A stretch of 64,000 nt of DNA from Afipia birgiae 34632 (lineage in GTDB: Bacteria > Pseudomonadota > Alphaproteobacteria > Rhizobiales > Xanthobacteraceae), in contig NZ_HG326652.1 of NCBI RefSeq assembly GCF_000308295.2, positions 739,420 to 803,419 on the forward strand. The letters are read 5' to 3'. The position numbers and the translations under genes are program-made. The stretch's first letter is position 1. Every line of letters begins with the position of its first letter. The notes beneath the pieces are model-generated. The model was not told where the DNA came from. It saw only the letters and a program-made list of their open reading frames with translations, and did not search any database. Shown here piece by piece: positions 1 to 64,000 of the stretch.

Positions 1-52
1 CTCCCGAAAATTGGCAGCGCCGGTCCCTTGACGACGAGGACATTTCACCCGC

Positions 53-826
53 GTGATGAATCAAATGATTCATCCGGTGTTACGCTCCTTGGCACTTCCC
101 GCCCTTGATTCTCCGAAATGGCAAAGCTCCTTCGCGGCGTTCGCGTTCGGGGTGAAATCCGCGCTGTCGTCGATTCTGGCGCTGGTGCTTTTCGGCACGT
201 TTATCGGGGTTGGCGCATTCGCCCATGACACCGGCTTCACGCTGGGGTGGGCGGTGGCTACCACCGTATTGGTCTGGGCCGGTCCTGCGCAGATTATCCT
301 GATTTCCACGTCACATGCCGGTGCGACACTGCTGGAATCCGCCTTGGCCGTGACTATCAGCGCCATCCGCCTGTTGCCGATGGTGGTCTCGGTCTTGCCG
401 ATGCTGCGAACGCCGCAAACGAAGATGCGCCAGCTCGCGCTGCCGGCGCATTTGGTGGCGGTGACGGTCTGGGTCGAAAGCTTTCGTCTGTTGCCACACG
501 TGCCGCGTGAGAGACGGATTGCCTTCGTAAACGGGCTTGGCGGAGGGCTGGTGTTCCTGAGCTGTGCCGCGACCGTTCTCGGATATGGCCTGGCGGCAAG
601 CCTGCCGCCGATTCTGTCGGCTGGAATTCTGGCGCTGACGCCGCTGACGTTCCTGCTGTCCACGGCGCGCAATGCGCACAAGCTGGTGGACAAGCTCGCG
701 CTTGCGTTGGGGCTTGCGCTTTACCCACTGGTGCAACTGCTGCACACCGGTGTTGACATCATGATCTGCGGCCTGACCGCCGGCACGATTGCCTATGGCG
801 TCCATCGTCTGAGGGGCCGAGCATGA
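53..826 (+). CDS. AzlC family branched-chain amino acid exporter subunit
   Basis: About 257 residues, strongly hydrophobic, with several predicted membrane helices and the AzlC-family segment AxTVLVWAGPAQ near residues 73-82. AzlC proteins pair with the small AzlD subunit to export branched-chain amino acids or analogues across the inner membrane. The stop codon overlaps the start of the AzlD-like gene (ATGA), so the two are translationally coupled. The first codon is GTG at 53, directly followed by ATG at 56, with another ATG at 65. A GAGGA at 36-40 could serve as a distant ribosome site, so the exact start is uncertain. The substrate cannot be read from the sequence. Confidence 0.85.
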   Translation: MMNQMIHPVLRSLALPALDSPKWQSSFAAFAFGVKSALSSILALVLFGTFIGVGAFAHDTGFTLGWAVATTVLVWAGPAQIILISTSHAGATLLESALAVTISAIRLLPMVVSVLPMLRTPQTKMRQLALPAHLVAVTVWVESFRLLPHVPRERRIAFVNGLGGGLVFLSCAATVLGYGLAASLPPILSAGILALTPLTFLLSTARNAHKLVDKLALALGLALYPLVQLLHTGVDIMICGLTAGTIAYGVHRLRGRA

Positions 827-1167
827 GCGGCCTTCTTGGAGATACGCACGCCATCGCTCTGCTATTGTTCGCGGGCTTCCTGTCGAACGAGGTCTGGCGG
901 GTGCTCGGCCTCGTGATCGGCGGCGGGATCGACGAAGGTTCGGAATTCCTGATCTGGGTGAGGGCAGTCGCCGCTGCAATCCTTGCGGGGGTTATCGCTC
1001 AGATTTTGATTTCACCGCCCGGCGCGCTGGCGACCGTGCCGGACATTGTCCGATATGGCGCCGCCGCCGTTGGGTTTGGCGTTTATCTGGCGACGCGCAA
1101 ATCAGTTTTCGCCGGTGTGGTCGCCGGTGAAATCGTTGTCCTTGCAGGCAAATGGTGGATGGGCTGA
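823..1167 (+). CDS. AzlD family transporter subunit
   Basis: A 114-residue protein with about four hydrophobic segments, matching the size and layout of AzlD (branched-chain amino acid transport small subunit). It overlaps the upstream azlC-like gene by 4 bp, the usual azlCD arrangement. It is expected to form the two-component exporter with AzlC in the inner membrane. The N-terminus reads MSGLLGDTHAIALLLFAGFL and the protein ends after a hydrophobic helix with KWWMG. The assignment rests on size, topology and the partner gene more than on a single motif. Confidence 0.82.
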   Translation: MSGLLGDTHAIALLLFAGFLSNEVWRVLGLVIGGGIDEGSEFLIWVRAVAAAILAGVIAQILISPPGALATVPDIVRYGAAAVGFGVYLATRKSVFAGVVAGEIVVLAGKWWMG

Positions 1168-1182
1168 GCCGAGCTTCGCAGC

Positions 1183-1608
1183 TCAGTTGTTCAGTGCCGC
1201 GATCAGCCGCGTGGCGTGATCTTCCAGCACCTTGACGTCCTCCTTGCGGGTCGCCGGCGGAAGCAGGGCGACGCCCTCGACCCGAGGCATGATGTGCACG
1301 TGAAGGTGGTAGACGACCTGGCCGCTGGCCGGTTCGCTGAATTGCTGCAGGGTAATACCGTCGGCCTTGAAGGCCTTCATGCCCGCGACTGCGATCTTTT
1401 TCGCCGTCCGCGCAACATGGGCGAAACTCTCGGGCGAAATGTCGAGAATATTCCGGGCGGGCTCCTTGGGAATCACCAGGGTATGTCCGGGACAGCGCGG
1501 CATGATGTCCATGAAAGCGAAGGTGTGTTCGTCTTCATACACCTTGTGGCACGGGATTTCCCCGCGCAGGATTTTTGCGAAGATGTTGTTGGTGTCGTAA
1601 GCGGTCAT
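1183..1608 (-). CDS. HIT (histidine triad) family protein, HINT type
   Basis: 141 residues with the histidine triad HLHVHIM at residues 101-107 (His101, His103, His105) and the N-terminal IFAKILRGEIPCHKVYEDE segment typical of HINT nucleoside-phosphoramidate hydrolases. Members hydrolyse AMP-linked substrates in the cytoplasm; the physiological substrate is not known from sequence. The gene is convergent with azlCD and stands alone. The ATG start at 1608 gives the normal family length (110-145 aa). Confidence 0.92.
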   Translation of the reverse strand: MTAYDTNNIFAKILRGEIPCHKVYEDEHTFAFMDIMPRCPGHTLVIPKEPARNILDISPESFAHVARTAKKIAVAGMKAFKADGITLQQFSEPASGQVVYHLHVHIMPRVEGVALLPPATRKEDVKVLEDHATRLIAALNN

Positions 1609-1689
1609 GGTCGGCCCCGGAAAAATTGCGGTTCACAATCGCCGTCCGAAGCGGCCCGGTCAAGCCGGGTTGTTTAGGCGGCGCGTTGG

Positions 1690-2790
1690 TCAGAAATCCG
1701 GTGTGCGCTCCGGGATGCCGGTTGCGATCTCATCGATCCGGTCGGCGAGATTCGTCAAGTCGCGGTGAAGTCCGTCCAGTGTAAATGCAAGGCCGAAAAC
1801 GCGCCCCACCGCATTGAAATCGAGTGCACGCATCGCGCCGGATTGACGCAGCCCGGTAAATGTTTCGGTGAAGGCGAGATGTGCCGCGCTGACGTCGTTT
1901 CGCGAGACAATAACGACCGCGTTGAGCGCAGTCGCGCATCGTTCGGTCAGCTCGGCGTGGGCGCGCAGCAGGCGAGCCGCCGCAGGCGCCAGCGTCGATG
2001 CGATCTGGGCCGGAAGAGGTGTCCGCAGCACGCCGCCGATGGCGACGAGATCGTTGCGCACGCGCCAGAGTGTGCGTGGAATTGCTTGAGGAATGCGATG
2101 ATCGGCAAGGCGCGAGGCGCGCTCCCTGTCGGCATCTTTCAAGGCCTGTTCGACGGCGGTGAGCGCCTGGCGCAAGGCTGGATGTTCGGTGGAAGGGACC
2201 AGCGCTTCGCCGCGCTCAAGCGCATCGGCTTCCGATAGCAGCAGCTTTTGAATGCGCGTGAGCACGGCCACGGAGCGGGTCACCACGACGGCATGTGATC
2301 GCGCCGGAAATATCAGAACCATCGCCAGCACGCCGATCAGGCCGCCCAATCCAATCTCGATAATCCTGTCGAGAACGAATTGCTCGACCGGTGCGCCTGC
2401 GGGCTCTGTCAGCAGCATGATCGCGGCGGTGACCGGCGCGACCCGCAATTGCGGACGAACCGCAGCGCCCCATACGGTGGCGCCAGTGACAAGCACGAGA
2501 GCGATGCCGATACCGAGGGATGTGTTGGAATGAAAGGCCGCCGCCAGCCCGCCAACGACCGCTCCGGCAAGGGTGCCAATCATTCGCTCGGTGGCTGCGC
2601 CGAGTGTCCCGCCGATCGAGCCCTGCATCACGATAATTACGGTGAACACGGCCCAATAGCCCTGTTGCAGGCCGAGCGATTTGTAGGCGGCATAAGCCGC
2701 GCCAACTGCAATGGTGACACGAACGGTCTGGCGCAGCTCAGAGGCGCGGCGCGTCAGGAATTCGCGGGTCCGGGCGGCGATTGAACTCAA
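1690..2790 (-). CDS. FUSC family inner-membrane transporter
   Basis: 366 residues. The N-terminal half holds about five or six hydrophobic helices, including GYWAVFTVIIVMQGSIGGTLGAA, typical of the fusaric-acid-resistance/aromatic-acid exporter (FUSC) membrane domain, followed by a soluble alpha-helical C-terminal half. FUSC proteins are proposed efflux components for aromatic acids. There is no membrane-fusion or outer-membrane partner beside it, so the substrate is unknown. The only start in frame upstream of the conserved region is TTG at 2790, preceded by a weak AGGACA. Confidence 0.78.
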   Translation of the reverse strand: MSSIAARTREFLTRRASELRQTVRVTIAVGAAYAAYKSLGLQQGYWAVFTVIIVMQGSIGGTLGAATERMIGTLAGAVVGGLAAAFHSNTSLGIGIALVLVTGATVWGAAVRPQLRVAPVTAAIMLLTEPAGAPVEQFVLDRIIEIGLGGLIGVLAMVLIFPARSHAVVVTRSVAVLTRIQKLLLSEADALERGEALVPSTEHPALRQALTAVEQALKDADRERASRLADHRIPQAIPRTLWRVRNDLVAIGGVLRTPLPAQIASTLAPAAARLLRAHAELTERCATALNAVVIVSRNDVSAAHLAFTETFTGLRQSGAMRALDFNAVGRVFGLAFTLDGLHRDLTNLADRIDEIATGIPERTPDF

Positions 2791-2865
2791 GGCGTGTCCT
2801 GCGGCAGCGGCGTGATCCGCCGATCAGGTTAGGCCGCTTGCGGGACGGTCACAACGCCAACCATG

Positions 2866-4116
2866 TTAGTCTTCGGCGTCCGCCTTGCGGAACGGCCCGG
2901 CGTCGGTCAGCTCCCGCACGGTTTCCTGAACGTAGGTCCGTTCACGGGTGAGGTACTCGCGGATGGCGCGGCGCAGCGCCGGATCGGCAATGTAGTGCGC
3001 GGAGAAGGTGGTCTGCGGCAGGTAGCCGCGATCAATCTTGTGCTCGCCCTGTGCGCCCGCCTCGACGCGCTTCAATCCGCGCCGGATCGCGAAGTCGATG
3101 GCCTGATAGTAACAGACCTCGAAATGCAGGAATGGATGATGTTCGATCGCGCCCCAGTGGCGGCCGAACAGCGTGTCGGAGCCGATGAAGTTGATCGCAC
3201 CCGCAATCCATTTGCCGTCGCGTTTTGCCATGACCAACAGCACGTCTTTCGCCATGGTTTCGCCGACCATGGTGTAGAACGCGCGGGTGAGATAGGGCCG
3301 TCCCCATTTGCGGGAGCCCGTCTCCATATAGAATTCGAAGAATGCATCCCACGCATCCGTTGTGATGTCGCTGCCGGTGAGGGGATGAATGGTGATGCCG
3401 TTCGCAAGGGCATCGCGGCGCTCGCGGCGGATCGCCTTGCGATGGCGCGACGCCAGAGTGGCGAGGAAATCCTCGAACGTCCCGTAGCCTTTATTGCGCC
3501 AGTGGAATTGCTGGTCGGTGCGTTGCAGGAATCCTTGTTTAGCGAGGAACGCCCATTCGTCTTCCTGGGCGAAGGTGACGTGGACGGACGATGCATGCGT
3601 CGCGCCGCACAGCGCGATCAGCCCGGCGGCGAGAGTTTCGCGCACGCGTGTCGCGTGGTCGCCCGGGCGTACGAGCATGCGGGGCCCCGTGGCCGGCGTG
3701 AACGGAACGGTGGCTTGCAGTTTCGGGTAGTAACTTCCACCCGCATGTGCGTAGGCGTCCGCCCAGCCGTGGTCGAACACGTACTCGCCCTGCGAATGAT
3801 TTTTCAGATAGCACGGCACGATGCCCGCAACCTGGCCCGCGATGCGTGCCACCAGGTGGCGCGGCGCCCAGCCGGTCCGTGCGATGGCAGATCCCGACGT
3901 TTCCAGCGCGGTAAAAAAGGCGTGTGAGACAAAGGGATTGTACGCACCATCCGTGTTGGCGCAGGCGTTCCATTCGTCGGCCGGGATCTGGCCGATCGAT
4001 GACACTGCTTCAAGGGTAATCTCGCCGAGATCCGTCAAGGGGAAGGCGCACCGTGGCCGTGAGAAAAACCGAAAACGTTCAGGAGTATAGATCGGTTCTT
4101 GCGCGGATGACTTCAA
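2866..4116 (-). CDS. GNAT/FemAB-like acyltransferase (DUF482 family)
   Basis: 416 residues of the DUF482 (PF04339, FemAB-like/peptidogalycan biosynthesis) family. Recognisable segments include the N-terminal NPFVSHAFFTALE, the central WRNKGYGTFEDFL and the C-terminal VEAGAQGEHKIDRGYLP. It is predicted to be a cytosolic N-acyltransferase with tandem GNAT folds; the acceptor is unknown. It is the last gene of a minus-strand run ridA, GDPD, DUF482 with gaps of only 5 and 24 bp, so it is probably co-transcribed with them. The first in-frame start is TTG at 4116, with AAAGG about 15 bases upstream, so the start is not certain. Confidence 0.85.
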   Translation of the reverse strand: MKSSAQEPIYTPERFRFFSRPRCAFPLTDLGEITLEAVSSIGQIPADEWNACANTDGAYNPFVSHAFFTALETSGSAIARTGWAPRHLVARIAGQVAGIVPCYLKNHSQGEYVFDHGWADAYAHAGGSYYPKLQATVPFTPATGPRMLVRPGDHATRVRETLAAGLIALCGATHASSVHVTFAQEDEWAFLAKQGFLQRTDQQFHWRNKGYGTFEDFLATLASRHRKAIRRERRDALANGITIHPLTGSDITTDAWDAFFEFYMETGSRKWGRPYLTRAFYTMVGETMAKDVLLVMAKRDGKWIAGAINFIGSDTLFGRHWGAIEHHPFLHFEVCYYQAIDFAIRRGLKRVEAGAQGEHKIDRGYLPQTTFSAHYIADPALRRAIREYLTRERTYVQETVRELTDAGPFRKADAED

Positions 4117-4140
4117 GTATCTGGCAACGCGCCTTTCGGC

Positions 4141-4896
4141 TTACTCCGGGATGAAACCCTCGAATGTCATCTGGTCGGCGTATCGCGCGGTGAGTGCGCG
4201 CTGTTCCGGCGTTCGCACAGTCCATGTGATGAGCGCGCAACCGAAGATATTGCGCGCAATCCACGGCGCCGGCGCCGGCAGATCGTCCACCCGATAGCTG
4301 ACGAAATGCGGTTGGGTGCGGAAGGCATGGCGCAAGCCGGTCATCTCGCGAATTTTCGAGGCAGATAACTGCTTCCATTCCCCATCGGTGTAATGACGTT
4401 CTGCGACAATGCCGCGCGGCAGGTCCGGCATCAGGTCGCGGATCGCGGTGACCTGATCGGGATCGAACGACATAGCCGCCACGGGTCCGCTGTAGGAAGC
4501 CAGCACTTCCGCCATCCGTATCACTAGCCGCCGGTCGCCGTTGAACCGGCTTTTTATCTCCAGCACCAGCGGTACGCGTCCCGCGACGCGCGTGCAGAGT
4601 TCGCCGAGCGTCATCATGTGGTCAGATGTGTGCTTGAACCCGACCTGCTTGAGTTGCTCCGCCGTCAGCGAAAGCAACTCGTCCGTCCCCTGTGTGAGTC
4701 GGCCGAGCGCGTAATCGTGATGCACCATCGCTTCGCCGTCAGCGGATGGTTGGAGGTCCACCTCGATGGCGAAGTTGCCGGCGATGGCAGCATCGAACGC
4801 CGAGGGCATGTTTTCAATGATGCCGCGCGCACGATCGTGCAGGCCGCGATGGGCGATCGGCCGCGCCGTCAGCCAGCCGGGTGCGCGCGCAGTCAT
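4141..4896 (-). CDS. Glycerophosphodiester phosphodiesterase family protein
   Basis: 251 residues with the GDPD catalytic signature: HRGLHD near residue 17, FAIEVDLQPSADG (the ExD metal ligands) near residues 42-54, and VHHD near 58-61. The enzyme hydrolyses glycerophosphodiesters to glycerol-3-phosphate and an alcohol. No signal peptide is visible, so a cytoplasmic location is likely. It is the middle gene of the ridA-GDPD-DUF482 run, 5 bp after ridA and 24 bp before the acyltransferase, which suggests a phospholipid or envelope turnover role, though that is inference. Confidence 0.92.
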   Translation of the reverse strand: MTARAPGWLTARPIAHRGLHDRARGIIENMPSAFDAAIAGNFAIEVDLQPSADGEAMVHHDYALGRLTQGTDELLSLTAEQLKQVGFKHTSDHMMTLGELCTRVAGRVPLVLEIKSRFNGDRRLVIRMAEVLASYSGPVAAMSFDPDQVTAIRDLMPDLPRGIVAERHYTDGEWKQLSASKIREMTGLRHAFRTQPHFVSYRVDDLPAPAPWIARNIFGCALITWTVRTPEQRALTARYADQMTFEGFIPE

Positions 4897-4901
4897 TGGT
4901 G

Positions 4902-5369
4902 TCAGGAAACTTCGAAGATGCCTTCGACTTCGACGGCCGCGTCCGAGGGAAGGGCAGCCACGCCGACGGTGGTGCGCGCATGCCGGCCTTTGTCGCCGAA
5001 TGCAGCCACCATCAGATCCGATGCGCCGTTAAGGACCTTCGGCCCCTCAAGAAAATCCGGCGTCGCATTGACGAAGCCGCCGAGGCGGACGACGCGCGCC
5101 ACCTTGTCGAGATCGCCGAGCGCCATCTTGACCTGCGCCAGCAGGTTGATGGCGCAGGCGCGTGCGGCGGCAGCGCCTTGTTCGGTGGTTACGCTGGCCC
5201 CAAGCTTGCCCTTTGCGATCAGCTTGCCTTCAGGGGTGTTGCAGACCTGGCCGGAGACGAACAGCAGATTTCCGGTGCGTACGAATCCGACGTAGTTCGC
5301 CACAGGCGGATTTGGCTCATGCAACACGATGCCCAACTCGCCCAACTTCTGCTCAACCGTTCCCGCCAT
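4902..5369 (-). CDS. RidA family protein
   Basis: 155 residues of the YjgF/YER057c/UK114 (RidA) family. The conserved C-terminal part GRHARTTVGVAALPSDAAVEVEGIFEV keeps the Arg that binds the substrate carboxylate in active imine deaminases. This longer subgroup (about 150 aa) is widespread in alphaproteobacteria and its exact substrate is not established. It is the first gene of a three-gene minus-strand run, so the operon promoter should lie in 5370-5497, where no clear promoter was seen. Confidence 0.9.
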   Translation of the reverse strand: MAGTVEQKLGELGIVLHEPNPPVANYVGFVRTGNLLFVSGQVCNTPEGKLIAKGKLGASVTTEQGAAAARACAINLLAQVKMALGDLDKVARVVRLGGFVNATPDFLEGPKVLNGASDLMVAAFGDKGRHARTTVGVAALPSDAAVEVEGIFEVS

Positions 5370-5497
5370 GTCAGTCCCCGATGTTTTCTGATGTTTGCCC
5401 GCAGACGATGTTCGACATTGCCAAAGAACGGGCGAGTCATATTTCGCCTATCGTGCCGTCACATGCAAGCTCCGCAATTTATCAGCGGCAGCTAGGG

Positions 5498-6475
5498 CTA
5501 TGCCGCCCGGGCATGTCCATGGTTCTCGCAAGCCGTAACTTCGATTGTGACATGGCTCAGGTTACGAAGCGCCGCCAGGCGTTCGCGGTAAACGGTGACC
5601 GCCTGCGGCCGGTCGGTGACAATCGAGACGATGACAGCCCGATGGCCGGGGCCGATCTGCCAGAGATGGAGATCGGAGATTCTGTCTCCGTCAATTTCCA
5701 TGAGTTGGCGAATCTTGCGCTCCGTACCGTCATCCGGAACGATGTCTATCAACACGGCGCCTGCGTCGCGGATGAGGCTGTAAGCCCAGCTTGCGATCAC
5801 GCAGGCTCCAACGAAACCGACGACAGGATCGATCCATACCCAATTGAAGGCGCGGGCGGCAAAGAGGCCCCCGATGGCGAGCACCGATGTCGCGGCATCG
5901 GCAAGCACATGCATATAGGCGGCTCTAAGATTGTTGTCGCGGTGGTGCCCGTGATGTTCGTGGCCATGATGGTCATTGTCGTGATGATCGTGGGCATGAC
6001 CGTGATCGCGATGGCCATGATCCTCGCGCAACAGCCACGCAGATACGAGATTGACCGCCAGCCCAACTGCCGCGATCGCGATGGCTTCACCGTAGGCGAT
6101 CGGGACCGGGTTAGCGACCCGAACCACGCTTTCATAGGCGATAAGGAGGGCGATCATCGCCAGCACGACCGCGCTGGTGAATGCCGCCAGTTCACCGAGC
6201 TTGCCGGTGCCGAACGCGAATCGCGGATCGTGTGCATGTTGCCGCGCGTATCGGTACGCCAGCGCGGCGATGCCGATGGCCGCTGCGTGGGTCGACATAT
6301 GCCAGCCGTCGGCAAGCAGCGCCATCGAACCGAAGATGGTGCCGCCGATGATTTCGGCAACCATCATGGCGACGGTCAGGCCGACGACGAGCCAGGTGCG
6401 CCGCTCGTTTCGCGCATGCGCCGCGCCAAGGAAGACGTGGTCGTGCGTCCAGTTTTCAAGAGAATGCGAGTGCAT
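5498..6475 (-). CDS. Cation diffusion facilitator (CDF), DmeF-like metal exporter
   Basis: 325 residues from the ATG at 6475. The frame extends upstream to 6547, but MHSHSLENWTHDHVFLG matches the N-terminus of DmeF-type exporters. It has six predicted membrane helices, the helix II motif LLADGWHMSTH (AD/H metal site) and helix V VLADAATSVLAI, with a His-rich cytoplasmic loop near residues 174-196. It is expected to export divalent metal (Co, Ni, Zn or Fe) by proton antiport at the inner membrane. No DmeR-type regulator gene adjoins it. An agtata (minus-strand TATACT) at 6513-6518 could be a -10 element. Confidence 0.88.
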   Translation of the reverse strand: MHSHSLENWTHDHVFLGAAHARNERRTWLVVGLTVAMMVAEIIGGTIFGSMALLADGWHMSTHAAAIGIAALAYRYARQHAHDPRFAFGTGKLGELAAFTSAVVLAMIALLIAYESVVRVANPVPIAYGEAIAIAAVGLAVNLVSAWLLREDHGHRDHGHAHDHHDNDHHGHEHHGHHRDNNLRAAYMHVLADAATSVLAIGGLFAARAFNWVWIDPVVGFVGACVIASWAYSLIRDAGAVLIDIVPDDGTERKIRQLMEIDGDRISDLHLWQIGPGHRAVIVSIVTDRPQAVTVYRERLAALRNLSHVTIEVTACENHGHARAA

Positions 6476-6619
6476 GTTTTCTCCGCGGGGTACGTCCGGA
6501 CGACCTATTTCGAGTATAGGGCCGGGGTGACTTCGATCTCGAGTCACAACTGCGGGCGGTCGTGGAACCCCCTCAAAAAAGGCTCATTTTTCGCATCAGT
6601 TTTGTGAAACTCTGTTGAA

Positions 6620-6639
6620 CGGGGCCGACTGCTGCCCCG
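6620..6639 (+). promoter_or_regulatory. Small hairpin in the eipB leader
   Basis: CGGGGC at 6620-6625 pairs with GCCCCG at 6634-6639 around an 8-base loop, extended one pair by A/T on each side. There is no T tract, so it is not a typical terminator. It lies 45 bases upstream of the eipB-like start, in the intergenic region shared with the divergent CDF exporter. A role is unproven. Confidence 0.3.
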
Positions 6640-6684
6640 TGCAGCGGTTAATATGGCTTTGATTCGAACTCTCAAGGAGACGCC

Positions 6685-7554
6685 ATGCGTCGCGCGCGCC
6701 GGATTTCAGGTTGTGGATCACTTGCCCTTCCGTTGCTGTTGTCTGCCGCGTTTCTCGCGCCAGCCACGGGCGCAGCGCTGGCTGCACCCAGCGTTGCCTT
6801 TCTCGCGCACCAGGCAGTCTACGATCTGAGCCTGAAGACGTCGCGGGGCAATGCCAGCGTCAGCAACGCAACCGGCCGCATTCTGTACAATTTCGCGGGC
6901 AGCGCCTGCGAGGGTTACACCACTGAATTCCGGCAGGTGTCACAGCTCGACGCCGGTGAAAGCAAGACCACGATCAGCGATCTGCGCTCCACCAGTTGGG
7001 AAGACGGTGAGGGCAAGAGCTATCGCTTCAAGATCGAAACCCGCATGAATGACGCCGACACGACATCCGTCGATGGCATCGCGGAGCGTGAGGGCACGAC
7101 CGTCAAGGTCAAGTTGAAGAAACCCAAGGTCAAGACTTTCACCATTGAAGGGGCGGTGTTTCCGACGGAGCAGGTCAAGCTGATCATCGAGGCCGCGCGC
7201 GCGGGCAAGTCGCTGCTAGAACTGGTGATCTATGACGGATCGGACGACGGCGAGAAGGTCTACAACACGCTCACGGTGATCGGGCAGCCGATTCCGGGGA
7301 CGAAAGCGCCCGCGAAGCCGGATGCCACAACCGCCAACGAGAAGTTCAAATCCCAGACGCGGTGGCCAGTCACGGTCAGCTACTACGACCGGGCGACGAA
7401 ATCCAATTCCGGTGAACAGACGCCGATCTACGCGATGTCGTTCGAATTGTACGAGGACGGCGTCTCCCGCGCACTGTCGCTGGACTACAACGATTTCGTC
7501 ATCGCGGGCGCGATGGGCAAGATCGACGTCAAGGAAACCAAGCCCTGCAAGTAG
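6685..7554 (+). CDS. eipB: EipB family periplasmic envelope-integrity protein (DUF1849)
   Basis: 289 residues with a signal peptide (basic start, hydrophobic core, predicted cleavage after ALAAP near residue 35). The mature part matches the DUF1849/EipB family of Hyphomicrobiales: FLAHQAVYDLSL at the start, a beta-rich middle and a C-terminal KPCK. Two cysteines, Cys75 and Cys288, sit where the conserved disulfide of EipB lies. EipB is a periplasmic protein needed for envelope integrity in Brucella. AAGGAG lies just upstream of the ATG at 6685. It is convergent with dinB. Confidence 0.88.
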   Translation: MRRARRISGCGSLALPLLLSAAFLAPATGAALAAPSVAFLAHQAVYDLSLKTSRGNASVSNATGRILYNFAGSACEGYTTEFRQVSQLDAGESKTTISDLRSTSWEDGEGKSYRFKIETRMNDADTTSVDGIAEREGTTVKVKLKKPKVKTFTIEGAVFPTEQVKLIIEAARAGKSLLELVIYDGSDDGEKVYNTLTVIGQPIPGTKAPAKPDATTANEKFKSQTRWPVTVSYYDRATKSNSGEQTPIYAMSFELYEDGVSRALSLDYNDFVIAGAMGKIDVKETKPCK

Positions 7555-7567
7555 GGCGGCGAAGCCG

Positions 7568-8854
7568 TCAATCCGGTTTTGCCGGTCCGTCATACGCAAT
7601 CCCGCGCATCACTGCGGTATTGCCGAATTTCTTGCGGACATTGTCCATTGCGCGTTCAGCGTGGGCGGAGCGCCGATCCAGCAGATCCTGATCATCCGCC
7701 TCCGCACCGGGCTTGAGCGCGCTGACACCCGCGCCGATCAGCCGGAATGCGGTGCCGTCGATTTCGCGGCTGAGCATTTCGCGCACGGTGGCGAAAATGC
7801 GCGTCGCGAGTTGCGTCGGAACCTGAAGCGATTGGGAGCGGGTGCGCTGCCGGAAGTCCGCGGTCTTTAGTTTCAGCGTGATGGTCGAGCCGGAGAGATC
7901 GCCGCTCTTGAGGCGCGAGGACACTTTTTCGCACAGCCGCCAGAGGATCTTCTCCAGCGTCGGAAAATCACGGACATCGGATTCCAGCGTGGTTTCGTTT
8001 GAAATCGTCTTGGCTCCGCGATCGGCCACGACCTTGCGATCGTCGATACCGCGCGCCAACCGCCACAGCCGCCGTCCTTCGGGGCCGAACTGCTTCATCA
8101 GATCGATCTCGTCCGCCCGCTGCAGATCCTTGATGAGGCGGAAGCCGTGCTGCGAGAGCTTTTCCTGCGAGGCGGGGCCGACGCCGTAGATGAATCCGAC
8201 CGGCCGCTCTGCGAGCATCGCGCGCGCTTCCTCCTGGTCGAGCGCCGCGAAGCCGCGCGGTTTGTCGAGGTCGGATGCAATTTTGGCGAGAAATTTGTTT
8301 ACGGACAGGCCGACCGAGACGGTGATGCCGATGTCGCGCTCGACCTGGGATGCGAACCGCGCAAGCACCTTGGCTGGCATCATGCCGTGCACCAGTTCAG
8401 TGCCGCTCAGGTCGAGAAACGCCTCGTCGATGGAAAGCGGCTCGACCAGCGGCGTTAGTGCCATCATCGCGTGACGAACCTCGCGGCCCACGCGGACATA
8501 CTTGGCCATATCAGGAGGCACCACGACAGCCGATGGACAAAGGTCCAGCGCCTTGAACATCGGCATGGCCGAGCGCACGCCGTAGGTGCGCGCGATATAA
8601 CAGGCCGCCGACACCACGCCGCGTTTGCCGCCGCCGATGATGACAGGCTTGTCGGCGATGTCCGGGTTGTCGCGTTTCTCGACGGTTGCATAGAACGCGT
8701 CGCAATCGATATGCGCGAGTGTCAGAGTGCCGAGGGTGCGATGGCGGATAAGGCGCGGGGAGCCGCATTCCGTGCAGCGCATCGCCTTCGCTGCTGCGTC
8801 CGCCAGGCAGTCGCGGCAAAATCCTGTCAGGTCGGCTGGCGGACGGTCGCTCAA
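7568..8854 (-). CDS. dinB: DNA polymerase IV with N-terminal zinc-ribbon-like extension
   Basis: 428 residues. The Y-family polymerase core begins with TLAHIDCDAFYATVEKRDNP (first catalytic Asp) and contains SIDEAFLDLSG with the second catalytic Asp-Glu pair, then helix-hairpin-helix and little-finger regions. It performs error-prone translesion synthesis. An unusual feature compared with Escherichia coli DinB is an N-terminal extension of about 40 residues with a CX2C-X10-CX2C pattern (Cys13, 16, 27, 30) that could bind zinc. It is 4 bp downstream of the DUF3572 gene, so probably in one transcript. No LexA box was identified. Confidence 0.93.
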   Translation of the reverse strand: MSDRPPADLTGFCRDCLADAAAKAMRCTECGSPRLIRHRTLGTLTLAHIDCDAFYATVEKRDNPDIADKPVIIGGGKRGVVSAACYIARTYGVRSAMPMFKALDLCPSAVVVPPDMAKYVRVGREVRHAMMALTPLVEPLSIDEAFLDLSGTELVHGMMPAKVLARFASQVERDIGITVSVGLSVNKFLAKIASDLDKPRGFAALDQEEARAMLAERPVGFIYGVGPASQEKLSQHGFRLIKDLQRADEIDLMKQFGPEGRRLWRLARGIDDRKVVADRGAKTISNETTLESDVRDFPTLEKILWRLCEKVSSRLKSGDLSGSTITLKLKTADFRQRTRSQSLQVPTQLATRIFATVREMLSREIDGTAFRLIGAGVSALKPGAEADDQDLLDRRSAHAERAMDNVRKKFGNTAVMRGIAYDGPAKPD

Positions 8855-8858
8855 AGCG

Positions 8859-9143
8859 TCACTCCCAGCGGGGGTCCAGCACCTCGCGCGCGTTGGCGAC
8901 GGCCTGCGGCGTCAGCTGCGATGCATCGGCAAAGGCTTTCACAGTCGCGTCATCACGCACGATGAAATCGAGTACGCCGGCAAGGAATTTCGGGTCGGCG
9001 GCCGAGGTTCGAAGGGTCTGCGGGCCAATACCGCTCTCGGTCAGGAACATCCCTAATCGCTCAGGGTCTGAAGCCAGGAAGGAGAGGGCCTGAATCGCAA
9101 CAAATTCAGCTACTTCCTGAGGGGTCGATGGGCCTTTTGTCAT
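8859..9143 (-). CDS. DUF3572 family protein
   Basis: 94 residues, acidic and helical, matching the DUF3572 family of alphaproteobacteria in length and in the segments AIQALSFLASDPERLGMFL and FLAGVLDFIVRDDATV. Function is unknown. It sits 4 bp upstream of dinB on the same strand and is divergent from divK, an arrangement I believe is common in related genomes. The close spacing to dinB suggests co-expression but not necessarily a DNA-repair role. Confidence 0.85.
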   Translation of the reverse strand: MTKGPSTPQEVAEFVAIQALSFLASDPERLGMFLTESGIGPQTLRTSAADPKFLAGVLDFIVRDDATVKAFADASQLTPQAVANAREVLDPRWE

Positions 9144-9269
9144 TGATCGCGTTTGCCTTTCCGTAACTTATCGTCTCTATTTTGAGTCCATCATGCCCGA
9201 GTCACGGTGGCGTGGCGAATTCAATGGTTTCAGCACGTACGGGCATTTTGCGGGAATTGGAGGGCCAGG

Positions 9270-9635
9270 ATGGCCAAAACCGTCCTGATCGTGGAAGACA
9301 ACGAGCTCAATATGAAGCTCTTCCGCGATCTGCTGGAGGCTCATGGGTATCAGACAGTCGGCACGCGTAATGGGGTTGAAGCACTCGATCTCGCCCGCAA
9401 GCACCGGCCCGATCTCATTCTCATGGATATCCAGCTTCCCGAGGTTTCCGGTCTCGACGTGACACGCTGGATCAAGGCGGATGTCGAATTGCGCGCGATC
9501 CCTGTGGTCGCGGTAACGGCTTTTGCCATGAAGGGCGACGAAGAACGTATCCGCGAAGGCGGGTGCGAGGCGTATTTATCCAAGCCGATTTCGGTTGGAA
9601 AGTTTATTGAGACGGTTCGACGGTTTGTCGGCTAG
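9270..9635 (+). CDS. divK: Single-domain response regulator DivK
   Basis: 121 residues comprising only a receiver domain, with the acidic pocket Glu9-Asp10, phospho-acceptor Asp53 ([10 protein letters not shown]), a Thr in VAVTAFAM and Lys in LSKPIS. DivK controls cell division and polarity through the DivJ/PleC kinases and DivL-CckA in alphaproteobacteria. The frame extends upstream to 9207, but the ATG at 9270 preceded by GGAGGGCCAGG gives the family length. It is followed 9 bp later by pleD, the classical divK-pleD operon. Confidence 0.96.
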
Positions 9636-9644
9636 GAGAGTTTG

Positions 9645-11018
9645 ATGTCCGCGCGCGTTCTGGTCGTTGACGATGTTCTCGCCAACGTAAAGCTGCTCGA
9701 GGCGCGTCTGTCCGCGGAATATTTTGACGTCGTGACGGCGAATTGCGGCACGCAGGCGCTTGATATCTGCGAGCGCGCGGAATGCGACATCGTGCTGCTC
9801 GACGTGATGATGCCGGACATCGACGGATTCGAAGTCTGCCGCCGCCTGAAGTCGAATCCGAAAACCCATTTCATTCCCGTCATCATGGTGACGGCGCTCG
9901 ACAGTCCATCCGACCGCGTGCGCGGGCTCGACGCCGGCGCCGATGACTTCCTGACAAAGCCGGTGTCCGACGTCGTGATGATCGCACGCGTGCGATCGCT
10001 GACGCGGCTGAAGATGATGACCGACGAGTTGCGCATGCGCGCGATCACGTCGCTGGAAATTGGCGTCAACGCCCCCGAGCGCGACGCGGTCGCTGATACC
10101 GGCAGGGGTGGGCGCGTGTTGCTGGTCGATGATAGGCCATCGTCCTACGAGCGGCTGGCTCCTGTGCTGGCCACCGAACATAGCGTCGATGTTGAAGCCA
10201 ACCCGGCCGAAGCGCTATTTCATGCCGCCGATGGCAACTACGATTTGCTGATCGTGTCGCTAGGTCTGGAGAATTTCGACGGGTTGCGGCTTTGCAGCCA
10301 GGCGCGTTCGCTGGAGCGGACACGCAGCGTGCCGATTCTCGCCATTGCCGACGCCGACAACAATGCGCGGTTGCTGCGCGGGCTCGAAATCGGCGTCAAC
10401 GATTACCTGCTGCGTCCGGTGGACAAGAACGAACTGCTGGCGCGCGCACGTACCCAGATCCGCAAGCGCCGCTACACCGATCACCTGCGCGACAACGTGC
10501 AGAACTCGATCGAAATGGCGATCACCGATCCGCTGACCGGGCTGCATAACCGCCGCTACATGGAAAGCCATCTTGCGACGCTGGCAGAGCAGGCGGCCAT
10601 GCGCGCCAAGCCACTGGCACTGATGATGCTGGACATCGACTACTTCAAATCGATCAACGATAACTACGGCCACGATGCGGGCGACGATGTATTGCGCGAG
10701 TTTGCCGTGCGAATCCGCAAGTCGATCCGCGGAATCGATCTCGCGTGCCGCTTCGGTGGCGAGGAGTTCGTCATCGTGATGCCGGAGACCGACCTGCATG
10801 TGGCGGGGATGGTCGCCGAACGGCTTCGCCGCTCCATCGCCGGGGAACCGTTCGCTATCGAGAAGGGCGCTAAGCGTATCGAGGTGACCATTTCGATCGG
10901 CATCTCGACCCTGGAAACCAAGGGCGAGGCGATCAGCGCCGTCCTCAAGCGCGCGGACCAGGCGCTGTACCGCGCCAAGCACGATGGCCGAAACCGCGTG
11001 GTCGCTGCCGCGGCCTAA
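9645..11018 (+). CDS. pleD: PleD diguanylate cyclase response regulator
   Basis: 457 residues in the PleD layout: a first receiver domain with phospho-acceptor Asp53 (VLLDVMMPDIDG), a second degenerate receiver domain (about residues 155-275), and a C-terminal GGEEF domain with RFGGEEFVIVMPE. It makes cyclic di-GMP when activated and, in Caulobacter, drives the swarmer-to-stalked transition. The ATG at 9645 is chosen over TTG 9642 because it follows the strong ribosome site GGAGAG. Its TAA stop overlaps the TAG stop of the convergent CBS-BON gene. Confidence 0.96.
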   Translation: MSARVLVVDDVLANVKLLEARLSAEYFDVVTANCGTQALDICERAECDIVLLDVMMPDIDGFEVCRRLKSNPKTHFIPVIMVTALDSPSDRVRGLDAGADDFLTKPVSDVVMIARVRSLTRLKMMTDELRMRAITSLEIGVNAPERDAVADTGRGGRVLLVDDRPSSYERLAPVLATEHSVDVEANPAEALFHAADGNYDLLIVSLGLENFDGLRLCSQARSLERTRSVPILAIADADNNARLLRGLEIGVNDYLLRPVDKNELLARARTQIRKRRYTDHLRDNVQNSIEMAITDPLTGLHNRRYMESHLATLAEQAAMRAKPLALMMLDIDYFKSINDNYGHDAGDDVLREFAVRIRKSIRGIDLACRFGGEEFVIVMPETDLHVAGMVAERLRRSIAGEPFAIEKGAKRIEVTISIGISTLETKGEAISAVLKRADQALYRAKHDGRNRVVAAAA

Positions 11019-11737
11019 CTCGCTTTCGTCCTGTCTTCTTCGGACCCGAAATACGTGCCTGACATGGGGTCGACCCAACCCAGGTGATCGTGAACCTGTT
11101 TGACGCCCGCGACATTCTCCGCCGCGACGACAATGGCCTGCCGCGTGCGGTCGTCCGTGATGACGCCGCAGATGTCGACGACACCGTTTCGGACAAAGAC
11201 CTCCAGTCCGGCTGGCCCCCAATCATGTCGATCGATCTCTGCGAGAATACGGGCGTGGATATGTGCGTCGTCCGCGGTGGGATCGGGGACGTCACGCGTG
11301 AGGCCCGCGACAGCGCGGACGAAATTCTGGCGGCTGATGATTCCGGTCAGCTTGTTGCCGTTCATGACGGGGACGCGCTTGACGCGATATTTCTCCATGA
11401 TGGCGACGACGTCAGAAAGCGGGGTGTCCTCGGTCACGGTTTGAACATCGCGTGTCATGATCTCATCAACGCGGCGTCCGGCGGTCTGGACATACTCCGC
11501 AGCCTGATATCCGGGGCCGAGAATGAAATCGAGCCAGCGCGGTCTCTTGCGCTGCGTGCCGATTTCCCGTCGGCGCAATAGATCGCGCTCGGTGACAATA
11601 CCCACCAGCGCACCTTTCAAATCGACAACAGGAAGGCCGCTCACATGGTTGTCAAGCATGAGCCTTGCAACATCGGTGATCGAATCACCGGGCGCGGCCT
11701 TGATGACTTTGCGGGTCATGATGTGATGCGCTCTCAT
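11015..11737 (-). CDS. Tandem CBS-domain protein with C-terminal BON domain
   Basis: 240 residues from ATG 11737 (frame open to 11785; MRAHHIMTRKVI is the conserved start of these proteins). Two CBS domains (about residues 7-60 and 92-146) contain ITDVARLMLDNHVSGLPVVD and DVVAIMEKYRVKRVPVM, which usually bind adenosyl ligands. A BON domain follows (about residues 155-225). CBS-BON proteins are linked to stress or low-oxygen responses in soil bacteria; partners are unknown. It is divergent from a universal stress protein gene, with a shared FixK/FNR-type box 86 bp upstream of its start. Confidence 0.88.
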   Translation of the reverse strand: MRAHHIMTRKVIKAAPGDSITDVARLMLDNHVSGLPVVDLKGALVGIVTERDLLRRREIGTQRKRPRWLDFILGPGYQAAEYVQTAGRRVDEIMTRDVQTVTEDTPLSDVVAIMEKYRVKRVPVMNGNKLTGIISRQNFVRAVAGLTRDVPDPTADDAHIHARILAEIDRHDWGPAGLEVFVRNGVVDICGVITDDRTRQAIVVAAENVAGVKQVHDHLGWVDPMSGTYFGSEEDRTKAS

Positions 11738-11822
11738 AAGATCACCTGTGCGCTCTGATGGGACCGATGTGGCCCGAACGGGCACTCACGAATTCAGTCT
11801 GACCGCTTCTCGTCTGAACACC

Positions 11823-11836
11823 TTGATTCACATCAA
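11823..11836. promoter_or_regulatory. FixK/FNR-type binding site
   Basis: TTGAT TCAC ATCAA is a perfect match to the TTGAT-N4-ATCAA consensus of FixK2/FnrN/Anr regulators. It is placed between two divergent start codons, 86 bp from the CBS-BON gene and 93 bp from the universal stress protein gene. FixK-type proteins activate genes at low oxygen. The symmetrical position allows activation in either or both directions. The match is seen directly; the regulation is inferred. Confidence 0.75.
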
Positions 11837-11929
11837 GTGCAGCAATAGTGCCGCAGGCTTTCACGGATGGGAGCCATATCAAGCCGGCAGATCCCGCCAC
11901 CAGTTAGGCTCGGTCAAAAGGAGATCATC

Positions 11930-12808
11930 ATGGCCATCAGGGATTTCTTGCTTCCGCTTGTCAGCTATCCGAAGCCGACAACAAAGGCTGCAATCGAGTC
12001 GGTGTTCCGCCTGAGCGAGAGTCTTTTGTCGTCAGGAAACCGGAGCGGAAATCATTCGACGATTACGCAGCGCGTTTCGGCGGTGGTGTATGAGGTCGAA
12101 ATTGAAATGGGCCTTTACTTCGAAGGCGCGCACATGGGGGAGTTTCTCGAACGGGAAGCAAGAAAGAGCGCAGTCAATGCGCAACAGCTCGTCCATAGTT
12201 TCGAGGAGGTCGCCGCCCGCCATAATGTGATGCATCGCTGTCGCTTGGAGCGCAGGGCGCCTTATGACATGACGCGGAACTTGGTGGAGTCGGCGCGGCT
12301 GCATCATGTCACCGTTCAGCCGCTCAGGAAGGATACCGAAGACCAGCTTGATCTCGCCGAACAGATCATCTTCGAGTCGGGCCGCCCGGTTCTGATTTTT
12401 CCGGAGGAGCCGGTGCGGCCGCTGGCGACGGCAATCCTGACCGTTGCCGTTGCGTGGGACGGAAGTCGTCAGGCCGCGCGCGCCGTGGCCGATGCGTTGC
12501 CGTTTCTGCGGCGTGCAAAGACGGTGAGGGCGTTCACGGCGACGGACGACAAGCCGCTGTCATCCGCCCAGGCGCAGCAATTCGTGGAGTACCTGGCAGG
12601 CTTTGGAATTGAAGCCATCCATGAAGACGTCAAGAAAACCGATCAGCATTCAATCGGCAGTTTCCTGGAGGCCTATGTTGTGTCCCGTGGCATCGACCTT
12701 CTGGTCATGGGCGCTTACGGCCACTCCAGACTGCGCGAATTCATTCTGGGCGGAGCCACGCGATCGATTCTCGCGAATCCGCCGTGCTGGGTCCTGCTAT
12801 CCCACTGA
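11930..12808 (+). CDS. Universal stress protein (UspA superfamily)
   Basis: 292 residues, large enough for two Usp folds. The C-terminal fold ends with the ATP-binding signature GAYGHSRLREFILGGATRS (GX2GX9G-S/T). The N-terminal half is more divergent and lacks this loop. The start at 11930 follows AAAAGGAGATCATC; the frame is open to 11867 without a comparable ribosome site. A FixK/FNR-type box lies upstream, suggesting low-oxygen induction together with the CBS-BON gene. A terminator follows at 12847-12877. Confidence 0.87.
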   Translation: MAIRDFLLPLVSYPKPTTKAAIESVFRLSESLLSSGNRSGNHSTITQRVSAVVYEVEIEMGLYFEGAHMGEFLEREARKSAVNAQQLVHSFEEVAARHNVMHRCRLERRAPYDMTRNLVESARLHHVTVQPLRKDTEDQLDLAEQIIFESGRPVLIFPEEPVRPLATAILTVAVAWDGSRQAARAVADALPFLRRAKTVRAFTATDDKPLSSAQAQQFVEYLAGFGIEAIHEDVKKTDQHSIGSFLEAYVVSRGIDLLVMGAYGHSRLREFILGGATRSILANPPCWVLLSH

Positions 12809-12846
12809 TGGCGGGGCAGTGCTCGGCCAGAGAGGACCGCCAAAAA

Positions 12847-12877
12847 CGAAAAACGGGGCCGAAAGGCCCCGTTTTCG
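12847..12877. terminator. Bidirectional intrinsic terminator between usp and rpmG
   Basis: The stem AACGGGGCC / GGCCCCGTT around a GAAA loop is flanked by an A run on the left and a T run on the right. It can therefore terminate both the plus-strand usp transcript and the minus-strand rpmG transcript. Confidence 0.85.
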
Positions 12878-12897
12878 TGCATAAGTAATTGAAATAC

Positions 12898-13065
12898 TTA
12901 CTTGATCTTGGCTTCGCGGAACTCGACGTGCTTTTTCGCGACCGGATCGTACTTCTTCTTCACGAGCTTGTCGGTCATCGTGCGGGAGTTCTTCTTGGCG
13001 ACGTAATAGAAGCCGGTATCCGCGCTGGAAACGAGCTTGACCTTGATGGTGACCGCTTTGGCCAT
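12898..13065 (-). CDS. rpmG: 50S ribosomal protein L33
   Basis: A 55-residue basic protein, [20 protein letters not shown] followed by [20 protein letters not shown] and a C-terminus ending EFREAKIK, which is the alphaproteobacterial L33. It has none of the paired zinc cysteines, so it is the zinc-free (C-minus) form. It is a structural protein of the large ribosomal subunit. GAGG lies upstream of the ATG at 13065. In related genomes rpmG sits near divK-pleD and the rnr/topA group, as here. Confidence 0.95.
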
Positions 13066-13289
13066 GTTCAGAACCTCGAATGTCAGGAATCACGCGCAGA
13101 CCCGACAAATCGAGCTGCATTTGGGGCGCAACCTAGCTTCGAACGCCCCAAAGTCAAGGTTTTAGGGCGCAATATTCCGAAAAGCGGATACCCCGGATTT
13201 CGCCCCGCGAAGGGCCTCGGTTCGACGGGCCTGAAGGGCTATTCAGCCGCGTTCAAAGCCCCGGCAGGCTCGAAAAGCCGGTTTTTGGG

Positions 13290-13424
13290 CTATGGCAGGC
13301 CGAGATTTTCGCGGAGCGTGGGGCCTTCGTAGTCCTTGCGGAAGATGCCACGCCGCTGCAGTTCCGGAACCACCAGGTCGGCGAAATCGTCCAGCCCCTG
13401 CGGGAGGGCAGTTTTCCCGACGGG
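13290..13424 (-). pseudogene. C-terminal remnant of an LLM-class flavin monooxygenase (NtaA/DszA type)
   Basis: Directly after the stop codon of the TonB-like gene, and in the same frame, the minus strand continues open for about 44 codons to a TAG at 13290-13292. The translation contains [19 protein letters not shown] followed by [16 protein letters not shown]. This closely resembles the C-terminal end of FMN-dependent NtaA/SnaA/DszA monooxygenases ([12 protein letters not shown]...YEG.TLRE.LGLP). The rest of the roughly 440-residue enzyme is absent, so this is a gene fragment left by a deletion or recombination. It cannot be functional. Confidence 0.7.
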
Positions 13425-14264
13425 TTATCCGCCCTTGAAATCCTGCGGCGAGAAACTGAGATCGAGCATGCGCCACTGATCGTAGCGATCAGCCGGCAGC
13501 ATGGCGTACGGCTGGCACTTGTCCAGCGCATCCATCGCACTGCGCATCAGAGCTGGACCTTTTTCCGATGCACTGGCTTCGATCAGAAGCGGTTCCGACG
13601 CGAGCTTGCCGTCACGTTGAAACGCCACGCGCAGCACGATCCGGACATTGTCGGAAGGCGTCACCGATTTCGGCAGGATCGAACAACTCTTGAGATGGGC
13701 GCGTAGAGCTGCGGCATCCTCGCTGGAAATATTCGCCTTTGCCGTCGCCTTGGCGTCGAAGTCGCCGGCTGCTCCGGCGTCCGGCAGGGTGAACATCATG
13801 CCGAACTTGCTTGTGATGTCGGGGGCCGCCACCGGCACTTCCTGCTGAGGCTGTGCCGGGGGGTGTTGTTGGGGCTGCGCCTGCTGCTGAGGTTGTGCCT
13901 GCGGTTGAGGCTGCTCTGGTTCGGCGGGCTGCTGCTTGAGCGCCGCCTGCTGCGAATCCTGCTTTGGCTTTGAGGGCGGAGCGGGGGCAGGTTTTACGGA
14001 TTGTTCCGGCGCCGCTTGTTGCGGCGTTTCCTGCGCAGCCTGCTTTCTTTCCGCAGCAGCCTGTTCCTGATCTTTGTTCGAAAGCGTCGGGAAGTCGTAG
14101 TTATCAGGTTCCTTTGGAAGCGGCGGCACTTCCTCGGGCGTGACGATATCGACGGTAATGGCTTCCGCGGTCGTCGGGTCGAACGGGCGCACACCCGCGA
14201 GCACAAGACACGCTGTCAGGGCCGCAACATGTGCGGCGACCGATATGGCGGCGCCGGTACGCAT
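13425..14264 (-). CDS. TonB/TolA-like energy-transducing envelope protein
   Basis: 279 residues: one N-terminal membrane helix (about residues 5-25), a Pro/Gln/Lys-rich linker (about residues 45-150, with many PQ repeats), and a C-terminal TolA/TonB-like globular domain that contains two cysteines, SCSILP and DKCQPYAML. This layout spans the inner membrane and periplasm. No exbB/exbD or tolQ/tolR gene is nearby, so its motor partner is elsewhere. It is 99 bp downstream of the redoxin gene on the same strand. A monooxygenase remnant follows its stop codon in frame. Confidence 0.75.
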   Translation of the reverse strand: MRTGAAISVAAHVAALTACLVLAGVRPFDPTTAEAITVDIVTPEEVPPLPKEPDNYDFPTLSNKDQEQAAAERKQAAQETPQQAAPEQSVKPAPAPPSKPKQDSQQAALKQQPAEPEQPQPQAQPQQQAQPQQHPPAQPQQEVPVAAPDITSKFGMMFTLPDAGAAGDFDAKATAKANISSEDAAALRAHLKSCSILPKSVTPSDNVRIVLRVAFQRDGKLASEPLLIEASASEKGPALMRSAMDALDKCQPYAMLPADRYDQWRMLDLSFSPQDFKGG

Positions 14265-14363
14265 ACAATTGTGGTTCGCTCATCCCTGGCGGGCGTTCCG
14301 CCGCCGTCGGTGGCCAGCATATCAGCCCGCGCGGGGGCTTGAAACCGCAACTCCCCGCTTTGG

Positions 14364-14831
14364 TCAGGTGTCTGTCAGCACCGAGGCAATCATTGCGCCG
14401 ACCGCCATGTCGTCCTGTTGCCCGAAGCCGTGATGATACACGGTGCCGTTCCGGCGGATCAGGATCATGGTCGGGGTTCCGCGCATGCCATAATTGGCCA
14501 TTGTCACGGGAATCGGCGTGTCTTCGCCGGGTGTGTCCACACCGATCGGGAAGGTGAGCTTGTTCTCGTGAACGAACGCCTTCAATGACACCGGTTTCAT
14601 GGCTTCGTGGTGCTCGAAGACGGTATGCAGACCGATGACCTGCAAGTCCGTGTTCCTGAACATGTCGTGCGCGCGTTGAGTTTGCGGCGTCCCGTGCGAT
14701 ACGCAGCCGGGACAGAGCATCTGAAAGGCGTGGATCAGAACGGGGCGCCCGCGAAGACCTGCAAGCGTGAGCGGCGTGGCTGCGTTGAGCCATTCCGAGA
14801 CCGACAGTTCAGGTGCAATGGCGGTCGTCAT
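14364..14831 (-). CDS. Redoxin / thioredoxin-fold protein
   Basis: 155 residues from ATG 14831. The thioredoxin-like fold has the redox motif CPGC in ALIHAFQMLCPGCVSHGTP-like context (near residues 38-42) and a cis-Pro segment MRGTPTMILIRRNG. It resembles AhpC/TSA-TlpA-type redoxins of Bradyrhizobium relatives. No signal peptide is visible, so it is probably cytoplasmic. Its role (disulfide reduction or peroxide reduction) is not decided by sequence. It lies upstream of the TonB-like gene on the same strand. Confidence 0.8.
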   Translation of the reverse strand: MTTAIAPELSVSEWLNAATPLTLAGLRGRPVLIHAFQMLCPGCVSHGTPQTQRAHDMFRNTDLQVIGLHTVFEHHEAMKPVSLKAFVHENKLTFPIGVDTPGEDTPIPVTMANYGMRGTPTMILIRRNGTVYHHGFGQQDDMAVGAMIASVLTDT

Positions 14832-14894
14832 GACAACGTCAGGCCTCTGCAATCACGGCGCTGATGCAGGAGGACTGTTCCACCGGAGGCAGAA

Positions 14895-15629
14895 TCAGAT
14901 GACGTCCCGCTGCATCTTGCCGTCGTAGAAGTGGAAAAACGGCACCTCCGCCGCATGCGATAGCGGGCCCAGTGCGAGGCGCTTGTCCAGTTCGCGCAGC
15001 ACCATCTTCGTCATTTGATGAAGATCCGCGAGAGACAGCGAACCAAGCTCGACCCACACAAGCTCAACAAGTTCGGCATCGGCATGGACGACGCCTTCAA
15101 CCCGGTGCGCGATCGACGATGCGTCGGCGGTAAAAAACCGTGTGTCGAACCGCCGGACCCGGCCGGGCGGAGTGATGGCGCGGGCGATCAGGAACAGTCC
15201 GGACGGGTCGGGCAGCAGCCCGGCGTCGGCGAACGGCCTCCACTCGCCGGTGAGCTTCGCCGCTGCGCCGTTCATACGCGCGACTTGCCGTCCCAGACAA
15301 AGCCCGGTTTCCTCGCAGGCTTCGCGAATGGCTGCGACGGCCAGCGCCCGAGCCCGAGCTGGCGCGATCTTCGGGCTGCCGCCGGTCAGTTTCTTTTCCA
15401 GAGCCTTCGGAATGTCCGCCGCGACCGGAACGCGGTTATCGGTGGCATCGACACGTCCGCCGGGGAACACGAACTTGCCCGGCATGAAGATGACCTTGTC
15501 ATGCCGTTTGCCGACCAGAACCTTGGGCACACTTCCGCTGCGATCAACGAGAATCAGCGTCGCGGCATCTTTCGGGCGGCGGTAAGGATGACTGTCGTCT
15601 TCCTTCTCTTCTTTCTCAGGCTCGCTCAT
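14895..15629 (-). CDS. NUDIX hydrolase
   Basis: 244 residues with a NUDIX fold. The box is split in the usual way: GRVDATDN near residue 58 and the later AVAAIREACEETGLCLG, which keeps REXXEE-like residues. These enzymes hydrolyse nucleoside diphosphates linked to another moiety; the substrate is unknown. The start ATG overlaps the stop of the DUF983 gene by 4 bp (15626-15629), so it is the last gene of the topA-rnr-DUF983-NUDIX run. Confidence 0.88.
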   Translation of the reverse strand: MSEPEKEEKEDDSHPYRRPKDAATLILVDRSGSVPKVLVGKRHDKVIFMPGKFVFPGGRVDATDNRVPVAADIPKALEKKLTGGSPKIAPARARALAVAAIREACEETGLCLGRQVARMNGAAAKLTGEWRPFADAGLLPDPSGLFLIARAITPPGRVRRFDTRFFTADASSIAHRVEGVVHADAELVELVWVELGSLSLADLHQMTKMVLRELDKRLALGPLSHAAEVPFFHFYDGKMQRDVI

Positions 15630-16087
15630 TTCACCAGCTTCGCAATGGTGCCTTCCTCGACGCCCTCGGGCCGGCTTTCGTCAAAGCCATGCATGCGGAA
15701 CGCCCACTGCAATCCTACCACTGCACCCTTGACCGGCTGCAACAGCAACAGCGACGAGACCAGCGTGAAGGGCAAGTAGAACGCCAGTTGCAGCAGCATC
15801 GATGGCGCGTAGTTGGTCTCGATCCAGAGCGCAATGGGCACAATGATGTGCCCGACGATGACGATCACGAGATAGGCGGGCAGATCGTCGGCGCGGTGAT
15901 GGCTCAGGTTCTCTCCGCAGGCCGGGCACTTGTCGGCCACTTTCAGGAAGGCGCGAAAGATCTTGCCTTCGCCACAGCTCGGGCAGCGGCAGCGTAAGCC
16001 GCGGGCCATCGCCTGCCAGAGATCGCGCTTGGGCAGCGATTGAGATGTCGATGTCCACGTCGCGGCGGGCATTGTGCGGCTTTCCAT
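15626..16087 (-). CDS. DUF983 family membrane protein
   Basis: 153 residues with an N-terminal zinc-ribbon pair, RCRCPSCGEGKIF and CPACGENL, followed by two hydrophobic helices (about residues 80-105 and 113-135), the DUF983 arrangement. Function is unknown. The ATG at 16087 is preferred over GTG 16108 because AAAGGAG lies 6 bases upstream. It sits 20 bp after rnr and overlaps the NUDIX gene by 4 bp, in line with one transcript. Confidence 0.88.
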   Translation of the reverse strand: MESRTMPAATWTSTSQSLPKRDLWQAMARGLRCRCPSCGEGKIFRAFLKVADKCPACGENLSHHRADDLPAYLVIVIVGHIIVPIALWIETNYAPSMLLQLAFYLPFTLVSSLLLLQPVKGAVVGLQWAFRMHGFDESRPEGVEEGTIAKLVK

Positions 16088-16107
16088 AACGGCTCCTTTG
16101 AAAGGCA

Positions 16108-18438
16108 CTAGCCCTTCTTGTTCGATTTGCGCGCCTTGCGGGAAGGCTTGCGCGATTTCTTTCCGTCCTTCTTGTCGCGGCCTGGCCGAGTCTTGCCGCC
16201 TGTGTGCGGCTTACCGGCGCGGCTATCGCGCATGCGGCCACCGCGCGGAGCAGTCCGTCCTTCGGACAGCAATTCGAACCGCAGCGCGCCAGCCACCGGG
16301 GCAGCTTCTACCAGACGAACCTGCACGACGTCACCCAATCGATGCATGGCACCGCTGCGCGATCCGATCAGGGCGTGGCGGGTCTCGTCGTAGTTGTAAT
16401 ACTCACTTCCGAGCGTGCGCACGGGAATGAGGCCATCGGCGCCCGTATCGGTCAGTTTTACGAACAGTCCTGCACGGGTGACGCCGGAGATTCGCCCTTC
16501 GAACGTCGCGCCGATGCGATCTGCAAGGAAATGCGCGATCAGCCGGTCGGCGGTCTCGCGTTCGGCTTTCATCGCGCGGCGCTCAGTGAGCGAAATTGCC
16601 GCAGCCACCTCGCTCAGTGTTTCAAACGTCTCGGTGTCGGGCAGCGCGCCTTCGCCAAGTCCGAGTGCGCGGATCAGCGCGCGATGCACGATAAGATCTG
16701 CGTATCGCCGGATAGGCGATGTGAAATGAGCGTAACGCCTGAGATTCAGGCCGAAGTGGCCGTAATTGTCCGCCGAGTACTCCGCCTGCGCTTGCGAGCG
16801 CAGCACCACCTCGTTCACCAGCGGCTCCGAGTCGTGGCCTTTGACATGGGCAAGCACGCGGTTGAACAGCGTCGGGCGCAATGCGCCCGTCTTCGCAAAG
16901 GAGATGTCGAGGGTTTTCAGGAATTCCTGAAGGTTGTGAACCTTCTCCACCGTCGGCTCGTCATGCACGCGATAGATCAACGGCAGCGCTTTCTTCTCGA
17001 GCGTTTCCGCCGCCGCGACGTTGGCGAGAATCATGAACTCTTCGATCAGCCGGTGGGCGTCGAGTCGTTCCGGCGTCACCACGCGGTCCACCGTGCCGTC
17101 GGCTTTCAGGAGAATCTTGCGCTCCGGCAAATCCAGATCGAGGGGATCGCGCTCGTCGCGCGCACGCTTCACCAGCGCGTAGGCGTCATAGAGCGGCTTC
17201 AGGATTGGATCGAGCAGGGGGCCGGCGGTGTCGTCGGGGCGCCCATCGACGGCGGCCTGCGCCTGCGCATAGTTCAGTTTTGCGGCCGACCGCATCAGCA
17301 CGCGATGGAAGGTATGCGAGCGTTTGCGGCCGTCCTTGTCGATCACCATGCGCACGGCGAGAGCGCCGCGGGGCTCGCCGGGCTTCAGCGAGCACAAATC
17401 GTTGGAGATGCGCTCGGGCAGCATCGGCACCACGCGGTCTGGGAAGTAGACCGAATTACCGCGCTTGAGCGCCTCGCGGTCGAGCGGCGATTGCGGGCGC
17501 ACGTAGAACGCGACATCGGCGATGGCAACGTTGACGATGTAGCCGCCCTTGTTGCTCGGGTCGCTGTCCAATTCCGCGTGGACCGCATCGTCGTGGTCCT
17601 TCGCATCCGGTGGATCGATGGTGACGAGCGGCACATTGCGCCAGTCCTCGCGTCCCGCAAGCGTTGCGGGCTTGGCAGCTTCGGATTCCCGGATGACGTC
17701 GGCGGGAAATTCCTGCGGAATTTCGTGTGCGTGGATCGCGATCAGGCTCACAGCCTTCTCGGTCTTGAGCGAGCCGAGGCGTTCCTTCACCCGGCCGGAT
17801 GGCAGTCCGTAACCGCGCGAGCGCATCAGTTCGACACTGACCAGATCACCGTCCTGCGCACCGTTTGCGTCGGCGGCAGTGATCGCCAGTTCGCGGCCGA
17901 CCTGCTTCTTGTCGATCGGGATCAGGCGTCCGTCGCCATTCGGCAGCGTACGGAAAATTCCGAGCACGCGGTTTCTGGCTTTGTCGAGCAGCTTGATGAC
18001 ACGGCCGCGATAGGTTTTTTCATGCTTGTTGTCGGGCTTCTCGATCCGCAGCAGCGCACGGTCGCCGACGCCCGCAGCGGTACCGGATGCGGCCTTGCGC
18101 GGGACATGGATGCGGATGACCGGGGCAGGGCCGTCTGTTTCTTCAAGCCATTCGGCCGGGGAAGCAATCAACTCGCCGTCGCTGTCGCGGCCCGTGATGT
18201 CTGCAACAATGGTTGGGGGAAGAGCCTTGACCTCGTGGACCTTCTTGCCCTGCTTGGCGATCAGTCCTTCGTCGGCGAGTTCGCGCAGAATGCGCCGCAG
18301 CGCCGCGCGGGATTCGTTCTTCAATCCAAAATGCCGCGCCAGTTCGCGTGTCCCGGCTTCACCAGGTTGCGCCTTGACGAACGCAACAATGCTCTCTCTG
18401 TCGGGAAAGGCAGTTGTCGCGTCGCTTTTCTTTTTCAT
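16108..18438 (-). CDS. rnr: Ribonuclease R
   Basis: 776 residues of the RNase II/R family: an N-terminal winged-helix segment (about 1-65), cold-shock domains, the RNB catalytic domain with the metal-binding signature DPPDAKDHDDAV near residues 275-286, a C-terminal S1 domain and a Lys/Arg-rich tail. It is a processive 3'-5' exoribonuclease that degrades structured RNA and acts with SmpB-tmRNA (smpB is also in this window). Its ATG overlaps the topA stop by 1 base (TAATG). Confidence 0.96.
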   Translation of the reverse strand: MKKKSDATTAFPDRESIVAFVKAQPGEAGTRELARHFGLKNESRAALRRILRELADEGLIAKQGKKVHEVKALPPTIVADITGRDSDGELIASPAEWLEETDGPAPVIRIHVPRKAASGTAAGVGDRALLRIEKPDNKHEKTYRGRVIKLLDKARNRVLGIFRTLPNGDGRLIPIDKKQVGRELAITAADANGAQDGDLVSVELMRSRGYGLPSGRVKERLGSLKTEKAVSLIAIHAHEIPQEFPADVIRESEAAKPATLAGREDWRNVPLVTIDPPDAKDHDDAVHAELDSDPSNKGGYIVNVAIADVAFYVRPQSPLDREALKRGNSVYFPDRVVPMLPERISNDLCSLKPGEPRGALAVRMVIDKDGRKRSHTFHRVLMRSAAKLNYAQAQAAVDGRPDDTAGPLLDPILKPLYDAYALVKRARDERDPLDLDLPERKILLKADGTVDRVVTPERLDAHRLIEEFMILANVAAAETLEKKALPLIYRVHDEPTVEKVHNLQEFLKTLDISFAKTGALRPTLFNRVLAHVKGHDSEPLVNEVVLRSQAQAEYSADNYGHFGLNLRRYAHFTSPIRRYADLIVHRALIRALGLGEGALPDTETFETLSEVAAAISLTERRAMKAERETADRLIAHFLADRIGATFEGRISGVTRAGLFVKLTDTGADGLIPVRTLGSEYYNYDETRHALIGSRSGAMHRLGDVVQVRLVEAAPVAGALRFELLSEGRTAPRGGRMRDSRAGKPHTGGKTRPGRDKKDGKKSRKPSRKARKSNKKG

Positions 18439-21215
18439 TATCCGCGTGCTTTACCGGCGCTCTTCTTTTCCGCGATCTTGGCGACCTTGGCCGCCGCGAC
18501 CTTCGCGACTTCCGCCTTGGCCTTTGCATCCTTCAGCGAGACGGGTTCGGCTGCGGCTTTCTTTGGCGCAGCCTTTTTCGCGGCGACCTTTTTCTTGGCG
18601 GCAGGCTTCTTCGCAGGCGCCTCGGATTCGGCGGCACCGTTTGTGGCGGTAGCGACCTTCGCGGGCTTTTTCGCAGCCTTCTTGGCCGCGCGCTTCGGCT
18701 TGCCGCCGCCCTTGGCCGCGCGCTCCTCGATCAGCGCGATGGCTTCCGGCAGCGTGATGGTCTCCGGCGTCTTGTCGCTCGGGATGGTGGCATTGATGCC
18801 GTCGATGGTCACGTAGGCGCCGTAACGGCCGCTCTTGACCATGATGGTGCCGCCGCGTGCGGGATACTCGCCGAGCGGCTTGCCCGGATCGGCGCCGAAA
18901 CGGCGGCTCGGCCCCTTGGCGACCTTCTCCGCGATCAGCGTCACAGCCCGGTTGAGACCAACGGTGTAAACCTCATCGCCTGCTTCAAGGCTTGCATAGG
19001 TCTTGCCGTGGCGCACGAACGGACCGAAACGTCCGATGCCGGCGGTAATCACTTCGCCGTCCTCCGGATGCGGTCCGATATCGCGCGGCAGCGACAGCAA
19101 CTTCAGCGCAAGTTCGAGTTCAACGTCGGCGGGCGACATGTTTTTCGGAATGCCCGCGCGCTTCGGCTTTTCGTCCTCGCCGTAGTCCTTAGGCTCGCCG
19201 AGCTGGATATATGGGCCGAAACGTCCGGCCTTGACAGCAACTTCAAGGCCAGACACCGGATCCTTGCCCAGCGGGCGATCGCTCGATCCGCTCGACGCGG
19301 CGAGAGGCCGTGTGTAGCGGCATTCGGGATAGTTCGAGCAGCCGACGAAAGCGCCGAACTTGCCGGCCTTCAGATTGAGCTTGCCGTTGCCGCAGCTCGG
19401 GCACTGGCGGGGATCGCCGCCATCAGCACGCGGCTCGTAAATATGTTCGCCGAGCATCGCGTCGAGCACGTCGAGCACTTCGGTGACGCGGACGTCCTTG
19501 ATATCGTTGACGGCGCCGATGAAGTCCTTCCAGAAATCCGCCAGCACCTTCTTCCACGAGATTTCATTGTTTGAAATCTTGTCGAGCTTTTCTTCGAGAT
19601 CTGCGGTGAAATCGAATTCCACATAGCGCGCGAAGTAATTCTCAAGGAAGGCCACGACGACGCGGCCCTTGTCCTCGCCGTGCAGACGCTTCTTCTCGAG
19701 CTTCACATAGCCGCGATCCTTCAGCACCTGAATGATCGACGCATAGGTGGAAGGGCGGCCGATGCCGAGTTCTTCCATGCGCTTCACGAGCGAGGCTTCC
19801 GAGAAACGCGGCGGCGGTTCGGTGAAATGCTGGGTGACGTTGAGGCTTTCGCGCTTAAGCGCTTCGCCCTGGTTAATCACCGGGAGGCGCTTGCTGTCTT
19901 CGTCCTCGGGATCGTCGTCGCGGCCTTCCTGATAAACGGCGAGGAAGCCGTCGAACTTCACGACCTGACCCGTGGCGCGCAATTCAAGCACGCGCGCGCC
20001 GGCCTTCGCCGTAATATCGACGGTGGTGCGCTCCATCTCGGCGGATTCCATCTGGCTCGCGACCGTGCGCATCCAGATCAATTCGTAAAGCCGGGCCTGA
20101 TCGTTATCGAGCCTTGCCTTCAGCGATGAAGGACGGCGCGACAGGTCGGTCGGGCGGATAGCTTCGTGTGCTTCCTGTGCGTTCTTTGCCTTGGATGTGT
20201 ACTGGCGCGGGGAATCCGGAACGTAAGCCTTGCCGTAGTCCTCGCCGATCACCTTGCGGGCCTGTGTGATGGCAGACGGATCGATCTGCACGCCGTCGGT
20301 ACGCATATAAGTAATGAGACCGGTGGTTTCGCCGCCGATGTCGATGCCTTCGTACAGACGCTGGGCGATGCGCATGGTGTGCGCAGGCGCAAAGCCGAGC
20401 TTGCGGCTGGCTTCCTGTTGCAGCGTCGATGTCGTGAACGGGGACTGCGGATTACGGCGCGCCGGCTTGGCTTCCACCGCGGAGACGGTGAAATTCGCGG
20501 CTTCGATCGCCTTTTTGAAATCCTCGGCTTCCGCGCCGGTGCCGATATCGAGGCGCTGCAGCTTCTTGCCGTCGGCTCCGACGAGGCGCGCCTCGAAGGA
20601 TTCACCGCGAGGAGTCGCCAGCGTGGTCAGCAGCGACCAGTATTCGCGCGGGACAAATTTTTCGATCTCGAGTTCGCGGTCGCAGACCAGCCGCAATGCG
20701 ACGGACTGCACCCGGCCAGCGGAACGCGCGCCGGGCAGCTTGCGCCAGAGAACAGGGGAGAGGGTGAACCCCACCAGATAGTCGAGCGCGCGGCGCGCCA
20801 GATAGGCGTCGACCAGCGCGCCGTCGATCTCGCGCGGATTCTTCATGGCCTCGGTGACGGCCTGCTTGGTGATGGCGTTGAAGACCACGCGCTCGATCTT
20901 CTGGTCCTTGAGCGCGCGCTTCTGTTTCATGATCTCCAGGACATGCCAGGAGATTGCCTCGCCTTCGCGATCAGGGTCGGTTGCGAGGATCAGCTTGTCC
21001 GCGCCCTTAAGTGCCTTGGCGATATCGTTGAGGCGGCCAGCCGCCTTGGGATCGTTTTCCCAGATCATCTGGAAATTGGCGTCCGGATCGACCGATCCAT
21101 TCTTGGCCGGAAGGTCGCGGACATGGCCGTACGAGGCCAGAACCTCGTAGCCCGAGCCCAAATACTTGTTGATCGTCTTGGCCTTCGCAGGCGACTCGAC
21201 AATGACGAGATTCAT
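18438..21215 (-). CDS. topA: DNA topoisomerase I
   Basis: 925 residues of type IA topoisomerase: Toprim at the N-terminus (MNLVIVESPAKAKTINKYLG, then DPDREGEAISWH near residue 110), the active-site Tyr in GLITYMRTDG (about residue 306), and C-terminal zinc-ribbon/repeat modules including CPSCGNGKLNLKAGKFGAFVGCS. It ends with an Ala/Lys-rich tail of about 80 residues, which is common in alphaproteobacterial TopA and probably binds DNA. It relaxes negative supercoils. It overlaps rnr by 1 base. Confidence 0.97.
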   Translation of the reverse strand: MNLVIVESPAKAKTINKYLGSGYEVLASYGHVRDLPAKNGSVDPDANFQMIWENDPKAAGRLNDIAKALKGADKLILATDPDREGEAISWHVLEIMKQKRALKDQKIERVVFNAITKQAVTEAMKNPREIDGALVDAYLARRALDYLVGFTLSPVLWRKLPGARSAGRVQSVALRLVCDRELEIEKFVPREYWSLLTTLATPRGESFEARLVGADGKKLQRLDIGTGAEAEDFKKAIEAANFTVSAVEAKPARRNPQSPFTTSTLQQEASRKLGFAPAHTMRIAQRLYEGIDIGGETTGLITYMRTDGVQIDPSAITQARKVIGEDYGKAYVPDSPRQYTSKAKNAQEAHEAIRPTDLSRRPSSLKARLDNDQARLYELIWMRTVASQMESAEMERTTVDITAKAGARVLELRATGQVVKFDGFLAVYQEGRDDDPEDEDSKRLPVINQGEALKRESLNVTQHFTEPPPRFSEASLVKRMEELGIGRPSTYASIIQVLKDRGYVKLEKKRLHGEDKGRVVVAFLENYFARYVEFDFTADLEEKLDKISNNEISWKKVLADFWKDFIGAVNDIKDVRVTEVLDVLDAMLGEHIYEPRADGGDPRQCPSCGNGKLNLKAGKFGAFVGCSNYPECRYTRPLAASSGSSDRPLGKDPVSGLEVAVKAGRFGPYIQLGEPKDYGEDEKPKRAGIPKNMSPADVELELALKLLSLPRDIGPHPEDGEVITAGIGRFGPFVRHGKTYASLEAGDEVYTVGLNRAVTLIAEKVAKGPSRRFGADPGKPLGEYPARGGTIMVKSGRYGAYVTIDGINATIPSDKTPETITLPEAIALIEERAAKGGGKPKRAAKKAAKKPAKVATATNGAAESEAPAKKPAAKKKVAAKKAAPKKAAAEPVSLKDAKAKAEVAKVAAAKVAKIAEKKSAGKARG

Positions 21216-21361
21216 TTGATTCCAATAACTTATAGGGGATACGCGGGCCGGAATCGCAAGATTCCATCAGGCTGGCTTGCCCGATACATGGGTAAAAGGT
21301 GGTCCGCTGTCAAATCGGGATCTGGTGAGGAGACCTGTTTTGAAGTCGAAATGCTCGTATA

Positions 21362-21420
21362 GGTTGTATGTAATGCATACTTGTGGTTGCGCTCCATATG
21401 CGTGTACAATTGTAAAATAC
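21362..21420. promoter_or_regulatory. AT-rich palindromic region upstream of topA and of a small gene
   Basis: This 60-base stretch is much more AT-rich than its surroundings. It contains GTATG-TAATG-CATAC (21366-21380) and the perfect 10-base palindrome TACAATTGTA at 21405-21414. It lies in the divergent interval between topA (minus) and a 72-residue gene (plus). It may hold operators or promoters; no specific regulator is indicated. Confidence 0.35.
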
Positions 21421-21460
21421 ACTTAAATGGACAAATTCCCTTGGTTTGGAAGGGGGCCGG

Positions 21461-21679
21461 ATGGCCGCTCGCGACAGTCACAGTGATGTGTTGCGGACCG
21501 ATTCACTCGCCAGGGATGGCGGTCCGGTTGAAGCGGCAAGCGTCATTTCGGAGGCTGTTGCGGAACTGGCGCAGCTCTCGCGCCGCCACCGCCTCGACAT
21601 GCTGGCGCACCTGCTCGACATGGCGCGGCTCGAAGCGGATGAATTCGTCAGGCAGCGGCTCACGCCCGGCAAATTCTAG
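21461..21679 (+). CDS. Small conserved-looking hypothetical protein
   Basis: 72 residues, MAARDSHSDVLRTDSLARDG onward, ending LEADEFVRQRLTPGKF. It is predicted to be helical and soluble, with no known domain. GGAAGGGGGCC lies just before the ATG at 21461. Its TAG stop overlaps the TAG stop of the convergent HxlR-type gene in a single CTAG, an arrangement also seen at two other convergent pairs in the window, which supports it being a real gene. Function is unknown. Confidence 0.6.
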   Translation: MAARDSHSDVLRTDSLARDGGPVEAASVISEAVAELAQLSRRHRLDMLAHLLDMARLEADEFVRQRLTPGKF

Positions 21680-22125
21680 GCCAACGCCGGAGCCACGACC
21701 TTCGTGTCCGCTTGGTCCAGTGCGCGGCCGTCATGGGCGAGGATCCGCAACTTGCCGAGCGGTAATCCGTCCCTTCGATCGACCAACGAACTGCGAGTTT
21801 CGCTTGGTTTAAAGGCGTATTCTTCACCCCACTGCCGCAAGGCGACCAGTACCGGAAACAGCGCACGCGCCTTCGCTGTCGGCACATAATCCTGATAAGC
21901 GCTGCCGTCCGATGCCGGCTGCACCTCGAGAATGCCTTGCGACACCAGAGAGCGCAGCCGCACGGTCAGGATGTTCTTCGCAACTCCAAGATTCTTCTGA
22001 AACTGGCTGAAGCGCCGCGCGCCGATAAGCGCATCGCGGATGATCAGCAGCGACCACCAGTCGCCGATGGCGTCCAGCGTCCGCGCGATAGGGCACAGAT
22101 CGCCCTGAAGACTCTTGCGTTTCAC
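21676..22125 (-). CDS. HxlR family transcriptional regulator
   Basis: 149 residues with the HxlR winged-helix pattern CPIARTLDAIGDWWSLLIIR, RRFSQFQKNLGVAKNILTVRL and the usual single Cys near the start. The frame is open to a GTG at 22143, but GGAGGT lies 6 bases before the GTG at 22125, which decides the start. It is divergent from an SDR oxidoreductase gene, and two near-identical operator-like repeats lie between them. Regulators of this family often respond to reactive electrophiles or metabolites and repress the adjacent enzyme. Confidence 0.88.
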   Translation of the reverse strand: MKRKSLQGDLCPIARTLDAIGDWWSLLIIRDALIGARRFSQFQKNLGVAKNILTVRLRSLVSQGILEVQPASDGSAYQDYVPTAKARALFPVLVALRQWGEEYAFKPSETRSSLVDRRDGLPLGKLRILAHDGRALDQADTKVVAPALA

Positions 22126-22149
22126 GGCCTGACCTCCGTTCACGAGATT

Positions 22150-22210
22150 GTGGTTGCATTATAGAACCAGAGGTCCTATTCAGCAAGTGTAGTTTCATTA
22201 TGAAACCAGA
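22150..22210. promoter_or_regulatory. Two tandem operator-like repeats for the HxlR regulator
   Basis: Two 22-base repeats at 22150-22171 and 22189-22210 match at 18 of 22 positions (cores GGTTGCATTATAGAACC and AGTTTCATTATGAAACC). Each is an inverted repeat of the form GTT...AAC, the second being the perfect GTTTCAT-T-ATGAAAC. They start 39 bp apart in the divergent HxlR-SDR interval, as expected for an autoregulated repressor controlling both genes. Confidence 0.65.
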
Positions 22211-22239
22211 AACCAAGTCGATCAAAACAGGAGCGTTCC

Positions 22240-23013
22240 ATGAGGCTAAAGGGCAAAACGGCACTCATCACGGGCGGCAACAGCGGTATCGGCCTCGCCA
22301 CGGCGAAGCTTTTCGTAGCCGAAGGGGCCCATGTGGCGATCACGGGGCGGGATCAGGCCAGACTCGATTCCGCAATGGCGGAACTGGGGCCAAACGGTTT
22401 CGGCATCAAAGCCGACGCCACCGATGTCGCGCAGCTCGAAGGTGCAGTCGCGCAGGCGGTGAAGAAGTTCGGCAAGCTCGACATCGTGTTTGCCAATGCG
22501 GGCATCGCCGGCAACACGCCGGTCGGCGGCACCACGCTCGCGGCGTTCGAGAACGTCATCAAGACCAATCTCACCGCCGTGTTCTTCACGGTGCAGGCGG
22601 CAGTCGCGCACCTCAACGACAACGGGTCGATCATTCTCAACGGCTCGGTGATTTCGGTACTCGGCAATCCCGGCTACTCGGCTTATGCGGCGACCAAGGC
22701 CGGCGTGCGCGCGATGGCGCGCGTGATGGCGTCCGAACTTTCGCCGCGCGGCATCCGCGTCAACGTGGTCTCGCCCGGCGGCACGCGCACGCCGATCTGG
22801 GGGCCAGGTATCGCGACGCCTGAAGCCGAGAAGATGCTCGAAAAGCGCATCTCCGCCAGCACGCCGCTCGGACGGATGGGCGAGGTCGACCACATCTCGA
22901 AGACCGTGCTGTTCCTCGCGTCGGACGACGCGGCGCATGTGCAGGGGCAGGAGATCTTCGTCGATGGCGGTTCGATGGCATCTCCCGCCGGCGCGCCGAT
23001 CTATCGGGGATGA
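22240..23013 (+). CDS. Short-chain dehydrogenase/reductase (SDR) family oxidoreductase
   Basis: 257 residues, classical SDR: the cofactor motif GGNSGIGLATAK near residues 12-23, NAG at about residues 86-88, catalytic Ser in NGSVISV and YSAYAATKAG (YX3K) near residues 148-157, and a C-terminal VQGQEIFVDGGSMAS. It is an NAD(P)-dependent oxidoreductase of unknown substrate. It is divergent from an HxlR regulator that probably controls it. The pair interrupts the dprA-topA order expected in relatives. Confidence 0.92.
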   Translation: MRLKGKTALITGGNSGIGLATAKLFVAEGAHVAITGRDQARLDSAMAELGPNGFGIKADATDVAQLEGAVAQAVKKFGKLDIVFANAGIAGNTPVGGTTLAAFENVIKTNLTAVFFTVQAAVAHLNDNGSIILNGSVISVLGNPGYSAYAATKAGVRAMARVMASELSPRGIRVNVVSPGGTRTPIWGPGIATPEAEKMLEKRISASTPLGRMGEVDHISKTVLFLASDDAAHVQGQEIFVDGGSMASPAGAPIYRG

Positions 23014-23028
23014 TAAGGTTACAGGTGC

Positions 23029-23134
23029 CATTCCGGGGCGTGCGTGAAACGCGCGAATCCGGAATCTCGTCGAATTCCTCATTTGTCACATCGAGATTCC
23101 GGATCGACCGCGCTTTGCACGGTCATCCGGAATA
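23029..23134. repeat. Imperfect palindromic intergenic element
   Basis: A roughly 106-base palindrome: ATTCCGG at 23030-23036 pairs with CCGGAAT at 23127-23133, and ATCCGGAATCTCG at 23057-23069 pairs perfectly with CGAGATTCCGGAT at 23092-23104. It lies between the convergent SDR and dprA genes. It looks like the dispersed palindromic repeats common in Bradyrhizobium/Rhodopseudomonas genomes. Confidence 0.65.
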
Positions 23135-23145
23135 ACGGCCTTTCT

Positions 23146-24270
23146 CTAGAGCAATGAGACGATCCCGCCGCCGTGACGTTCCAGCCGTCCTGCCAGTTCA
23201 AGCTCGAGCAGGACGGTGCGCACCACGGCGGGCGACACATCCGTCATGCGGATGAGATCGTCGATGCCGATGGGCGAAGGACCGAGCAGGTTGAGAATAC
23301 GTGCGCGGTCACTGGCGGCGGGCTCGTCGTCCATTGGCCGGCCGTCTTCGGGCTCGCTCATCGGCAACTCGACTGGACGGCCCATGATCGGCTGAACCGC
23401 GTTGATGACGTCGGCGGCTTCTGTCACCAGCGTCGCGCCCTGTTTGATCAGGTCGTTTGTCCCCGCTGCCCGCGGATCGAGCGGAGAGCCGGGCACGGCG
23501 AACACCTCGCGGCCCTGTTCATTGGCGAAGCGCGCGGTGATCAGCGAGCCCGACCGATGCGCGGCCTCGACGATGATGACTCCAAGCGAGACGCCGGAGA
23601 TCAGCCGGTTGCGGCGGGGAAAATCCCGCGCGCGGGGGCCGTGGCCGAGCGGCATTTCGGAAATCGCGCCGCTGCCTGACGAGATGATCGCGGCCAGCAG
23701 GTCTTCATGCTCGGCCGGATAGATTTTGTCATGTCCGCCCGCCAGTACCGCGACGGTGCCGCTATCGAGCGTGACGCGATGCGCGGCCTGATCGATGCCG
23801 CGCGCTAGCCCTGAGGCGATTGCAAATCCGGCGCTGCCGAGATCGCGCGCGATGGTCTGCGCGAACTTCAGTCCGGCACCGGATGCGTTGCGCGAGCCTA
23901 CGATGCCGATCATCGGTTGGGTCTGGACATTCAAAACGCCGCGCACGCCGAGCAGCGGCGGGGAGTCGTCGATCAAGGCAAGGCGCGGCGGATAGCCGTA
24001 CTCACCCGGAGCGATCAGGGCGACGCCGATCCGCTTGCTGCTATCGATCTCGCGCTCCGCCTCCAGCTGTGTGCAGATTCGGCCAACCTTGGAGGCGCCG
24101 CCGCGCTGGGCGAGATCAGGCAGGCGATCGAGCGCTGCGCGTGCACTGCCGAAATGATTGACGAGGGAGCGGAAGGTGCGCGGCCCGACATTGTCGGAAC
24201 GGATCAGCCGCAGCCAGTCGATGCGCTGCGCGTCGGTCAGTCTGGTCGTGGCTGAAGTCTTGATGTCCAC
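23146..24270 (-). CDS. dprA: DNA-protecting protein DprA
   Basis: 374 residues: an N-terminal SAM-like part ([25 protein letters not shown]), the Rossmann-like core with [20 protein letters not shown] and [12 protein letters not shown], and a C-terminal winged helix (about residues 310-374). DprA loads RecA on incoming single-stranded DNA during natural transformation. I chose GTG 24270. ATG 24327 would add 19 residues, and the frame runs to 24486, where it would overlap brnT. In relatives dprA lies between plsY and topA; here brnTA and the HxlR/SDR pair flank it. Confidence 0.93.
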
Positions 24271-24392
24271 GCGGCCCCCGTGGAGGGGAGTGTTGCGCAA
24301 GAGCGGGTAATGAACAAGATTTCTCATTCGGTTATTGGCAGGCCACTTTGATTTCCAATTTGATGCTTGATTTATTGGGGGTACAATAATAT

Positions 24393-24659
24393 ATGAGGAT
24401 CGAGTTCGATCCGGCCAAGGATGCAGAGAACATCCGCAAGCACGGCATCTCGCTGGCTCGTGCTGTAGATATCGTTGGCGTGGCAAGGGTCGAAGATGCG
24501 CGGTTTAACTACAATGAAGTCCGGCATCGGACTTACGGGTTTATCGACGGCCTTGCTTACTGTCTCGTGTTCACAGTGCGGGGCGGCAATGTCCGCGCCA
24601 TCAGTCTTCGCCGGGCCCATACCAAGGAGATGAAACGATATGCCCCGCAAAAAGAATGA
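24393..24659 (+). CDS. brnT: BrnT family toxin
   Basis: 88 residues with the BrnT pattern: an N-terminal [20 protein letters not shown], central YGFIDG and C-terminal [15 protein letters not shown]. BrnT is a RelE-fold ribonuclease toxin. The stop overlaps the brnA start by 20 bp, the normal type II order of toxin first, antitoxin second. It lies between plsY and dprA on the opposite strand, so it is an insertion into the conserved minus-strand gene order. Confidence 0.93.
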
Positions 24660-24921
24660 GCCTGTTTTCGATGACGACAATCCGGAATGGACCGAAGCCG
24701 ATTTCGCGCGCGCCAAGAAGTATCCGCCCGGCACGACGCTGAAGGATATCGTTGAAGAGATCGTCCGTTCGCGCGGGCGGCCGAAACTCGACAAGCCGAA
24801 AGAGGCGATCAAGCTGCGGCTCGATGCCGATGTTCTGGAAGCCTATCGCAAGACAGGCGACGGTTGGCAGACGCGCATCAACGCAGATCTTCGGAAGGCG
24901 AGAAAGTTGAAGGCGGGTTAA
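24640..24921 (+). CDS. brnA: BrnA family antitoxin
   Basis: 93 residues ending in a ribbon-helix-helix-like region, KLRLDADVLEAYRKTGDGWQ followed by TRINADLRKARKLKAG, typical of BrnA antitoxins that neutralise BrnT and repress the operon. The N-terminal NPEWTEADFARAKKYPPG is also typical. It overlaps brnT by 20 bp. The short interval before brnT (24271-24392) must carry the promoter and operator, and also the dprA start region. Confidence 0.93.
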   Translation: MPRKKNEPVFDDDNPEWTEADFARAKKYPPGTTLKDIVEEIVRSRGRPKLDKPKEAIKLRLDADVLEAYRKTGDGWQTRINADLRKARKLKAG

Positions 24922-25085
24922 CCGCCTTGACGCCTGCGCTGCGCTACTGAGAGAGCGTAGTTGGCGCAGTGAGAATTTAGTCCCTCTGGTCCTTTGCTTC
25001 CACCTCCGGTCGCTGCGTTACCCGGCTCAGCGGGAGCTTTGCGACACCTTGGTAAAGAGTGACAATGGGCCTGTGAAAATTGGGC

Positions 25086-25697
25086 TTACCCCTTCTTTCC
25101 GATCTTCCCTTCGGTGCCGTTCATCAGCCGCTGGATGTTGGCGCGGTGCATGATCCACAGCGCGGCGGTCATGAGCGCGAAGACGGCGGCGAGCGCCGTA
25201 TGCTGCGCCCAGAACAGCATCACCGGCACCAGGACGCTTGCGACGAGTGCCGCCAGCGACGAGTAGCGGAAGATCAGCGCGACCGCGATCCAGATTGCAC
25301 AAAACGCCAGCGCGGCGGGCCAGAACAATCCGAGCAGCACGCCGATATAGGTCGCGACGCCTTTGCCGCCCTTGAACTTCAGCCACACCGGAAAAAGATG
25401 ACCGACGAAGGCGCCGACGCCCGCGGCAATCGCGGCGTTAGGGCCGCCGAAATGTCCGGCGACGATGACGGCAATCGTGCCTTTCAGCATATCGCCAAGC
25501 AGCGTCGCGGCGGCGAGGCCCTTGTTGCCAGTGCGCAGCACATTGGTCGCGCCGATATTGCCTGAGCCGATCGAGCGCAGATCCGGCGTGCCTGCGAGTT
25601 TCGTCAGGATCAACCCGAATGGAATCGAGCCGCAGAGATAGCCGAACAGGAAGGCCAGCACGAAGCTGAGAGCAAAGGCCGTCAGGAAACCGCTCAT
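25086..25697 (-). CDS. plsY: Glycerol-3-phosphate acyltransferase PlsY
   Basis: 203 residues, polytopic, with the three PlsY signatures: GSIPFG near residue 25, [16 protein letters not shown] near residues 43-58 and [11 protein letters not shown] near residues 107-117. It transfers the acyl group of acyl-phosphate to glycerol-3-phosphate at the inner membrane, the first step of phospholipid synthesis. It follows pyrC by 47 bp in the same direction. Confidence 0.95.
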
Positions 25698-25744
25698 ATC
25701 GCCTCACACGTCGTCAAAGTTAAAAGCGCGGCGGTGGGCCGCAC

Positions 25745-27046
25745 TCATACATGTTCATAGACGGTGCGGCCGTCAACAATGGTGCGCGCGACGCGGCCGC
25801 TGAACCGCGCTTCGTCGAATGGCGTGTTCTTGCACTGGGACTTGAGGTCCGCCGGATCGAGCACCCAAGGCGTATCCAGATCGATCACGATCACGTCGGC
25901 GGGCGACCCCGGACGCAATGAGCCGCCGGGCAGGCCAAGCAGTTCGGCGGGGCGGGTGGACATGGCGCGAATGAGTGTCTTGAGGTCGATTTCGCCGGAG
26001 TGAACGAGACGTAGACCTGCCGACAGCATAGTCTCCAGGCCGATGGCGCCGGCGGCAGCTTCGGCAAACGGCAGACGCTTCACCTCGACGTCCTGCGGGT
26101 TGTGATCCGACATGATGACGTCGATCAGGCCCGAGGCGAGGGCGGCGACCAGCGCGGCGCGATCCTGTTCGGTGCGCAGCGGCGGCGACAGTTTCAGGAA
26201 GGTGCGATAGGGGCCGATGTCGTTTTCATTCAGCGCGAGATGATTGATCGAGGCTGAGGCGCTGACCTCGAGACCGGCGTCCTTGGCGCGCTTGAGAACG
26301 TCGAGCGAGTCGATGCAGGTGAGGGAAGCTGCGTGGTAACGTCCGCCGGTCAGCGCCACGAGGCGCATGTCGCGCTCCAGCACCATGGCCTCGGATGCAT
26401 TGGGAATTCCGAACAGGCCAAGCCGCGACGCGAACTCGCCTTCGTTCATCACGCCTTCGCCGACAAGGTTCGGATCTTCGGTGTGATGGACTATCAGCGC
26501 GTCGAAATCGCGGGCATAGGTCAGCGCGCGGCGCATCACCAGCGCGTTCATCACGCTTCTGTCACCGTCGGTGAAAGCGACCGCGCCGGCCGCCTTGAGC
26601 AGGCCGATCTCGGTCATTTCCTCGCCCTTCATGCCCTTGGTCAGTGCGGCCATGGGATGAATGTTGACGATGGCGGTATCGCGGGCGCGGCGGAGGATGA
26701 AATCCACCGTCGCGGAATTGTCGATCACGGGCTTGGTGTCGGGCTGGCAGACAATGGTGGTGATTCCGCCCGCAGCTGCTGCGAGGCTCGCGGACGCAAA
26801 GGTCTCGCGATGGCCTGCACCTGGCTCGCCGACGAAGGCGCGCATGTCCACGAGGCCTGGGGCCACGACCTTGCCGGCGCAATTAATAATGTCTGTGCCT
26901 TCGGGCACGCCGGCTGCGCCGATGCCGCGCCGTGCATCGCGAATGGTGCCGTCGGCGATCAGCACATCGCCGGGGCCGTCGAGATCCCGCGACGGATCGA
27001 TCAGGCGGGCGTTGGCGAGGAGGATGGGGCGGCGGTCTGTTCTCAT
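25745..27046 (-). CDS. pyrC: Dihydroorotase homologue (PyrC type, probably non-catalytic PyrC')
   Basis: 433 residues of the dihydroorotase/amidohydrolase family, with LLANARLIDPSRDL at the start, NHLALNENDIGPYRTFLKLSPPLR in the middle and SDHNPQDV. The metal-binding HxH motif is absent: where active enzymes have DxHxHxREPG this protein has DMRAFVGEPG (residues 67-76), and the later CHVST histidine is also missing. It therefore resembles PyrC'/PyrX, a structural partner of aspartate carbamoyltransferase. A separate active dihydroorotase is expected elsewhere. A long hairpin ends directly at its start codon, and pyrB lies upstream. Confidence 0.88.
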   Translation of the reverse strand: MRTDRRPILLANARLIDPSRDLDGPGDVLIADGTIRDARRGIGAAGVPEGTDIINCAGKVVAPGLVDMRAFVGEPGAGHRETFASASLAAAAGGITTIVCQPDTKPVIDNSATVDFILRRARDTAIVNIHPMAALTKGMKGEEMTEIGLLKAAGAVAFTDGDRSVMNALVMRRALTYARDFDALIVHHTEDPNLVGEGVMNEGEFASRLGLFGIPNASEAMVLERDMRLVALTGGRYHAASLTCIDSLDVLKRAKDAGLEVSASASINHLALNENDIGPYRTFLKLSPPLRTEQDRAALVAALASGLIDVIMSDHNPQDVEVKRLPFAEAAAGAIGLETMLSAGLRLVHSGEIDLKTLIRAMSTRPAELLGLPGGSLRPGSPADVIVIDLDTPWVLDPADLKSQCKNTPFDEARFSGRVARTIVDGRTVYEHV

Positions 27047-27122
27047 CTCGTGTCCCGGTTCTGGCGTTCGTATCCCTTTTCAGCGGCTGCTCTTACGAAC
27101 GCCAGAACCAAAGGGACACGAG
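27047..27122. repeat. Long hairpin abutting the pyrC start codon
   Basis: The left arm at 27047-27072 (CTCGTGTCCC then GGTTCTGGCGTTCGTA) pairs over 26 bases with the right arm at 27094-27122, with one 3-base bulge (AAA) and a 21-base loop. In the minus-strand transcript the 3' arm ends at the base just before the pyrC AUG, so any ribosome-binding site is inside the stem. It may be an inserted palindromic element or a translational control hairpin. Confidence 0.85.
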
Positions 27123-27136
27123 TATCCATAATTGTT

Positions 27137-27213
27137 CTGGTGCGCTTTTGAATGCGAAGTTCCTGAAAGAACTCGCCGCATCGGCCGCAGGAACTTCGCA
27201 TTCAGCGCACCAG
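27137..27213. repeat. Long hairpin abutting the pyrB stop codon
   Basis: CTGGTGCGC (27137-27145) and GAATGCGAAGTTCCT (27150-27164) pair perfectly with AGGAACTTCGCATTC (27189-27203) and GCGCACCAG (27205-27213), with an internal loop of 4 and 1 bases and a 24-base apical loop. The right arm ends at the base next to the pyrB TAA. Only 14 bases separate it from the second hairpin at 27047-27122. Confidence 0.85.
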
Positions 27214-28167
27214 TTACGCGTTGGGCAGGTTGCGGGCGAGCGCTTCAAGCACCGCCATGCGCACCGCCACACCCATTTCGACCTGTTCGCGGATCAGCGA
27301 CTGCGCGCCGTCCGCCACGATGGAGTCGATTTCGACGCCTCTGTTCATTGGCCCGGGATGCATCACCAGCGCTTCGGGCTTGGCATAGCCGAGTTTCTTC
27401 TGGTCGAGCCCGTAATAGTGGAAGTATTCCGAACTCGACGGCACGAATGAGCCGTTCATGCGCTCGCGCTGCAGCCGCAGCATCATGACGATGTCCGCGC
27501 CGTCAAGTCCTTCGCGCATGTCACGCGCCACCTCGACACCCATGCGCTCAATGCCGGGCGGCAACAGCGTGGAGGGCGCAACCACGCGCACGCGAGCGCC
27601 CATGGCATTGAGCAGGATGATGTTGGAGCGCGCGACCCGCGAATGCAACACGTCGCCGCAGATCGCCACCAGCAGGCCCTCAATGTGCCCCTTGTTGCGT
27701 CGGATGGTGAGTGCGTCAAGCAGTGCTTGCGTCGGGTGTTCATGCGCACCGTCGCCGGCATTGATGACCGAACCGTCGACTTTCTGGGCGAGCAGTTCCA
27801 CCGCGCCGGACGCATGATGCCGTACCACCAGAATGTCCGGGTGCATGGCGTTGAGCGTGATCGCGGTATCCATCAGCGTCTCGCCCTTGCGGATCGAGGA
27901 GGACGACACCGACATGTTCATGACGTCGGCGCCAAGCCGCTTGCCCGCGATCTCGAACGAGGACTGGGTTCGCGTCGAGGCTTCGAAGAACAGATTGACC
28001 TGGGTGCGGCCGCGCAGATTGGTGCGCTTCTTGTCGACCTGCCGGTTCAGTTCGACGAACTCTTCGGACAGGTCCAGAAGGCCGCTGATGTCGGCCGCGG
28101 AAAGGCCCTCGATGCCCAGCAAATGCCGGTGTCCGAGGACAAAACTCGATTTCGATGCAGTTGTCAT
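27214..28167 (-). CDS. pyrB: Aspartate carbamoyltransferase catalytic subunit
   Basis: 317 residues from ATG 28167 (frame open to 28206). It has the carbamoyl-phosphate site [13 protein letters not shown] near residues 57-69, [11 protein letters not shown] near 140-150 and the C-terminal [12 protein letters not shown]. It condenses carbamoyl phosphate and aspartate in pyrimidine synthesis. It lies upstream of the PyrC-like gene; no regulatory subunit PyrI is nearby, consistent with the class A ATCase that assembles with a dihydroorotase-like partner. Confidence 0.96.
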
Positions 28168-28305
28168 TAAAGCAAGAGCTATAGGCAGACTTGCCCGGGG
28201 GAGCAAGGCGGATTCGGCGGTTGCGGAGTTTTCCCCCGCTCATGTCCGGGCAGGGTAAACGGGTCGAAAGCGTGCTGTGGAACATTGCACCTATCGTATT
28301 TTCGC

Positions 28306-28334
28306 CGTCATGGCCGGGCTTCCTCGGCATGACG
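28306..28334. repeat. Short degenerate palindromic element
   Basis: CGTCATG at 28306-28312 pairs with CATGACG at 28328-28334, with CCGG/TCGG inside. It resembles the core of dispersed CGTCATGGCCGGGC palindromes in related genomes. It lies upstream of the VanX-like gene and could be a fragment only. Confidence 0.35.
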
Positions 28335-28351
28335 ATATCGGACGCCGGATC

Positions 28352-29095
28352 ATGAAACTTGCAACCGCAATCCTGCTCGTGGGCCTCGGGACGTCGGCTG
28401 CGGTCGCGCAGCCGGTGCCCGCCGGCTTTGTCTATCTGCGCGATATCGACCCGACCATCATTCAGGATATGCGCTACGCTACGGCGAACAATTTCGTCGG
28501 GCGCGTGCTGAACGGTTACGAAGCGGGCGAGTGCATTGTCACCCGCCGTGTTGGAGCGGCGCTGAAACGCGTGCAGCAGGATCTGAAGCCGCGCGGACTC
28601 TCGCTCAAGGTGTACGACTGCTATCGGCCGCAGCGCGCGGTGGATGACATGTACGCGTGGGCGCAGGACGGCTCTGAGATGCCGGCGCAGCGGCGCTACA
28701 ACCCGAGGATGCGCAAAGCCGATCTCTTTCGCTTAGGCTATATTGCCAAACATTCCGGACACTCGACCGGCAAGGCGGTGGACCTCACGCTGGTACAACT
28801 GCCCGTGTCAAAGGTCGCGCCGTTCGATCCGAAGGCCGACTATGGTGATTGCACGGAATCGCAACATCGTCGCGCGCCGGACAGCAGCGTCGACATGGGC
28901 GCCGGCTACGATTGCTCGGACGAGAAGGCGCATACCGGCTCGAAGGTGATCACACCGCAGCAGCGCAAATGGCGGGAGACCCTTGTGTCCGCGATGGCGC
29001 GGCAGGGTTTCTCGAATTTCCGGCTGGAATGGTGGCACTTTTCGCTGCCGGGGCCGGGCAATGCAACGTTCGATTTTCCGGTGGCGAAGCGATAA
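28352..29095 (+). CDS. D-alanyl-D-alanine dipeptidase (VanX/DdpX family), secreted
   Basis: 247 residues from the ATG at 28352. The frame is open to 28277, but this start gives a clean signal peptide (KLATAILLVGLGTSAAVAQP). The VanX zinc site is present: SGHSTGKAVDLTL (SXHXXGXAXD) and the catalytic EWWHF (EXWH). It cleaves D-Ala-D-Ala released from peptidoglycan, here probably in the periplasm. There is no vanH/vanA or dpp transporter nearby, so a cell-wall recycling role is more likely than resistance. It is divergent from pyrB. Confidence 0.9.
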   Translation: MKLATAILLVGLGTSAAVAQPVPAGFVYLRDIDPTIIQDMRYATANNFVGRVLNGYEAGECIVTRRVGAALKRVQQDLKPRGLSLKVYDCYRPQRAVDDMYAWAQDGSEMPAQRRYNPRMRKADLFRLGYIAKHSGHSTGKAVDLTLVQLPVSKVAPFDPKADYGDCTESQHRRAPDSSVDMGAGYDCSDEKAHTGSKVITPQQRKWRETLVSAMARQGFSNFRLEWWHFSLPGPGNATFDFPVAKR

Positions 29096-29189
29096 TTGCG
29101 GCGCGTGTGGGGTTGAATTTTGGCCGCTCGATTATAGCTCTTCCGAAGAGGTGCGCGACCCAGCGCACCTGACCCGGAAAGGCCTCGTC

Positions 29190-29471
29190 ATGAGCAGGGG
29201 CGGAATAACGATCACGGCGATTCTTCTCGCCATCCTTGCAGCGACAATCTGGTGGGCATGGCAGGGCTGGACGTCACACGCCGACGTGCAGATGTCGATC
29301 CACGGCTATATCGCGATGGGACTGGGAGTTTTCTTCTCGCTTATCATCGGTTTCGGTTTGATGGCGCTGACGTTCTATAGCAGCCGTCGGGGTTATGATG
29401 ACCTTCCGCAGGCCAAGGAAAAGCCGGAACCGCCCGTCGGCGAAGATCGGGCCACACCCAACATTTCGTAA
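29190..29471 (+). CDS. Small membrane protein, unknown
   Basis: 93 residues from ATG 29190 (preceded by GGAAAGG). It has two predicted membrane helices (about residues 5-23 and 38-62), a short periplasmic loop and a charged Pro-rich C-terminus. The frame is open further upstream but without a ribosome site. No family recognised. It follows the VanX-like gene by about 95 bp and precedes the acyl-CoA dehydrogenase by 62 bp. Confidence 0.75.
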   Translation: MSRGGITITAILLAILAATIWWAWQGWTSHADVQMSIHGYIAMGLGVFFSLIIGFGLMALTFYSSRRGYDDLPQAKEKPEPPVGEDRATPNIS

Positions 29472-29533
29472 CGGTGACGTGAAACGCGCCGCGTTCCAGT
29501 ATAGCCTGTCGTTCTCATTTCCGGGAACGACTC

Positions 29534-31183
29534 ATGGCTCAATTGTCCTTGTCCGCAACGACCGATGTCTTTAACCAATCGCCTCCATTTGAGGACGTTG
29601 ACCTGTTCTCCCTCGACTGCCCGCTCGCGGAGGCCGTGTCGGTCAATGGCGGGAAGGCGGCAGCAGCGGAACTTGCCGACTTCGGCAGGCATTGGGGCTC
29701 CGCGGCGATGGCGCAGCGCGGCCGCGTCGCCAACGAGAACACGCCGAAACTGAAGACCTTCGATGCGCGCGGCTTTCGCCGCGACGAGGTCGAATTCCAT
29801 CCGGCCTATCACGAGTTGATGGCGCACAGTGCCCACGCCGGCATTCACAATTCGACATGGAATGAAAACGGCGATGCCGCGGGCGGCGCATCCGAAGTCG
29901 TGCGCGGCGCGAAATTCTTTATCGCCGCGCAGGTCGAGACCGGGCACCTGTGCCCGATCACCATGACGCGTGCCGCGGTCGGTGCGCTGTCGGTCGATCC
30001 TGCATTGCGCGCGAAGGTGATGCCGGTGCTCGGCACGCGCTCTTACGATCCGGCTTTCGCGCCGTGGTGGACCAAGCGCGGCATGACCATGGGCATGGGT
30101 ATGACCGAGAAGCAGGGCGGCACGGATGTGCGCGCCAACATCACGCGCGCGGTGCGTGACGGTGATGCGTACCGTATCACCGGGCATAAATGGTTCATGT
30201 CGGCGCCGATGTGCGACGCGTTCCTCGTGCTTGCGCAGGCGGAAGGCGGACTGACCTGTTTCTTCATGCCGCGCTTCGCGCCGGATGGGTCGGTCAACGG
30301 CATTTACTTCCAGCGGCTGAAGGACAAGCTTGGCAACCGCTCCAACGCGTCATCGGAAGTGGTATTCGAAAATGCCTATGCGCTGCGGCTCGGCGAAGAG
30401 GGACGCGGGGTTCCGACAATCATCCAAATGGTCTCGCTGACCCGGCAGGATTGTTCGCTGGCCTCTGCGGGGCTGATGCGTTCGGGGCTCGCGCATGCGC
30501 TTCATCACGCGCGCAATCGCAGCGTGTTCCAGAAGCATCTTGCAGATCAGCCGCTGATGCGCAGCGTGCTCGCCGACATGGCGCTGCATGTGGAAGCTTC
30601 GACCGCGCTGGTGATGCGGCTCTGCAGATCGTTCGACCGCGCCCCCGCTGATAAGGCGGAAGCGGCGTATATGCGGCTGCTGACGCCGGTGGTGAAATAC
30701 TGGACCTGCAAGAGCGCACCGGGATTCCTCTACGAGGCGATGGAGTGCCTCGGCGGCAACGGTTACGTCGAGGAGGGCATTCTGGCGCGGCATTACCGCG
30801 AGTCGCCGGTCAACGCGATCTGGGAAGGTTCGGGCAATGTGATGTGCCTCGATGTGCTGCGCGCGCTGTCACGCGAAGCAGACGCTGCGGCGGATGTTTT
30901 GCGTGGTCTGGTCGACCAGACCAAGGGCCTTCCAGGTGTGGTCGAAGCGGTGGGCTTCATCGCGAAGTCGTTTCGCCAGCCTGACGCCGAGCGCGTCGCG
31001 CGGCTCGCGGTGGAGAAGCTTGCGCTGGTTGCCGCCGCCGCCGCGCTCCATGAGATATCGCCAAAACATGCCGAACTGTTTGCGGCGACGCGTCTTGCTG
31101 CGGACCACGGTGCCCTCTACGGCGCGGTCGATCTCCCCAACGACGACATTCGCGGCCTGCTGGACCGTGCCTTGCCGGCTTGA
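29534..31183 (+). CDS. Acyl-CoA dehydrogenase family protein, AidB-like
   Basis: 549 residues of the acyl-CoA dehydrogenase superfamily, AidB type: the opening NQSPPFEDVDLFSLDCPLAE, the FAD/substrate segment MGMTEKQGGTDVRANITRA, and ECLGGNGYVEEGILARHYRE with WEGSGNVMCLDVLRAL near the end. AidB-like proteins bind FAD and DNA and belong to the alkylation-response group in Escherichia coli; the true substrate is unclear. No ada-like gene adjoins it. The ATG at 29534 follows GGGAACGACTC. Confidence 0.88.
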   Translation: MAQLSLSATTDVFNQSPPFEDVDLFSLDCPLAEAVSVNGGKAAAAELADFGRHWGSAAMAQRGRVANENTPKLKTFDARGFRRDEVEFHPAYHELMAHSAHAGIHNSTWNENGDAAGGASEVVRGAKFFIAAQVETGHLCPITMTRAAVGALSVDPALRAKVMPVLGTRSYDPAFAPWWTKRGMTMGMGMTEKQGGTDVRANITRAVRDGDAYRITGHKWFMSAPMCDAFLVLAQAEGGLTCFFMPRFAPDGSVNGIYFQRLKDKLGNRSNASSEVVFENAYALRLGEEGRGVPTIIQMVSLTRQDCSLASAGLMRSGLAHALHHARNRSVFQKHLADQPLMRSVLADMALHVEASTALVMRLCRSFDRAPADKAEAAYMRLLTPVVKYWTCKSAPGFLYEAMECLGGNGYVEEGILARHYRESPVNAIWEGSGNVMCLDVLRALSREADAAADVLRGLVDQTKGLPGVVEAVGFIAKSFRQPDAERVARLAVEKLALVAAAAALHEISPKHAELFAATRLAADHGALYGAVDLPNDDIRGLLDRALPA

Positions 31184-31336
31184 ATCCATTTGCGAGGGAG
31201 TGATTGCGACGAAGCATTCAGCCCCTGCGGTTCAATGACAGGATCGCGTCGTTTTGAGATGGCGGAATGGGTCATTTTTTTAATGACTGCAATTCAAAAT
31301 CGGTTCCGAGGCGATCAATAAGCTGGAGATCAGACC

Positions 31337-32113
31337 ATGACTGCCGCTGAAAGCCCCGCCGGCCTTGCGCCTGTGTCGCCGCCGGGCCGCGAGCCACGAG
31401 TCTGGAAGTTTGTCGGAACCAGCCTGTGGGGGCTTGCGCTGTTTGGAGCGATGTTCGCCGGGCAGGCCGTGGTGGTCGGGTGGCTTCTGATCACCGGTGA
31501 CGGGCCACTCGATACCAGTTCATTGACCGCGCTGCTCTCGAATGGACGGATTATCTCGCTGTCGGTCATCATGGGACTGCCCGCCATTCTCATCATGCTA
31601 TGGATAGCGACGCGGGTGTCGCGGACGCCCTTTGCCGACTATCTGGCATTGCGCTCGACATCGTGGACCATGCTGGCAGCCGGTGTGGCGAGCTTGGTTC
31701 TGCTGATGGTGGCGTGGGAAGTGATCAGCCGCGTGGCAGGGCGCGAGTCCTCGCCGGGATTCATGGTCGACGTGTTGAAATCTGCGCGGGCCGACGGCGC
31801 GCTGTGGCTTCTGGTGTTTGCGTTCTGCGTAGCTGCGCCGATCACCGAAGAATTCTTCGCCCGCGGATTTCTCTATCGCGGCTGGTCGGAATCCTTCTTG
31901 CGCCCCGCCGGCGCCATCCTGCTATCGTCTGCGGTGTGGACCCTGATGCACCTGCAGTACAACTGGTTCTTTCTCGCGCAGGTCTTCTCCATCGGATTGC
32001 TGCTCGGCTATCTGCGCTATCTCAGCAACTCGACATGGCTACCGGTGATCCTGCACGGCCTTAATAATCTTGCTGCCACGGTGCAGACCATCTGGCTGGC
32101 GAACAACTCCTGA
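31337..32113 (+). CDS. CPBP family intramembrane protease (CAAX/Abi type)
   Basis: 258 residues, six to eight membrane helices, with the CPBP motifs: EEFFARGFLYRG (EEXXXR) near residues 171-182, FxxxH-like LMHLQYNWF near 208-217 and a C-terminal HGLNN. These are the glutamate and histidine residues of intramembrane metallo/glutamic proteases. The substrate is unknown; in alphaproteobacteria these are typically stand-alone. GGAG lies just before the ATG at 31337. Confidence 0.88.
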   Translation: MTAAESPAGLAPVSPPGREPRVWKFVGTSLWGLALFGAMFAGQAVVVGWLLITGDGPLDTSSLTALLSNGRIISLSVIMGLPAILIMLWIATRVSRTPFADYLALRSTSWTMLAAGVASLVLLMVAWEVISRVAGRESSPGFMVDVLKSARADGALWLLVFAFCVAAPITEEFFARGFLYRGWSESFLRPAGAILLSSAVWTLMHLQYNWFFLAQVFSIGLLLGYLRYLSNSTWLPVILHGLNNLAATVQTIWLANNS

Positions 32114-32121
32114 AAATCAGG

Positions 32122-33048
32122 TCAGGTCACTAGCGCAATGGCCGCGGGCATCGTGACGATGGCGAGCGCTGTCTGCATCGTCAGGATCTCTGCAACCAGC
32201 GGAGCATCGCCTCCCATCTGCCGTGCCAGAACATAGGCGCTCGACGCTGTCGGCACAGAGGCGCAGCAGGCGACGATCGCAAGATTTGCACCCGAAAGTC
32301 CGAACGCAAGGCCGAGCGATACTGCCATGACGGGCATCACAACCAGCTTCAGAATGCACGATAGTATCGCGGGCGGGTCCGGACGCAGGACGCCCCGGAG
32401 CTGAAGCCCCGCGCCGACAACGAGCAGTCCGAGCGCGAGCGACGAGCGACCGAGCGCATCGATGAATTCATCGATCCATTTCGGAAGCGTCAAACCGGTC
32501 AGGTTGGCGGCCAGTCCGAGTGCGCAGGCCCAGATAAAGGGATTTTGCGCGATCGTGAGAAGAATGCGCGACCATGACAGCCGTGTGGGCGAGGCGTAAT
32601 GAGCCAGCACCCAGACTGCCATGATATTCAAAATCGGGATCATCGCCACCATCGCCACAGAGGCGAGGGTGAGTCCGACTTCGCCGTACAGGTTTCCGGC
32701 GACCGCCAGCGCGACATAGGTTTGCCACCGGCAGGAGCACTGGAAGATCGAGGTGAACGACGGGCCGCTCACGCCAAGCCGCCTCATCAGGACCGGCCGC
32801 AACATGAGGCAAAGCGCCGCCATCAACAGTACGGCAATCAGCAGCGCGCCGCCGACACCGAGCAGCGGAACCTCCGCAAGCTTTGCACGGCTGAGTGTCC
32901 GAAACAGAAGTGCCGGGAACAGCACATAGTAGACGAGTTGCTCAGTGCCGACCCAATGAGATTCTTCTTTAATAAGAACGCGCCGCAGAACGAAGCCCGT
33001 CACGATCAGCAGGAAGATCGGCACGATTGCCGCAATAATTGTCAGCAT
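32122..33048 (-). CDS. AEC family transporter (auxin efflux carrier type)
   Basis: 308 residues with ten predicted membrane helices in two halves, with PIFLLIVTGFVLRR at the start and PTASSAYVLARQMGGDAPLV near the end, which is typical for AEC/malonate-type carriers. It probably transports small carboxylates. It is 3 bp downstream of ruvX on the same strand, so it may be co-transcribed with it. Direction and substrate are not determined. Confidence 0.87.
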   Translation of the reverse strand: MLTIIAAIVPIFLLIVTGFVLRRVLIKEESHWVGTEQLVYYVLFPALLFRTLSRAKLAEVPLLGVGGALLIAVLLMAALCLMLRPVLMRRLGVSGPSFTSIFQCSCRWQTYVALAVAGNLYGEVGLTLASVAMVAMIPILNIMAVWVLAHYASPTRLSWSRILLTIAQNPFIWACALGLAANLTGLTLPKWIDEFIDALGRSSLALGLLVVGAGLQLRGVLRPDPPAILSCILKLVVMPVMAVSLGLAFGLSGANLAIVACCASVPTASSAYVLARQMGGDAPLVAEILTMQTALAIVTMPAAIALVT

Positions 33049-33051
33049 CGG

Positions 33052-33543
33052 TCAATGCTCTCCCGATGCCTTGCGCAACGTTGCGAGCCGATCCAGCGCA
33101 CCCTGCAGGATGAAGATCGCCGCGTGCTCGTCGATCACCTTGGCGCGCTTGGCGCGGCTCATGTCCATGTCGATCAGTTCGCGCTCCACCGCGACGGTGG
33201 ACAGGCGTTCGTCCCACAGGCCGATGGCAAGCTCCGTCAGTCTGGAGAAATTCCGAGCGAACGCGCGCGTCGACTGCGCGCGCGGTCCTTCGCTGCCATC
33301 CATGTTGATCGGGAGCCCGAGAATGAAGCCCACGACATGGCGCTCGCCGGACAGCGCTAGCAGCCGCGCGGCGTCGGCGGTGAAGGTCTTGCGCTGAATC
33401 GTCTCGATGCCGGTGGCGAGCTTTCGGTCGGGATCGGACACGGCAACGCCAATGGTCTTGGTGCCGAGATCGAGCCCGATCAGGGCCCCTCGTGCGGGCC
33501 AGAGTGCGGCGGCCTCGATCAGCGGTAAAATGGATGCAGGCAT
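33052..33543 (-). CDS. ruvX: Putative Holliday junction resolvase RuvX/YqgF
   Basis: 163 residues from ATG 33543 (the frame is open to 33636). It has an RNase H-like fold: GLDLGTKTIGVAVSDPDR near residues 22-39, VVGFILGLPINMDGSEGPRAQ near 72-92, and DERLSTVAVERELI and IDEHAAIFILQ near 110 and 137. YqgF proteins process the 5' end of pre-16S rRNA and may resolve junctions. It is 3 bp upstream of the AEC transporter gene. Confidence 0.92.
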   Translation of the reverse strand: MPASILPLIEAAALWPARGALIGLDLGTKTIGVAVSDPDRKLATGIETIQRKTFTADAARLLALSGERHVVGFILGLPINMDGSEGPRAQSTRAFARNFSRLTELAIGLWDERLSTVAVERELIDMDMSRAKRAKVIDEHAAIFILQGALDRLATLRKASGEH

Positions 33544-33598
33544 TGCTTCGCTTATCACGCAGGATACAAGCGTTGCAAAGCGGGAATAGGATGAAGAG

Positions 33599-33815
33599 AT
33601 GGTCGGGCTCACGTTATTCGGATTGTTCGCCGTCACGACAATGCTGGTCTGTTATGCATTTGAGGACCGCAGTCCGTGGTTCGTGCTCGGCTTCGCAGCG
33701 GCCTGTGCGCTCGGCTCGGCTTACGGCTTTTTGCTGGGCGCATGGGGTGGTCGAGGCGATCTGGGCGGTGGTCGCCTTGCGGCGCGGGCAGTTCAGGCAG
33801 GGAGCGGGTGCTTGA
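33599..33815 (+). pseudogene. Small membrane protein gene with an apparent frameshift
   Basis: The frame from 33599 (MVGLTLFGLFAVTTMLVCYA onward, two hydrophobic helices) reads well to GAW at 33745. It then continues out of register as GGRGDLGGG. In the next frame the sequence after 33747 reads VVEAIWAVVALRRGQFRQGA and stops at 33813-33815, one base before the next gene. Joining the two gives a coherent protein of about 70 residues. The shift lies in the GGGG run at 33744-33747. It may be a real mutation or an assembly error. Confidence 0.6.
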
Positions 33816-33816
33816 G

Positions 33817-34413
33817 ATGACAGACAACCCTCCCGGATTTTTCACAGGCACCGAAATGCCGGACGCCGGCTGGTGGGAGGCGCTGTGGCCCGATCCCGTC
33901 GGCGTGTTGACCGCAGTCGGGGTCAAACCAGGCATGAAGGTGATCGATCTGTGTTCTGGCGACGGCTGGTTCACGCTGCAAATTGCGAAGATTGCGCATC
34001 AGGTGGTCGCCATCGATATCGACCGCGACCTGCTGGAAGTGGCGCGTCGTCGCCTGGCCGAAAGCGGCGTGACCAACTGTGACTTTGTAACAGGCGACGC
34101 CTACGAACTTGCCGGTCTGGTTTCGGGTGGAACTGACTTTGTATTCATGGCGAATGCCTTTCACGGCGTTCCCGATCGGCCGCGTTTGTCCCGTGCTGTT
34201 CGCGCGGTCCTGAATCCTGGCGGTCGTTTTGCGATCGTCAACTGGCATCGGCGCCCGCGCGAAGAAACCGTGGTCCTGGGTGAACCGCGCGGGCCGAAAG
34301 GTGAATTGAGATTGTCTCCGGAACAGACTACCGAGGCGGTCGAAACGAGCGGGTTGAAGCTCGCTGATCTGGTTGAAATTCCGCCCTATCACTATGGCGC
34401 GGTGTTTGGATAA
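33817..34413 (+). CDS. Class I SAM-dependent methyltransferase
   Basis: 198 residues: motif I VIDLCSGDGWFTLQIAK near residues 46-62, AIDIDRDLLEVARRRL (motif II) near 67-82, FVMANAFHGV region near 108-117 and ALNPGGRFAIVNWH (motif post II). It methylates an unknown substrate using S-adenosylmethionine. The ATG at 33817 is 2 bases after the stop of the small membrane gene and 13 bp before the nitronate monooxygenase-like gene. Confidence 0.87.
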   Translation: MTDNPPGFFTGTEMPDAGWWEALWPDPVGVLTAVGVKPGMKVIDLCSGDGWFTLQIAKIAHQVVAIDIDRDLLEVARRRLAESGVTNCDFVTGDAYELAGLVSGGTDFVFMANAFHGVPDRPRLSRAVRAVLNPGGRFAIVNWHRRPREETVVLGEPRGPKGELRLSPEQTTEAVETSGLKLADLVEIPPYHYGAVFG

Positions 34414-34425
34414 GGGAGCGAAACC

Positions 34426-35502
34426 ATGTGGCCCGACCGCAGACTTCTCGACCTTTTCAAGATCGATGTTCCGATTATCCAGGCGCCTATGGCCGGAGTC
34501 CAGGACGTCGATGTCATGATCGGCGCCGCGGAGGGTGGGGCGCTCGGATCCTTGCCCTGCGCGATGATCTCGGTCGAGAAAGCGCGCGAGCAGGTCAGCA
34601 TTTTCCGCCAGCGCATCGGCGCGCCGCTAAACCTGAATTTCTTTTGCCACACGGCGGTCGATGCCGACGCGGCCCGCGAAGCCGGGTGGCGCAGACGGCT
34701 CGAGGCTTACTACAAGGAACTCGGGCTTGATCCCGGTATGACCATTCAAGCGGCCAATCGCGCTCCGTTCGATGCGCAGATGTGCGAACTGGTCGAGGAG
34801 TTGAAGCCCGAGGTCGTGAGCTTTCATTTCGGTCTGCCGGACAAGGCGCTGTTGAAACGCGTCAAGGCGGCGGGGTCCATCGTCATCGGCTCCGCGACTA
34901 TCGTCAAGGAAGCAGTCTGGCTCGAACAGAACGGCGCCGATGCCGTCATTGCGCAGGGCGCCGAGGCTGGCGGTCATCGCGGAATGTTTCTGACCGAGAA
35001 CATCGCTTCGCAGCCGGGCACGATGTCATTGGTGCCGCAGGTCGTGGATGCGGTGAAGGTGCCGGTCATCGCCGCAGGCGGGATCGCTGACGGGCGAGGG
35101 ATCGCTGCGGCGCTCGCGCTGGGGGCTGCGGGGGTACAGATCGGTACAGCCTACCTTCAAACGCCCGAATCCAAGGTCAGCGCCGGTGGCCGGGCAGCGC
35201 TTGCGGGAGCTGCGGATGAGTCCACTGTCATCACCAACGTCATGACCGGGCGTCCCGCACGTGGCGTCGTCAATCGGGTGATGCGCGAGGTCGGCCCGGT
35301 ATCCCCGGACGCACCGGTGTTTCCGCACGCCGCTACGGCGCTGGGCCCGCTAAAGGCGGCAGCCGAGAAACTCGGACGGGTGGATTTCACCAATCTCTGG
35401 GCCGGCCAGTCTGTGGCGCTCGGGCGCCAGCTCGGTGCGGCGGACCTCACGCGCACGCTGGCTGCCGAAGCGCTCGACCGCCTGCGGGCTCTATCGAAAT
35501 AG
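34426..35502 (+). CDS. NAD(P)H-dependent flavin oxidoreductase / nitronate monooxygenase family
   Basis: 358 residues, TIM-barrel: VPIIQAPMAGVQD near residues 14-26 (FMN-binding), GADAVIAQGAEAGGHRGMF near 174-192 with the catalytic-type His, and VPVIAAGGIADGRGIAAALALGAAGVQIGTAYL near 209-242. Nitronate monooxygenases oxidise alkyl nitronates using FMN. GGGAGCG precedes the ATG at 34426. It is 12 bp after a methyltransferase gene, so the two may be co-transcribed. Confidence 0.9.
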   Translation: MWPDRRLLDLFKIDVPIIQAPMAGVQDVDVMIGAAEGGALGSLPCAMISVEKAREQVSIFRQRIGAPLNLNFFCHTAVDADAAREAGWRRRLEAYYKELGLDPGMTIQAANRAPFDAQMCELVEELKPEVVSFHFGLPDKALLKRVKAAGSIVIGSATIVKEAVWLEQNGADAVIAQGAEAGGHRGMFLTENIASQPGTMSLVPQVVDAVKVPVIAAGGIADGRGIAAALALGAAGVQIGTAYLQTPESKVSAGGRAALAGAADESTVITNVMTGRPARGVVNRVMREVGPVSPDAPVFPHAATALGPLKAAAEKLGRVDFTNLWAGQSVALGRQLGAADLTRTLAAEALDRLRALSK

Positions 35503-35586
35503 AGCCAAAGGCGGACTGTTAATGCCCACGGCGCTTGCTAGTCACGCGCCGCCGCGCCATTCGTATCCTGCTCGCTGGAACTTCCG

Positions 35587-36153
35587 TTGGATCATCAAGG
35601 TTTGCCAGATTTCGAAGGCCGCAGTCATATTCGCTGCGTCCAGCAGATAGGAATGCTCAAGTTGTGGGAGCGCTGGAAGGGTGCTGCCGAACTGCCTGAC
35701 ATCGCAGCCGGACAAGGCTACGATCTCGAGCGCGTCCGCGACAAGCTGATGATGCTGGATGTGGTCTGGCGCGACGGCAAGCCCTCCTACCTGATCCGGT
35801 TTCAGGGCGCGGATTTCAGCAAGATGCACAACCGCGATTGCACCGGTCTGTTCCTCGACGAGGTGATGGCGCCTGCTGTGCGCGAACGCGGCCTGAGGGC
35901 GTACCGGACGGTGGTGGACCAGCGCATTCCGGCATTCACATCGACGCCGGTCCAGAATGCGGGCGGCGAGACTGTGCATTACGAGCGTCTGCTGTTGCCG
36001 TTCACCACGACCGGGCAGGGCGTCGAACACATCCAGTGCGCGATTACCTTGTTCGCGGAGGAAAACCATTCTCCGTTCGATGTGATGCGGGAGGGGGGCG
36101 CGGGTGACGTGAGCGTTATGGTATTCGCGTCGGCGAATTCTGCAAGCTATTGA
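35587..36153 (+). CDS. PAS domain-containing protein (PAS_5 type)
   Basis: About 188 residues. The middle holds LWERWKGA near residue 27, DVVWRDGKPSYLIRFQGADFSKMHNRDCTGLFLDE near 58-92 and ERLLLPFTTTGQGVEHIQCAI near 139-159, which matches the single-domain PAS_5 proteins of Rhizobiales. It is probably a small sensory or binding protein; no output domain is present. The start is uncertain: TTG 35587 is preceded by GGAA, and ATG 35653 is also possible. It is followed by an inverted repeat GAGGGCA/TGCCCTC near 36176. Confidence 0.75.
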   Translation: MDHQGLPDFEGRSHIRCVQQIGMLKLWERWKGAAELPDIAAGQGYDLERVRDKLMMLDVVWRDGKPSYLIRFQGADFSKMHNRDCTGLFLDEVMAPAVRERGLRAYRTVVDQRIPAFTSTPVQNAGGETVHYERLLLPFTTTGQGVEHIQCAITLFAEENHSPFDVMREGGAGDVSVMVFASANSASY

Positions 36154-36268
36154 CATTGTTTCACTAATTTATTGAGGGCATTGCCCTCGCGACTTATTTG
36201 ACGTTGGCGATCCGCGCCGAATGTTCTATGAGGGCGGCTGAATAGAGCCGTCCGGAGTCTCCAGAAAT

Positions 36269-36556
36269 ATGTCAGTCGATGCCGCCACCGTCCGCCGGAT
36301 TGCGCACCTTGCACGCATCGCCGTCAAGGAAGACGAGGTTTCGCATCTGCAAGGCGAATTGAATGCGATGCTGGCCTTCGTCGAGCAGTTGACCGAGGTC
36401 GATATTGAAGGCGTCGAGCCTATGACCTCTGTGATGCCGATGGAGATGAAGAAGCGCGCGGACGTTGTCAGCGACGGCGAGATTCCTGGGAAGATTCTCG
36501 CCAATGCGCCTGCGACCGAGGATCACTTCTTCCTGGTGCCAAAAGTCGTCGAATAA
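36269..36556 (+). CDS. gatC: Asp-tRNA(Asn)/Glu-tRNA(Gln) amidotransferase subunit C
   Basis: 95 residues: [20 protein letters not shown] at the start and [20 protein letters not shown] in the middle, ending [11 protein letters not shown], all typical GatC. It stabilises the GatA/GatB amidotransferase that converts misacylated Glu-tRNA(Gln) to Gln-tRNA(Gln). A possible -35, TTGACG, lies at 36198-36203 with a poor -10. A 62-residue gene separates it from gatA. Confidence 0.95.
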
Positions 36557-36572
36557 CCCCGAGGCAAATGCC

Positions 36573-36761
36573 ATGTGCCTGCTGTGCAGCGACGAGAAGG
36601 CTTATGCGGCCTACATGACCTATCTTGATGAGATGGAACGGCAGGGAAAGAATGTCGATCCCGACAAGGCCATCGACGCGGTGATCGACATGCTCGAAGC
36701 CGAGGCATCCAAAGCCAAAAAGAACAAGTCTCCTTTTCACTGCGACCCGATTGAAGAATGA
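36573..36761 (+). CDS. Small Cys-containing protein between gatC and gatA
   Basis: 62 residues, MCLLCSDEKAYAAYMTYLDE onward, ending SPFHCDPIEE. It has a CXXC pair at residues 2-5 and one more Cys near the end (residue 57), with a helical, charged middle. The pattern suggests metal or zinc binding, but no family is recognised. The ATG at 36573 lies 16 bp after the gatC stop and its TGA is immediately followed by the gatA ATG, so it is translated in the gatCA operon. Confidence 0.75.
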   Translation: MCLLCSDEKAYAAYMTYLDEMERQGKNVDPDKAIDAVIDMLEAEASKAKKNKSPFHCDPIEE

Positions 36762-38240
36762 ATGACTGACCTAACTTCGCTGACCCTCGCCGATGCCCGC
36801 GAAGGGCTGACGCAGAAATCCTTCACTGCGCTTGAGTTGACCGACGCGCATCTGGCCGCGATGGAAAAGGCCCGCGTGCTCAATGCCTATGTGCTTGAGA
36901 CACCGGAGCAGGCGCGCACGCAGGCGCGTGCCGCGGATGCGACCATCGCCAAGGGTGACGCGGGTCCGCTCGCCGGTATCCCGCTCGGCGTGAAGGACCT
37001 GTTTGCCACTACGAATGTGCGGGCGACGGCGTGCTCGAAGATTCTCGGCAACTTCATCCCCCCTTACGAATCCACTGTCACCTCGCAGCTCTGGCGCGAT
37101 GGCGCGGTGATGCTCGGCAAGCTGAACTGCGACGAGTTCGCGATGGGCTCGTCTAACGAGACTTCGGCGTTCGGGCCGGTAATCAATCCGTGGCGGCGCG
37201 AAGGCTCCGATACCAACCTCGTTCCTGGCGGCTCGTCGGGCGGCTCGGCTTCGGCGGTCGCGGCCAATCTGTGTCTCGGCGCGACCGGCACCGACACCGG
37301 CGGTTCGATCCGTCAGCCAGCGGCGTTCACCGGCATCGTGGGCATCAAGCCGACCTACGGCCGCTGCTCGCGCTGGGGCACCGTGGCGTTTGCCTCGTCG
37401 CTCGATCAGGCTGGACCATTTGCGCGTACGGTGCGCGACACAGCGATCCTGATGCGGTCGATGGCCGGTCACGATCCGAAGGACACGACGTCCGTCGATC
37501 ATCCCGTGCCGGACTATGAGGCCGCCATCGGCAAGTCGGTGAAGGGGATGAAGATCGGTATTCCGAAGGAATATCGTCTCGACGGCATGTCCGGCGAAAT
37601 CGACAAGCTGTGGGCGCAGGGCGCCGATTGGTTGAAAGCAGCAGGTGCAGAATTGGTCGAGGTCTCCCTGCCGTACACCAAGTACGCGCTGCCGGCCTAC
37701 TATGTTGTTGCGCCAGCCGAAGCCTCAAGCAACCTCGCTCGCTATGACGGCGTGCGTTACGGCGCGCGTGTCAACGGCCGCAACATCGTCGAGATGTATG
37801 AGAATACCCGTGCCGAAGGTTTCGGAGCGGAAGTTCGCCGCCGCATCATGATCGGCACCTACGTGCTCTCAGCCGGTTATTACGACGCATACTATCTACG
37901 CGCGCAGAAGGTCCGCACGCTGATCAAAAAGGATTTCGAGGATGTGTTCGCCAAGGGCGTTCATGCCATCCTGACGCCGGCGACGCCATCCGCGGCATTC
38001 GGCATCGGCGAAAAGGGCAAGGCCGATCCGATCGAGATGTATCTCAATGACATCTTCACGGTGACCGTGAATATGGCGGGATTGCCTGGCATCGCCGTGC
38101 CTGCGGGCAAGGACGTGCAAGGGCTGCCGCTTGGGCTGCAGTTGATCGGCCGGCCGTTCGACGAGGAAACGCTGTTCTCGCTCGGCGAAGTTATCGAGCA
38201 GTCGGCGGGACACTTCACCGCCAGGAAGTGGTGGACGTAA
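36762..38240 (+). CDS. gatA: Asp-tRNA(Asn)/Glu-tRNA(Gln) amidotransferase subunit A
   Basis: 492 residues of the amidase-signature family. The catalytic Ser-cisSer-Lys triad is present: Lys78 (LGVKDLF), the cis-Ser in [10 protein letters not shown] (residues 156-165) and the nucleophile Ser182 in [10 protein letters not shown]. It releases ammonia from glutamine for the GatB subunit. It directly follows the 62-residue gene. gatB is about 4.3 kb downstream, separated by two patatin genes and a GntP permease. Confidence 0.97.
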
Positions 38241-38364
38241 CGCTTCGGTGGCAGACCGGATACCGTCGCCTTGATTTCACCGTTGTGGTGGCCAATGCCT
38301 GATCGGCGGCGGTATGTCTTCATTAACCGCCGGGGGCCATAACGGCCGGTGGGATCGGTGATCG

Positions 38365-39750
38365 ATGCGTTGGGTGCGGCCTCTTGTCAGTGTGATGTTT
38401 GTGTCGGGCATATTGCTCGGCTGCGCGTCGATTCAGAATGCTCCGGTCAATCTGCCCGGATCCGACAACCTCGCGGACAGAGGAAATATCGGCTTCGGCG
38501 AGACGACAAGCCCTGAGGACACGGTCGTTGGGCTGTCCTTTTCAGGCGGCGGAACCCGCGCCGCCGCGTTTTCCTTTGGCGTGCTGCAGGAGATGGAGCG
38601 TATTCCGGTCCGCGGCGCGCAGGGATCGATGATTGATCGGGTCGAGTTCATCTCCGGTGTATCAGGCGGTTCGGTCACGGCGGCTTATTACGGCTTGCGG
38701 AAGCGGGCTGCTCTTGCCGATTTTCGCGAGCGGTTCCTGCTGCGCAATGCGGAGGAGGGACTGCAGACAAATCTCACTCTCGCGACTCTCTCCCGCGCGG
38801 TTGCCGGCGGCATCAACGACTCCACGGGATTTCCGCGCTGGCTCGACGCCAATCTGTTTCAGGGGGCAACATTTCGAGACCTGGGCCTCACGAGCCGGCC
38901 GCAGGTCTGGATCAATGCCTCCGACATTTATAACAGGACACCATTCGTGTTCGGTGCGGTGGCATTCGGCGCCATGTGCAGCAATCTGTCGGAGTATCCG
39001 CTCGCGAACGCGGTTGCGGCTTCGGCGGCGGTCCCGGTGGCGTTCGCGCCGGTCGTGATCCAGACGTTCCCCGGAAAGTGTAATGACCGGCTGCCGCCGT
39101 GGGTCGTGCGGGCACGGGACAATTCCAACGCCCCTCCGATGCTGAACTCGTTCGCCAAGGCGATCAGCCGCTATCACGATGGTTCGATGCCTTACATCAA
39201 GCTGCTTGATGGCGGCCTGGTCGACAACTATGGCCTGGCCGGCATGACTATCGCACGGCTGTCGTCGGATACGCCGTATGGACCGCTTAGCCCGCGACAG
39301 GCGGTGAAACTGCGGCGTGCTCTGATTCTGGTGGTCGACGCCAAGACCGGTTTGTCCGGCAACTGGATCAATACCGTCGAGGGGCCGACCGGAGCGGATC
39401 TCGTCAAGGCCGCCGCCGACACTGCTATCGATGCCAGCGTCGCTGGCAGTTTCACGGCGTTCAGCGCCACCATGACCGATTGGCAGGCCGCGCTGGTGCG
39501 GTGGCGCTGTGGATTGTCGGCCGCGGATCGCGCAAAATACGGAGTAGGCCCAGGCTGGAATTGCCGCGATGTCAAATTCTATGTCGGCCGGATCGGCTTC
39601 GATCAACTCGATCAGTCTCGCGCCGCCGAGCTTGAACGGGTCCCGACGCGCTTCCAACTGCCGCCGGAGCAAGTCGATAGCGTCATCGAGGCGGGGCGCG
39701 ATGCGCTGCGGGCGAGTCCGACATTCCGCAGTTTTGCGGCGGGTTTGTAG
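38365..39750 (+). CDS. Patatin-like phospholipase, predicted lipoprotein
   Basis: 461 residues with a lipoprotein signal peptide: hydrophobic core and lipobox ILLGC with Cys20 as the lipidation site. The patatin domain has the oxyanion loop SGGGTR near residues 60-65, the nucleophile in GVSGG (Ser100) and the DGG with the catalytic Asp at residue 282. It is predicted to be a membrane-anchored acyl hydrolase acting in the periplasm. The start is ATG 38365. Confidence 0.88.
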   Translation: MRWVRPLVSVMFVSGILLGCASIQNAPVNLPGSDNLADRGNIGFGETTSPEDTVVGLSFSGGGTRAAAFSFGVLQEMERIPVRGAQGSMIDRVEFISGVSGGSVTAAYYGLRKRAALADFRERFLLRNAEEGLQTNLTLATLSRAVAGGINDSTGFPRWLDANLFQGATFRDLGLTSRPQVWINASDIYNRTPFVFGAVAFGAMCSNLSEYPLANAVAASAAVPVAFAPVVIQTFPGKCNDRLPPWVVRARDNSNAPPMLNSFAKAISRYHDGSMPYIKLLDGGLVDNYGLAGMTIARLSSDTPYGPLSPRQAVKLRRALILVVDAKTGLSGNWINTVEGPTGADLVKAAADTAIDASVAGSFTAFSATMTDWQAALVRWRCGLSAADRAKYGVGPGWNCRDVKFYVGRIGFDQLDQSRAAELERVPTRFQLPPEQVDSVIEAGRDALRASPTFRSFAAGL

Positions 39751-39867
39751 GAAGGTCAGTCCGGCGACGTTCAACTTTTCGAGGTAGGCTGCGGGACCGT
39801 TTCATTGCAAGCTGAGCGTGCAAGACGCGGCTGAGCGATGGACGTCGTACTTCGTGCAGGAGGACAG

Positions 39868-40919
39868 ATGTCGCTGGACCCCTCTAAGGCTTCCGCTGAT
39901 ACCGTTCGCGATACACTTCTGGTCGACCTTGCGCTCCAGGGCGGCGGTTCTCATGGCGCCTTCACCTGGGGCGTGCTCGACCGGCTCCTCAAGGAACCAT
40001 GGCTCCGGATCGACGGCATTTCCGGACCTCCGCCGGTGCGATGAATGCAGTGGTCCTAGCGGACGGGTACGCCGCAGGCGGAGCGGAAGGCGCGCGTACT
40101 GCCCTCGAACTGTTCTGGCAACGTGTCTCCTACGCCGCCCGGTTCAGTCCCATTCGGCGCAGCCCTCTGGATATTCTGCTGGGCAGATGGACACTCGACA
40201 ACTCGCCATTCTTTGTCGCCTTCGATATGGCGGCGCGGCTGTTCTCGCCTTACGACCTGAACCCGCGAGGCGCCAATCCGCTCAGGGAAATTCTGGCCGA
40301 GTGCGTTGATTTCGAACGCGTGGCGAAGTCGTCCATTCGCCTGTTCGTCACGGCAACCAATGTTCGCACGGGGCGCGGACGTGTCTTTCGCAATGCCGAG
40401 ATGACCCCTGACGTCCTGCTCGCGTCGGCCTGTCTGCCGACGCTGTTTCAGGCGATCGAGATCGACGGTGAGGCCTATTGGGATGGCGGCTACTCGGGCA
40501 ATCCAACCATCACCCCATTGGTGCGGGAATGCAAATCGCAGGATACGTTACTCGTCGCGGTGAACCCGGTCGAACGGGAGGGCACACCACGCTCGGCACG
40601 CGAGATTCTCGATCGGCTGAACGAGGTCTCCTTCAACGCCACGCTGTTGAAGGAACTGCGCATGATCGCCCTGCTGCGGCAGGTCGTCGATGCCGGCACC
40701 GGGGAAGGGGCATTGTGGGCAGGAATGCGCATCCACCTGATCTCGAGCACAGCCATCGACAAGCTTGGCGCATCATCGAAATTCAACGCGGAATGGGATT
40801 TCCTGACGATGCTGCGTGACGAGGGAAGACGTGCTGCCGAAGCCTTCCTTGCGACCCATGGCCCGGATGTAGGCAAGCGATCCACGCTCGATCTGGATCG
40901 TCTGCTGGACGAGGTCTGA
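39868..40919 (+). pseudogene. Second patatin-like gene, frameshifted in the nucleophile motif
   Basis: ATG 39868, preceded by AGGAGGACAG, opens a frame (MSLDPSKASADTVRDTLLVD, then the oxyanion motif QGGGSHGAFTWGV) that reads to GISG at 40025 and then stops at 40044. A second frame continues from there as TSAGAMNAVVLADGYAAGG through DGGYSGNP (catalytic Asp) to 40919. One inserted base after 40025 would join the two as the expected GISGTSAGAMNAV. The break is inside the GXSXG nucleophile elbow, so as sequenced the gene is inactive; an assembly error is possible. The remaining length is normal. Confidence 0.8.
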
Positions 40920-40922
40920 ACC

Positions 40923-42377
40923 ATGGGCCTCCTGGGAATTTTCGTCGCGCTCGGATTGCTGATCTGGCTCGCCTATCGCGGCTGGAGTGTGCTCCTGCTG
41001 GCGCCTGCGGCGGCGCTTGTCGCGGCAGCGGTGTCACGAGAGCCGTTGCTGGCCCATTGGACCCAGACCTTCATGGGCAGTGCGGCGCAGTTTCTCGCAC
41101 AGTTTTTTCCGCTGTTCCTTCTTGGCGCGTTGTTCGGAAAACTGATGGACGACAGTGGTTCGGTCGAGGCGATTGCTCGCTTCATGACAGAGAAGCTGGG
41201 TCCGCGCCGCGCCATGCTGGCGGTGGTGCTTGCAGGCGCGATTGTTACTTATGGGGGCGTAAGCTTGTTCGTCGCGTTCTTCGTGCTGGCGCCGATGGCA
41301 CAGGCACTTTTCCGCGCGGCCAACATTCCACGGCGATTGATGCCGGCCGCGATCGCACTCGGCACCTCGACATTCACGATGACGGCATTCCCGGGCACGC
41401 CTGCGATTCAGAACGCGATTCCGATGCCGTTCTTCGGCACCACGCCGTTTGCCGCGCCGGGACTCGGTATCATTGCCTCGGCCATCATGCTGGGGTTTGG
41501 CTTGTGGTGGCTCGCCCGTGCCGAGGCGGCTGCGCGCCGGTCCGGCGAGGGCTACGGCGCCGGTGCCGATACGGCTCCAAAGCTGGCCGCCGACGATCAG
41601 AAGATTCGCGAGCGAGCGACGACTGCGCGGGAATTCGACCCTGCGGAAATCGGTCACGGCCACCATACCGATGCCGTGGTGCCGATCGGTGTGGCTGTGC
41701 TTCCGCTCGCTGTGGTGGTGAGCGTCAATCTTCTCATGTCGCTGGTCATTCTGCCACGGCTCGACTTTTCCTTTCTGGGGGAAGAGCGCTGGGGCAGCTC
41801 TTCATTGTCTGCGGTGGCCGGCGTTTGGTCGGTCGCGGTCGCGCTTGCGGCTGCGATCGCGACGCTGATCGCGGTTAATCGCCGGCGGTTGCCGGCCCTG
41901 CGGCTCAGCATGGATGCCGGGGCCAATGCGTCCGTCCTGCCGGCCTTCAGTGTGGCCAGCCTTGTGGGTTTCGGAGCCGTTGTCGCAATGCTGCCCGCGT
42001 TTGCGGCGGTGCGCGACTGGGTCCTTTCAATTGGAGGCGGGCCGCTGGTTTCGCTTGCCGTTGCGACCAACATACTTGCAGCTCTCACCGGCTCTGCGTC
42101 GGGCGGCATGACGATTGCGCTCGATGCGCTCGGCAGTACGTACATGCGCATAGCGGCGGAACAGGGCATCGATCCGGCGCTGATGCACCGGGTGGCGGCA
42201 ATTGGCTCTGGCACGCTTGACAGTTTGCCGCACAACGGTGCGGTGGTGACATTGCTTGCCGTTTGCGGATCGACGCATCGCGAAAGCTATCTCGATATCG
42301 TCATGGTCGGCATCGCTGGTGCGCTGATTGCGCTGGCCGCGGTTATCGCTTTGGGGTCGGTGTTCGGGTCGTTCTAG
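40923..42377 (+). CDS. GntP family permease
   Basis: 484 residues with about 12 membrane helices and GntP-family segments, including FFPLFLLGALFGKLMDDSGS near the start and ALTGSASGGMTIALDALG near residues 383-400. GntP carriers take up gluconate or related hydroxy acids by proton symport. It is only 3 bp after the second patatin-like gene. In some rhizobia, similar genes sit near poly-3-hydroxybutyrate depolymerases and hydroxybutyrate enzymes, so uptake of a hydroxy acid is plausible but not proven. Confidence 0.85.
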   Translation: MGLLGIFVALGLLIWLAYRGWSVLLLAPAAALVAAAVSREPLLAHWTQTFMGSAAQFLAQFFPLFLLGALFGKLMDDSGSVEAIARFMTEKLGPRRAMLAVVLAGAIVTYGGVSLFVAFFVLAPMAQALFRAANIPRRLMPAAIALGTSTFTMTAFPGTPAIQNAIPMPFFGTTPFAAPGLGIIASAIMLGFGLWWLARAEAAARRSGEGYGAGADTAPKLAADDQKIRERATTAREFDPAEIGHGHHTDAVVPIGVAVLPLAVVVSVNLLMSLVILPRLDFSFLGEERWGSSSLSAVAGVWSVAVALAAAIATLIAVNRRRLPALRLSMDAGANASVLPAFSVASLVGFGAVVAMLPAFAAVRDWVLSIGGGPLVSLAVATNILAALTGSASGGMTIALDALGSTYMRIAAEQGIDPALMHRVAAIGSGTLDSLPHNGAVVTLLAVCGSTHRESYLDIVMVGIAGALIALAAVIALGSVFGSF

Positions 42378-42573
42378 TGTTCCGAGTCCGAAGTTCGCTT
42401 CACTCGTGTCGCTCGCGGGATCGGTTGGCGAGATCGAGACCGGGCGGAGCCTCTCTCGACGCGGTGCCACAGGGCTGCTAAAAACTCTCGTTCCACGAAG
42501 AAAAGCTCAAATATTTCAACGCTTTTCGATATGAACCGCCACCTGAGAACGCGACCCTACCCAGAGCCCTCCC

Positions 42574-44058
42574 ATGAACGCACCTGTCAAACCTTCAAAG
42601 CTCATCAAAGGCGCCACCGGCGACTGGGAAATGGTTATCGGGCTCGAAATCCACGCCCAGGTGACCTCCAATTCCAAATTGTTCTCGGGCGCCTCGACCG
42701 AATTCGGCGGTGCGCCGAACGATCATGTCTCGCTGGTGGACGCGGCCATGCCCGGCATGCTGCCCGTCATCAACGAGGAGTGCGTGGCACAGGCGGTACG
42801 CACTGGGCTCGGGCTGAACGCGCAGATCAATCTGCGCTCGGTGTTTGACCGGAAAAACTATTTCTATCCGGATTCACCGCAGGGCTATCAGATCAGCCAG
42901 TACAAGTCGCCGATCGTCGGCGAGGGCGAGGTGGTCGTCGATCTTCCCGGCGGCGAGAGCGTGACCGTTGGCATCGAGCGGCTGCATCTGGAGCAGGACG
43001 CCGGCAAGCTGCTGCACGACCAGAATCCGACGATGACGCTTGTCGATCTAAACCGCTGCGGCGTAGCGCTGATGGAAATCGTGTCCAAGCCGGACATCCG
43101 CTCGGCCGAAGAAGCGCAGGGCTATGTCGCCAAGCTGCGCTCGATCCTGCGCTATCTGGGCACGTGCGACGGCGATATGGAGAAAGGAAATCTGCGCGCG
43201 GACGTCAACGTCTCGGTGCGGCGGCCCGGCGAGCCGTTAGGCACGCGCTGCGAAATCAAAAACATGAACTCGATCCGCTTCATCGGGCAGGCTATCCATT
43301 ATGAAGCCCGCCGCCAGATCGGTATCCTGGAGGACGGCGGCAGCATCGATCAGGAAACCCGGCTGTACGATCCGAACAGGGGTGAAACCCGGTCGATGCG
43401 CTCCAAGGAGGAAGCGCACGACTATCGCTATTTCCCGGATCCCGACCTGCTGCCGCTGGAATTCACCGCGGCCTATGTGGACGCACTGAAAGCGAAACTG
43501 CCCGAACTGCCCGACGAGAAGCGCGAACGTTTCATCGCCGACTTCGCGCTGACGCCTTACGACGCCAGCGTGCTGGTCGCCGAGCGCGAAAGCGCCGACT
43601 TCTACGAGGCGGTGCTGGGCAAGCTTGCCGACAAGGCCCGCGACGGCAAGCTGGCCGCCAATTGGGTCATCAATGAACTGTTCGGCCGCCTTAACAAGGA
43701 AGGGCAGGACATTTCCGCCTCGCCCGTTTCGGCAGAGCAGATGGCCGCGATCATCGGCCTGATCGGAGAAGAAACCATCTCCGGAAAGATCGCCAAGGAC
43801 CTGTTTGAGATCGTCTGGACCAAAGGCGGCGACCCGCGTGCGCTGGTGGACAGCCTCGGCATGAAGCAGGTCACCGATCTCGGCGCCATCGAGAAGCTGG
43901 TCGATGACATCATCGCCGCCAATCCGGACAAGGCGGAGCAGGCGCGCGCCAAGCCGCAGCTCATGGGCTGGTTCGTCGGCCAGGTGATGAAGTCGTCCGG
44001 CGGCAAGGTGAACCCGCAGGCAGTGAACGACCTGCTGAAGGCCAAGCTCGGCATCTGA
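42574..44058 (+). CDS. gatB: Asp-tRNA(Asn)/Glu-tRNA(Gln) amidotransferase subunit B
   Basis: 494 residues, full-length Gat[21 protein letters not shown] near residues 12-31, [15 protein letters not shown] (kinase-like domain) near 96-110, and the C-terminal YqeY-like domain. It activates the glutamyl-tRNA substrate for amidation. It lies apart from gatCA by about 4.3 kb. The ATG at 42574 is preceded by GAGCCCTCCC, so the ribosome site is weak. Confidence 0.97.
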
Positions 44059-44654
44059 ACATCGTTAACGCGAGGATGCCGGGCGCGCACGACGTCGCTT
44101 CCGCGTGTCGTCATCGGGGCGTTTCGGTTTTCGTTTCGATGCTGCGACGCGCGCTCGGCATCGTCGCAACGACGATGAAAACCTCTCGCGGCGTGGAATC
44201 GATTTGCGAATCAGATTCGCAAAAAGTCGGAAAAAGTTCTCCGGTGCGAGCGATGATCGCGCCAAAACCAAATTTTCCAGAAAATATTTTTGTTGCCAAA
44301 AATCGCGACTCAGAGTCCGCGGAACGCACTTTTTTTCAGTCGCAGAGTTATCCGCGGTTTTAAAGGCGTTATGACGCGCGTTGTGTCGCGATAAAAGAAA
44401 CGACTGCGGCACAGGCACTTCTTTCATGCGCGATGCTGCGTCTCTCAGGCGTTTGTTGCGCGTGATGCAGTGTTACGCAGAGGCGTCGCGATGCTTCCGT
44501 TTCGTGTTTGCAGCGCGCGCTGCGCCTTGTGCGTAAACACTTCCTTAAGCGGGACACTGTTTTTTTGAGTGCGTTGGTGTAATCCAGATGAAGTGCATTT
44601 CGATTCCCGAGTGCACACAGCGATTAAGCCATCTCACGAACTTAGGAGGGCAAC
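44059..44654. other. Gene-poor interval, AT-rich, with palindrome and GANTC cluster
   Basis: No convincing gene was seen; both strands hold open frames of 60-120 codons with no family match. The stretch 44170-44380 is clearly more AT-rich than its surroundings and contains five GANTC sites. The last 100 bases probably carry the promoter and leader for the downstream Lys-rich peptide gene. No terminator with a T tract follows gatB. Confidence 0.5.
44203..44223. promoter_or_regulatory. 21-base perfect palindrome with two GANTC sites
   Basis: TTTGCGAATC and GATTCGCAAA form a perfect 10-bp inverted repeat around a single A at 44213. GANTC sites, the CcrM methylation target in alphaproteobacteria, occur at 44196, 44208, 44214, 44307 and 44313, that is five in about 120 bases. 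It may be a protein-binding site; no regulator is identified. Confidence 0.45.
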
Positions 44655-44747
44655 ATGGCCAAGAAAGCGAAGAAGGCGAAGAAGGCGAAGTCGGCAGTGA
44701 AGAAGACTGCCAAGAAGACCCGCAAGGTCGCCAAGAAGAAGAAGTAA
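44655..44747 (+). CDS. 30-residue lysine-rich histone-like peptide
   Basis: An open frame encodes 30 residues: MAKKAKKAKKAKSAVKKTAK followed by KTRKVAKKKK, with about 18 Lys or Arg. It is preceded by a near-perfect ribosome site, TTAGGAGGGCAAC, 5 bases from the ATG, which strongly supports translation. The composition is like the tails of histone H1-like bacterial proteins (and the TopA tail here), so nucleic acid binding or compaction is likely but unproven. No homologous domain is present. Confidence 0.72.
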   Translation: MAKKAKKAKKAKSAVKKTAKKTRKVAKKKK

Positions 44748-45572
44748 GGCTACGCCTTATGGAATTGTCGGCACATGATGCCGGCATCGTCACAAGAGCC
44801 GCCAGGCTGATCTGTTCGCAAGAACGAGTTTGAACCGGCGGCTCCAGTCGACGAAAGAGGGTGTCGGCGAGACATCAGGCGAGACGGTCTGACCAGACGG
44901 TCAGGCAGAAGAGTTCAAGAACTCTTCGTTCGTTGCGGGGGATGACCTCGCAGTTTCCCGGCGGTCTGCCTCGGCAGGCGGTCCGGTGAAATCTCAGTCC
45001 TGACGTGTTCACCGACGCCCTCGTTTTTTTGAGCCGCTCGGCCGTTGCCTCTTTCGAGCGCATCCGGCGGTGATCTCTCCCAAGACCAGAAAAACAATCC
45101 CGACTCTCTGACGTGACGTTGTCCGCGTGGGCAAGGTCCGCATTCGACGTGAGTCTCGGTCGCCAAGAGTCCCGGCTGCGAACACCCCGGCGACCGCTTC
45201 GGTTCGCATCCTGCGCCAGCGCGACTGTGCGAGCCACCCTGACTCTTGTCCGCGTGCAATGGTTATCGCTTCGCCAAAGACGAAGGTGAATCGATTGTCT
45301 CGATTGCCGAGTAACGCTTGAAAATAGCTGGTTTTTGCGATTCGCGGCGCCGCGCCCGATCGCTGCGTTCACGTTCGATTCATCGCGATGCTTAAACTGC
45401 CATTCAAATTTTACGGGTCATATCATCCCAACAAGCCGGCAAACGGCGAACGCGTATTCCGCAGAATTGGCAAACCGGTTTTGCGGAATACGCGCCAGAA
45501 AAAGCAACGGTTGCGTCAAACAGAATATCGACAGGAGCCGCGCTCGCCGCGGTGGGAAATCGGAGAGCCAGG
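44748..45572. other. 825-base interval without a recognised gene; several inverted repeats
   Basis: Between the Lys-rich gene and the Sel1-like gene I see no supported coding frame; the longest (minus, 44875-45372) has no family match. The first 280 bases hold successive inverted repeats: GAGCCGCC 44796-44803 with GGCGGCTC 44837-44844 (enclosing GTTC-GCAA-GAAC), GAAGAGTTC 44908-44916 with GAACTCTTC 44919-44927, and CTGCC/GGCAG near 44966. A T7 run follows near 45024. A structured RNA is possible. Confidence 0.4.
45451..45494. repeat. 13-bp hairpin upstream of the Sel1-like gene
   Basis: CGCGTATTCCGCA at 45451-45463 pairs perfectly with TGCGGAATACGCG at 45482-45494 around an 18-base loop. It lies 79 bases before the Sel1-like start. 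It has no T tract, so it resembles a palindromic repeat or leader structure rather than a terminator. Confidence 0.6.
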
Positions 45573-45839
45573 ATGTTTCAGGGAACGATCGATACCGGCA
45601 CCGCGCTGCCGGTCGAGGAGGCGGCGAACGGGGACGTCCTGTTTGACCTCGGCATGATCTATTCGAGCGGGCGAAACGGCCTGATCGATCTCGTCGCCGC
45701 ACACAAATGGTTCAATTTGGCCGCGCTCAAGGGCAGGGTAGATGCCATCTCACTGCGCCGGGAAGTCGCCGGGCTGATGTCCGATGTCGAGATCGCAACC
45801 GCTCAGCGTGAAGCACGGGCGTGGATGGCGATGCACTAA
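45573..45839 (+). CDS. Sel1-like repeat protein, small
   Basis: 88 residues from ATG 45573, preceded by GGAGAGCCAGG. One Sel1-like unit is visible: GDVLFDLGMIYSSGRNGLID followed by LVAAHKWFNLAALKGRVDA. Such repeats form helix pairs for protein contacts. The protein lacks a signal peptide and other domains. Role unknown. It is convergent with the doxX-like gene. Confidence 0.72.
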   Translation: MFQGTIDTGTALPVEEAANGDVLFDLGMIYSSGRNGLIDLVAAHKWFNLAALKGRVDAISLRREVAGLMSDVEIATAQREARAWMAMH

Positions 45840-45891
45840 GCTTCCCGGTTGGTTTAATCTCCGCGGCAGGACGGTGATTGGGATCTTATTA

Positions 45892-46302
45892 TTAGACTCG
45901 GGTGCACAAGGGAATGAGTGCACGCAATCTCGGCTCTCGAAAGTACAATCCGCCCCAGACCATCACGCCAAGGCCGATCGGCAGGAGAAACCACCAGTTC
46001 TCCAAACGCAAGATGGTTGCGGTTGCGCCACCGAGATAGCCTGTGAGCAGAATTGCACCGAGCACCGCAGTGCGCGGGACCACGTAGAGCACAATGCAAA
46101 CGAGTTCGATCGCTCCGATCGATACGATGAGACTGTTCGGAAACCCTAGCCGCTCGGCGCCTTGCACGGCGGCCTCCATTTTCGCGATCCGGATCATGCT
46201 GTCGAATAACAGGTAGAGAACGACCAATCCCGTAATGCTGCGCCCTGCCCAACGTGAAGTGCTCGGAGTATCCACCAACTTCTCTCCTTGGCGGTTTTCC
46301 AA
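45892..46302 (-). CDS. DoxX-like family membrane protein
   Basis: 136 residues with four predicted membrane helices (about residues 20-38, 55-78, 82-100, 104-120) and the DoxX-like segment GFPNSLIVSIGAIELVCIVLYV. DoxX-like proteins are inner-membrane proteins of uncertain role, some linked to quinone-dependent oxidation. It is on the minus strand downstream of tRNA-Ser, 198 bp away. Start ATG 46302. Confidence 0.83.
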   Translation of the reverse strand: MENRQGEKLVDTPSTSRWAGRSITGLVVLYLLFDSMIRIAKMEAAVQGAERLGFPNSLIVSIGAIELVCIVLYVVPRTAVLGAILLTGYLGGATATILRLENWWFLLPIGLGVMVWGGLYFREPRLRALIPLCTRV

Positions 46303-46500
46303 AATCGCCCGCGAGAACAGAATATAGCAGAGGATCTAACTTTTCTTCATTTTTGATGCCGGAGCCACCCGGAGACGCGGGCCATGATGCCCGCGCTCGA
46401 CGCGGTGCTTACGTGCGGCCCTCCAACTCAAATCCCGGAACCTGCTCAGGCTGCTTGCAGCAAACGGCAGCGCGGCGGCGTTCCCGATTTTATTTCGAGG

Positions 46501-46592
46501 TGGCGGAGACGGAGGGATTCGAACCCTCGATACCCTTTTCAAGGTATGCTCATTTAGCAAACGAGTGCCTTCAGCCGCTCGGCCACGTCTCC
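46501..46592 (-). tRNA. tRNA-Ser (anticodon GCT)
   Basis: On the minus strand the sequence folds as a class II tRNA: acceptor GGAGACG (46592-46586) with CGTCTCC, anticodon loop TTGCTAA between CTCGT and ATGAG (anticodon GCT), a long variable arm, and T arm GGTTCGAATCC. A genomic CCA is present (TGG on the plus strand at 46501-46503). It reads AGC and AGU codons. No duplicated 3' end was seen, so no integration event is evident here. Confidence 0.96.
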
Positions 46593-46680
46593 ACAGGCTC
46601 GATATGCCTCACACGATGACGCGCCGCAAGTCGCTGCTGACTTTTATAAAGCCTGTGTTTGCCTCAGGCGCCTTCGGATC

Positions 46681-46714
46681 GTTCTTTCTGCCTTTATGTT
46701 CTTTCTGCCTTTAT
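46681..46714. repeat. Perfect tandem repeat, 17 bp x 2
   Basis: GTTCTTTCTGCCTTTAT occurs twice with no gap at 46681-46697 and 46698-46714. It lies about 90 bp upstream of the tRNA-Ser gene as read on the minus strand. It could arise by slippage; a regulatory role is possible but not shown. Confidence 0.85.
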
Positions 46715-47270
46715 ATGTCGCGACCGTCGCGCTCGGCAGGCGTGTCCCGTCGCGGTTGTGCCTTAATTGACGCCGGTGAGGCATCCGCCGCAGCGAAGAA
46801 CGGCCATTCTCGCCCTCAAGTGCGGGAACAAGAGCTCATTCAGGCGCCGGTTTCGCCGGAATCGAGTGCCTAAACACAGGGCATCGAAGGTCGTTCTCAG
46901 GCGCTTCCGATTCGCGCAATTCACAGCGGCATCGCACCCGGTGACGTGTGCGCTGCCACAATGGCCATCTCGCGGAACATTCCGAGGCTTCTGTAAAAAA
47001 CAAATAATATCAACAGCTTGTGTGGGATGCCAGCAACAGGTTGCGTGCCATTTGTGCAACACCTCTTTAAAAACGGCCGGAACCGTACCGTTTCAAGGCG
47101 GTCTTTTGTTGTGTGTTCACGACTGTTGGGCAATGGTCGTCGAAGCGACGGAGGGGGGCATCCCGAGGTCGTCCCGTTTGGGAGTTTCGCTTAAGTCGCT
47201 CGCGTTCAGCGGGAGTGTCCGAAAGCGCGAGGCGACCGGGCGGTTAGCGGGGATTAAGGGAACCAACCAA

Positions 47271-47289
47271 GTGGTGTGACTTACACCAC
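47271..47289 (+). promoter_or_regulatory. Hairpin in the porin leader
   Basis: GTGGTGT (47271-47277) pairs with ACACCAC (47283-47289) around GACTT, 41 bases before the porin ATG. The following leader has TTGGAGG at 47320-47326. Such a 5' hairpin may stabilise the abundant porin mRNA, which is an inference. Confidence 0.45.
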
Positions 47290-47330
47290 CGGCCCGGAAC
47301 CTTCCCTAAAGAGCAAAACTTGGAGGTTTT

Positions 47331-48869
47331 ATGAGCAACATTAAGAGCCTTATCCTGGGTTCGGCTGCGATCATCGCAGCGTCCGCCGGGGCACAGGCAG
47401 CCGATCTTCCCGTCAAGGCGAAAGCCGTTCAGTACGTGAAGATCTGCTCCCTTTACGGCGCCGGTTTCTACTACATCCCCGGCACTGACACCTGCATCAA
47501 GCTGGGCGGCTACGTCCAGGTTGACGCGAACATCAACTCCAACAACTACAATGGGCCAAATTGGAATGAAGGCACCGGCCCTGCGGGCGCTAACGCCGCT
47601 GGTTCTGGTGTGTTTGGTTCGGGCAGCCGCAATTCGGACTACTTCACGACCCGCTCCCGCATTCAGCTGAACCTCGACACCCGCACTGCCACCGAATACG
47701 GTGTTGTTCGTACCTACTGGTCGAGCAACTTCGAACATTCGACCGGCACCGGTCCGTCGGCGGGTAACCTGACCGTCGACTACGGCTTCGTTCAGTTCGC
47801 CGGCTTCACCTTCGGTAAGGCTGTCTCAGGCTTCCAGACCCCATGGGGTGCTTACGCCGCCAACAACAACACCGCGTTCCTGCTCGGCGGCTACGACAAC
47901 GCGACTGGCATCAACCAGATCGCCTACACGTGGCAGTTCGGCAACGGCGTGTCAGCTCAGTTGGGTGTTGAAGACAACCGCGTCATTAACCGCGCTCAGT
48001 TGATCAACGCTTCGCTCGCTGCGAACGCGGCTGTTGGCACTACCGCCATCACCGGTGCGTACACCAACTCGTACGGCGGAAACGTGGCGCCAGACTTCGT
48101 CGGTAACGTTAAGATCGACCAGGCTGCGTTCACCGCTCAGCTGTCGGGTGCTGTGCACAACGTCCATGCCAACTACTACGCTGGTCTTGGCGGCGCTGCT
48201 CCGGTCGAGCCGAATGGCGCTCCGCAAGATGCTTGGGGCTTCGCGATTTCGGGCGGCCTTCAGTTGAAGAACCTGCCGACCGGACCTGGCGACAAGCTGT
48301 CGTTGGATGCGACCTATGCTGACGGTGCGATGAAGTACCTCATCGGCGGCGTGACCGGCAACAACTTCGACAAGTTCGGCAGCGCGTCGTTCGCTGGCAG
48401 CTATCAGAGCCTCGCTGTTTTGACGCTCGCTGACGCGGTCTATACCACCGGCAGCAAGCTCGAGAAGACCACCGGTTGGGGTTTCCGCGGTGCTTACGTT
48501 CACAACTGGACCCCGAATTGGGAAACCAGCGTGTTCGGCAGCTACACGCGCATCGATTACAACACCAACGCTTCGGCCGGTATTTGCGCGGCCCAGGCTC
48601 TTCAGTCTGCGAAGCTCAACGGTTACACCTGTAATCCTGACTTCGCGATCTGGCAGGTTGGTACCCGTACCGCCTGGACCCCCGTTCGCAACCTGACGTT
48701 CTCGGGCGAAGTGATGTACACCAACCTCGACCAGTCGAACACCGGTTCGCAGGGTTTGGTTGCCGGTAACTTTGCTGGCACCTCCGCTGTGTTCAAGCCA
48801 GCCGGCACGTACGACTACAAGGATCAGGGCATCTGGTCCGGCAACCTCCGCGTTCGCCGCACCTGGTAA
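47331..48869 (+). CDS. Outer-membrane porin (rhizobial Porin_2 / RopA type)
   Basis: 512 residues with a signal peptide (MSNIKSLILGSAAIIAASAG, then AQA-AD). The mature N-terminus contains VQYVKICSLYGAGFYYIPGTDTCIKLGGYV, the hallmark of Porin_2 family trimeric porins of Rhizobiales, with two Cys likely in a disulfide. The remainder is beta-barrel with a C-terminal aromatic residue (RRTW). TTGGAGG lies 4 bases from the ATG. It is followed by a strong terminator, fitting a highly expressed monocistronic gene. Confidence 0.94.
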   Translation: MSNIKSLILGSAAIIAASAGAQAADLPVKAKAVQYVKICSLYGAGFYYIPGTDTCIKLGGYVQVDANINSNNYNGPNWNEGTGPAGANAAGSGVFGSGSRNSDYFTTRSRIQLNLDTRTATEYGVVRTYWSSNFEHSTGTGPSAGNLTVDYGFVQFAGFTFGKAVSGFQTPWGAYAANNNTAFLLGGYDNATGINQIAYTWQFGNGVSAQLGVEDNRVINRAQLINASLAANAAVGTTAITGAYTNSYGGNVAPDFVGNVKIDQAAFTAQLSGAVHNVHANYYAGLGGAAPVEPNGAPQDAWGFAISGGLQLKNLPTGPGDKLSLDATYADGAMKYLIGGVTGNNFDKFGSASFAGSYQSLAVLTLADAVYTTGSKLEKTTGWGFRGAYVHNWTPNWETSVFGSYTRIDYNTNASAGICAAQALQSAKLNGYTCNPDFAIWQVGTRTAWTPVRNLTFSGEVMYTNLDQSNTGSQGLVAGNFAGTSAVFKPAGTYDYKDQGIWSGNLRVRRTW

Positions 48870-48908
48870 TCGCAATCGCCTAATGGCGATTACGACCTGA
48901 ACTAAAAG

Positions 48909-48942
48909 AACCCCCGGCAGGAAACTGCCGGGGGTTTTTTTT
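48909..48942 (+). terminator. Intrinsic terminator after the porin gene
   Basis: CCCCCGGCAG (48911-48920), GAAA loop, and CTGCCGGGGG (48925-48934) followed by eight T residues. A canonical Rho-independent terminator 40 bases after the porin stop. Confidence 0.93.
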
Positions 48943-48965
48943 GTCTGAAGTGCAGGACGTTCTCT

Positions 48966-49035
48966 CCGCTCATTCCCGCGAAAGCGGGAATCCAGCACCT
49001 CAGGAATGGGTCCCCGCTTTCGCGGGGACGAGCGG
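48966..49035. repeat. 70-base palindromic element with two stem-loops
   Basis: CCGCTC (48966-48971) pairs with GAGCGG (49030-49035). Inside are ATTCCCGC-GAAA-GCGGGAAT (48972-48991) and TCCCCGC-TTTC-GCGGGGA (49011-49028). The structure and sequence match a dispersed repeat found in Rhodopseudomonas/Nitrobacter-type genomes. It lies between the porin and the hydrolase gene. Confidence 0.75.
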
Positions 49036-49071
49036 AGCAGCTGCCAGCTACCGTCGAGAATGGTGATGGGG

Positions 49072-49962
49072 TTAGGTTTTAGCCCCATCACACCGCGCGC
49101 AGAACGCGACGATGCGGTCCATGGTGGGCTTGTCCGCCAGCAGCGGCGCGTGGCCCTGATCTGCGACCGTGACGAGATCGATGTCTGGCCGCCGCGCGAC
49201 CATGTCCTGAACGCCCTGCCGTGAGAGCAGGTCGGACAGTCCGCCATGAATCAGCATCAGCGGAACGCCCGCGAGTTTGTCGAAAAGCTCCCAGTCCTGC
49301 GGCAGCGGAGTGGCCGGATCGAATCCGTCGAGCGTATGCGAGAGTTTCAGGTCGTAGGTTCGCTCCAACCCGCCACCTGCCTTTTCCCGGAACGCGCGGC
49401 GCGCCCACGCCATCCATTCGGCGTCCCTGAGCGACGGAAACGCACTGGCAAACAACTCCTTCAGGCCGCGTGCGGCCTCATCCCACGTTTGTCTCGGCGG
49501 CGGGTTGGCGATGTAGCCCTTGATCTTCATCAATCCGCCCATCTCCAGCGAAGGACCGATGTCGTTCAGGATGACGCCGGCCAGAAGCTGCGGCTGCGCC
49601 GCCGCCAGCGCCATCGAGATGAGGCCGCCCCGCGATGTGCCAAGCAGAATCGCACGGGAGATTCCGAGTGAGGCCGCGATTGTCAGCACGTCGCCAAGTT
49701 CGACGGGGACTGCGTATTTGGCGGGATCAGGATCGTAGTCCGACAGGCCACGCCCGCGATAATCCACGGCCACGACCTTGCGTGGTTTGGCGGGATCGGT
49801 GGCAATGGCGCGGGCGATGTCATCGAAATCGTCGGTGGTTCGCGTCAGGCCGGGGAGGCAAAGCACCGGCAACGCCGTGCTGTCGTCAGGGCCGATGATC
49901 TTGGCATGGAGTTTCAGCCCGTCGGCCGACTGGCAGTAGACGTCGCGGAATGATTGGAGCAT
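49072..49962 (-). CDS. Alpha/beta hydrolase
   Basis: 296 residues. The alpha/beta fold has LPGLTRTTDDF after strand 3, VVAVDYRGRGLSD, the nucleophile elbow LLGTSRGGLIS (GXSXG, Ser near residue 110), and the catalytic His in DQGHAPLL near residue 273. No signal peptide. Substrate unknown; it may act on lactones, esters or epoxides. It is convergent with the porin and 148 bp downstream of the lytic transglycosylase stop in the opposite arrangement. Confidence 0.88.
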   Translation of the reverse strand: MLQSFRDVYCQSADGLKLHAKIIGPDDSTALPVLCLPGLTRTTDDFDDIARAIATDPAKPRKVVAVDYRGRGLSDYDPDPAKYAVPVELGDVLTIAASLGISRAILLGTSRGGLISMALAAAQPQLLAGVILNDIGPSLEMGGLMKIKGYIANPPPRQTWDEAARGLKELFASAFPSLRDAEWMAWARRAFREKAGGGLERTYDLKLSHTLDGFDPATPLPQDWELFDKLAGVPLMLIHGGLSDLLSRQGVQDMVARRPDIDLVTVADQGHAPLLADKPTMDRIVAFCARCDGAKT

Positions 49963-49965
49963 TTG

Positions 49966-50088
49966 CCGTCACCCTGAGGAGCCTTGGCGCAGTGAAGGCC
50001 TCTAAGGGCGGCGCGCCATGCTGAGATGGATTTGAACGTTCATCCCTCGAGGCTCACCGCAAATGCGGCTCGCGCCTCAGGATGACGG
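49966..50088. repeat. Long imperfect palindromic element
   Basis: CCGTCACCCTGAGG at 49966-49979 pairs, with one mismatch, with CCTCAGGATGACGG at 50075-50088, and partial pairing continues inward (GATGG.. / ..CATCCCTCGAGG). It is a third, distinct palindromic repeat family in the window, also of a type common in Bradyrhizobium relatives. It lies between the slt-like and hydrolase genes. Confidence 0.7.
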
Positions 50089-50110
50089 AGTGGAAAGTAC
50101 CGGCCCAAAC

Positions 50111-52312
50111 CTATTCCACACCCGCGCCCCGGCGCAAATCGGCCTCGATCAGCAGCTTGCTGCCGCCGCCGAACCGTGAGCGGTACACTTGGACGTTTTC
50201 CATGATGCGCTGGACGTAGTTGCGGGTCTCGGAGAACGGGATTTTCTCGACCCAATCAACCGCGTCTACTTTGGGATCGCGGGGATCGCCGTAACGCTCG
50301 ATCCATTTGCGTACGCTGCCGCGTCCGGCGTTGTAGCCGGCAAAGGTCATGATGTAGGAGCCGCGATAGTCTTCGATCAGGCCGCCGAGTTCGGCGGCGC
50401 CAAATGCGGCGTTGTATGCGGGATCGGCTTTCAACCTGGCGAGATCGAACGTTGCGCCGTGTCGCTTGGCGACGTACTTGCCGGCGGCAGGGGTAACCTG
50501 CATCAGGCCGTAAGCCTGGGCGGGCGACACCACGGAGGGATTGAACGCGCTTTCCTGCCGGGCAATGGCAAAGACGATAGCCTTCTCCACCTCGGGTCCG
50601 AAGTCCTTGTAGGGCGGAATGCCGATCACCGGATAAGCATAGTGATCGAACGGCATGCCGCGATTCAGCGCTGCCTTGCCGACAAGGAGCATGCCCCGCG
50701 CATCGTTGTGCCGCTGGGTTAGCTCGCACAGCGCGAGCAGGCCGTCCATGTCGGCGCGATCGCCCATGTCGGCAAGAATGGGGATGGCGATCTCGCGTTC
50801 GTCCAGCGCGTAGAGAAGCTCGACGGCGCGGACAATCTCCAGCCGCTCGCCGCCGCGTGAGCGGCCCGGCACGCCGTTCAATGCGATCTGCGGCAGTCCC
50901 AGCTTCGCCCGCGCGAGCTGGCCGTAATAGCTTGTGGATTGCGCCGCCGCCGATTCATACGCGGCACGTGCCTCCTGGGACCGCCCGGCGGCTTCCGCTG
51001 CGCGGCCCTGCCAGTAGCCGGCGCGGGCGAGGGCGGTCGGATTAACGCTACCAACGCCGATCCGCGCGAAATGCTGGGCCGCAAGATTTGGGTCGTTGAG
51101 GAATCGCAGCGCGATCCAGCCTGCGGTGAACTCCTGTTCTGTCTTGTAGATGTCGCGTGCCGGCAGCGATGCATCGCGCGCGACGGCATAGGCAAGGCGT
51201 GGCTCGTTGGTATCGAGCAGCTTGCGCGCCAACAGCCGCCGTTCGATCCACCATTCGTCCGCATTGACCAGCCGTGCGGGATCGCGCGGCGCAGCCTGCA
51301 TGGCGCGTGCGGCTTCCTGGAACTTGTCCTCGCGCCGCAGCCATTGCGCTTTGCTGAAGAGATAGAGCGGATCGTTGTGCAGATCGCTGGGAACAGCATC
51401 CAGAAGAGCCTTCGCATTCGAGGCCTTCTTGTTGAGGGCGGTGCGTGCCTTTGCGAGCGCAACATGACCGCTGCCGAGCCGCTTGGCGGAGCGCTGCGCG
51501 GCCTCAGCGTTATCGCCGCTGTACAACAGCATATCCATCCGGACCTTGATGTCGCCCGGCGTCAGCAGCGACCCGAATCTCTCGAGCGCGGTGTCTTCGG
51601 TGTCGGAGGAGAATGGATCGCCCCGCCATGCCTCACGCACCAGCCGTTCCGCGCTCGCCCGGTCACCGCGCGCCAACAGTGCGCGTGCCAGCATAAACCG
51701 GCCTTTGGCGGAGATCGGTTGTTCGCCATTGAAAAACGAGAGGACTACGGAATCGTCGCGTTTGTCGTCCCACAAGGCTGCTTCGCCACGCCGCCGCAGG
51801 AATATCACGCTTGGCCAACTCGGGTTCTCGGTGACGAAGGCCTTGTAGCGATCAGATGAGGCACCATTGTCGTCGCTGCGCAGGATCATCCACTCGGCAA
51901 GTTTGCGCGCAACGGGATCCGAGATCGAGGCCTGAAGCTGCGTAGCGTCGAGCGGCTTCCGCTTGCGCACGAATTCGATGATCTGCTCGAGCGTCTCCAT
52001 GTCCGCCTTCGAGGTGGACGATGTGGTGGACATCGCCAGAGGCACGGAAGGCTTCCGTGGCTGAGCAGGGCGCGCAGCCAGAGCCTTGGGCGCAGGCGCC
52101 TCAGGTGTAGGTTTCGCGGCAGATGGGGCCGGTGGCTGAGCGGGCTTCGCTGGCGTGGTTTGCGGCGTCACGTTACGGGATATCGGACGCGGCTTCGGCA
52201 ACGGTACTGCTGACGCAGCATATGAAATCAGCGCAAGACCGCCTGCGCCGAGGAAAACAGCGGTCCAGCGCGCCAAACGGGGAAGCCCCGCGGATGAAGG
52301 AGCAGATGGCAT
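50111..52312 (-). CDS. Soluble lytic murein transglycosylase (Slt family)
   Basis: About 733 residues: an N-terminal hydrophobic segment (WTAVFLGAGGLALISYAAS), a Pro-rich linker, a long helical superhelical region and a C-terminal SLT domain with AIARQESAFNPSVVSPAQAY (catalytic Glu in RQES) and GLMQVTPAAGKYVAK. It cleaves peptidoglycan glycan strands forming 1,6-anhydro ends in the periplasm. I chose ATG 52312; an in-frame TTG at 52342 with a GAAGG upstream is the alternative. It is divergent from dapA. Confidence 0.93.
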   Translation of the reverse strand: MPSAPSSAGLPRLARWTAVFLGAGGLALISYAASAVPLPKPRPISRNVTPQTTPAKPAQPPAPSAAKPTPEAPAPKALAARPAQPRKPSVPLAMSTTSSTSKADMETLEQIIEFVRKRKPLDATQLQASISDPVARKLAEWMILRSDDNGASSDRYKAFVTENPSWPSVIFLRRRGEAALWDDKRDDSVVLSFFNGEQPISAKGRFMLARALLARGDRASAERLVREAWRGDPFSSDTEDTALERFGSLLTPGDIKVRMDMLLYSGDNAEAAQRSAKRLGSGHVALAKARTALNKKASNAKALLDAVPSDLHNDPLYLFSKAQWLRREDKFQEAARAMQAAPRDPARLVNADEWWIERRLLARKLLDTNEPRLAYAVARDASLPARDIYKTEQEFTAGWIALRFLNDPNLAAQHFARIGVGSVNPTALARAGYWQGRAAEAAGRSQEARAAYESAAAQSTSYYGQLARAKLGLPQIALNGVPGRSRGGERLEIVRAVELLYALDEREIAIPILADMGDRADMDGLLALCELTQRHNDARGMLLVGKAALNRGMPFDHYAYPVIGIPPYKDFGPEVEKAIVFAIARQESAFNPSVVSPAQAYGLMQVTPAAGKYVAKRHGATFDLARLKADPAYNAAFGAAELGGLIEDYRGSYIMTFAGYNAGRGSVRKWIERYGDPRDPKVDAVDWVEKIPFSETRNYVQRIMENVQVYRSRFGGGSKLLIEADLRRGAGVE

Positions 52313-52560
52313 CACGGGCAGCCTATGCGGCGAATCATTCAAGGGCCTTCACCCTCGGTGTAGTGCATTGAATATGTGGACAAAACATCAAATGTGTTAG
52401 AACAGGCACAATGCCGCAACACCGCGGCAAAATCGCGGCTAACGCAGGGTCATCCAGGCGGCAGGCGCGGTATGGGAGCGCCCGGGACTTTCATCGCGCT
52501 TCGGGACTCGTTATCAATCAATCATAAATCGCGGTGTTTGCGAGCGTTCGGAGACTGACA

Positions 52561-53451
52561 ATGGCAACCAAGACGAATTTCAGGGGATCCCTTACCGCCT
52601 TGGTGACGCCGTTCAAAAACGGAGCGCTGGACGAGGCCGGCCTGCGTGACCTGGTGAACTGGCAGATCGAGCAGGGCTCGCACGGCCTTGTCCCGGTGGG
52701 AACCACCGGCGAAAGCCCGACGCTGAGCCACGAAGAGCACAACAAGGTCACCGAGTGGTGTGTCGAGGAGGCGAAGGGCCGCGTCCCGGTCATCGCTGGT
52801 GCCGGCTCGAATTCCACGCGCGAAGCCGTTGCACTCGCGAAGCATGCCGAGAAGGCGGGCGCCGATGCTGTGCTTGTGGTGACGCCCTACTACAACAAGC
52901 CCACGCAGGAAGGGATGTATCATCACTTCAAGGCGGTGAACGATGCCATCGGTATTCCGATCATCATTTACAACATCCCGCCGCGCTCGGTCGTGGATCT
53001 CTCCGTTGAGACCATGACGCGGCTGTTCGAGCTGAAGAACATCGCCGGTGTGAAAGATGCCACCGCCAATCTCGCCCGGGTGTCGCAGCAGCGTCACGCG
53101 ATGGGTCCGGATTTCATCCAGCTCTCGGGCGAGGACATGACCGCGCTCGCCTATATGGCGGCGGGCGGGCACGGCTGCATTTCTGTCGTCGCCAACGTAG
53201 CGCCCAAGCCGTGCGCGGAACTGATGTCTGCCGTGATGAAGGGCGATTATGCGGCCGCGCTCAAGATCCAGGATCGGCTGACGCCGCTGCACGATGCCAT
53301 CTTCAAGGAGCCAGGCCTTGCAGGCGCCAAGCATGGCCTCAAACTGCTGGGCCGCGTGCATGAGGAGGTGCGTCTGCCGCTGGTGACGGTGACGCCGCCG
53401 ACCGGCAAGGTCATTCGCGACGCGATGGTGTACGCCGGGTTGCTCAACTGA
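52561..53451 (+). CDS. dapA: 4-hydroxy-tetrahydrodipicolinate synthase
   Basis: 296 residues, TIM-barrel: [14 protein letters not shown] near residues 45-58 (substrate site), [14 protein letters not shown] near 109-122, and the Schiff-base Lys in GVKDATANL near residue 164. It condenses pyruvate with aspartate semialdehyde in lysine and diaminopimelate synthesis. The ATG at 52561 follows CGGAGACTGACA; the frame is open to 52534. mscL and smpB follow, the typical order in this group. Confidence 0.96.
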
Positions 53452-53477
53452 CGACGCAGCAGGAAGGGAAATTGCCG

Positions 53478-53885
53478 ATGCTTGAGGAGTTCAAGAAATT
53501 TGCCCTGAAGGGTAATGTCGTCGATCTTGCGGTCGGCGTCATCATCGGTGCGGCGTTCGGAGGGATCGTCACCTCGATGGTTGGTGACCTCATCATGCCG
53601 ATCATCGGCGCGATCACCGGCGGGCTGGATTTCTCCAACTACTTCACCGGCCTCTCTAAATCGGTCACGGCCACCAACCTCGCGGATGCCAAGAAGCAGG
53701 GCGCTGTGCTGGCATGGGGCAACTTCCTCACACTGACGCTGAATTTCCTCATCGTGGCGTTTGTGTTGTTTATCGTGATCCGTCTGATGAACCGCCTGAA
53801 AGCGAAGGAAGAGGCTGCGCCCGAGAAGCCGACGAAGGACCAGGAGTTGCTGACCGAAATCCGCGATCTTCTGAAGTCGAAGTAA
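53478..53885 (+). CDS. mscL: Large-conductance mechanosensitive channel
   Basis: 135 residues: N-terminal amphipathic [22 protein letters not shown]1 with [18 protein letters not shown], periplasmic loop, TM2 [20 protein letters not shown], and a cytoplasmic helix with an EIRDLLKSK end. MscL opens on osmotic downshock to release solutes. The ATG at 53478 (GGAAGGGAAATTGCCG upstream) is preferred over TTG 53472. It is 26 bp after dapA. Confidence 0.97.
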
Positions 53886-53912
53886 ATCACTATCTATCAC
53901 CAGTCAGACATT

Positions 53913-53953
53913 CTGACGGCGCAAGGTCTTCCAGTACCGTCAGATCGTACTGA
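53913..53953 (+). promoter_or_regulatory. Mutually exclusive hairpins between mscL and smpB
   Basis: TCTGACGG (53913-53920) pairs with CCGTCAGA (53938-53945), while CAGTAC (53933-53938) pairs with GTACTG (53948-53953). The two stems overlap, so only one can form. No T tract follows. They lie 28 bases after the mscL stop and 58 before smpB; a switch or simple terminator remnant is possible. Confidence 0.35.
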
Positions 53954-54010
53954 AGGATTGCGTATTCACGCGAGCCATACTTTTCGCATGTACTCGCACC
54001 GAGGCACCTG

Positions 54011-54484
54011 ATGGCTGAGAAGAAAGAGCCTACGATCAAGGTCATCGCGGAGAACCGCAAGGCGCGGTTCAACTACGCCATCGAGGATACCGTCGAGGCG
54101 GGCATTGTGCTGACCGGCACCGAGGTCAAGTCCTCACGCAGCGGCAAGACCACGATTGCCGAGTCCTACGCGGACTCCAAAGACGGGGAAATCTGGCTCG
54201 TCAACGCCAACATTCCCGAATATCTGCAGGCCAATCGCTTCAATCACGAACCGAAGCGGGATCGTAAACTGCTGCTGCACAAGAAGCAGATCAACAAGCT
54301 GATCGGCGCGATCGAACGCGAGGGAATGACGCTCATTCCGCTCAAGATGTATTTCAACGAGCGCGGCAGGGTGAAGCTTCAACTGGCTCTGGCGAAGGGC
54401 AAGAAGCTGCACGACAAGCGCGATACCGAGAAGAAGCGGGATTGGGCGCGCGAGAAGGGCCGACTCTTGAGGGCGAGAGGTTGA
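54011..54484 (+). CDS. smpB: SsrA-binding protein SmpB
   Basis: 157 residues: [30 protein letters not shown] near the start (the SmpB OB-fold signature), [27 protein letters not shown] near residues 67-93, and the basic C-terminal tail [20 protein letters not shown]. It delivers tmRNA to stalled ribosomes. Its TGA stop is the first base pair of a small palindromic repeat. rnr, which degrades tmRNA-targeted RNA, is also in this window. Confidence 0.97.
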
Positions 54485-54520
54485 CGCCGAAAAGTGCGAA
54501 GCGGTTTTCGGACAACGTCA
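54482..54520. repeat. Short palindromic repeat overlapping the smpB stop
   Basis: CCGAAAA (54487-54493) pairs with TTTTCGG (54505-54511), and TGACG (54482-54486) with CGTCA (54516-54520). The motif CCGAAAAGTGCGAAGCGG belongs to a short dispersed repeat I recognise from Bradyrhizobium/Oligotropha-type genomes. It may also act as the smpB 3' hairpin. Confidence 0.65.
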
Positions 54521-54556
54521 TCCTCTAAAAACCTCCAGAATATAAGAGATAACGCG

Positions 54557-55132
54557 ATGAACCAGCCGAACCTGATGGATGTGGACTGGAGCAAGATCCC
54601 GGCACCGGTCGACGACGGCGCAGCGAAACATCTGATTGGCATGAAGATTCCACCTGTCGCATTGCAAGCGACCGACGGCGCGTCGGTCATGCTGGCGTCG
54701 CTGCCGGGGCGGGTGGTGCTGTTCGCCTATCCGCGCACGGGCGAGCCCGGCAAGATCGGGCTTGTCGATGACTGGGACATGATCCCCGGCGCACGGGGCT
54801 GCACGCCGCAGACCTGTTCCTTTCGCGATCTGTTCAAGGATCTGAAGGACTCCGGCGCGCAGCACGTGTTCGGGATTTCGACGCAGGACAGCGCCTATCA
54901 GCGCGACATGGTCGAGCGGCTGCATGTGCCGTTTCAGGTTCTGTCGGACAGCGAACTCGCTTTGACACGTGCGCTCAAGCTGCCATCCATGGATGTCGCC
55001 GGGCTGACACTGATCAAGCGGCTGGCGCTGATCGTCGATGACGCGGCGATCACGCACGTGTTTTATCCGGTGTTTCCGCCGGACCGGAACGCAGGCGATG
55101 TCCTGGCGTGGCTGCAGGCCAACCCGCGCTAG
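54557..55132 (+). CDS. Peroxiredoxin, Bcp/AhpC-TSA type
   Basis: 191 residues. The thioredoxin-like fold has YPRTGEPGKIG near residues 55-65 and GCTPQTCSFRDLFKDL near residues 76-91, where the first Cys matches the peroxidatic and the second the resolving Cys of atypical 2-Cys peroxiredoxins. It reduces hydroperoxides. Start ATG 54557 (frame open to 54494). The TAG stop overlaps the TAG stop of the convergent uracil-DNA glycosylase gene. Confidence 0.85.
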   Translation: MNQPNLMDVDWSKIPAPVDDGAAKHLIGMKIPPVALQATDGASVMLASLPGRVVLFAYPRTGEPGKIGLVDDWDMIPGARGCTPQTCSFRDLFKDLKDSGAQHVFGISTQDSAYQRDMVERLHVPFQVLSDSELALTRALKLPSMDVAGLTLIKRLALIVDDAAITHVFYPVFPPDRNAGDVLAWLQANPR

Positions 55133-55836
55133 CCGATATATTTCCGCACGCTGGTAAATACCGCCCTGAACATCTCGGGCGTCAAGCGGCGAGTGTTCGT
55201 GTTGTAGCGTGAGCAGTGATAGCTATCGAACAGCCGTACGGCCCCGGCCTGGAATTCCGCGCCATGGGCGAACGGCGCATCCGGTGCGCGGATGCCGAGT
55301 GTCTTCAGTGTTGAATCGTGCGCCACACGGCCCAGCATGACGATTGCGCGCAGGCGCGGCATCTCGTCCAGCGTTGCATTGAAGAATGTGCGGCAGGTCT
55401 TGATTTCAGCGGGCAGGGGTTTGTTCTGCGGTGGCACACAGCGCACGGCATTGGTGATGCGGCAATCGATCAGCATCAGGCCGTCGTCCGGGCGAGCCTC
55501 GTATGAACCTTGCGCAAAGCCGAATTCGACGAGTGTCCCGTAGAGAAGATCACCGGCAAAATCCCCGGTAAAGGGTCGCCCCGTGCGGTTGGCCCCCTGA
55601 AGACCGGGCGCGAGCCCTACGATCACAAGCTGCGCGTCGATCGGTCCAAAGGAGTAGACAGGTGCATTGAACCAATGCGGATGCTGCGCGCGATTAGCAT
55701 CCCGATAGTTCTTCAGGCGGGGGCAGAGAGGGCAATCCGGACCGGGTTCGTTCGACTGCCCTGAAACAGAAGAGGAAGGGCCGGCACCGCTGCGCCGGCT
55801 CTCCTTGGTCTTGTCCTCAATCGTCGAATTCGTCAT
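55129..55836 (-). CDS. Uracil-DNA glycosylase, iron-sulfur family (type 5/UdgB)
   Basis: 235 residues from ATG 55836 (preceded by AAGGGGCG); the frame is open to 56010 but overlaps the neighbouring gene. It carries the [4Fe-4S] cysteines (DCPLCPR near residues 35-41; DCRITNAVRCVPPQNK near residues 133-148), the active-site LVIVGLAPGLQGANRTGRPFTG and a C-terminal DSYHCSRYNTNT. It removes uracil and other deaminated bases from DNA. It overlaps the upstream NYN gene by 20 bp. Confidence 0.9.
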   Translation of the reverse strand: MTNSTIEDKTKESRRSGAGPSSSVSGQSNEPGPDCPLCPRLKNYRDANRAQHPHWFNAPVYSFGPIDAQLVIVGLAPGLQGANRTGRPFTGDFAGDLLYGTLVEFGFAQGSYEARPDDGLMLIDCRITNAVRCVPPQNKPLPAEIKTCRTFFNATLDEMPRLRAIVMLGRVAHDSTLKTLGIRAPDAPFAHGAEFQAGAVRLFDSYHCSRYNTNTRRLTPEMFRAVFTSVRKYIG

Positions 55837-56458
55837 CGCCCCTTGGAGCCATTGAGCTGGTCGTCGTCCGCTGCAGGAATTGCGGCGTGTGCTGACGAGG
55901 TTCGCGCGGTTCACGAGGAGCAGGTCGCTCGCTCGGATCGCGGCCAAGCTTGGATTGTAGCTGGACCAGATCTGTAAAGACATCCGCCTGGCGGCGCAAT
56001 TCGTCGGCAATCATTGGAGGCTGGCTCGAGATGGTAGAAACCACCGTGACGCGGACACCGCGGCGCTGCACGGCCTCGACCAGCGAGCGGAAATCGCCGT
56101 CGCCCGAGAACAGCACCATCTGGTCGATGTTCTCGGCCAGCTCCATGGCGTCGACGGCAAGTTCGATGTCCATGTTGCCTTTTACCTTGCGGCGTCCGGA
56201 CGCGTCGATGAACTCCTTCGTCGCCTTGGTCACGACGGTATAGCCGTTGTAATCGAGCCAATCGATCAACGGACGGATCGATGAGTATTCCTGATCTTCG
56301 ATGATTGCGGTGTAGTAGAAGGCGCGGACCAGAGTGCCACGACTCTGAAATTCAAGCAGCAGCCTTTTATAATCTATGTCGAAACCAAGCGTCTTTGCTG
56401 TTGCGTATAGGTTTGCACCGTCAATAAACAGCGCGATCTTGTTCGTGGCAGAAGGCAT
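55817..56458 (-). CDS. NYN domain protein (LabA/DUF88 family)
   Basis: 213 residues: KIALFIDGANLYATAKTLGF at the start (first metal-binding Asp), DIELAVDAMELAENID near residues 97-112 and VLFSGDGDFRSLVEAVQRRGVRV near 115-137, the acidic PIN-like active site of NYN nucleases. The C-terminal 45 residues are Pro/Arg-rich. Probably a metal-dependent ribonuclease. It overlaps the uracil-DNA glycosylase gene by 20 bp. Confidence 0.9.
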   Translation of the reverse strand: MPSATNKIALFIDGANLYATAKTLGFDIDYKRLLLEFQSRGTLVRAFYYTAIIEDQEYSSIRPLIDWLDYNGYTVVTKATKEFIDASGRRKVKGNMDIELAVDAMELAENIDQMVLFSGDGDFRSLVEAVQRRGVRVTVVSTISSQPPMIADELRRQADVFTDLVQLQSKLGRDPSERPAPREPREPRQHTPQFLQRTTTSSMAPRGDDEFDD

Positions 56459-56802
56459 CAGTTTTTACTCGCATCGTTGTTATCGTATGTATTCTTGGCG
56501 CGTATCCATCACCGCGCATTCCCATTAAATTTCAGTTGTTATTCGCCAGAGGGTTTAGAGAAGATAAAGGTCAGAAATATTGTTTGCGGTGGTGGCGTCG
56601 CACCGCGAAGCATTTCTGATGAAGCAATGAAGCGAATTCTTGTCCATGGGACTAATTGCCCCTCAGCCATGCTTCCGCGGCGGTCATCCGAAACGGGCGT
56701 TTTATGCGCCTTTTCGAAATTGATGCTTGCGGAAAGGCCCGGGTCGCTATACCTAGCGCGCATAGCGACATATTTTCTGACCCAGACCCGGAGCGACAGC
56801 CG
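56459..56802. other. Divergent intergenic region between the NYN gene and rpoZ
   Basis: A 344-base region with no supported gene; small plus-strand frames do not match any family. It probably holds both promoters. TTGCGG (56727-56732) with ATACCT (56749-56754), 16 bp apart, is a possible weak rpoZ promoter, ending about 50 bases before the rpoZ ATG. Confidence 0.4.
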
Positions 56803-57195
56803 ATGGCGCGCGTCACTGTTGAAGATTGTATCGATAAGGTCGACAACCGGTTCGACCTCGTTCTGCTGGCCGCGCACCGTGCGCGGATGATTTCTTCAGG
56901 GTCGCCCCTGACCATCGACCGCGATAATGACAAGAATCCAGTCGTTTCGCTACGCGAAATTGCCGATACGACCATTTCTCCAGAGGATTTGCGCGAGGAA
57001 CTCGTTCATTCCCTGCAGAAATTCGTCGAAGTGGACGAACCGGAACCCGATACGGTGCCGCTGATCGGCTCCGCCGGGGCCTCTGTCGATGCGGATGACA
57101 CCGAGGTCGCCGTTGAGCGCATGACGGAAGAAGAGCTTTTGAAGGGCCTGGAAGGCCTTGCTCCGCCCGAGGAGCAGCCCGAGGAAGACGAGTAA
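56803..57195 (+). CDS. rpoZ: RNA polymerase omega subunit
   Basis: 130 residues, [20 protein letters not shown] followed by [13 protein letters not shown], which is the conserved omega core, with an acidic C-terminal extension of about 60 residues. Omega aids RNA polymerase assembly and forms part of a ppGpp site. ATG 56803 is chosen over upstream frame starts, with GGAGCG upstream. A terminator follows, then the Rsh gene, the usual rpoZ-rsh order. Confidence 0.95.
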
Positions 57196-57244
57196 GGTCG
57201 TCGCTTTCGGAGCGACTTTCCGGCGCTCAGCGCTGGTTTTCCCC

Positions 57245-57280
57245 AAAGGCCCGGGCAGATCGCCCGGGCCTTTGCATTTA
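57245..57280 (+). terminator. Intrinsic terminator after rpoZ
   Basis: AAAGGCCCGGGC (57245-57256) pairs perfectly with GCCCGGGCCTTT (57262-57273) around a 5-base loop, followed by GCATTTATT. The T tract is short but the 12-bp GC-rich stem is strong. A TTGACA at 57281-57286 directly behind it could be the -35 element for rsh. Confidence 0.8.
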
Positions 57281-57379
57281 TTGACATTTTTAGGGTCTTC
57301 CTTGCGATTGTTGGCGAACCGGCGATATTGTGAATGACGGTTCCTTTTTCGGAATCGGCAGTTCGAGGCGAGCAAGCGG

Positions 57380-59659
57380 ATGGCGATCGGGCGGCGAAAC
57401 CAGCCCCAAATGCAGGCGGCGACCGAGGCGGTCGCAGCGGTTTCGTCTGTGCCCCCGGCCGCGCTGGCCAAAAAGCCGGTCCGGGGCAAGATAATGCGCC
57501 AATACGATCTGGTGGACCGGGTTCGGGCCTATAATCCGAACACCGACGAGGATTTGCTCAACCGGGCCTATGTCTACGCCATGATGGCCCATGGGGAGCA
57601 GAAGCGCGCCTCGGGCGATCCGTACTTTTCTCACCCCCTCGAGGTCGCGGCGATCCTCACCAATCTGAAGCTGGACGACGCGACCATCGTCGCGGCGCTG
57701 CTTCACGACACCATCGAGGATACCGAATCGACCCGCGCCGAGATCGACCAGATGTTCGGCCCGGAGATCGGCGCGCTGGTGGAGGGGCTGACCAAGCTCA
57801 AGCGGCTCGAACTGGTGTCGCGCGAAGCCAAGCAGGCCGAAAACCTGCGCAAGCTTTTGCTCGCGATCGCCGACGACGTGCGCGTTCTGCTCGTCAAGCT
57901 CGCCGACCGGCTGCACAACATGCGGACGCTGGAATTCGTGCCTCCAGCCTCGCGTCACCGGATCGCGGAAGAAACTCTCGACATCTATGCGCCGCTCGCC
58001 GGCCGCATGGGTATGCAGGAAATGCGCGAAGAGCTTGAGGATCTGTCATTCAAGGTGATCGATCCGGATGCCCACGCCGTAGTCGTGCAGCGGCTGGACG
58101 CGCTCGAAGCGCGTGATCGCAATCTGATCGGGGAGATCGAAGCCCAGCTCTCCGCCAAGCTCGCCAAGAACGGGGTCAACGCGCAGGTGAGAGGCCGCCG
58201 CAAGCAGCCATTCTCGATCTGGATGAAAATGGAGCGCAAGTCCGTCGGCTTCGAGCAGTTGTCCGACATCTTCGGTTTTCGCATTATCGTCAACAGCATT
58301 GCAGAGGTCTACCGGACCGTTGGCATCGTCCATACGACGTGGCCGGTGGTGCCGGGGCGCTTCAAGGATTACATCTCGACGCCGAAGCAGAACGACTATC
58401 GCTCGATCCACACCACCGTGATCGGTCCGGGCAAGCAGCGTGTCGAACTGCAGATCCGCACCGAGGAGATGGACCGCGTCAACGAATACGGTATCGCCGC
58501 GCATGCGTTCTACAAGGACGGCGTCGGATCGCCGACCGAACGTCTCGAACGCGAATCCAACGCGTTCGCATGGCTGCGGCACACTGTGGAAGTACTTTCG
58601 GAGAGCGCCAATCCGGAGGAATTCCTCGAACACACCAAGATGGAGCTGTTCCACGATCAGGTGTTCTGCTTCACGCCGAAGGGCAAGCTGATTGCGCTGC
58701 CACGCCATGCTAACGTAATCGACTTCGCTTATGCCGTGCATACTGACGTCGGCAACAGCGCCGTCGGCTGCAAGATCAACGGCAAGTTCGCGCCGCTGTC
58801 GTCCGAATTGCAGAACGGCGACGAAGTCGAGGTCTTGACCTCGCAGGCACAATCAGCGCCGCCGACCGCGTGGGAATCCCTTGCTGTCACCGGCAAGGCG
58901 CGGGCGGCCATCCGCCGTGCCACCCGCACGGCCGTTCGCGATCAGTATGCGGGACTTGGGCGTCGCATCGTCGAGCGTTTGTTCATGCGTGCGAAGATTG
59001 TCTATGCCGACGACAAGCTCAAGGGTGCGTTGCCGCGTCTGGCGCGCGCTTCGATCGATGACGTGATGGCGGCGGTTGGTCGCGGCGAGATGAAGGCGTC
59101 AGACGTCGCGCGTGCAATGTACCCCGACTACAAGGAAGAGGCGAGGCTCAGCGGCAAGAAGAGCAGTGCTGCGAATCCGAAACCCGCAAGCGATGCCAAG
59201 GCGTCGAGCGCGATTCCGATCCGCGGTATCAACAGCGATCTGCCGGTGAAGTTCGCGCCGAATGGCGGCGCCGTGCCTGGCGACCGCATTGTCGGTATTG
59301 TCACGCCGGGCGAGGGCATCACGATCTATCCGATCCAGTCGCCGGCGCTGAAGGATTTCGAGGAAGAGCCGGAGCGCTGGCTAGATGTCCGCTGGGACAC
59401 GGACGAAGCCACGCCGCGGCGTTTTCCGGCACGTTTGCTTGTGCATAATGTGAACGAGCCGGGCAGCCTCGCTCAGGTCGCATCGGTGATCGCGGAGCAT
59501 GACGGCAACATTGACAACATCAGCATGAGCCGCCGATCTCCCGATTTCACAGAGCTCACCATCGATCTTGAGGTCTATGACCTGAAGCATTTGAACGGTA
59601 TTATCGCTCAGCTTCGCGCCAAGGCGGTCGTCGCCAGCGTCGATCGCATCAACGGCTAA
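57380..59659 (+). CDS. Bifunctional (p)ppGpp synthetase/hydrolase (Rsh)
   Basis: 759 residues in the full RelA/SpoT layout: HD hydrolase domain with [20 protein letters not shown] and HDTIEDTES near residues 112-120, synthetase domain with [20 protein letters not shown] near 332-351, TGS domain ([15 protein letters not shown]), a helical region and a C-terminal ACT domain. Both hydrolase and synthetase motifs are intact. It is the sole stringent-response enzyme type in most alphaproteobacteria. The first 40 residues before MRQYDLV are variable, so ATG 57494 is an alternative start. Confidence 0.95.
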
Positions 59660-59682
59660 TCTCATCGTTTTCTGGATTGTCC

Positions 59683-60456
59683 ATGTCAGCCATTCCGTCG
59701 CTGCGTCTCGGGGTCAATGTCGATCACGTTGCAACCTTGCGCAACGCGCGCGGAGGGCGTGCACCGGACCCGGTGCGCGCGGCGCTGCTGGCTATCGAAG
59801 CCGGCGCCGACGGCATTACCGCGCATCTGCGTGAAGATCGCCGTCATATTCGCGACGATGATATGGCGCGGCTGAAAGCTCAAATCTCCAAGCCGCTGAA
59901 TTTTGAAATGGCCGCGACCGCCGAAATGCTGCAAATCGCGCTCGCGACAAAGCCGCATGCGGCCTGTCTCGTGCCGGAGCGGCGTACCGAGGTCACCACG
60001 GAGGGCGGGCTGGACGTCGTCGGACAGCGCGACGCACTCGGCCCTTTCATTGCGCGGCTGAACGACGCTGAAATCCGCGTCTCGCTGTTTATCGCCGCCG
60101 ATCCCGCCCAGATCGAGATGGCGGCCAAACTAAAATCGCCGGTCATCGAAATTCACGTCGGCGCGTGGTGCGATGCCGTGGCTGAGGGACAAAACCAAAA
60201 GGCCGAAGCCGAATGGCAGCGAATTGTCACCGGTGCCAAGCTTGCGCAGTCTGCGGGGCTTGAAGTTCATGCCGGACACGGTCTCGATTACGTGACGGCG
60301 GAAACCATTTCGGCGCTGCCGCAGATTGTCGAACTCAACATCGGACATTTCATGATGGGCGAGGCGATGTTCGTCGGACTGGCCCAGACCATTCGCGATA
60401 TGCGCGCGGCGATGGACCGTGGCCGGAAGTCGCTTCGGGGTCACGTCAGGTCATGA
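59683..60456 (+). CDS. pdxJ: Pyridoxine 5'-phosphate synthase
   Basis: 257 residues: [19 protein letters not shown] near the start, [16 protein letters not shown] near residues 44-59, HVGAWCD and [16 protein letters not shown] near 200-215, all PdxJ hallmarks. It joins 1-deoxyxylulose 5-phosphate and 3-amino-2-oxopropyl phosphate in vitamin B6 synthesis. Start ATG 59683; TTG 59677 lies in frame upstream. Its stop overlaps acpS by 4 bp (ATGA). Confidence 0.96.
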
Positions 60457-60872
60457 TTATCGGCATCGGGTCGGATATTATCGACATCACACGGATCGAA
60501 AAGGTGATCGGGCGTCATGGCGACCGGTTTATCGATCGCATTTTCACCGAGGCGGAGCGGGCCAAGGCCGAGCGCCGCTCGAAGATGCCCAAACTGATCT
60601 GGGCGACCTACGCCAAGCGATTCGCTGCCAAGGAAGCCTGCTCGAAGGCCCTCGGCACCGGTATCCGGCGCGGGGTGTGGTGGCGGGACATGGGGGTGGT
60701 CAACATGCCGGGTGGACGCCCGACCATGAAACTGACCGGCGGCGCGCTAGCGCGGCTGGAATCCCTGACCCCGCCGGGCCATGAGGCGCGGATCGACCTC
60801 ACCATTACCGATGACTGGCCGTTGGCTCAGGCCTTCGTCATTATTTCGGCGGTACCTTCCGCCAAGGTCTGA
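60453..60872 (+). CDS. acpS: Holo-[acyl-carrier-protein] synthase
   Basis: 139 residues: [16 protein letters not shown] near residues 4-19 (the Asp ligand) and [20 protein letters not shown] near 50-69 with the Glu ligand. It transfers phosphopantetheine from CoA to acyl carrier protein. It overlaps pdxJ by 4 bp, the common alphaproteobacterial pdxJ-acpS-lepB-rnc-era order. A 179-base gap with no recognised element separates it from lepB. Confidence 0.96.
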
Positions 60873-61051
60873 CAGGCGTAAATGCCGGTTCCGGACTGCC
60901 TGAAAATCTAAAATTCACTGAACTGTCAGACGATTAGCAAGTTTTCATGGACCCGTTGATTGCACCCCCTGCGACAACGGTCTAAAACCCGCGCGGGTGA
61001 TTTGGGCGGCGTCTTCGCCTCTGTTGGGCATAAAGGGTCCCTTTCCGAGGC

Positions 61052-61837
61052 ATGAAAAACCAGGATTCGAAAGAGCAGATGAGTGTGACAACACCGGCCA
61101 AATCCGAAGGCGGCGTCGGCGAGACCGTCCGCGTCGTCATTCACGCGCTCATTATCGCGCTGGTGATCCGCACCTTCCTGTTTCAACCCTTCAACATTCC
61201 CTCCGGATCGATGAAGGCGACGCTGCTGGTCGGCGACTACCTGTTCGTATCGAAATACTCGTACGGCTACAGCCACTATTCGATCCCGCTGTCGCCGCGG
61301 CTGTTCACCGGCCGCATCTTTGGCTCCGATCCCGAGCGCGGCGACATCGTCGTGTTCCGTCTGCCGAAGGACGACACCACCGACTACATCAAGCGCGTCA
61401 TCGGGCTGCCCGGCGACCGCATCCAGATGAAGGAGGGGCTGCTCTACATCAACGACAAGCCGGTGCACCGCGAACGGCTGCCGGATTTCGTCGGCGAAGA
61501 TCCTTGCGGGTCTGACGCGACGGCGCGGGTCAAGCAGTGGAAGGAAACGCTGCCGAACGGCGTGAGCTACAAGTCGCTCGATTGCGTCGATAACGGCTTC
61601 TACGACAACACCAACGTCTACACCGTACCGCCCGGTCATTTCTTCATGATGGGCGACAACCGCGACAACTCCACCGACAGCCGTGTCCTGTCCGCGGTGG
61701 GTTATGTGCCATCCGAAAATCTGATCGGCCGCGCGCAGATGATCTTCTTCTCCATTGCCGAAGGCGAACAGGCCTGGCAGTTCTGGCGCTGGCCGGTCTC
61801 GGTGCGCTGGAACCGCATTTTCTCTATTGTGCGATGA
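61052..61837 (+). CDS. lepB: Signal peptidase I
   Basis: 261 residues with an N-terminal membrane helix (VVIHALIIALVIRTFLFQPF), catalytic Ser in IPSGSMKATLLVGDY near residue 50, catalytic Lys in DYIKRVIGLPGDRI near residue 114, and GHFFMMGDNRDNSTDSR near residues 197-213. It cleaves signal peptides of exported proteins at the outer face of the inner membrane. Its stop overlaps the rnc start by 4 bp. The next in-frame ATG after 61052 is at 61079, an alternative start. Confidence 0.96.
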   Translation: MKNQDSKEQMSVTTPAKSEGGVGETVRVVIHALIIALVIRTFLFQPFNIPSGSMKATLLVGDYLFVSKYSYGYSHYSIPLSPRLFTGRIFGSDPERGDIVVFRLPKDDTTDYIKRVIGLPGDRIQMKEGLLYINDKPVHRERLPDFVGEDPCGSDATARVKQWKETLPNGVSYKSLDCVDNGFYDNTNVYTVPPGHFFMMGDNRDNSTDSRVLSAVGYVPSENLIGRAQMIFFSIAEGEQAWQFWRWPVSVRWNRIFSIVR

Positions 61838-62637
61838 GCGGCGAACCCGCAATCGTCAAAACTCCTGCGACTACGGACGACGCCGCGGATGCTGGCGTCG
61901 CAGAGGTCAAGCCTGCAAAGAAGACTCGCCGCCCGAGTGCCAAGGCGGCGGCCAAGATCATCGAACAACGCATCGGCCATACGTTTGCTGATCCCGCGCT
62001 GCTGGCGACGGCTTTCACTCATGTCTCGGCATTGAAATCCGCTCGCCGCGCCGACAGCTATCAGCGGCTGGAGTTTCTCGGCGATCACGTGCTGGGGCTG
62101 ATCGTTTCGGATATGCTTTACCGGGCGTTTCCGAAAGCTGACGAGGGCGAATTGTCGAAGCGCCTCGCCGATCTGGTGCGCCGCGAGGCCTGCGCCGATG
62201 TCGCCAAGTCGCTCGGACTGGACGAGGCTATCAAGCTCGGATCGGTGGGCGCGGGCGCCGGTGCGCGGTTGCGCAATTCAGTGCTGGGCGACATCTGCGA
62301 AGCGGTGATCGGCGCGGTATTTTTGGACGGTGGCTATGCGGCGGCGTCGCAATTCGTCGAGCGCAACTGGACCGAGCGCATGCGCAAGCCGGTGCGCCCG
62401 CTGCGCGATCCGAAGACGATTTTGCAGGAATGGGCGCAAGGCAAAGGATTGCCGACGCCGGTTTATCGCGAGGTCGAGCGCACCGGTCCGCATCATGATC
62501 CGCAGTTTCGCGTCGCGGTCGAGTTGCCGGGACTAACCCCGGCGGAAGGTGTCGGCGGCAGCAAGCGCGCCGCTGAAAAGCTCGCAGCCACGGCGCTGCT
62601 GAAGCGGGAAGGCGTAACGGGCGGCAATGATGCCTGA
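61834..62637 (+). CDS. rnc: Ribonuclease III
   Basis: 267 residues with an N-terminal Ala/Lys/Pro-rich extension of about 38 residues, then the RNase III domain (YQRLEFLGDHVLGLIVSDML, with the catalytic Glu/Asp pattern) and the second acidic motif GDICEAVIGAVFLDGG, followed by a C-terminal double-stranded RNA-binding domain. It processes rRNA and regulatory RNAs. It overlaps lepB by 4 bp and era by 11 bp, so the three are co-translated. Confidence 0.96.
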   Translation: MSGEPAIVKTPATTDDAADAGVAEVKPAKKTRRPSAKAAAKIIEQRIGHTFADPALLATAFTHVSALKSARRADSYQRLEFLGDHVLGLIVSDMLYRAFPKADEGELSKRLADLVRREACADVAKSLGLDEAIKLGSVGAGAGARLRNSVLGDICEAVIGAVFLDGGYAAASQFVERNWTERMRKPVRPLRDPKTILQEWAQGKGLPTPVYREVERTGPHHDPQFRVAVELPGLTPAEGVGGSKRAAEKLAATALLKREGVTGGNDA

Positions 62638-63556
62638 CGAACTGCAAGAGAATTCAACCCGCGAAACGCGCTGCGGCTTCGTCGCGCTGATCGGTGCGCC
62701 GAACGTCGGCAAGTCCACACTGGTCAATGCGCTGGTCGGCTCGAAGGTCACCATCGTTTCGAAGAAGGTGCAGACGACTCGCGCGCTGATCCGTGGCATT
62801 GTGATCGAGGACAACGCGCAGATCATTCTCGTCGATACACCGGGCATCTTCGCGCCCAAGCGGCGGCTTGACCGCGCCATGGTGTCGACCGCGTGGAGCG
62901 GGGCGCACGACGCCGATCTCGTCTGTGTGCTGCTCGATGCCCGTGCCGGCATTGACGACGAGGCTGATGCGATCCTGAGCAAGCTTTCATCCGTCAATCA
63001 CCCGAAAATTCTGGTGTTGAACAAGATCGATCTGGTGCCGCGCGAGAAACTGCTGGTGCTGGCCCAGAAGGCCAACGAGCGGCTGGAATTCACCCAGACC
63101 TTCATGGTCGCGGCGCTCTCGGGCGACGGCGTCGACGACCTGCGTCGCGCGTTGGCCAAGGACGTGCCTGCAGGTCCGTTCCATTATCCCGAAGATCAGA
63201 TGTCGGATGCGCCGCTGCGGCACCTCGCGGCGGAAATCACGCGCGAGAAAATTTACCGCCATCTGCATCAGGAATTGCCGTATCAGTCCACGGTCGAAAC
63301 CGACTCATGGACCGACCGAAAGGACAAGTCGGTACGGATTGAGCAGACGATCTATGTGGAGCGCGATAGCCAGCGCAAGATCGTGCTCGGCAAGGGCGGG
63401 GCGACGATCAAGGCCATCGGCGCGGATTCGCGCAAGGAGATCGCGGAGATCGTCGGCCAGCCGGTGCATCTCTTCCTGTTTGTGAAGGTCAGGGACGGCT
63501 GGGGCGACGATCCGGAGCGTTACCGCGAGATGGGTCTGGAGTTTCCCAAGGAATGA
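62627..63556 (+). CDS. era: GTPase Era
   Basis: 309 residues: G1 GAPNVGKSTL near residues 24-33, G3 DTPGIF near 70-75, NKID (G4) near 135-138, and a C-terminal KH domain with QRKIVLGKGGATIKAIGADS. Era helps assemble the 30S subunit by binding 16S rRNA. Start ATG 62627 or 62630, both in frame. It overlaps rnc by 11 bp, and its stop overlaps the next gene by 4 bp. Confidence 0.97.
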   Translation: MMPDELQENSTRETRCGFVALIGAPNVGKSTLVNALVGSKVTIVSKKVQTTRALIRGIVIEDNAQIILVDTPGIFAPKRRLDRAMVSTAWSGAHDADLVCVLLDARAGIDDEADAILSKLSSVNHPKILVLNKIDLVPREKLLVLAQKANERLEFTQTFMVAALSGDGVDDLRRALAKDVPAGPFHYPEDQMSDAPLRHLAAEITREKIYRHLHQELPYQSTVETDSWTDRKDKSVRIEQTIYVERDSQRKIVLGKGGATIKAIGADSRKEIAEIVGQPVHLFLFVKVRDGWGDDPERYREMGLEFPKE

Positions 63557-63954
63557 TCAACGATCCCGGCGCCAGCGTTCCCAAGAATATCTTCTACTTC
63601 CAGGTGCTGCTGTATGTGTCGCTGCTCATTGACGTGCTGTCGGCGGCGTTTCTGGACCGCATCCCAGATGACGTCACAGAGTCGACGAAACTGGCCGTCA
63701 ATTTCATCGCCGTCATGATGACGCTGGGATTTGTCCAGCTGGTCTGGCTTGCGGCGCACCGGCGCAAGAATTGGGCGCGGATGATCCTGGCAGTGGCGCT
63801 GATGTTATCTGTGGCCTCCATCGTCACCACGGTGGGTGAAACCGGCATGCAGTTCAGCACTTTTGTGGACGTGATCTCGACGGCCCTGACTGCTTTTGGC
63901 CTGTATTTCTCATTTACCGGTGATGCTCAGGACTGGTTCCGGCAACCGGACTGA
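63553..63954 (+). CDS. Small polytopic membrane protein, unknown
   Basis: 133 residues with four predicted membrane helices (about residues 13-35, 45-67, 73-94, 102-122) and no recognised family. It overlaps era by 4 bp (ATGA), so it is part of the lepB-rnc-era transcript. In related genomes recO often follows era. No signature of function is visible. Confidence 0.8.
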   Translation: MINDPGASVPKNIFYFQVLLYVSLLIDVLSAAFLDRIPDDVTESTKLAVNFIAVMMTLGFVQLVWLAAHRRKNWARMILAVALMLSVASIVTTVGETGMQFSTFVDVISTALTAFGLYFSFTGDAQDWFRQPD

Positions 63955-64000
63955 TCGCACTTTCGTGGGCGACTTCGCTGCGAATGTGCGCAGAATCCTG

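Follow-up and report, generated by a model that had tools for sequence, protein, structure and literature searches.

The spacer between pyrB and pyrC in Afipia birgiae covers positions 27047-27213 of the window (the whole 64-kb stretch of DNA that we analysed) and measures 167 bp from the pyrB stop to the pyrC start on the minus strand. Upstream of it, pyrB occupies 27214-28206 on the minus strand as an open reading frame from a TTG at 28206 (our pyrB searches used a 317-aa reading that starts at 28167), and its TAA stop lies at 27216-27214. Downstream, a frame at 25745-27046 on the same strand encodes a pyrC-type dihydroorotase of 433 aa, with its ATG at 27046-27044. Both genes take their names from the first-pass annotation and lie outside the element described here.

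The spacer is filled by two hairpins. Hairpin 1 (27047-27122, minus strand) adjoins the pyrC ATG and has an outer arm of 10 bp, a 3-nt bulge at 27110-27112 (AAA on the plus strand, TTT on the minus), an inner arm of 16 bp and a 21-nt loop, while hairpin 2 (27137-27213, plus strand) adjoins the pyrB stop and has an outer arm of 9-10 bp, a 3-nt bulge on its 5' side (TTT), an inner arm of 16-17 bp and a 22-nt loop. A 14-nt linker, TATCCATAATTGTT, separates them at 27123-27136. The spacer contains perfect inverted repeats at 27057-27072/27094-27109 (16 nt) and 27149-27165/27188-27204 (17 nt), and its predicted fold reaches -99 kcal/mol compared to -49.6 +/- 4.2 for shuffled sequences (z = -11.9; none of 200 shuffles was as stable). 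The stop and start codons are adjoined exactly by the two hairpins, and the ten bases 5' of the pyrC ATG are paired within hairpin 1.

This architecture largely agrees with the first-pass annotation, which had described two long bulged hairpins that share a design of outer arm, one-sided bulge or internal loop and inner arm, are joined by a 14-nt linker and end at the bases beside the TAA and the ATG. Of the pairing it gave, 26 bp and 24 bp, the first value holds and the second is slightly low, as both hairpins pair over 26 bp. It had not noticed that the bulges of both hairpins face the linker, which makes the hairpins inverted versions of one design. When scored with R1, a covariance model of one hairpin, hairpin 1 gave 82.1 bits and hairpin 2 gave 70.5 bits, both being among the 15 sequences from which the model was built. 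Rfam searches of the window at gathering thresholds returned one tRNA only. Elsewhere in the window, two more inverted repeats lie close together (48901-48944 and 48964-49037), one followed by a T-run and terminator-like, the other GC-rich and REP-like.

A double hairpin dispersed through the genome

When we searched the A. birgiae genome (G000; 5.33 Mb in 5 contigs) with the spacer, we found ten further nucleotide matches with identities of 69-75%, including one of the element to its own reverse strand, and the seven that were retrieved all fold as the same hairpin pair. With R1, at least 110 matches were listed, representing at least 109 places and at least 74 sites; these matches were picked by hand from 144 rows, with opposite-strand duplicates left out and one locus, L226, counted twice. 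Copy numbers here and below are lower bounds, R1 having scored up to 150 candidates per genome in A. birgiae, the same-genus genomes and the sister species G006, and 16-19 in the family and class surveys. Once the double count is mended, 35 sites carry two separate R1 matches, and at 34 sites the two stand in minus/plus order, 11-14 nt apart. At most single-match sites, folding reveals a partner hairpin with other stem sequences. Altogether, the double inverted hairpin is present at 69 of the 74 sites (67 parsed by script and 2 by eye), the remaining five being truncated, fused or single. The earlier suggestion of two inserted palindromic elements therefore stands as to an inserted palindromic element, but not as to two independent insertions, since nearly every site carries both hairpins.

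The elements are uniform in build and diverse in sequence. Among 73 of them (L189 was left out), length ranges from 154 to 173 bp and identity to the nearest neighbor has a median of 0.86 and a maximum of 0.91. The window copy reaches 0.73 with its nearest relative in the genome, the lowest value among intact elements, and only the five truncated, fused or single elements fall below it. Within the 133 hairpins scored (of 140 parsed), 3297 pairs are Watson-Crick, 109 are G-T and 88 are mismatched, and the 3-nt bulge is kept in 117. GANTC, the CcrM site, is about fourfold denser in the 73 elements than in their flanks (10.1 vs 2.3 per kb), with 122 occurrences against 46 in shuffles, a comparison in which subfamily copies are not independent. 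At least one GANTC is found in 57 of the 73 elements and none in the window copy, and the 114 that could be placed fall mainly in stems (93), with 16 in linkers and 5 in loops.

The stems of the A. birgiae elements form several paired subfamilies with a single architecture. In an alignment of 15 hairpins, 96.8% of cells pair, and this falls to 27-35% when partners are slid by 1-3 columns as a control. Two-sided change is seen in 15 of the 23 pairs, including the terminal pairs, which covary within individual hairpins, and the 339 cells comprise 58 two-sided changes, 2 one-sided changes and 11 unpaired cells. The covariation score was reached by none of 500 shuffles, which related sequences can exceed. 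Between genomes, the window copy shows 69-76% identity over at least 100 nt in a set of 29, rising up to 84% only over 56-80 nt, and 16 of the 29 have a match at E up to 1e-6. Its type of outer arm is present in genome G028, in nine copies with 88-96% mutual identity and 70-72% identity to the window copy. The conserved feature is the hairpin pair, not a fixed sequence.

The element is also widespread. At E up to 0.001, R1 matched all 29 same-genus genomes. In the family survey (E up to 1e-6) it had matches in 27 of 41 genera and 109 of 244 genomes, of which 23 belong to the genus itself, and in the class survey (E up to 1e-5) in 16 of 289 genomes, A. birgiae included. Ten of the 11 class loci from other families parse as double hairpins with linkers of 11-14 nt, and the one that does not, L438, lies near a contig end.

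The pyrB-pyrC junction and probable insertion sites in relatives

PyrB was found in all 29 same-genus genomes, A. birgiae included. One of these genomes, G009, matches Afipia sp. Root123D2 without a difference over 3951 bp. The spacer measures -1 to 16 nt at 25 of the 29 loci, compared to 167 nt in A. birgiae; another locus, L098, has a 138-nt spacer that holds a different repeat, and L102 and L116 are the two junctions without a readable spacer. Six same-genus loci share TGA AGCAC ATG, a 5-nt spacer, with no element remnant, and because of this shared spacer, insertion at pyrB-pyrC is likely, rather than loss in the relatives. In the sister species, pyrB is about 95% and pyrC 90.5% identical to the A. 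birgiae genes at the DNA level, which makes the insertion a recent one by this measure. The first-pass annotation had proposed aligning this region in close relatives and searching both hairpins genome-wide, and had held that an ordinary short spacer in relatives together with scattered copies would mark the hairpins as merely mobile repeats; both were found.

In a wider set of pyrB loci, junctions were read at 23 of 80. Different repeats occupy the pyrB-pyrC spacer in other lineages (L012, L018, L021 and L098). By eye, the 28-nt spacer of Bradyrhizobium sp. ARR65 (L017) resembles a deletion remnant of such an element, and the pyrB stop beside it reads TAG.

We tested 20 joined sites for empty junctions in relatives (15 from A. 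birgiae and 5 from genome G069). Junctions were read for 10 A. birgiae sites, from 20 of 30 loci, and for no G069 site. The empty sites align base for base with the occupied ones. The relative's tetranucleotide is CTAG at only two sites (L182 and L142), and the others read by eye as CTGG, CTCG, CCCG, CTTG, CTGA, TTAA, CCAT, ATAG or ATCA, CGCG and AGGG; at L197, L223, L235 and L240 the junctions were read and no clear four bases were seen. At L178 and L222, and in two relatives at L236, deletion remnants in the relatives point to loss of the element. In G069, both ends can be read in six near-identical young copies, all of which are bounded by CTAG at either end, and at L352 an element adjoins another through a common CTAG. 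The empty sites suggest insertion at CTAG-like tetranucleotides, where a target duplication is inseparable from the element's own CTAG-like ends.

Taken as a whole, the pyrB-pyrC spacer is very probably a copy of a bipartite DNA repeat that is dispersed, non-autonomous and probably mobile and that inserted here recently, and not a switch dedicated to the pyr genes. In kind, the best reading is that it is MITE/REPIN-like. The element spans about 160-170 bp. In each hairpin of the inverted pair, the outer arm measures 9-10 bp, the inner arm about 16 bp and the loop about 22 nt, and the 3-nt bulge faces a short AT-rich linker. Its insertion would be precise, with CTAG-like tetranucleotides as targets, and a recent ancestor of this strain would have received it in an operon spacer of about 5 nt. 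We infer that it moves as DNA, with a transposase supplied in trans that would read the hairpins. The RNA hairpins may influence translation of pyrC passively in this strain, which would be a side effect of the insertion.

Several observations count against the mobile-repeat reading: the searches described below found no mobilizing enzyme, the window copy has no close source among the genomes compared, and relatives hold the deletion remnants noted above. As a reason for the missing source, we considered hypermutation at insertion and set it aside; the young G069 copies are near-identical and G028 holds nine similar copies with the same outer arm, so an unsampled source is the simpler explanation.

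Selection, transposase and arm copying as alternatives

Whatever their origin, the elements may instead be putative functional host structures held by selection, such as mRNA 3'-end protection, barriers to ribosomes or polymerases, or protein-binding sites. This is possible, though we consider it somewhat unlikely. Flanks of the A. birgiae elements were placed on 79 G006 stretches (of 81 sites, two of which lay inside others); 25 sites matched, 13 had a gap of 150-200 nt, and 11 of these were analysed. Two of the 13 were left out: L142, where the relative has an empty site with a different element next to it, and L187, where the hairpins are swapped. At the 11 sites, stems differ at 3.7% of positions (40/1084), unpaired parts at 14.4% (103/715) and flanks at 9.0% (292/3236), so that stems change about fourfold more slowly than unpaired parts between the two species. 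By arithmetic from the same counts, the figures without L179 and L183, which diverge most, are about 3.2% for stems and 10.6% for unpaired parts. Slower stem evolution at fixed sites is unexpected of a purely selfish repeat. The G006 stretches were, on the other hand, selected by model matches, which favors intact stems even though one surviving hairpin of two sufficed. Decayed copies are seen at L183 and L209. In 49 cases an open frame stops at an element, and in 23 of these the frame end and the element end are 0-3 nt apart, a count from heuristic reading frames, some closed by the element itself, that has no random control. Against a host role stands the high turnover, with other sites empty or holding remnants between close relatives.

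At L187 and the corresponding G006 locus, L334, the same site carries its hairpins in swapped positions in the two sister species (identity 0.71 direct, 0.89 inverted), which reflects an inversion or a second insertion.

No gene for a RAYT (Y1_Tnp) flanked by these hairpins was found in the A. birgiae genome, whose single Y1 transposase (PF01797) match (L259, around 1300-1950; C3:244949-245284) is flanked by GTAG-type REP sequences that by eye are unlike the double hairpins. Nor did we find an insertion sequence with these hairpins as its ends among 30 DDE_3 loci in seven genomes and a few single-hairpin sites of A. birgiae. IS630-type insertion sequences target TA in CTAG, and the element could accordingly be a MITE of an IS630/Tc1-type transposase, a reading that fits its CTAG-like targets and termini and the shared CTAG at L352. 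TA termini are listed for several bacterial MITEs in PMC2229807. We nevertheless find this derivation doubtful. The ends of the 14 IS630-type copies that we inspected, all in genome G065, differ from the hairpin ends, and these insertion sequences only land in the hairpin CTAG, which would make them visitors and not its parents. Moreover, the terminal pairs covary within hairpins, which target duplication would not give, and CTAG is the tetranucleotide found in relatives at two sites only.

By eye, 11 of the 14 G065 copies have an end exactly at a hairpin CTAG (L363, L369, L372, L375, L382-L384 and L386-L389). In this genome, the double-hairpin repeats act as insertion hot spots for IS630-type insertion sequences.

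Stems could also be kept perfect with no selection at all, through replication template switching that copies one arm onto the other, a mechanism described in PMC8794818. The great excess of two-sided over one-sided changes between subfamily members would follow from it. Symmetric copying, however, predicts two-sided changes about as often as reversions, whereas among the 542 pairs at the 11 shared sites 28 changed on a single side (9 of the 28 involve G-T) and 6 on both, and stem differences among the six young G069 copies are one-sided. The rate of change at unpaired positions, the frequent retention of the 3-nt bulge and the lack of a clear loop inversion in the 13 pairs inspected also argue against arm copying, which we judge improbable.

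An RNA switch coupling pyrB and pyrC had been offered by the first-pass annotation. A dedicated switch of this sort, controlling pyrC in relation to pyrB as an attenuator or as a coupler of translation, can be dismissed as extremely unlikely: very stable hairpins do adjoin the stop and start codons and pair the bases before the ATG, but the short spacers of most same-genus loci mean that they are not conserved at the locus, the same element occurs at no fewer than 73 other sites in this genome, and the spacer has no Rfam match at gathering thresholds.

With the mobile repeat as the favored account, the element is ordinary in kind and unusual in how far its sequence changes while the fold is kept. 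A broader and speculative idea, which we put forward with little confidence, is that it belongs to a family of mobile double hairpins spread across the alphaproteobacterial class, whose members would inherit the fold alone; stems would diverge freely in paired steps, and selection at each site would keep the fold after insertion, turning a mobile repeat into a standing structural part of an operon. Our findings remove a tempting but false regulatory story for pyrB-pyrC. What takes its place is a family of abundant repeats that, in genomes of alphaproteobacteria, could easily be taken for riboswitches, sRNAs or terminators. Because stems and loops change at different rates at shared sites, it becomes testable whether such hairpins are kept by selection or by arm-copying replication errors, or only seem to be kept while they are young.

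Comparison with known repeat families

Bru-RS elements of Brucella are dispersed palindromic intergenic repeats of alphaproteobacteria that serve as hot spots for insertion sequences, and both they and the Rhizobium intergenic mosaic elements (RIME) are about 105 bp long. Compared by description, the double-hairpin element resembles Bru-RS in hosting IS630-type insertions in G065. It likewise resembles RIME (PMC2573895), which are also palindromic repeats scattered over the intergenic regions of alphaproteobacteria. Br-REP1 and Br-REP2 of Bradyrhizobium are dispersed palindromes in related bacteria, but the consensus sequences printed in PMC5082802 do not by eye resemble the arms of our element.

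The REP/REPIN system with its RAYT offers a parallel in that two inverted hairpins form one mobile unit. According to PMC3733652, its hairpins are 20-40 nt long with a GTAG or CGTC tag, whereas those described here are about 77 nt with a CTAG-like foot and no such tag. Membership in this system was ruled out by the hairpin size, the lack of a tag and the location of the sole Y1 match in A. birgiae beside other repeats. The MITEs RUP, Correia/NEMIS and ERIC, as presented in PMC2229807, share a length of 100-200 bp, a non-autonomous nature, TA termini and stable RNA hairpins with our element; they form one stem by pairing of both ends, whereas here each half folds on itself. Among open-licence papers, as far as their accessible text extends, no description of this double-hairpin element was found.

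The CcrM-associated intergenic repeats (CIR; Chen and Shapiro 2003, as described in PMC2229807) are about 110 bp long and highly conserved, with GANTC at or near a terminal loop. Like our element, they are alphaproteobacterial and intergenic, with TA termini and a linker between two long inverted-repeat arms, an arrangement of arms and linker that we found at 69 of 74 A. birgiae sites and at 10 of 11 class loci. Unlike CIR as described there, our element is longer (154-173 bp), diverse in sequence, and carries GANTC mostly in its stems. We do not claim CIR membership, because the length differs and GANTC is absent from the window copy and lies mostly in stems elsewhere; compared by description, these repeats are the closest to the double-hairpin element.
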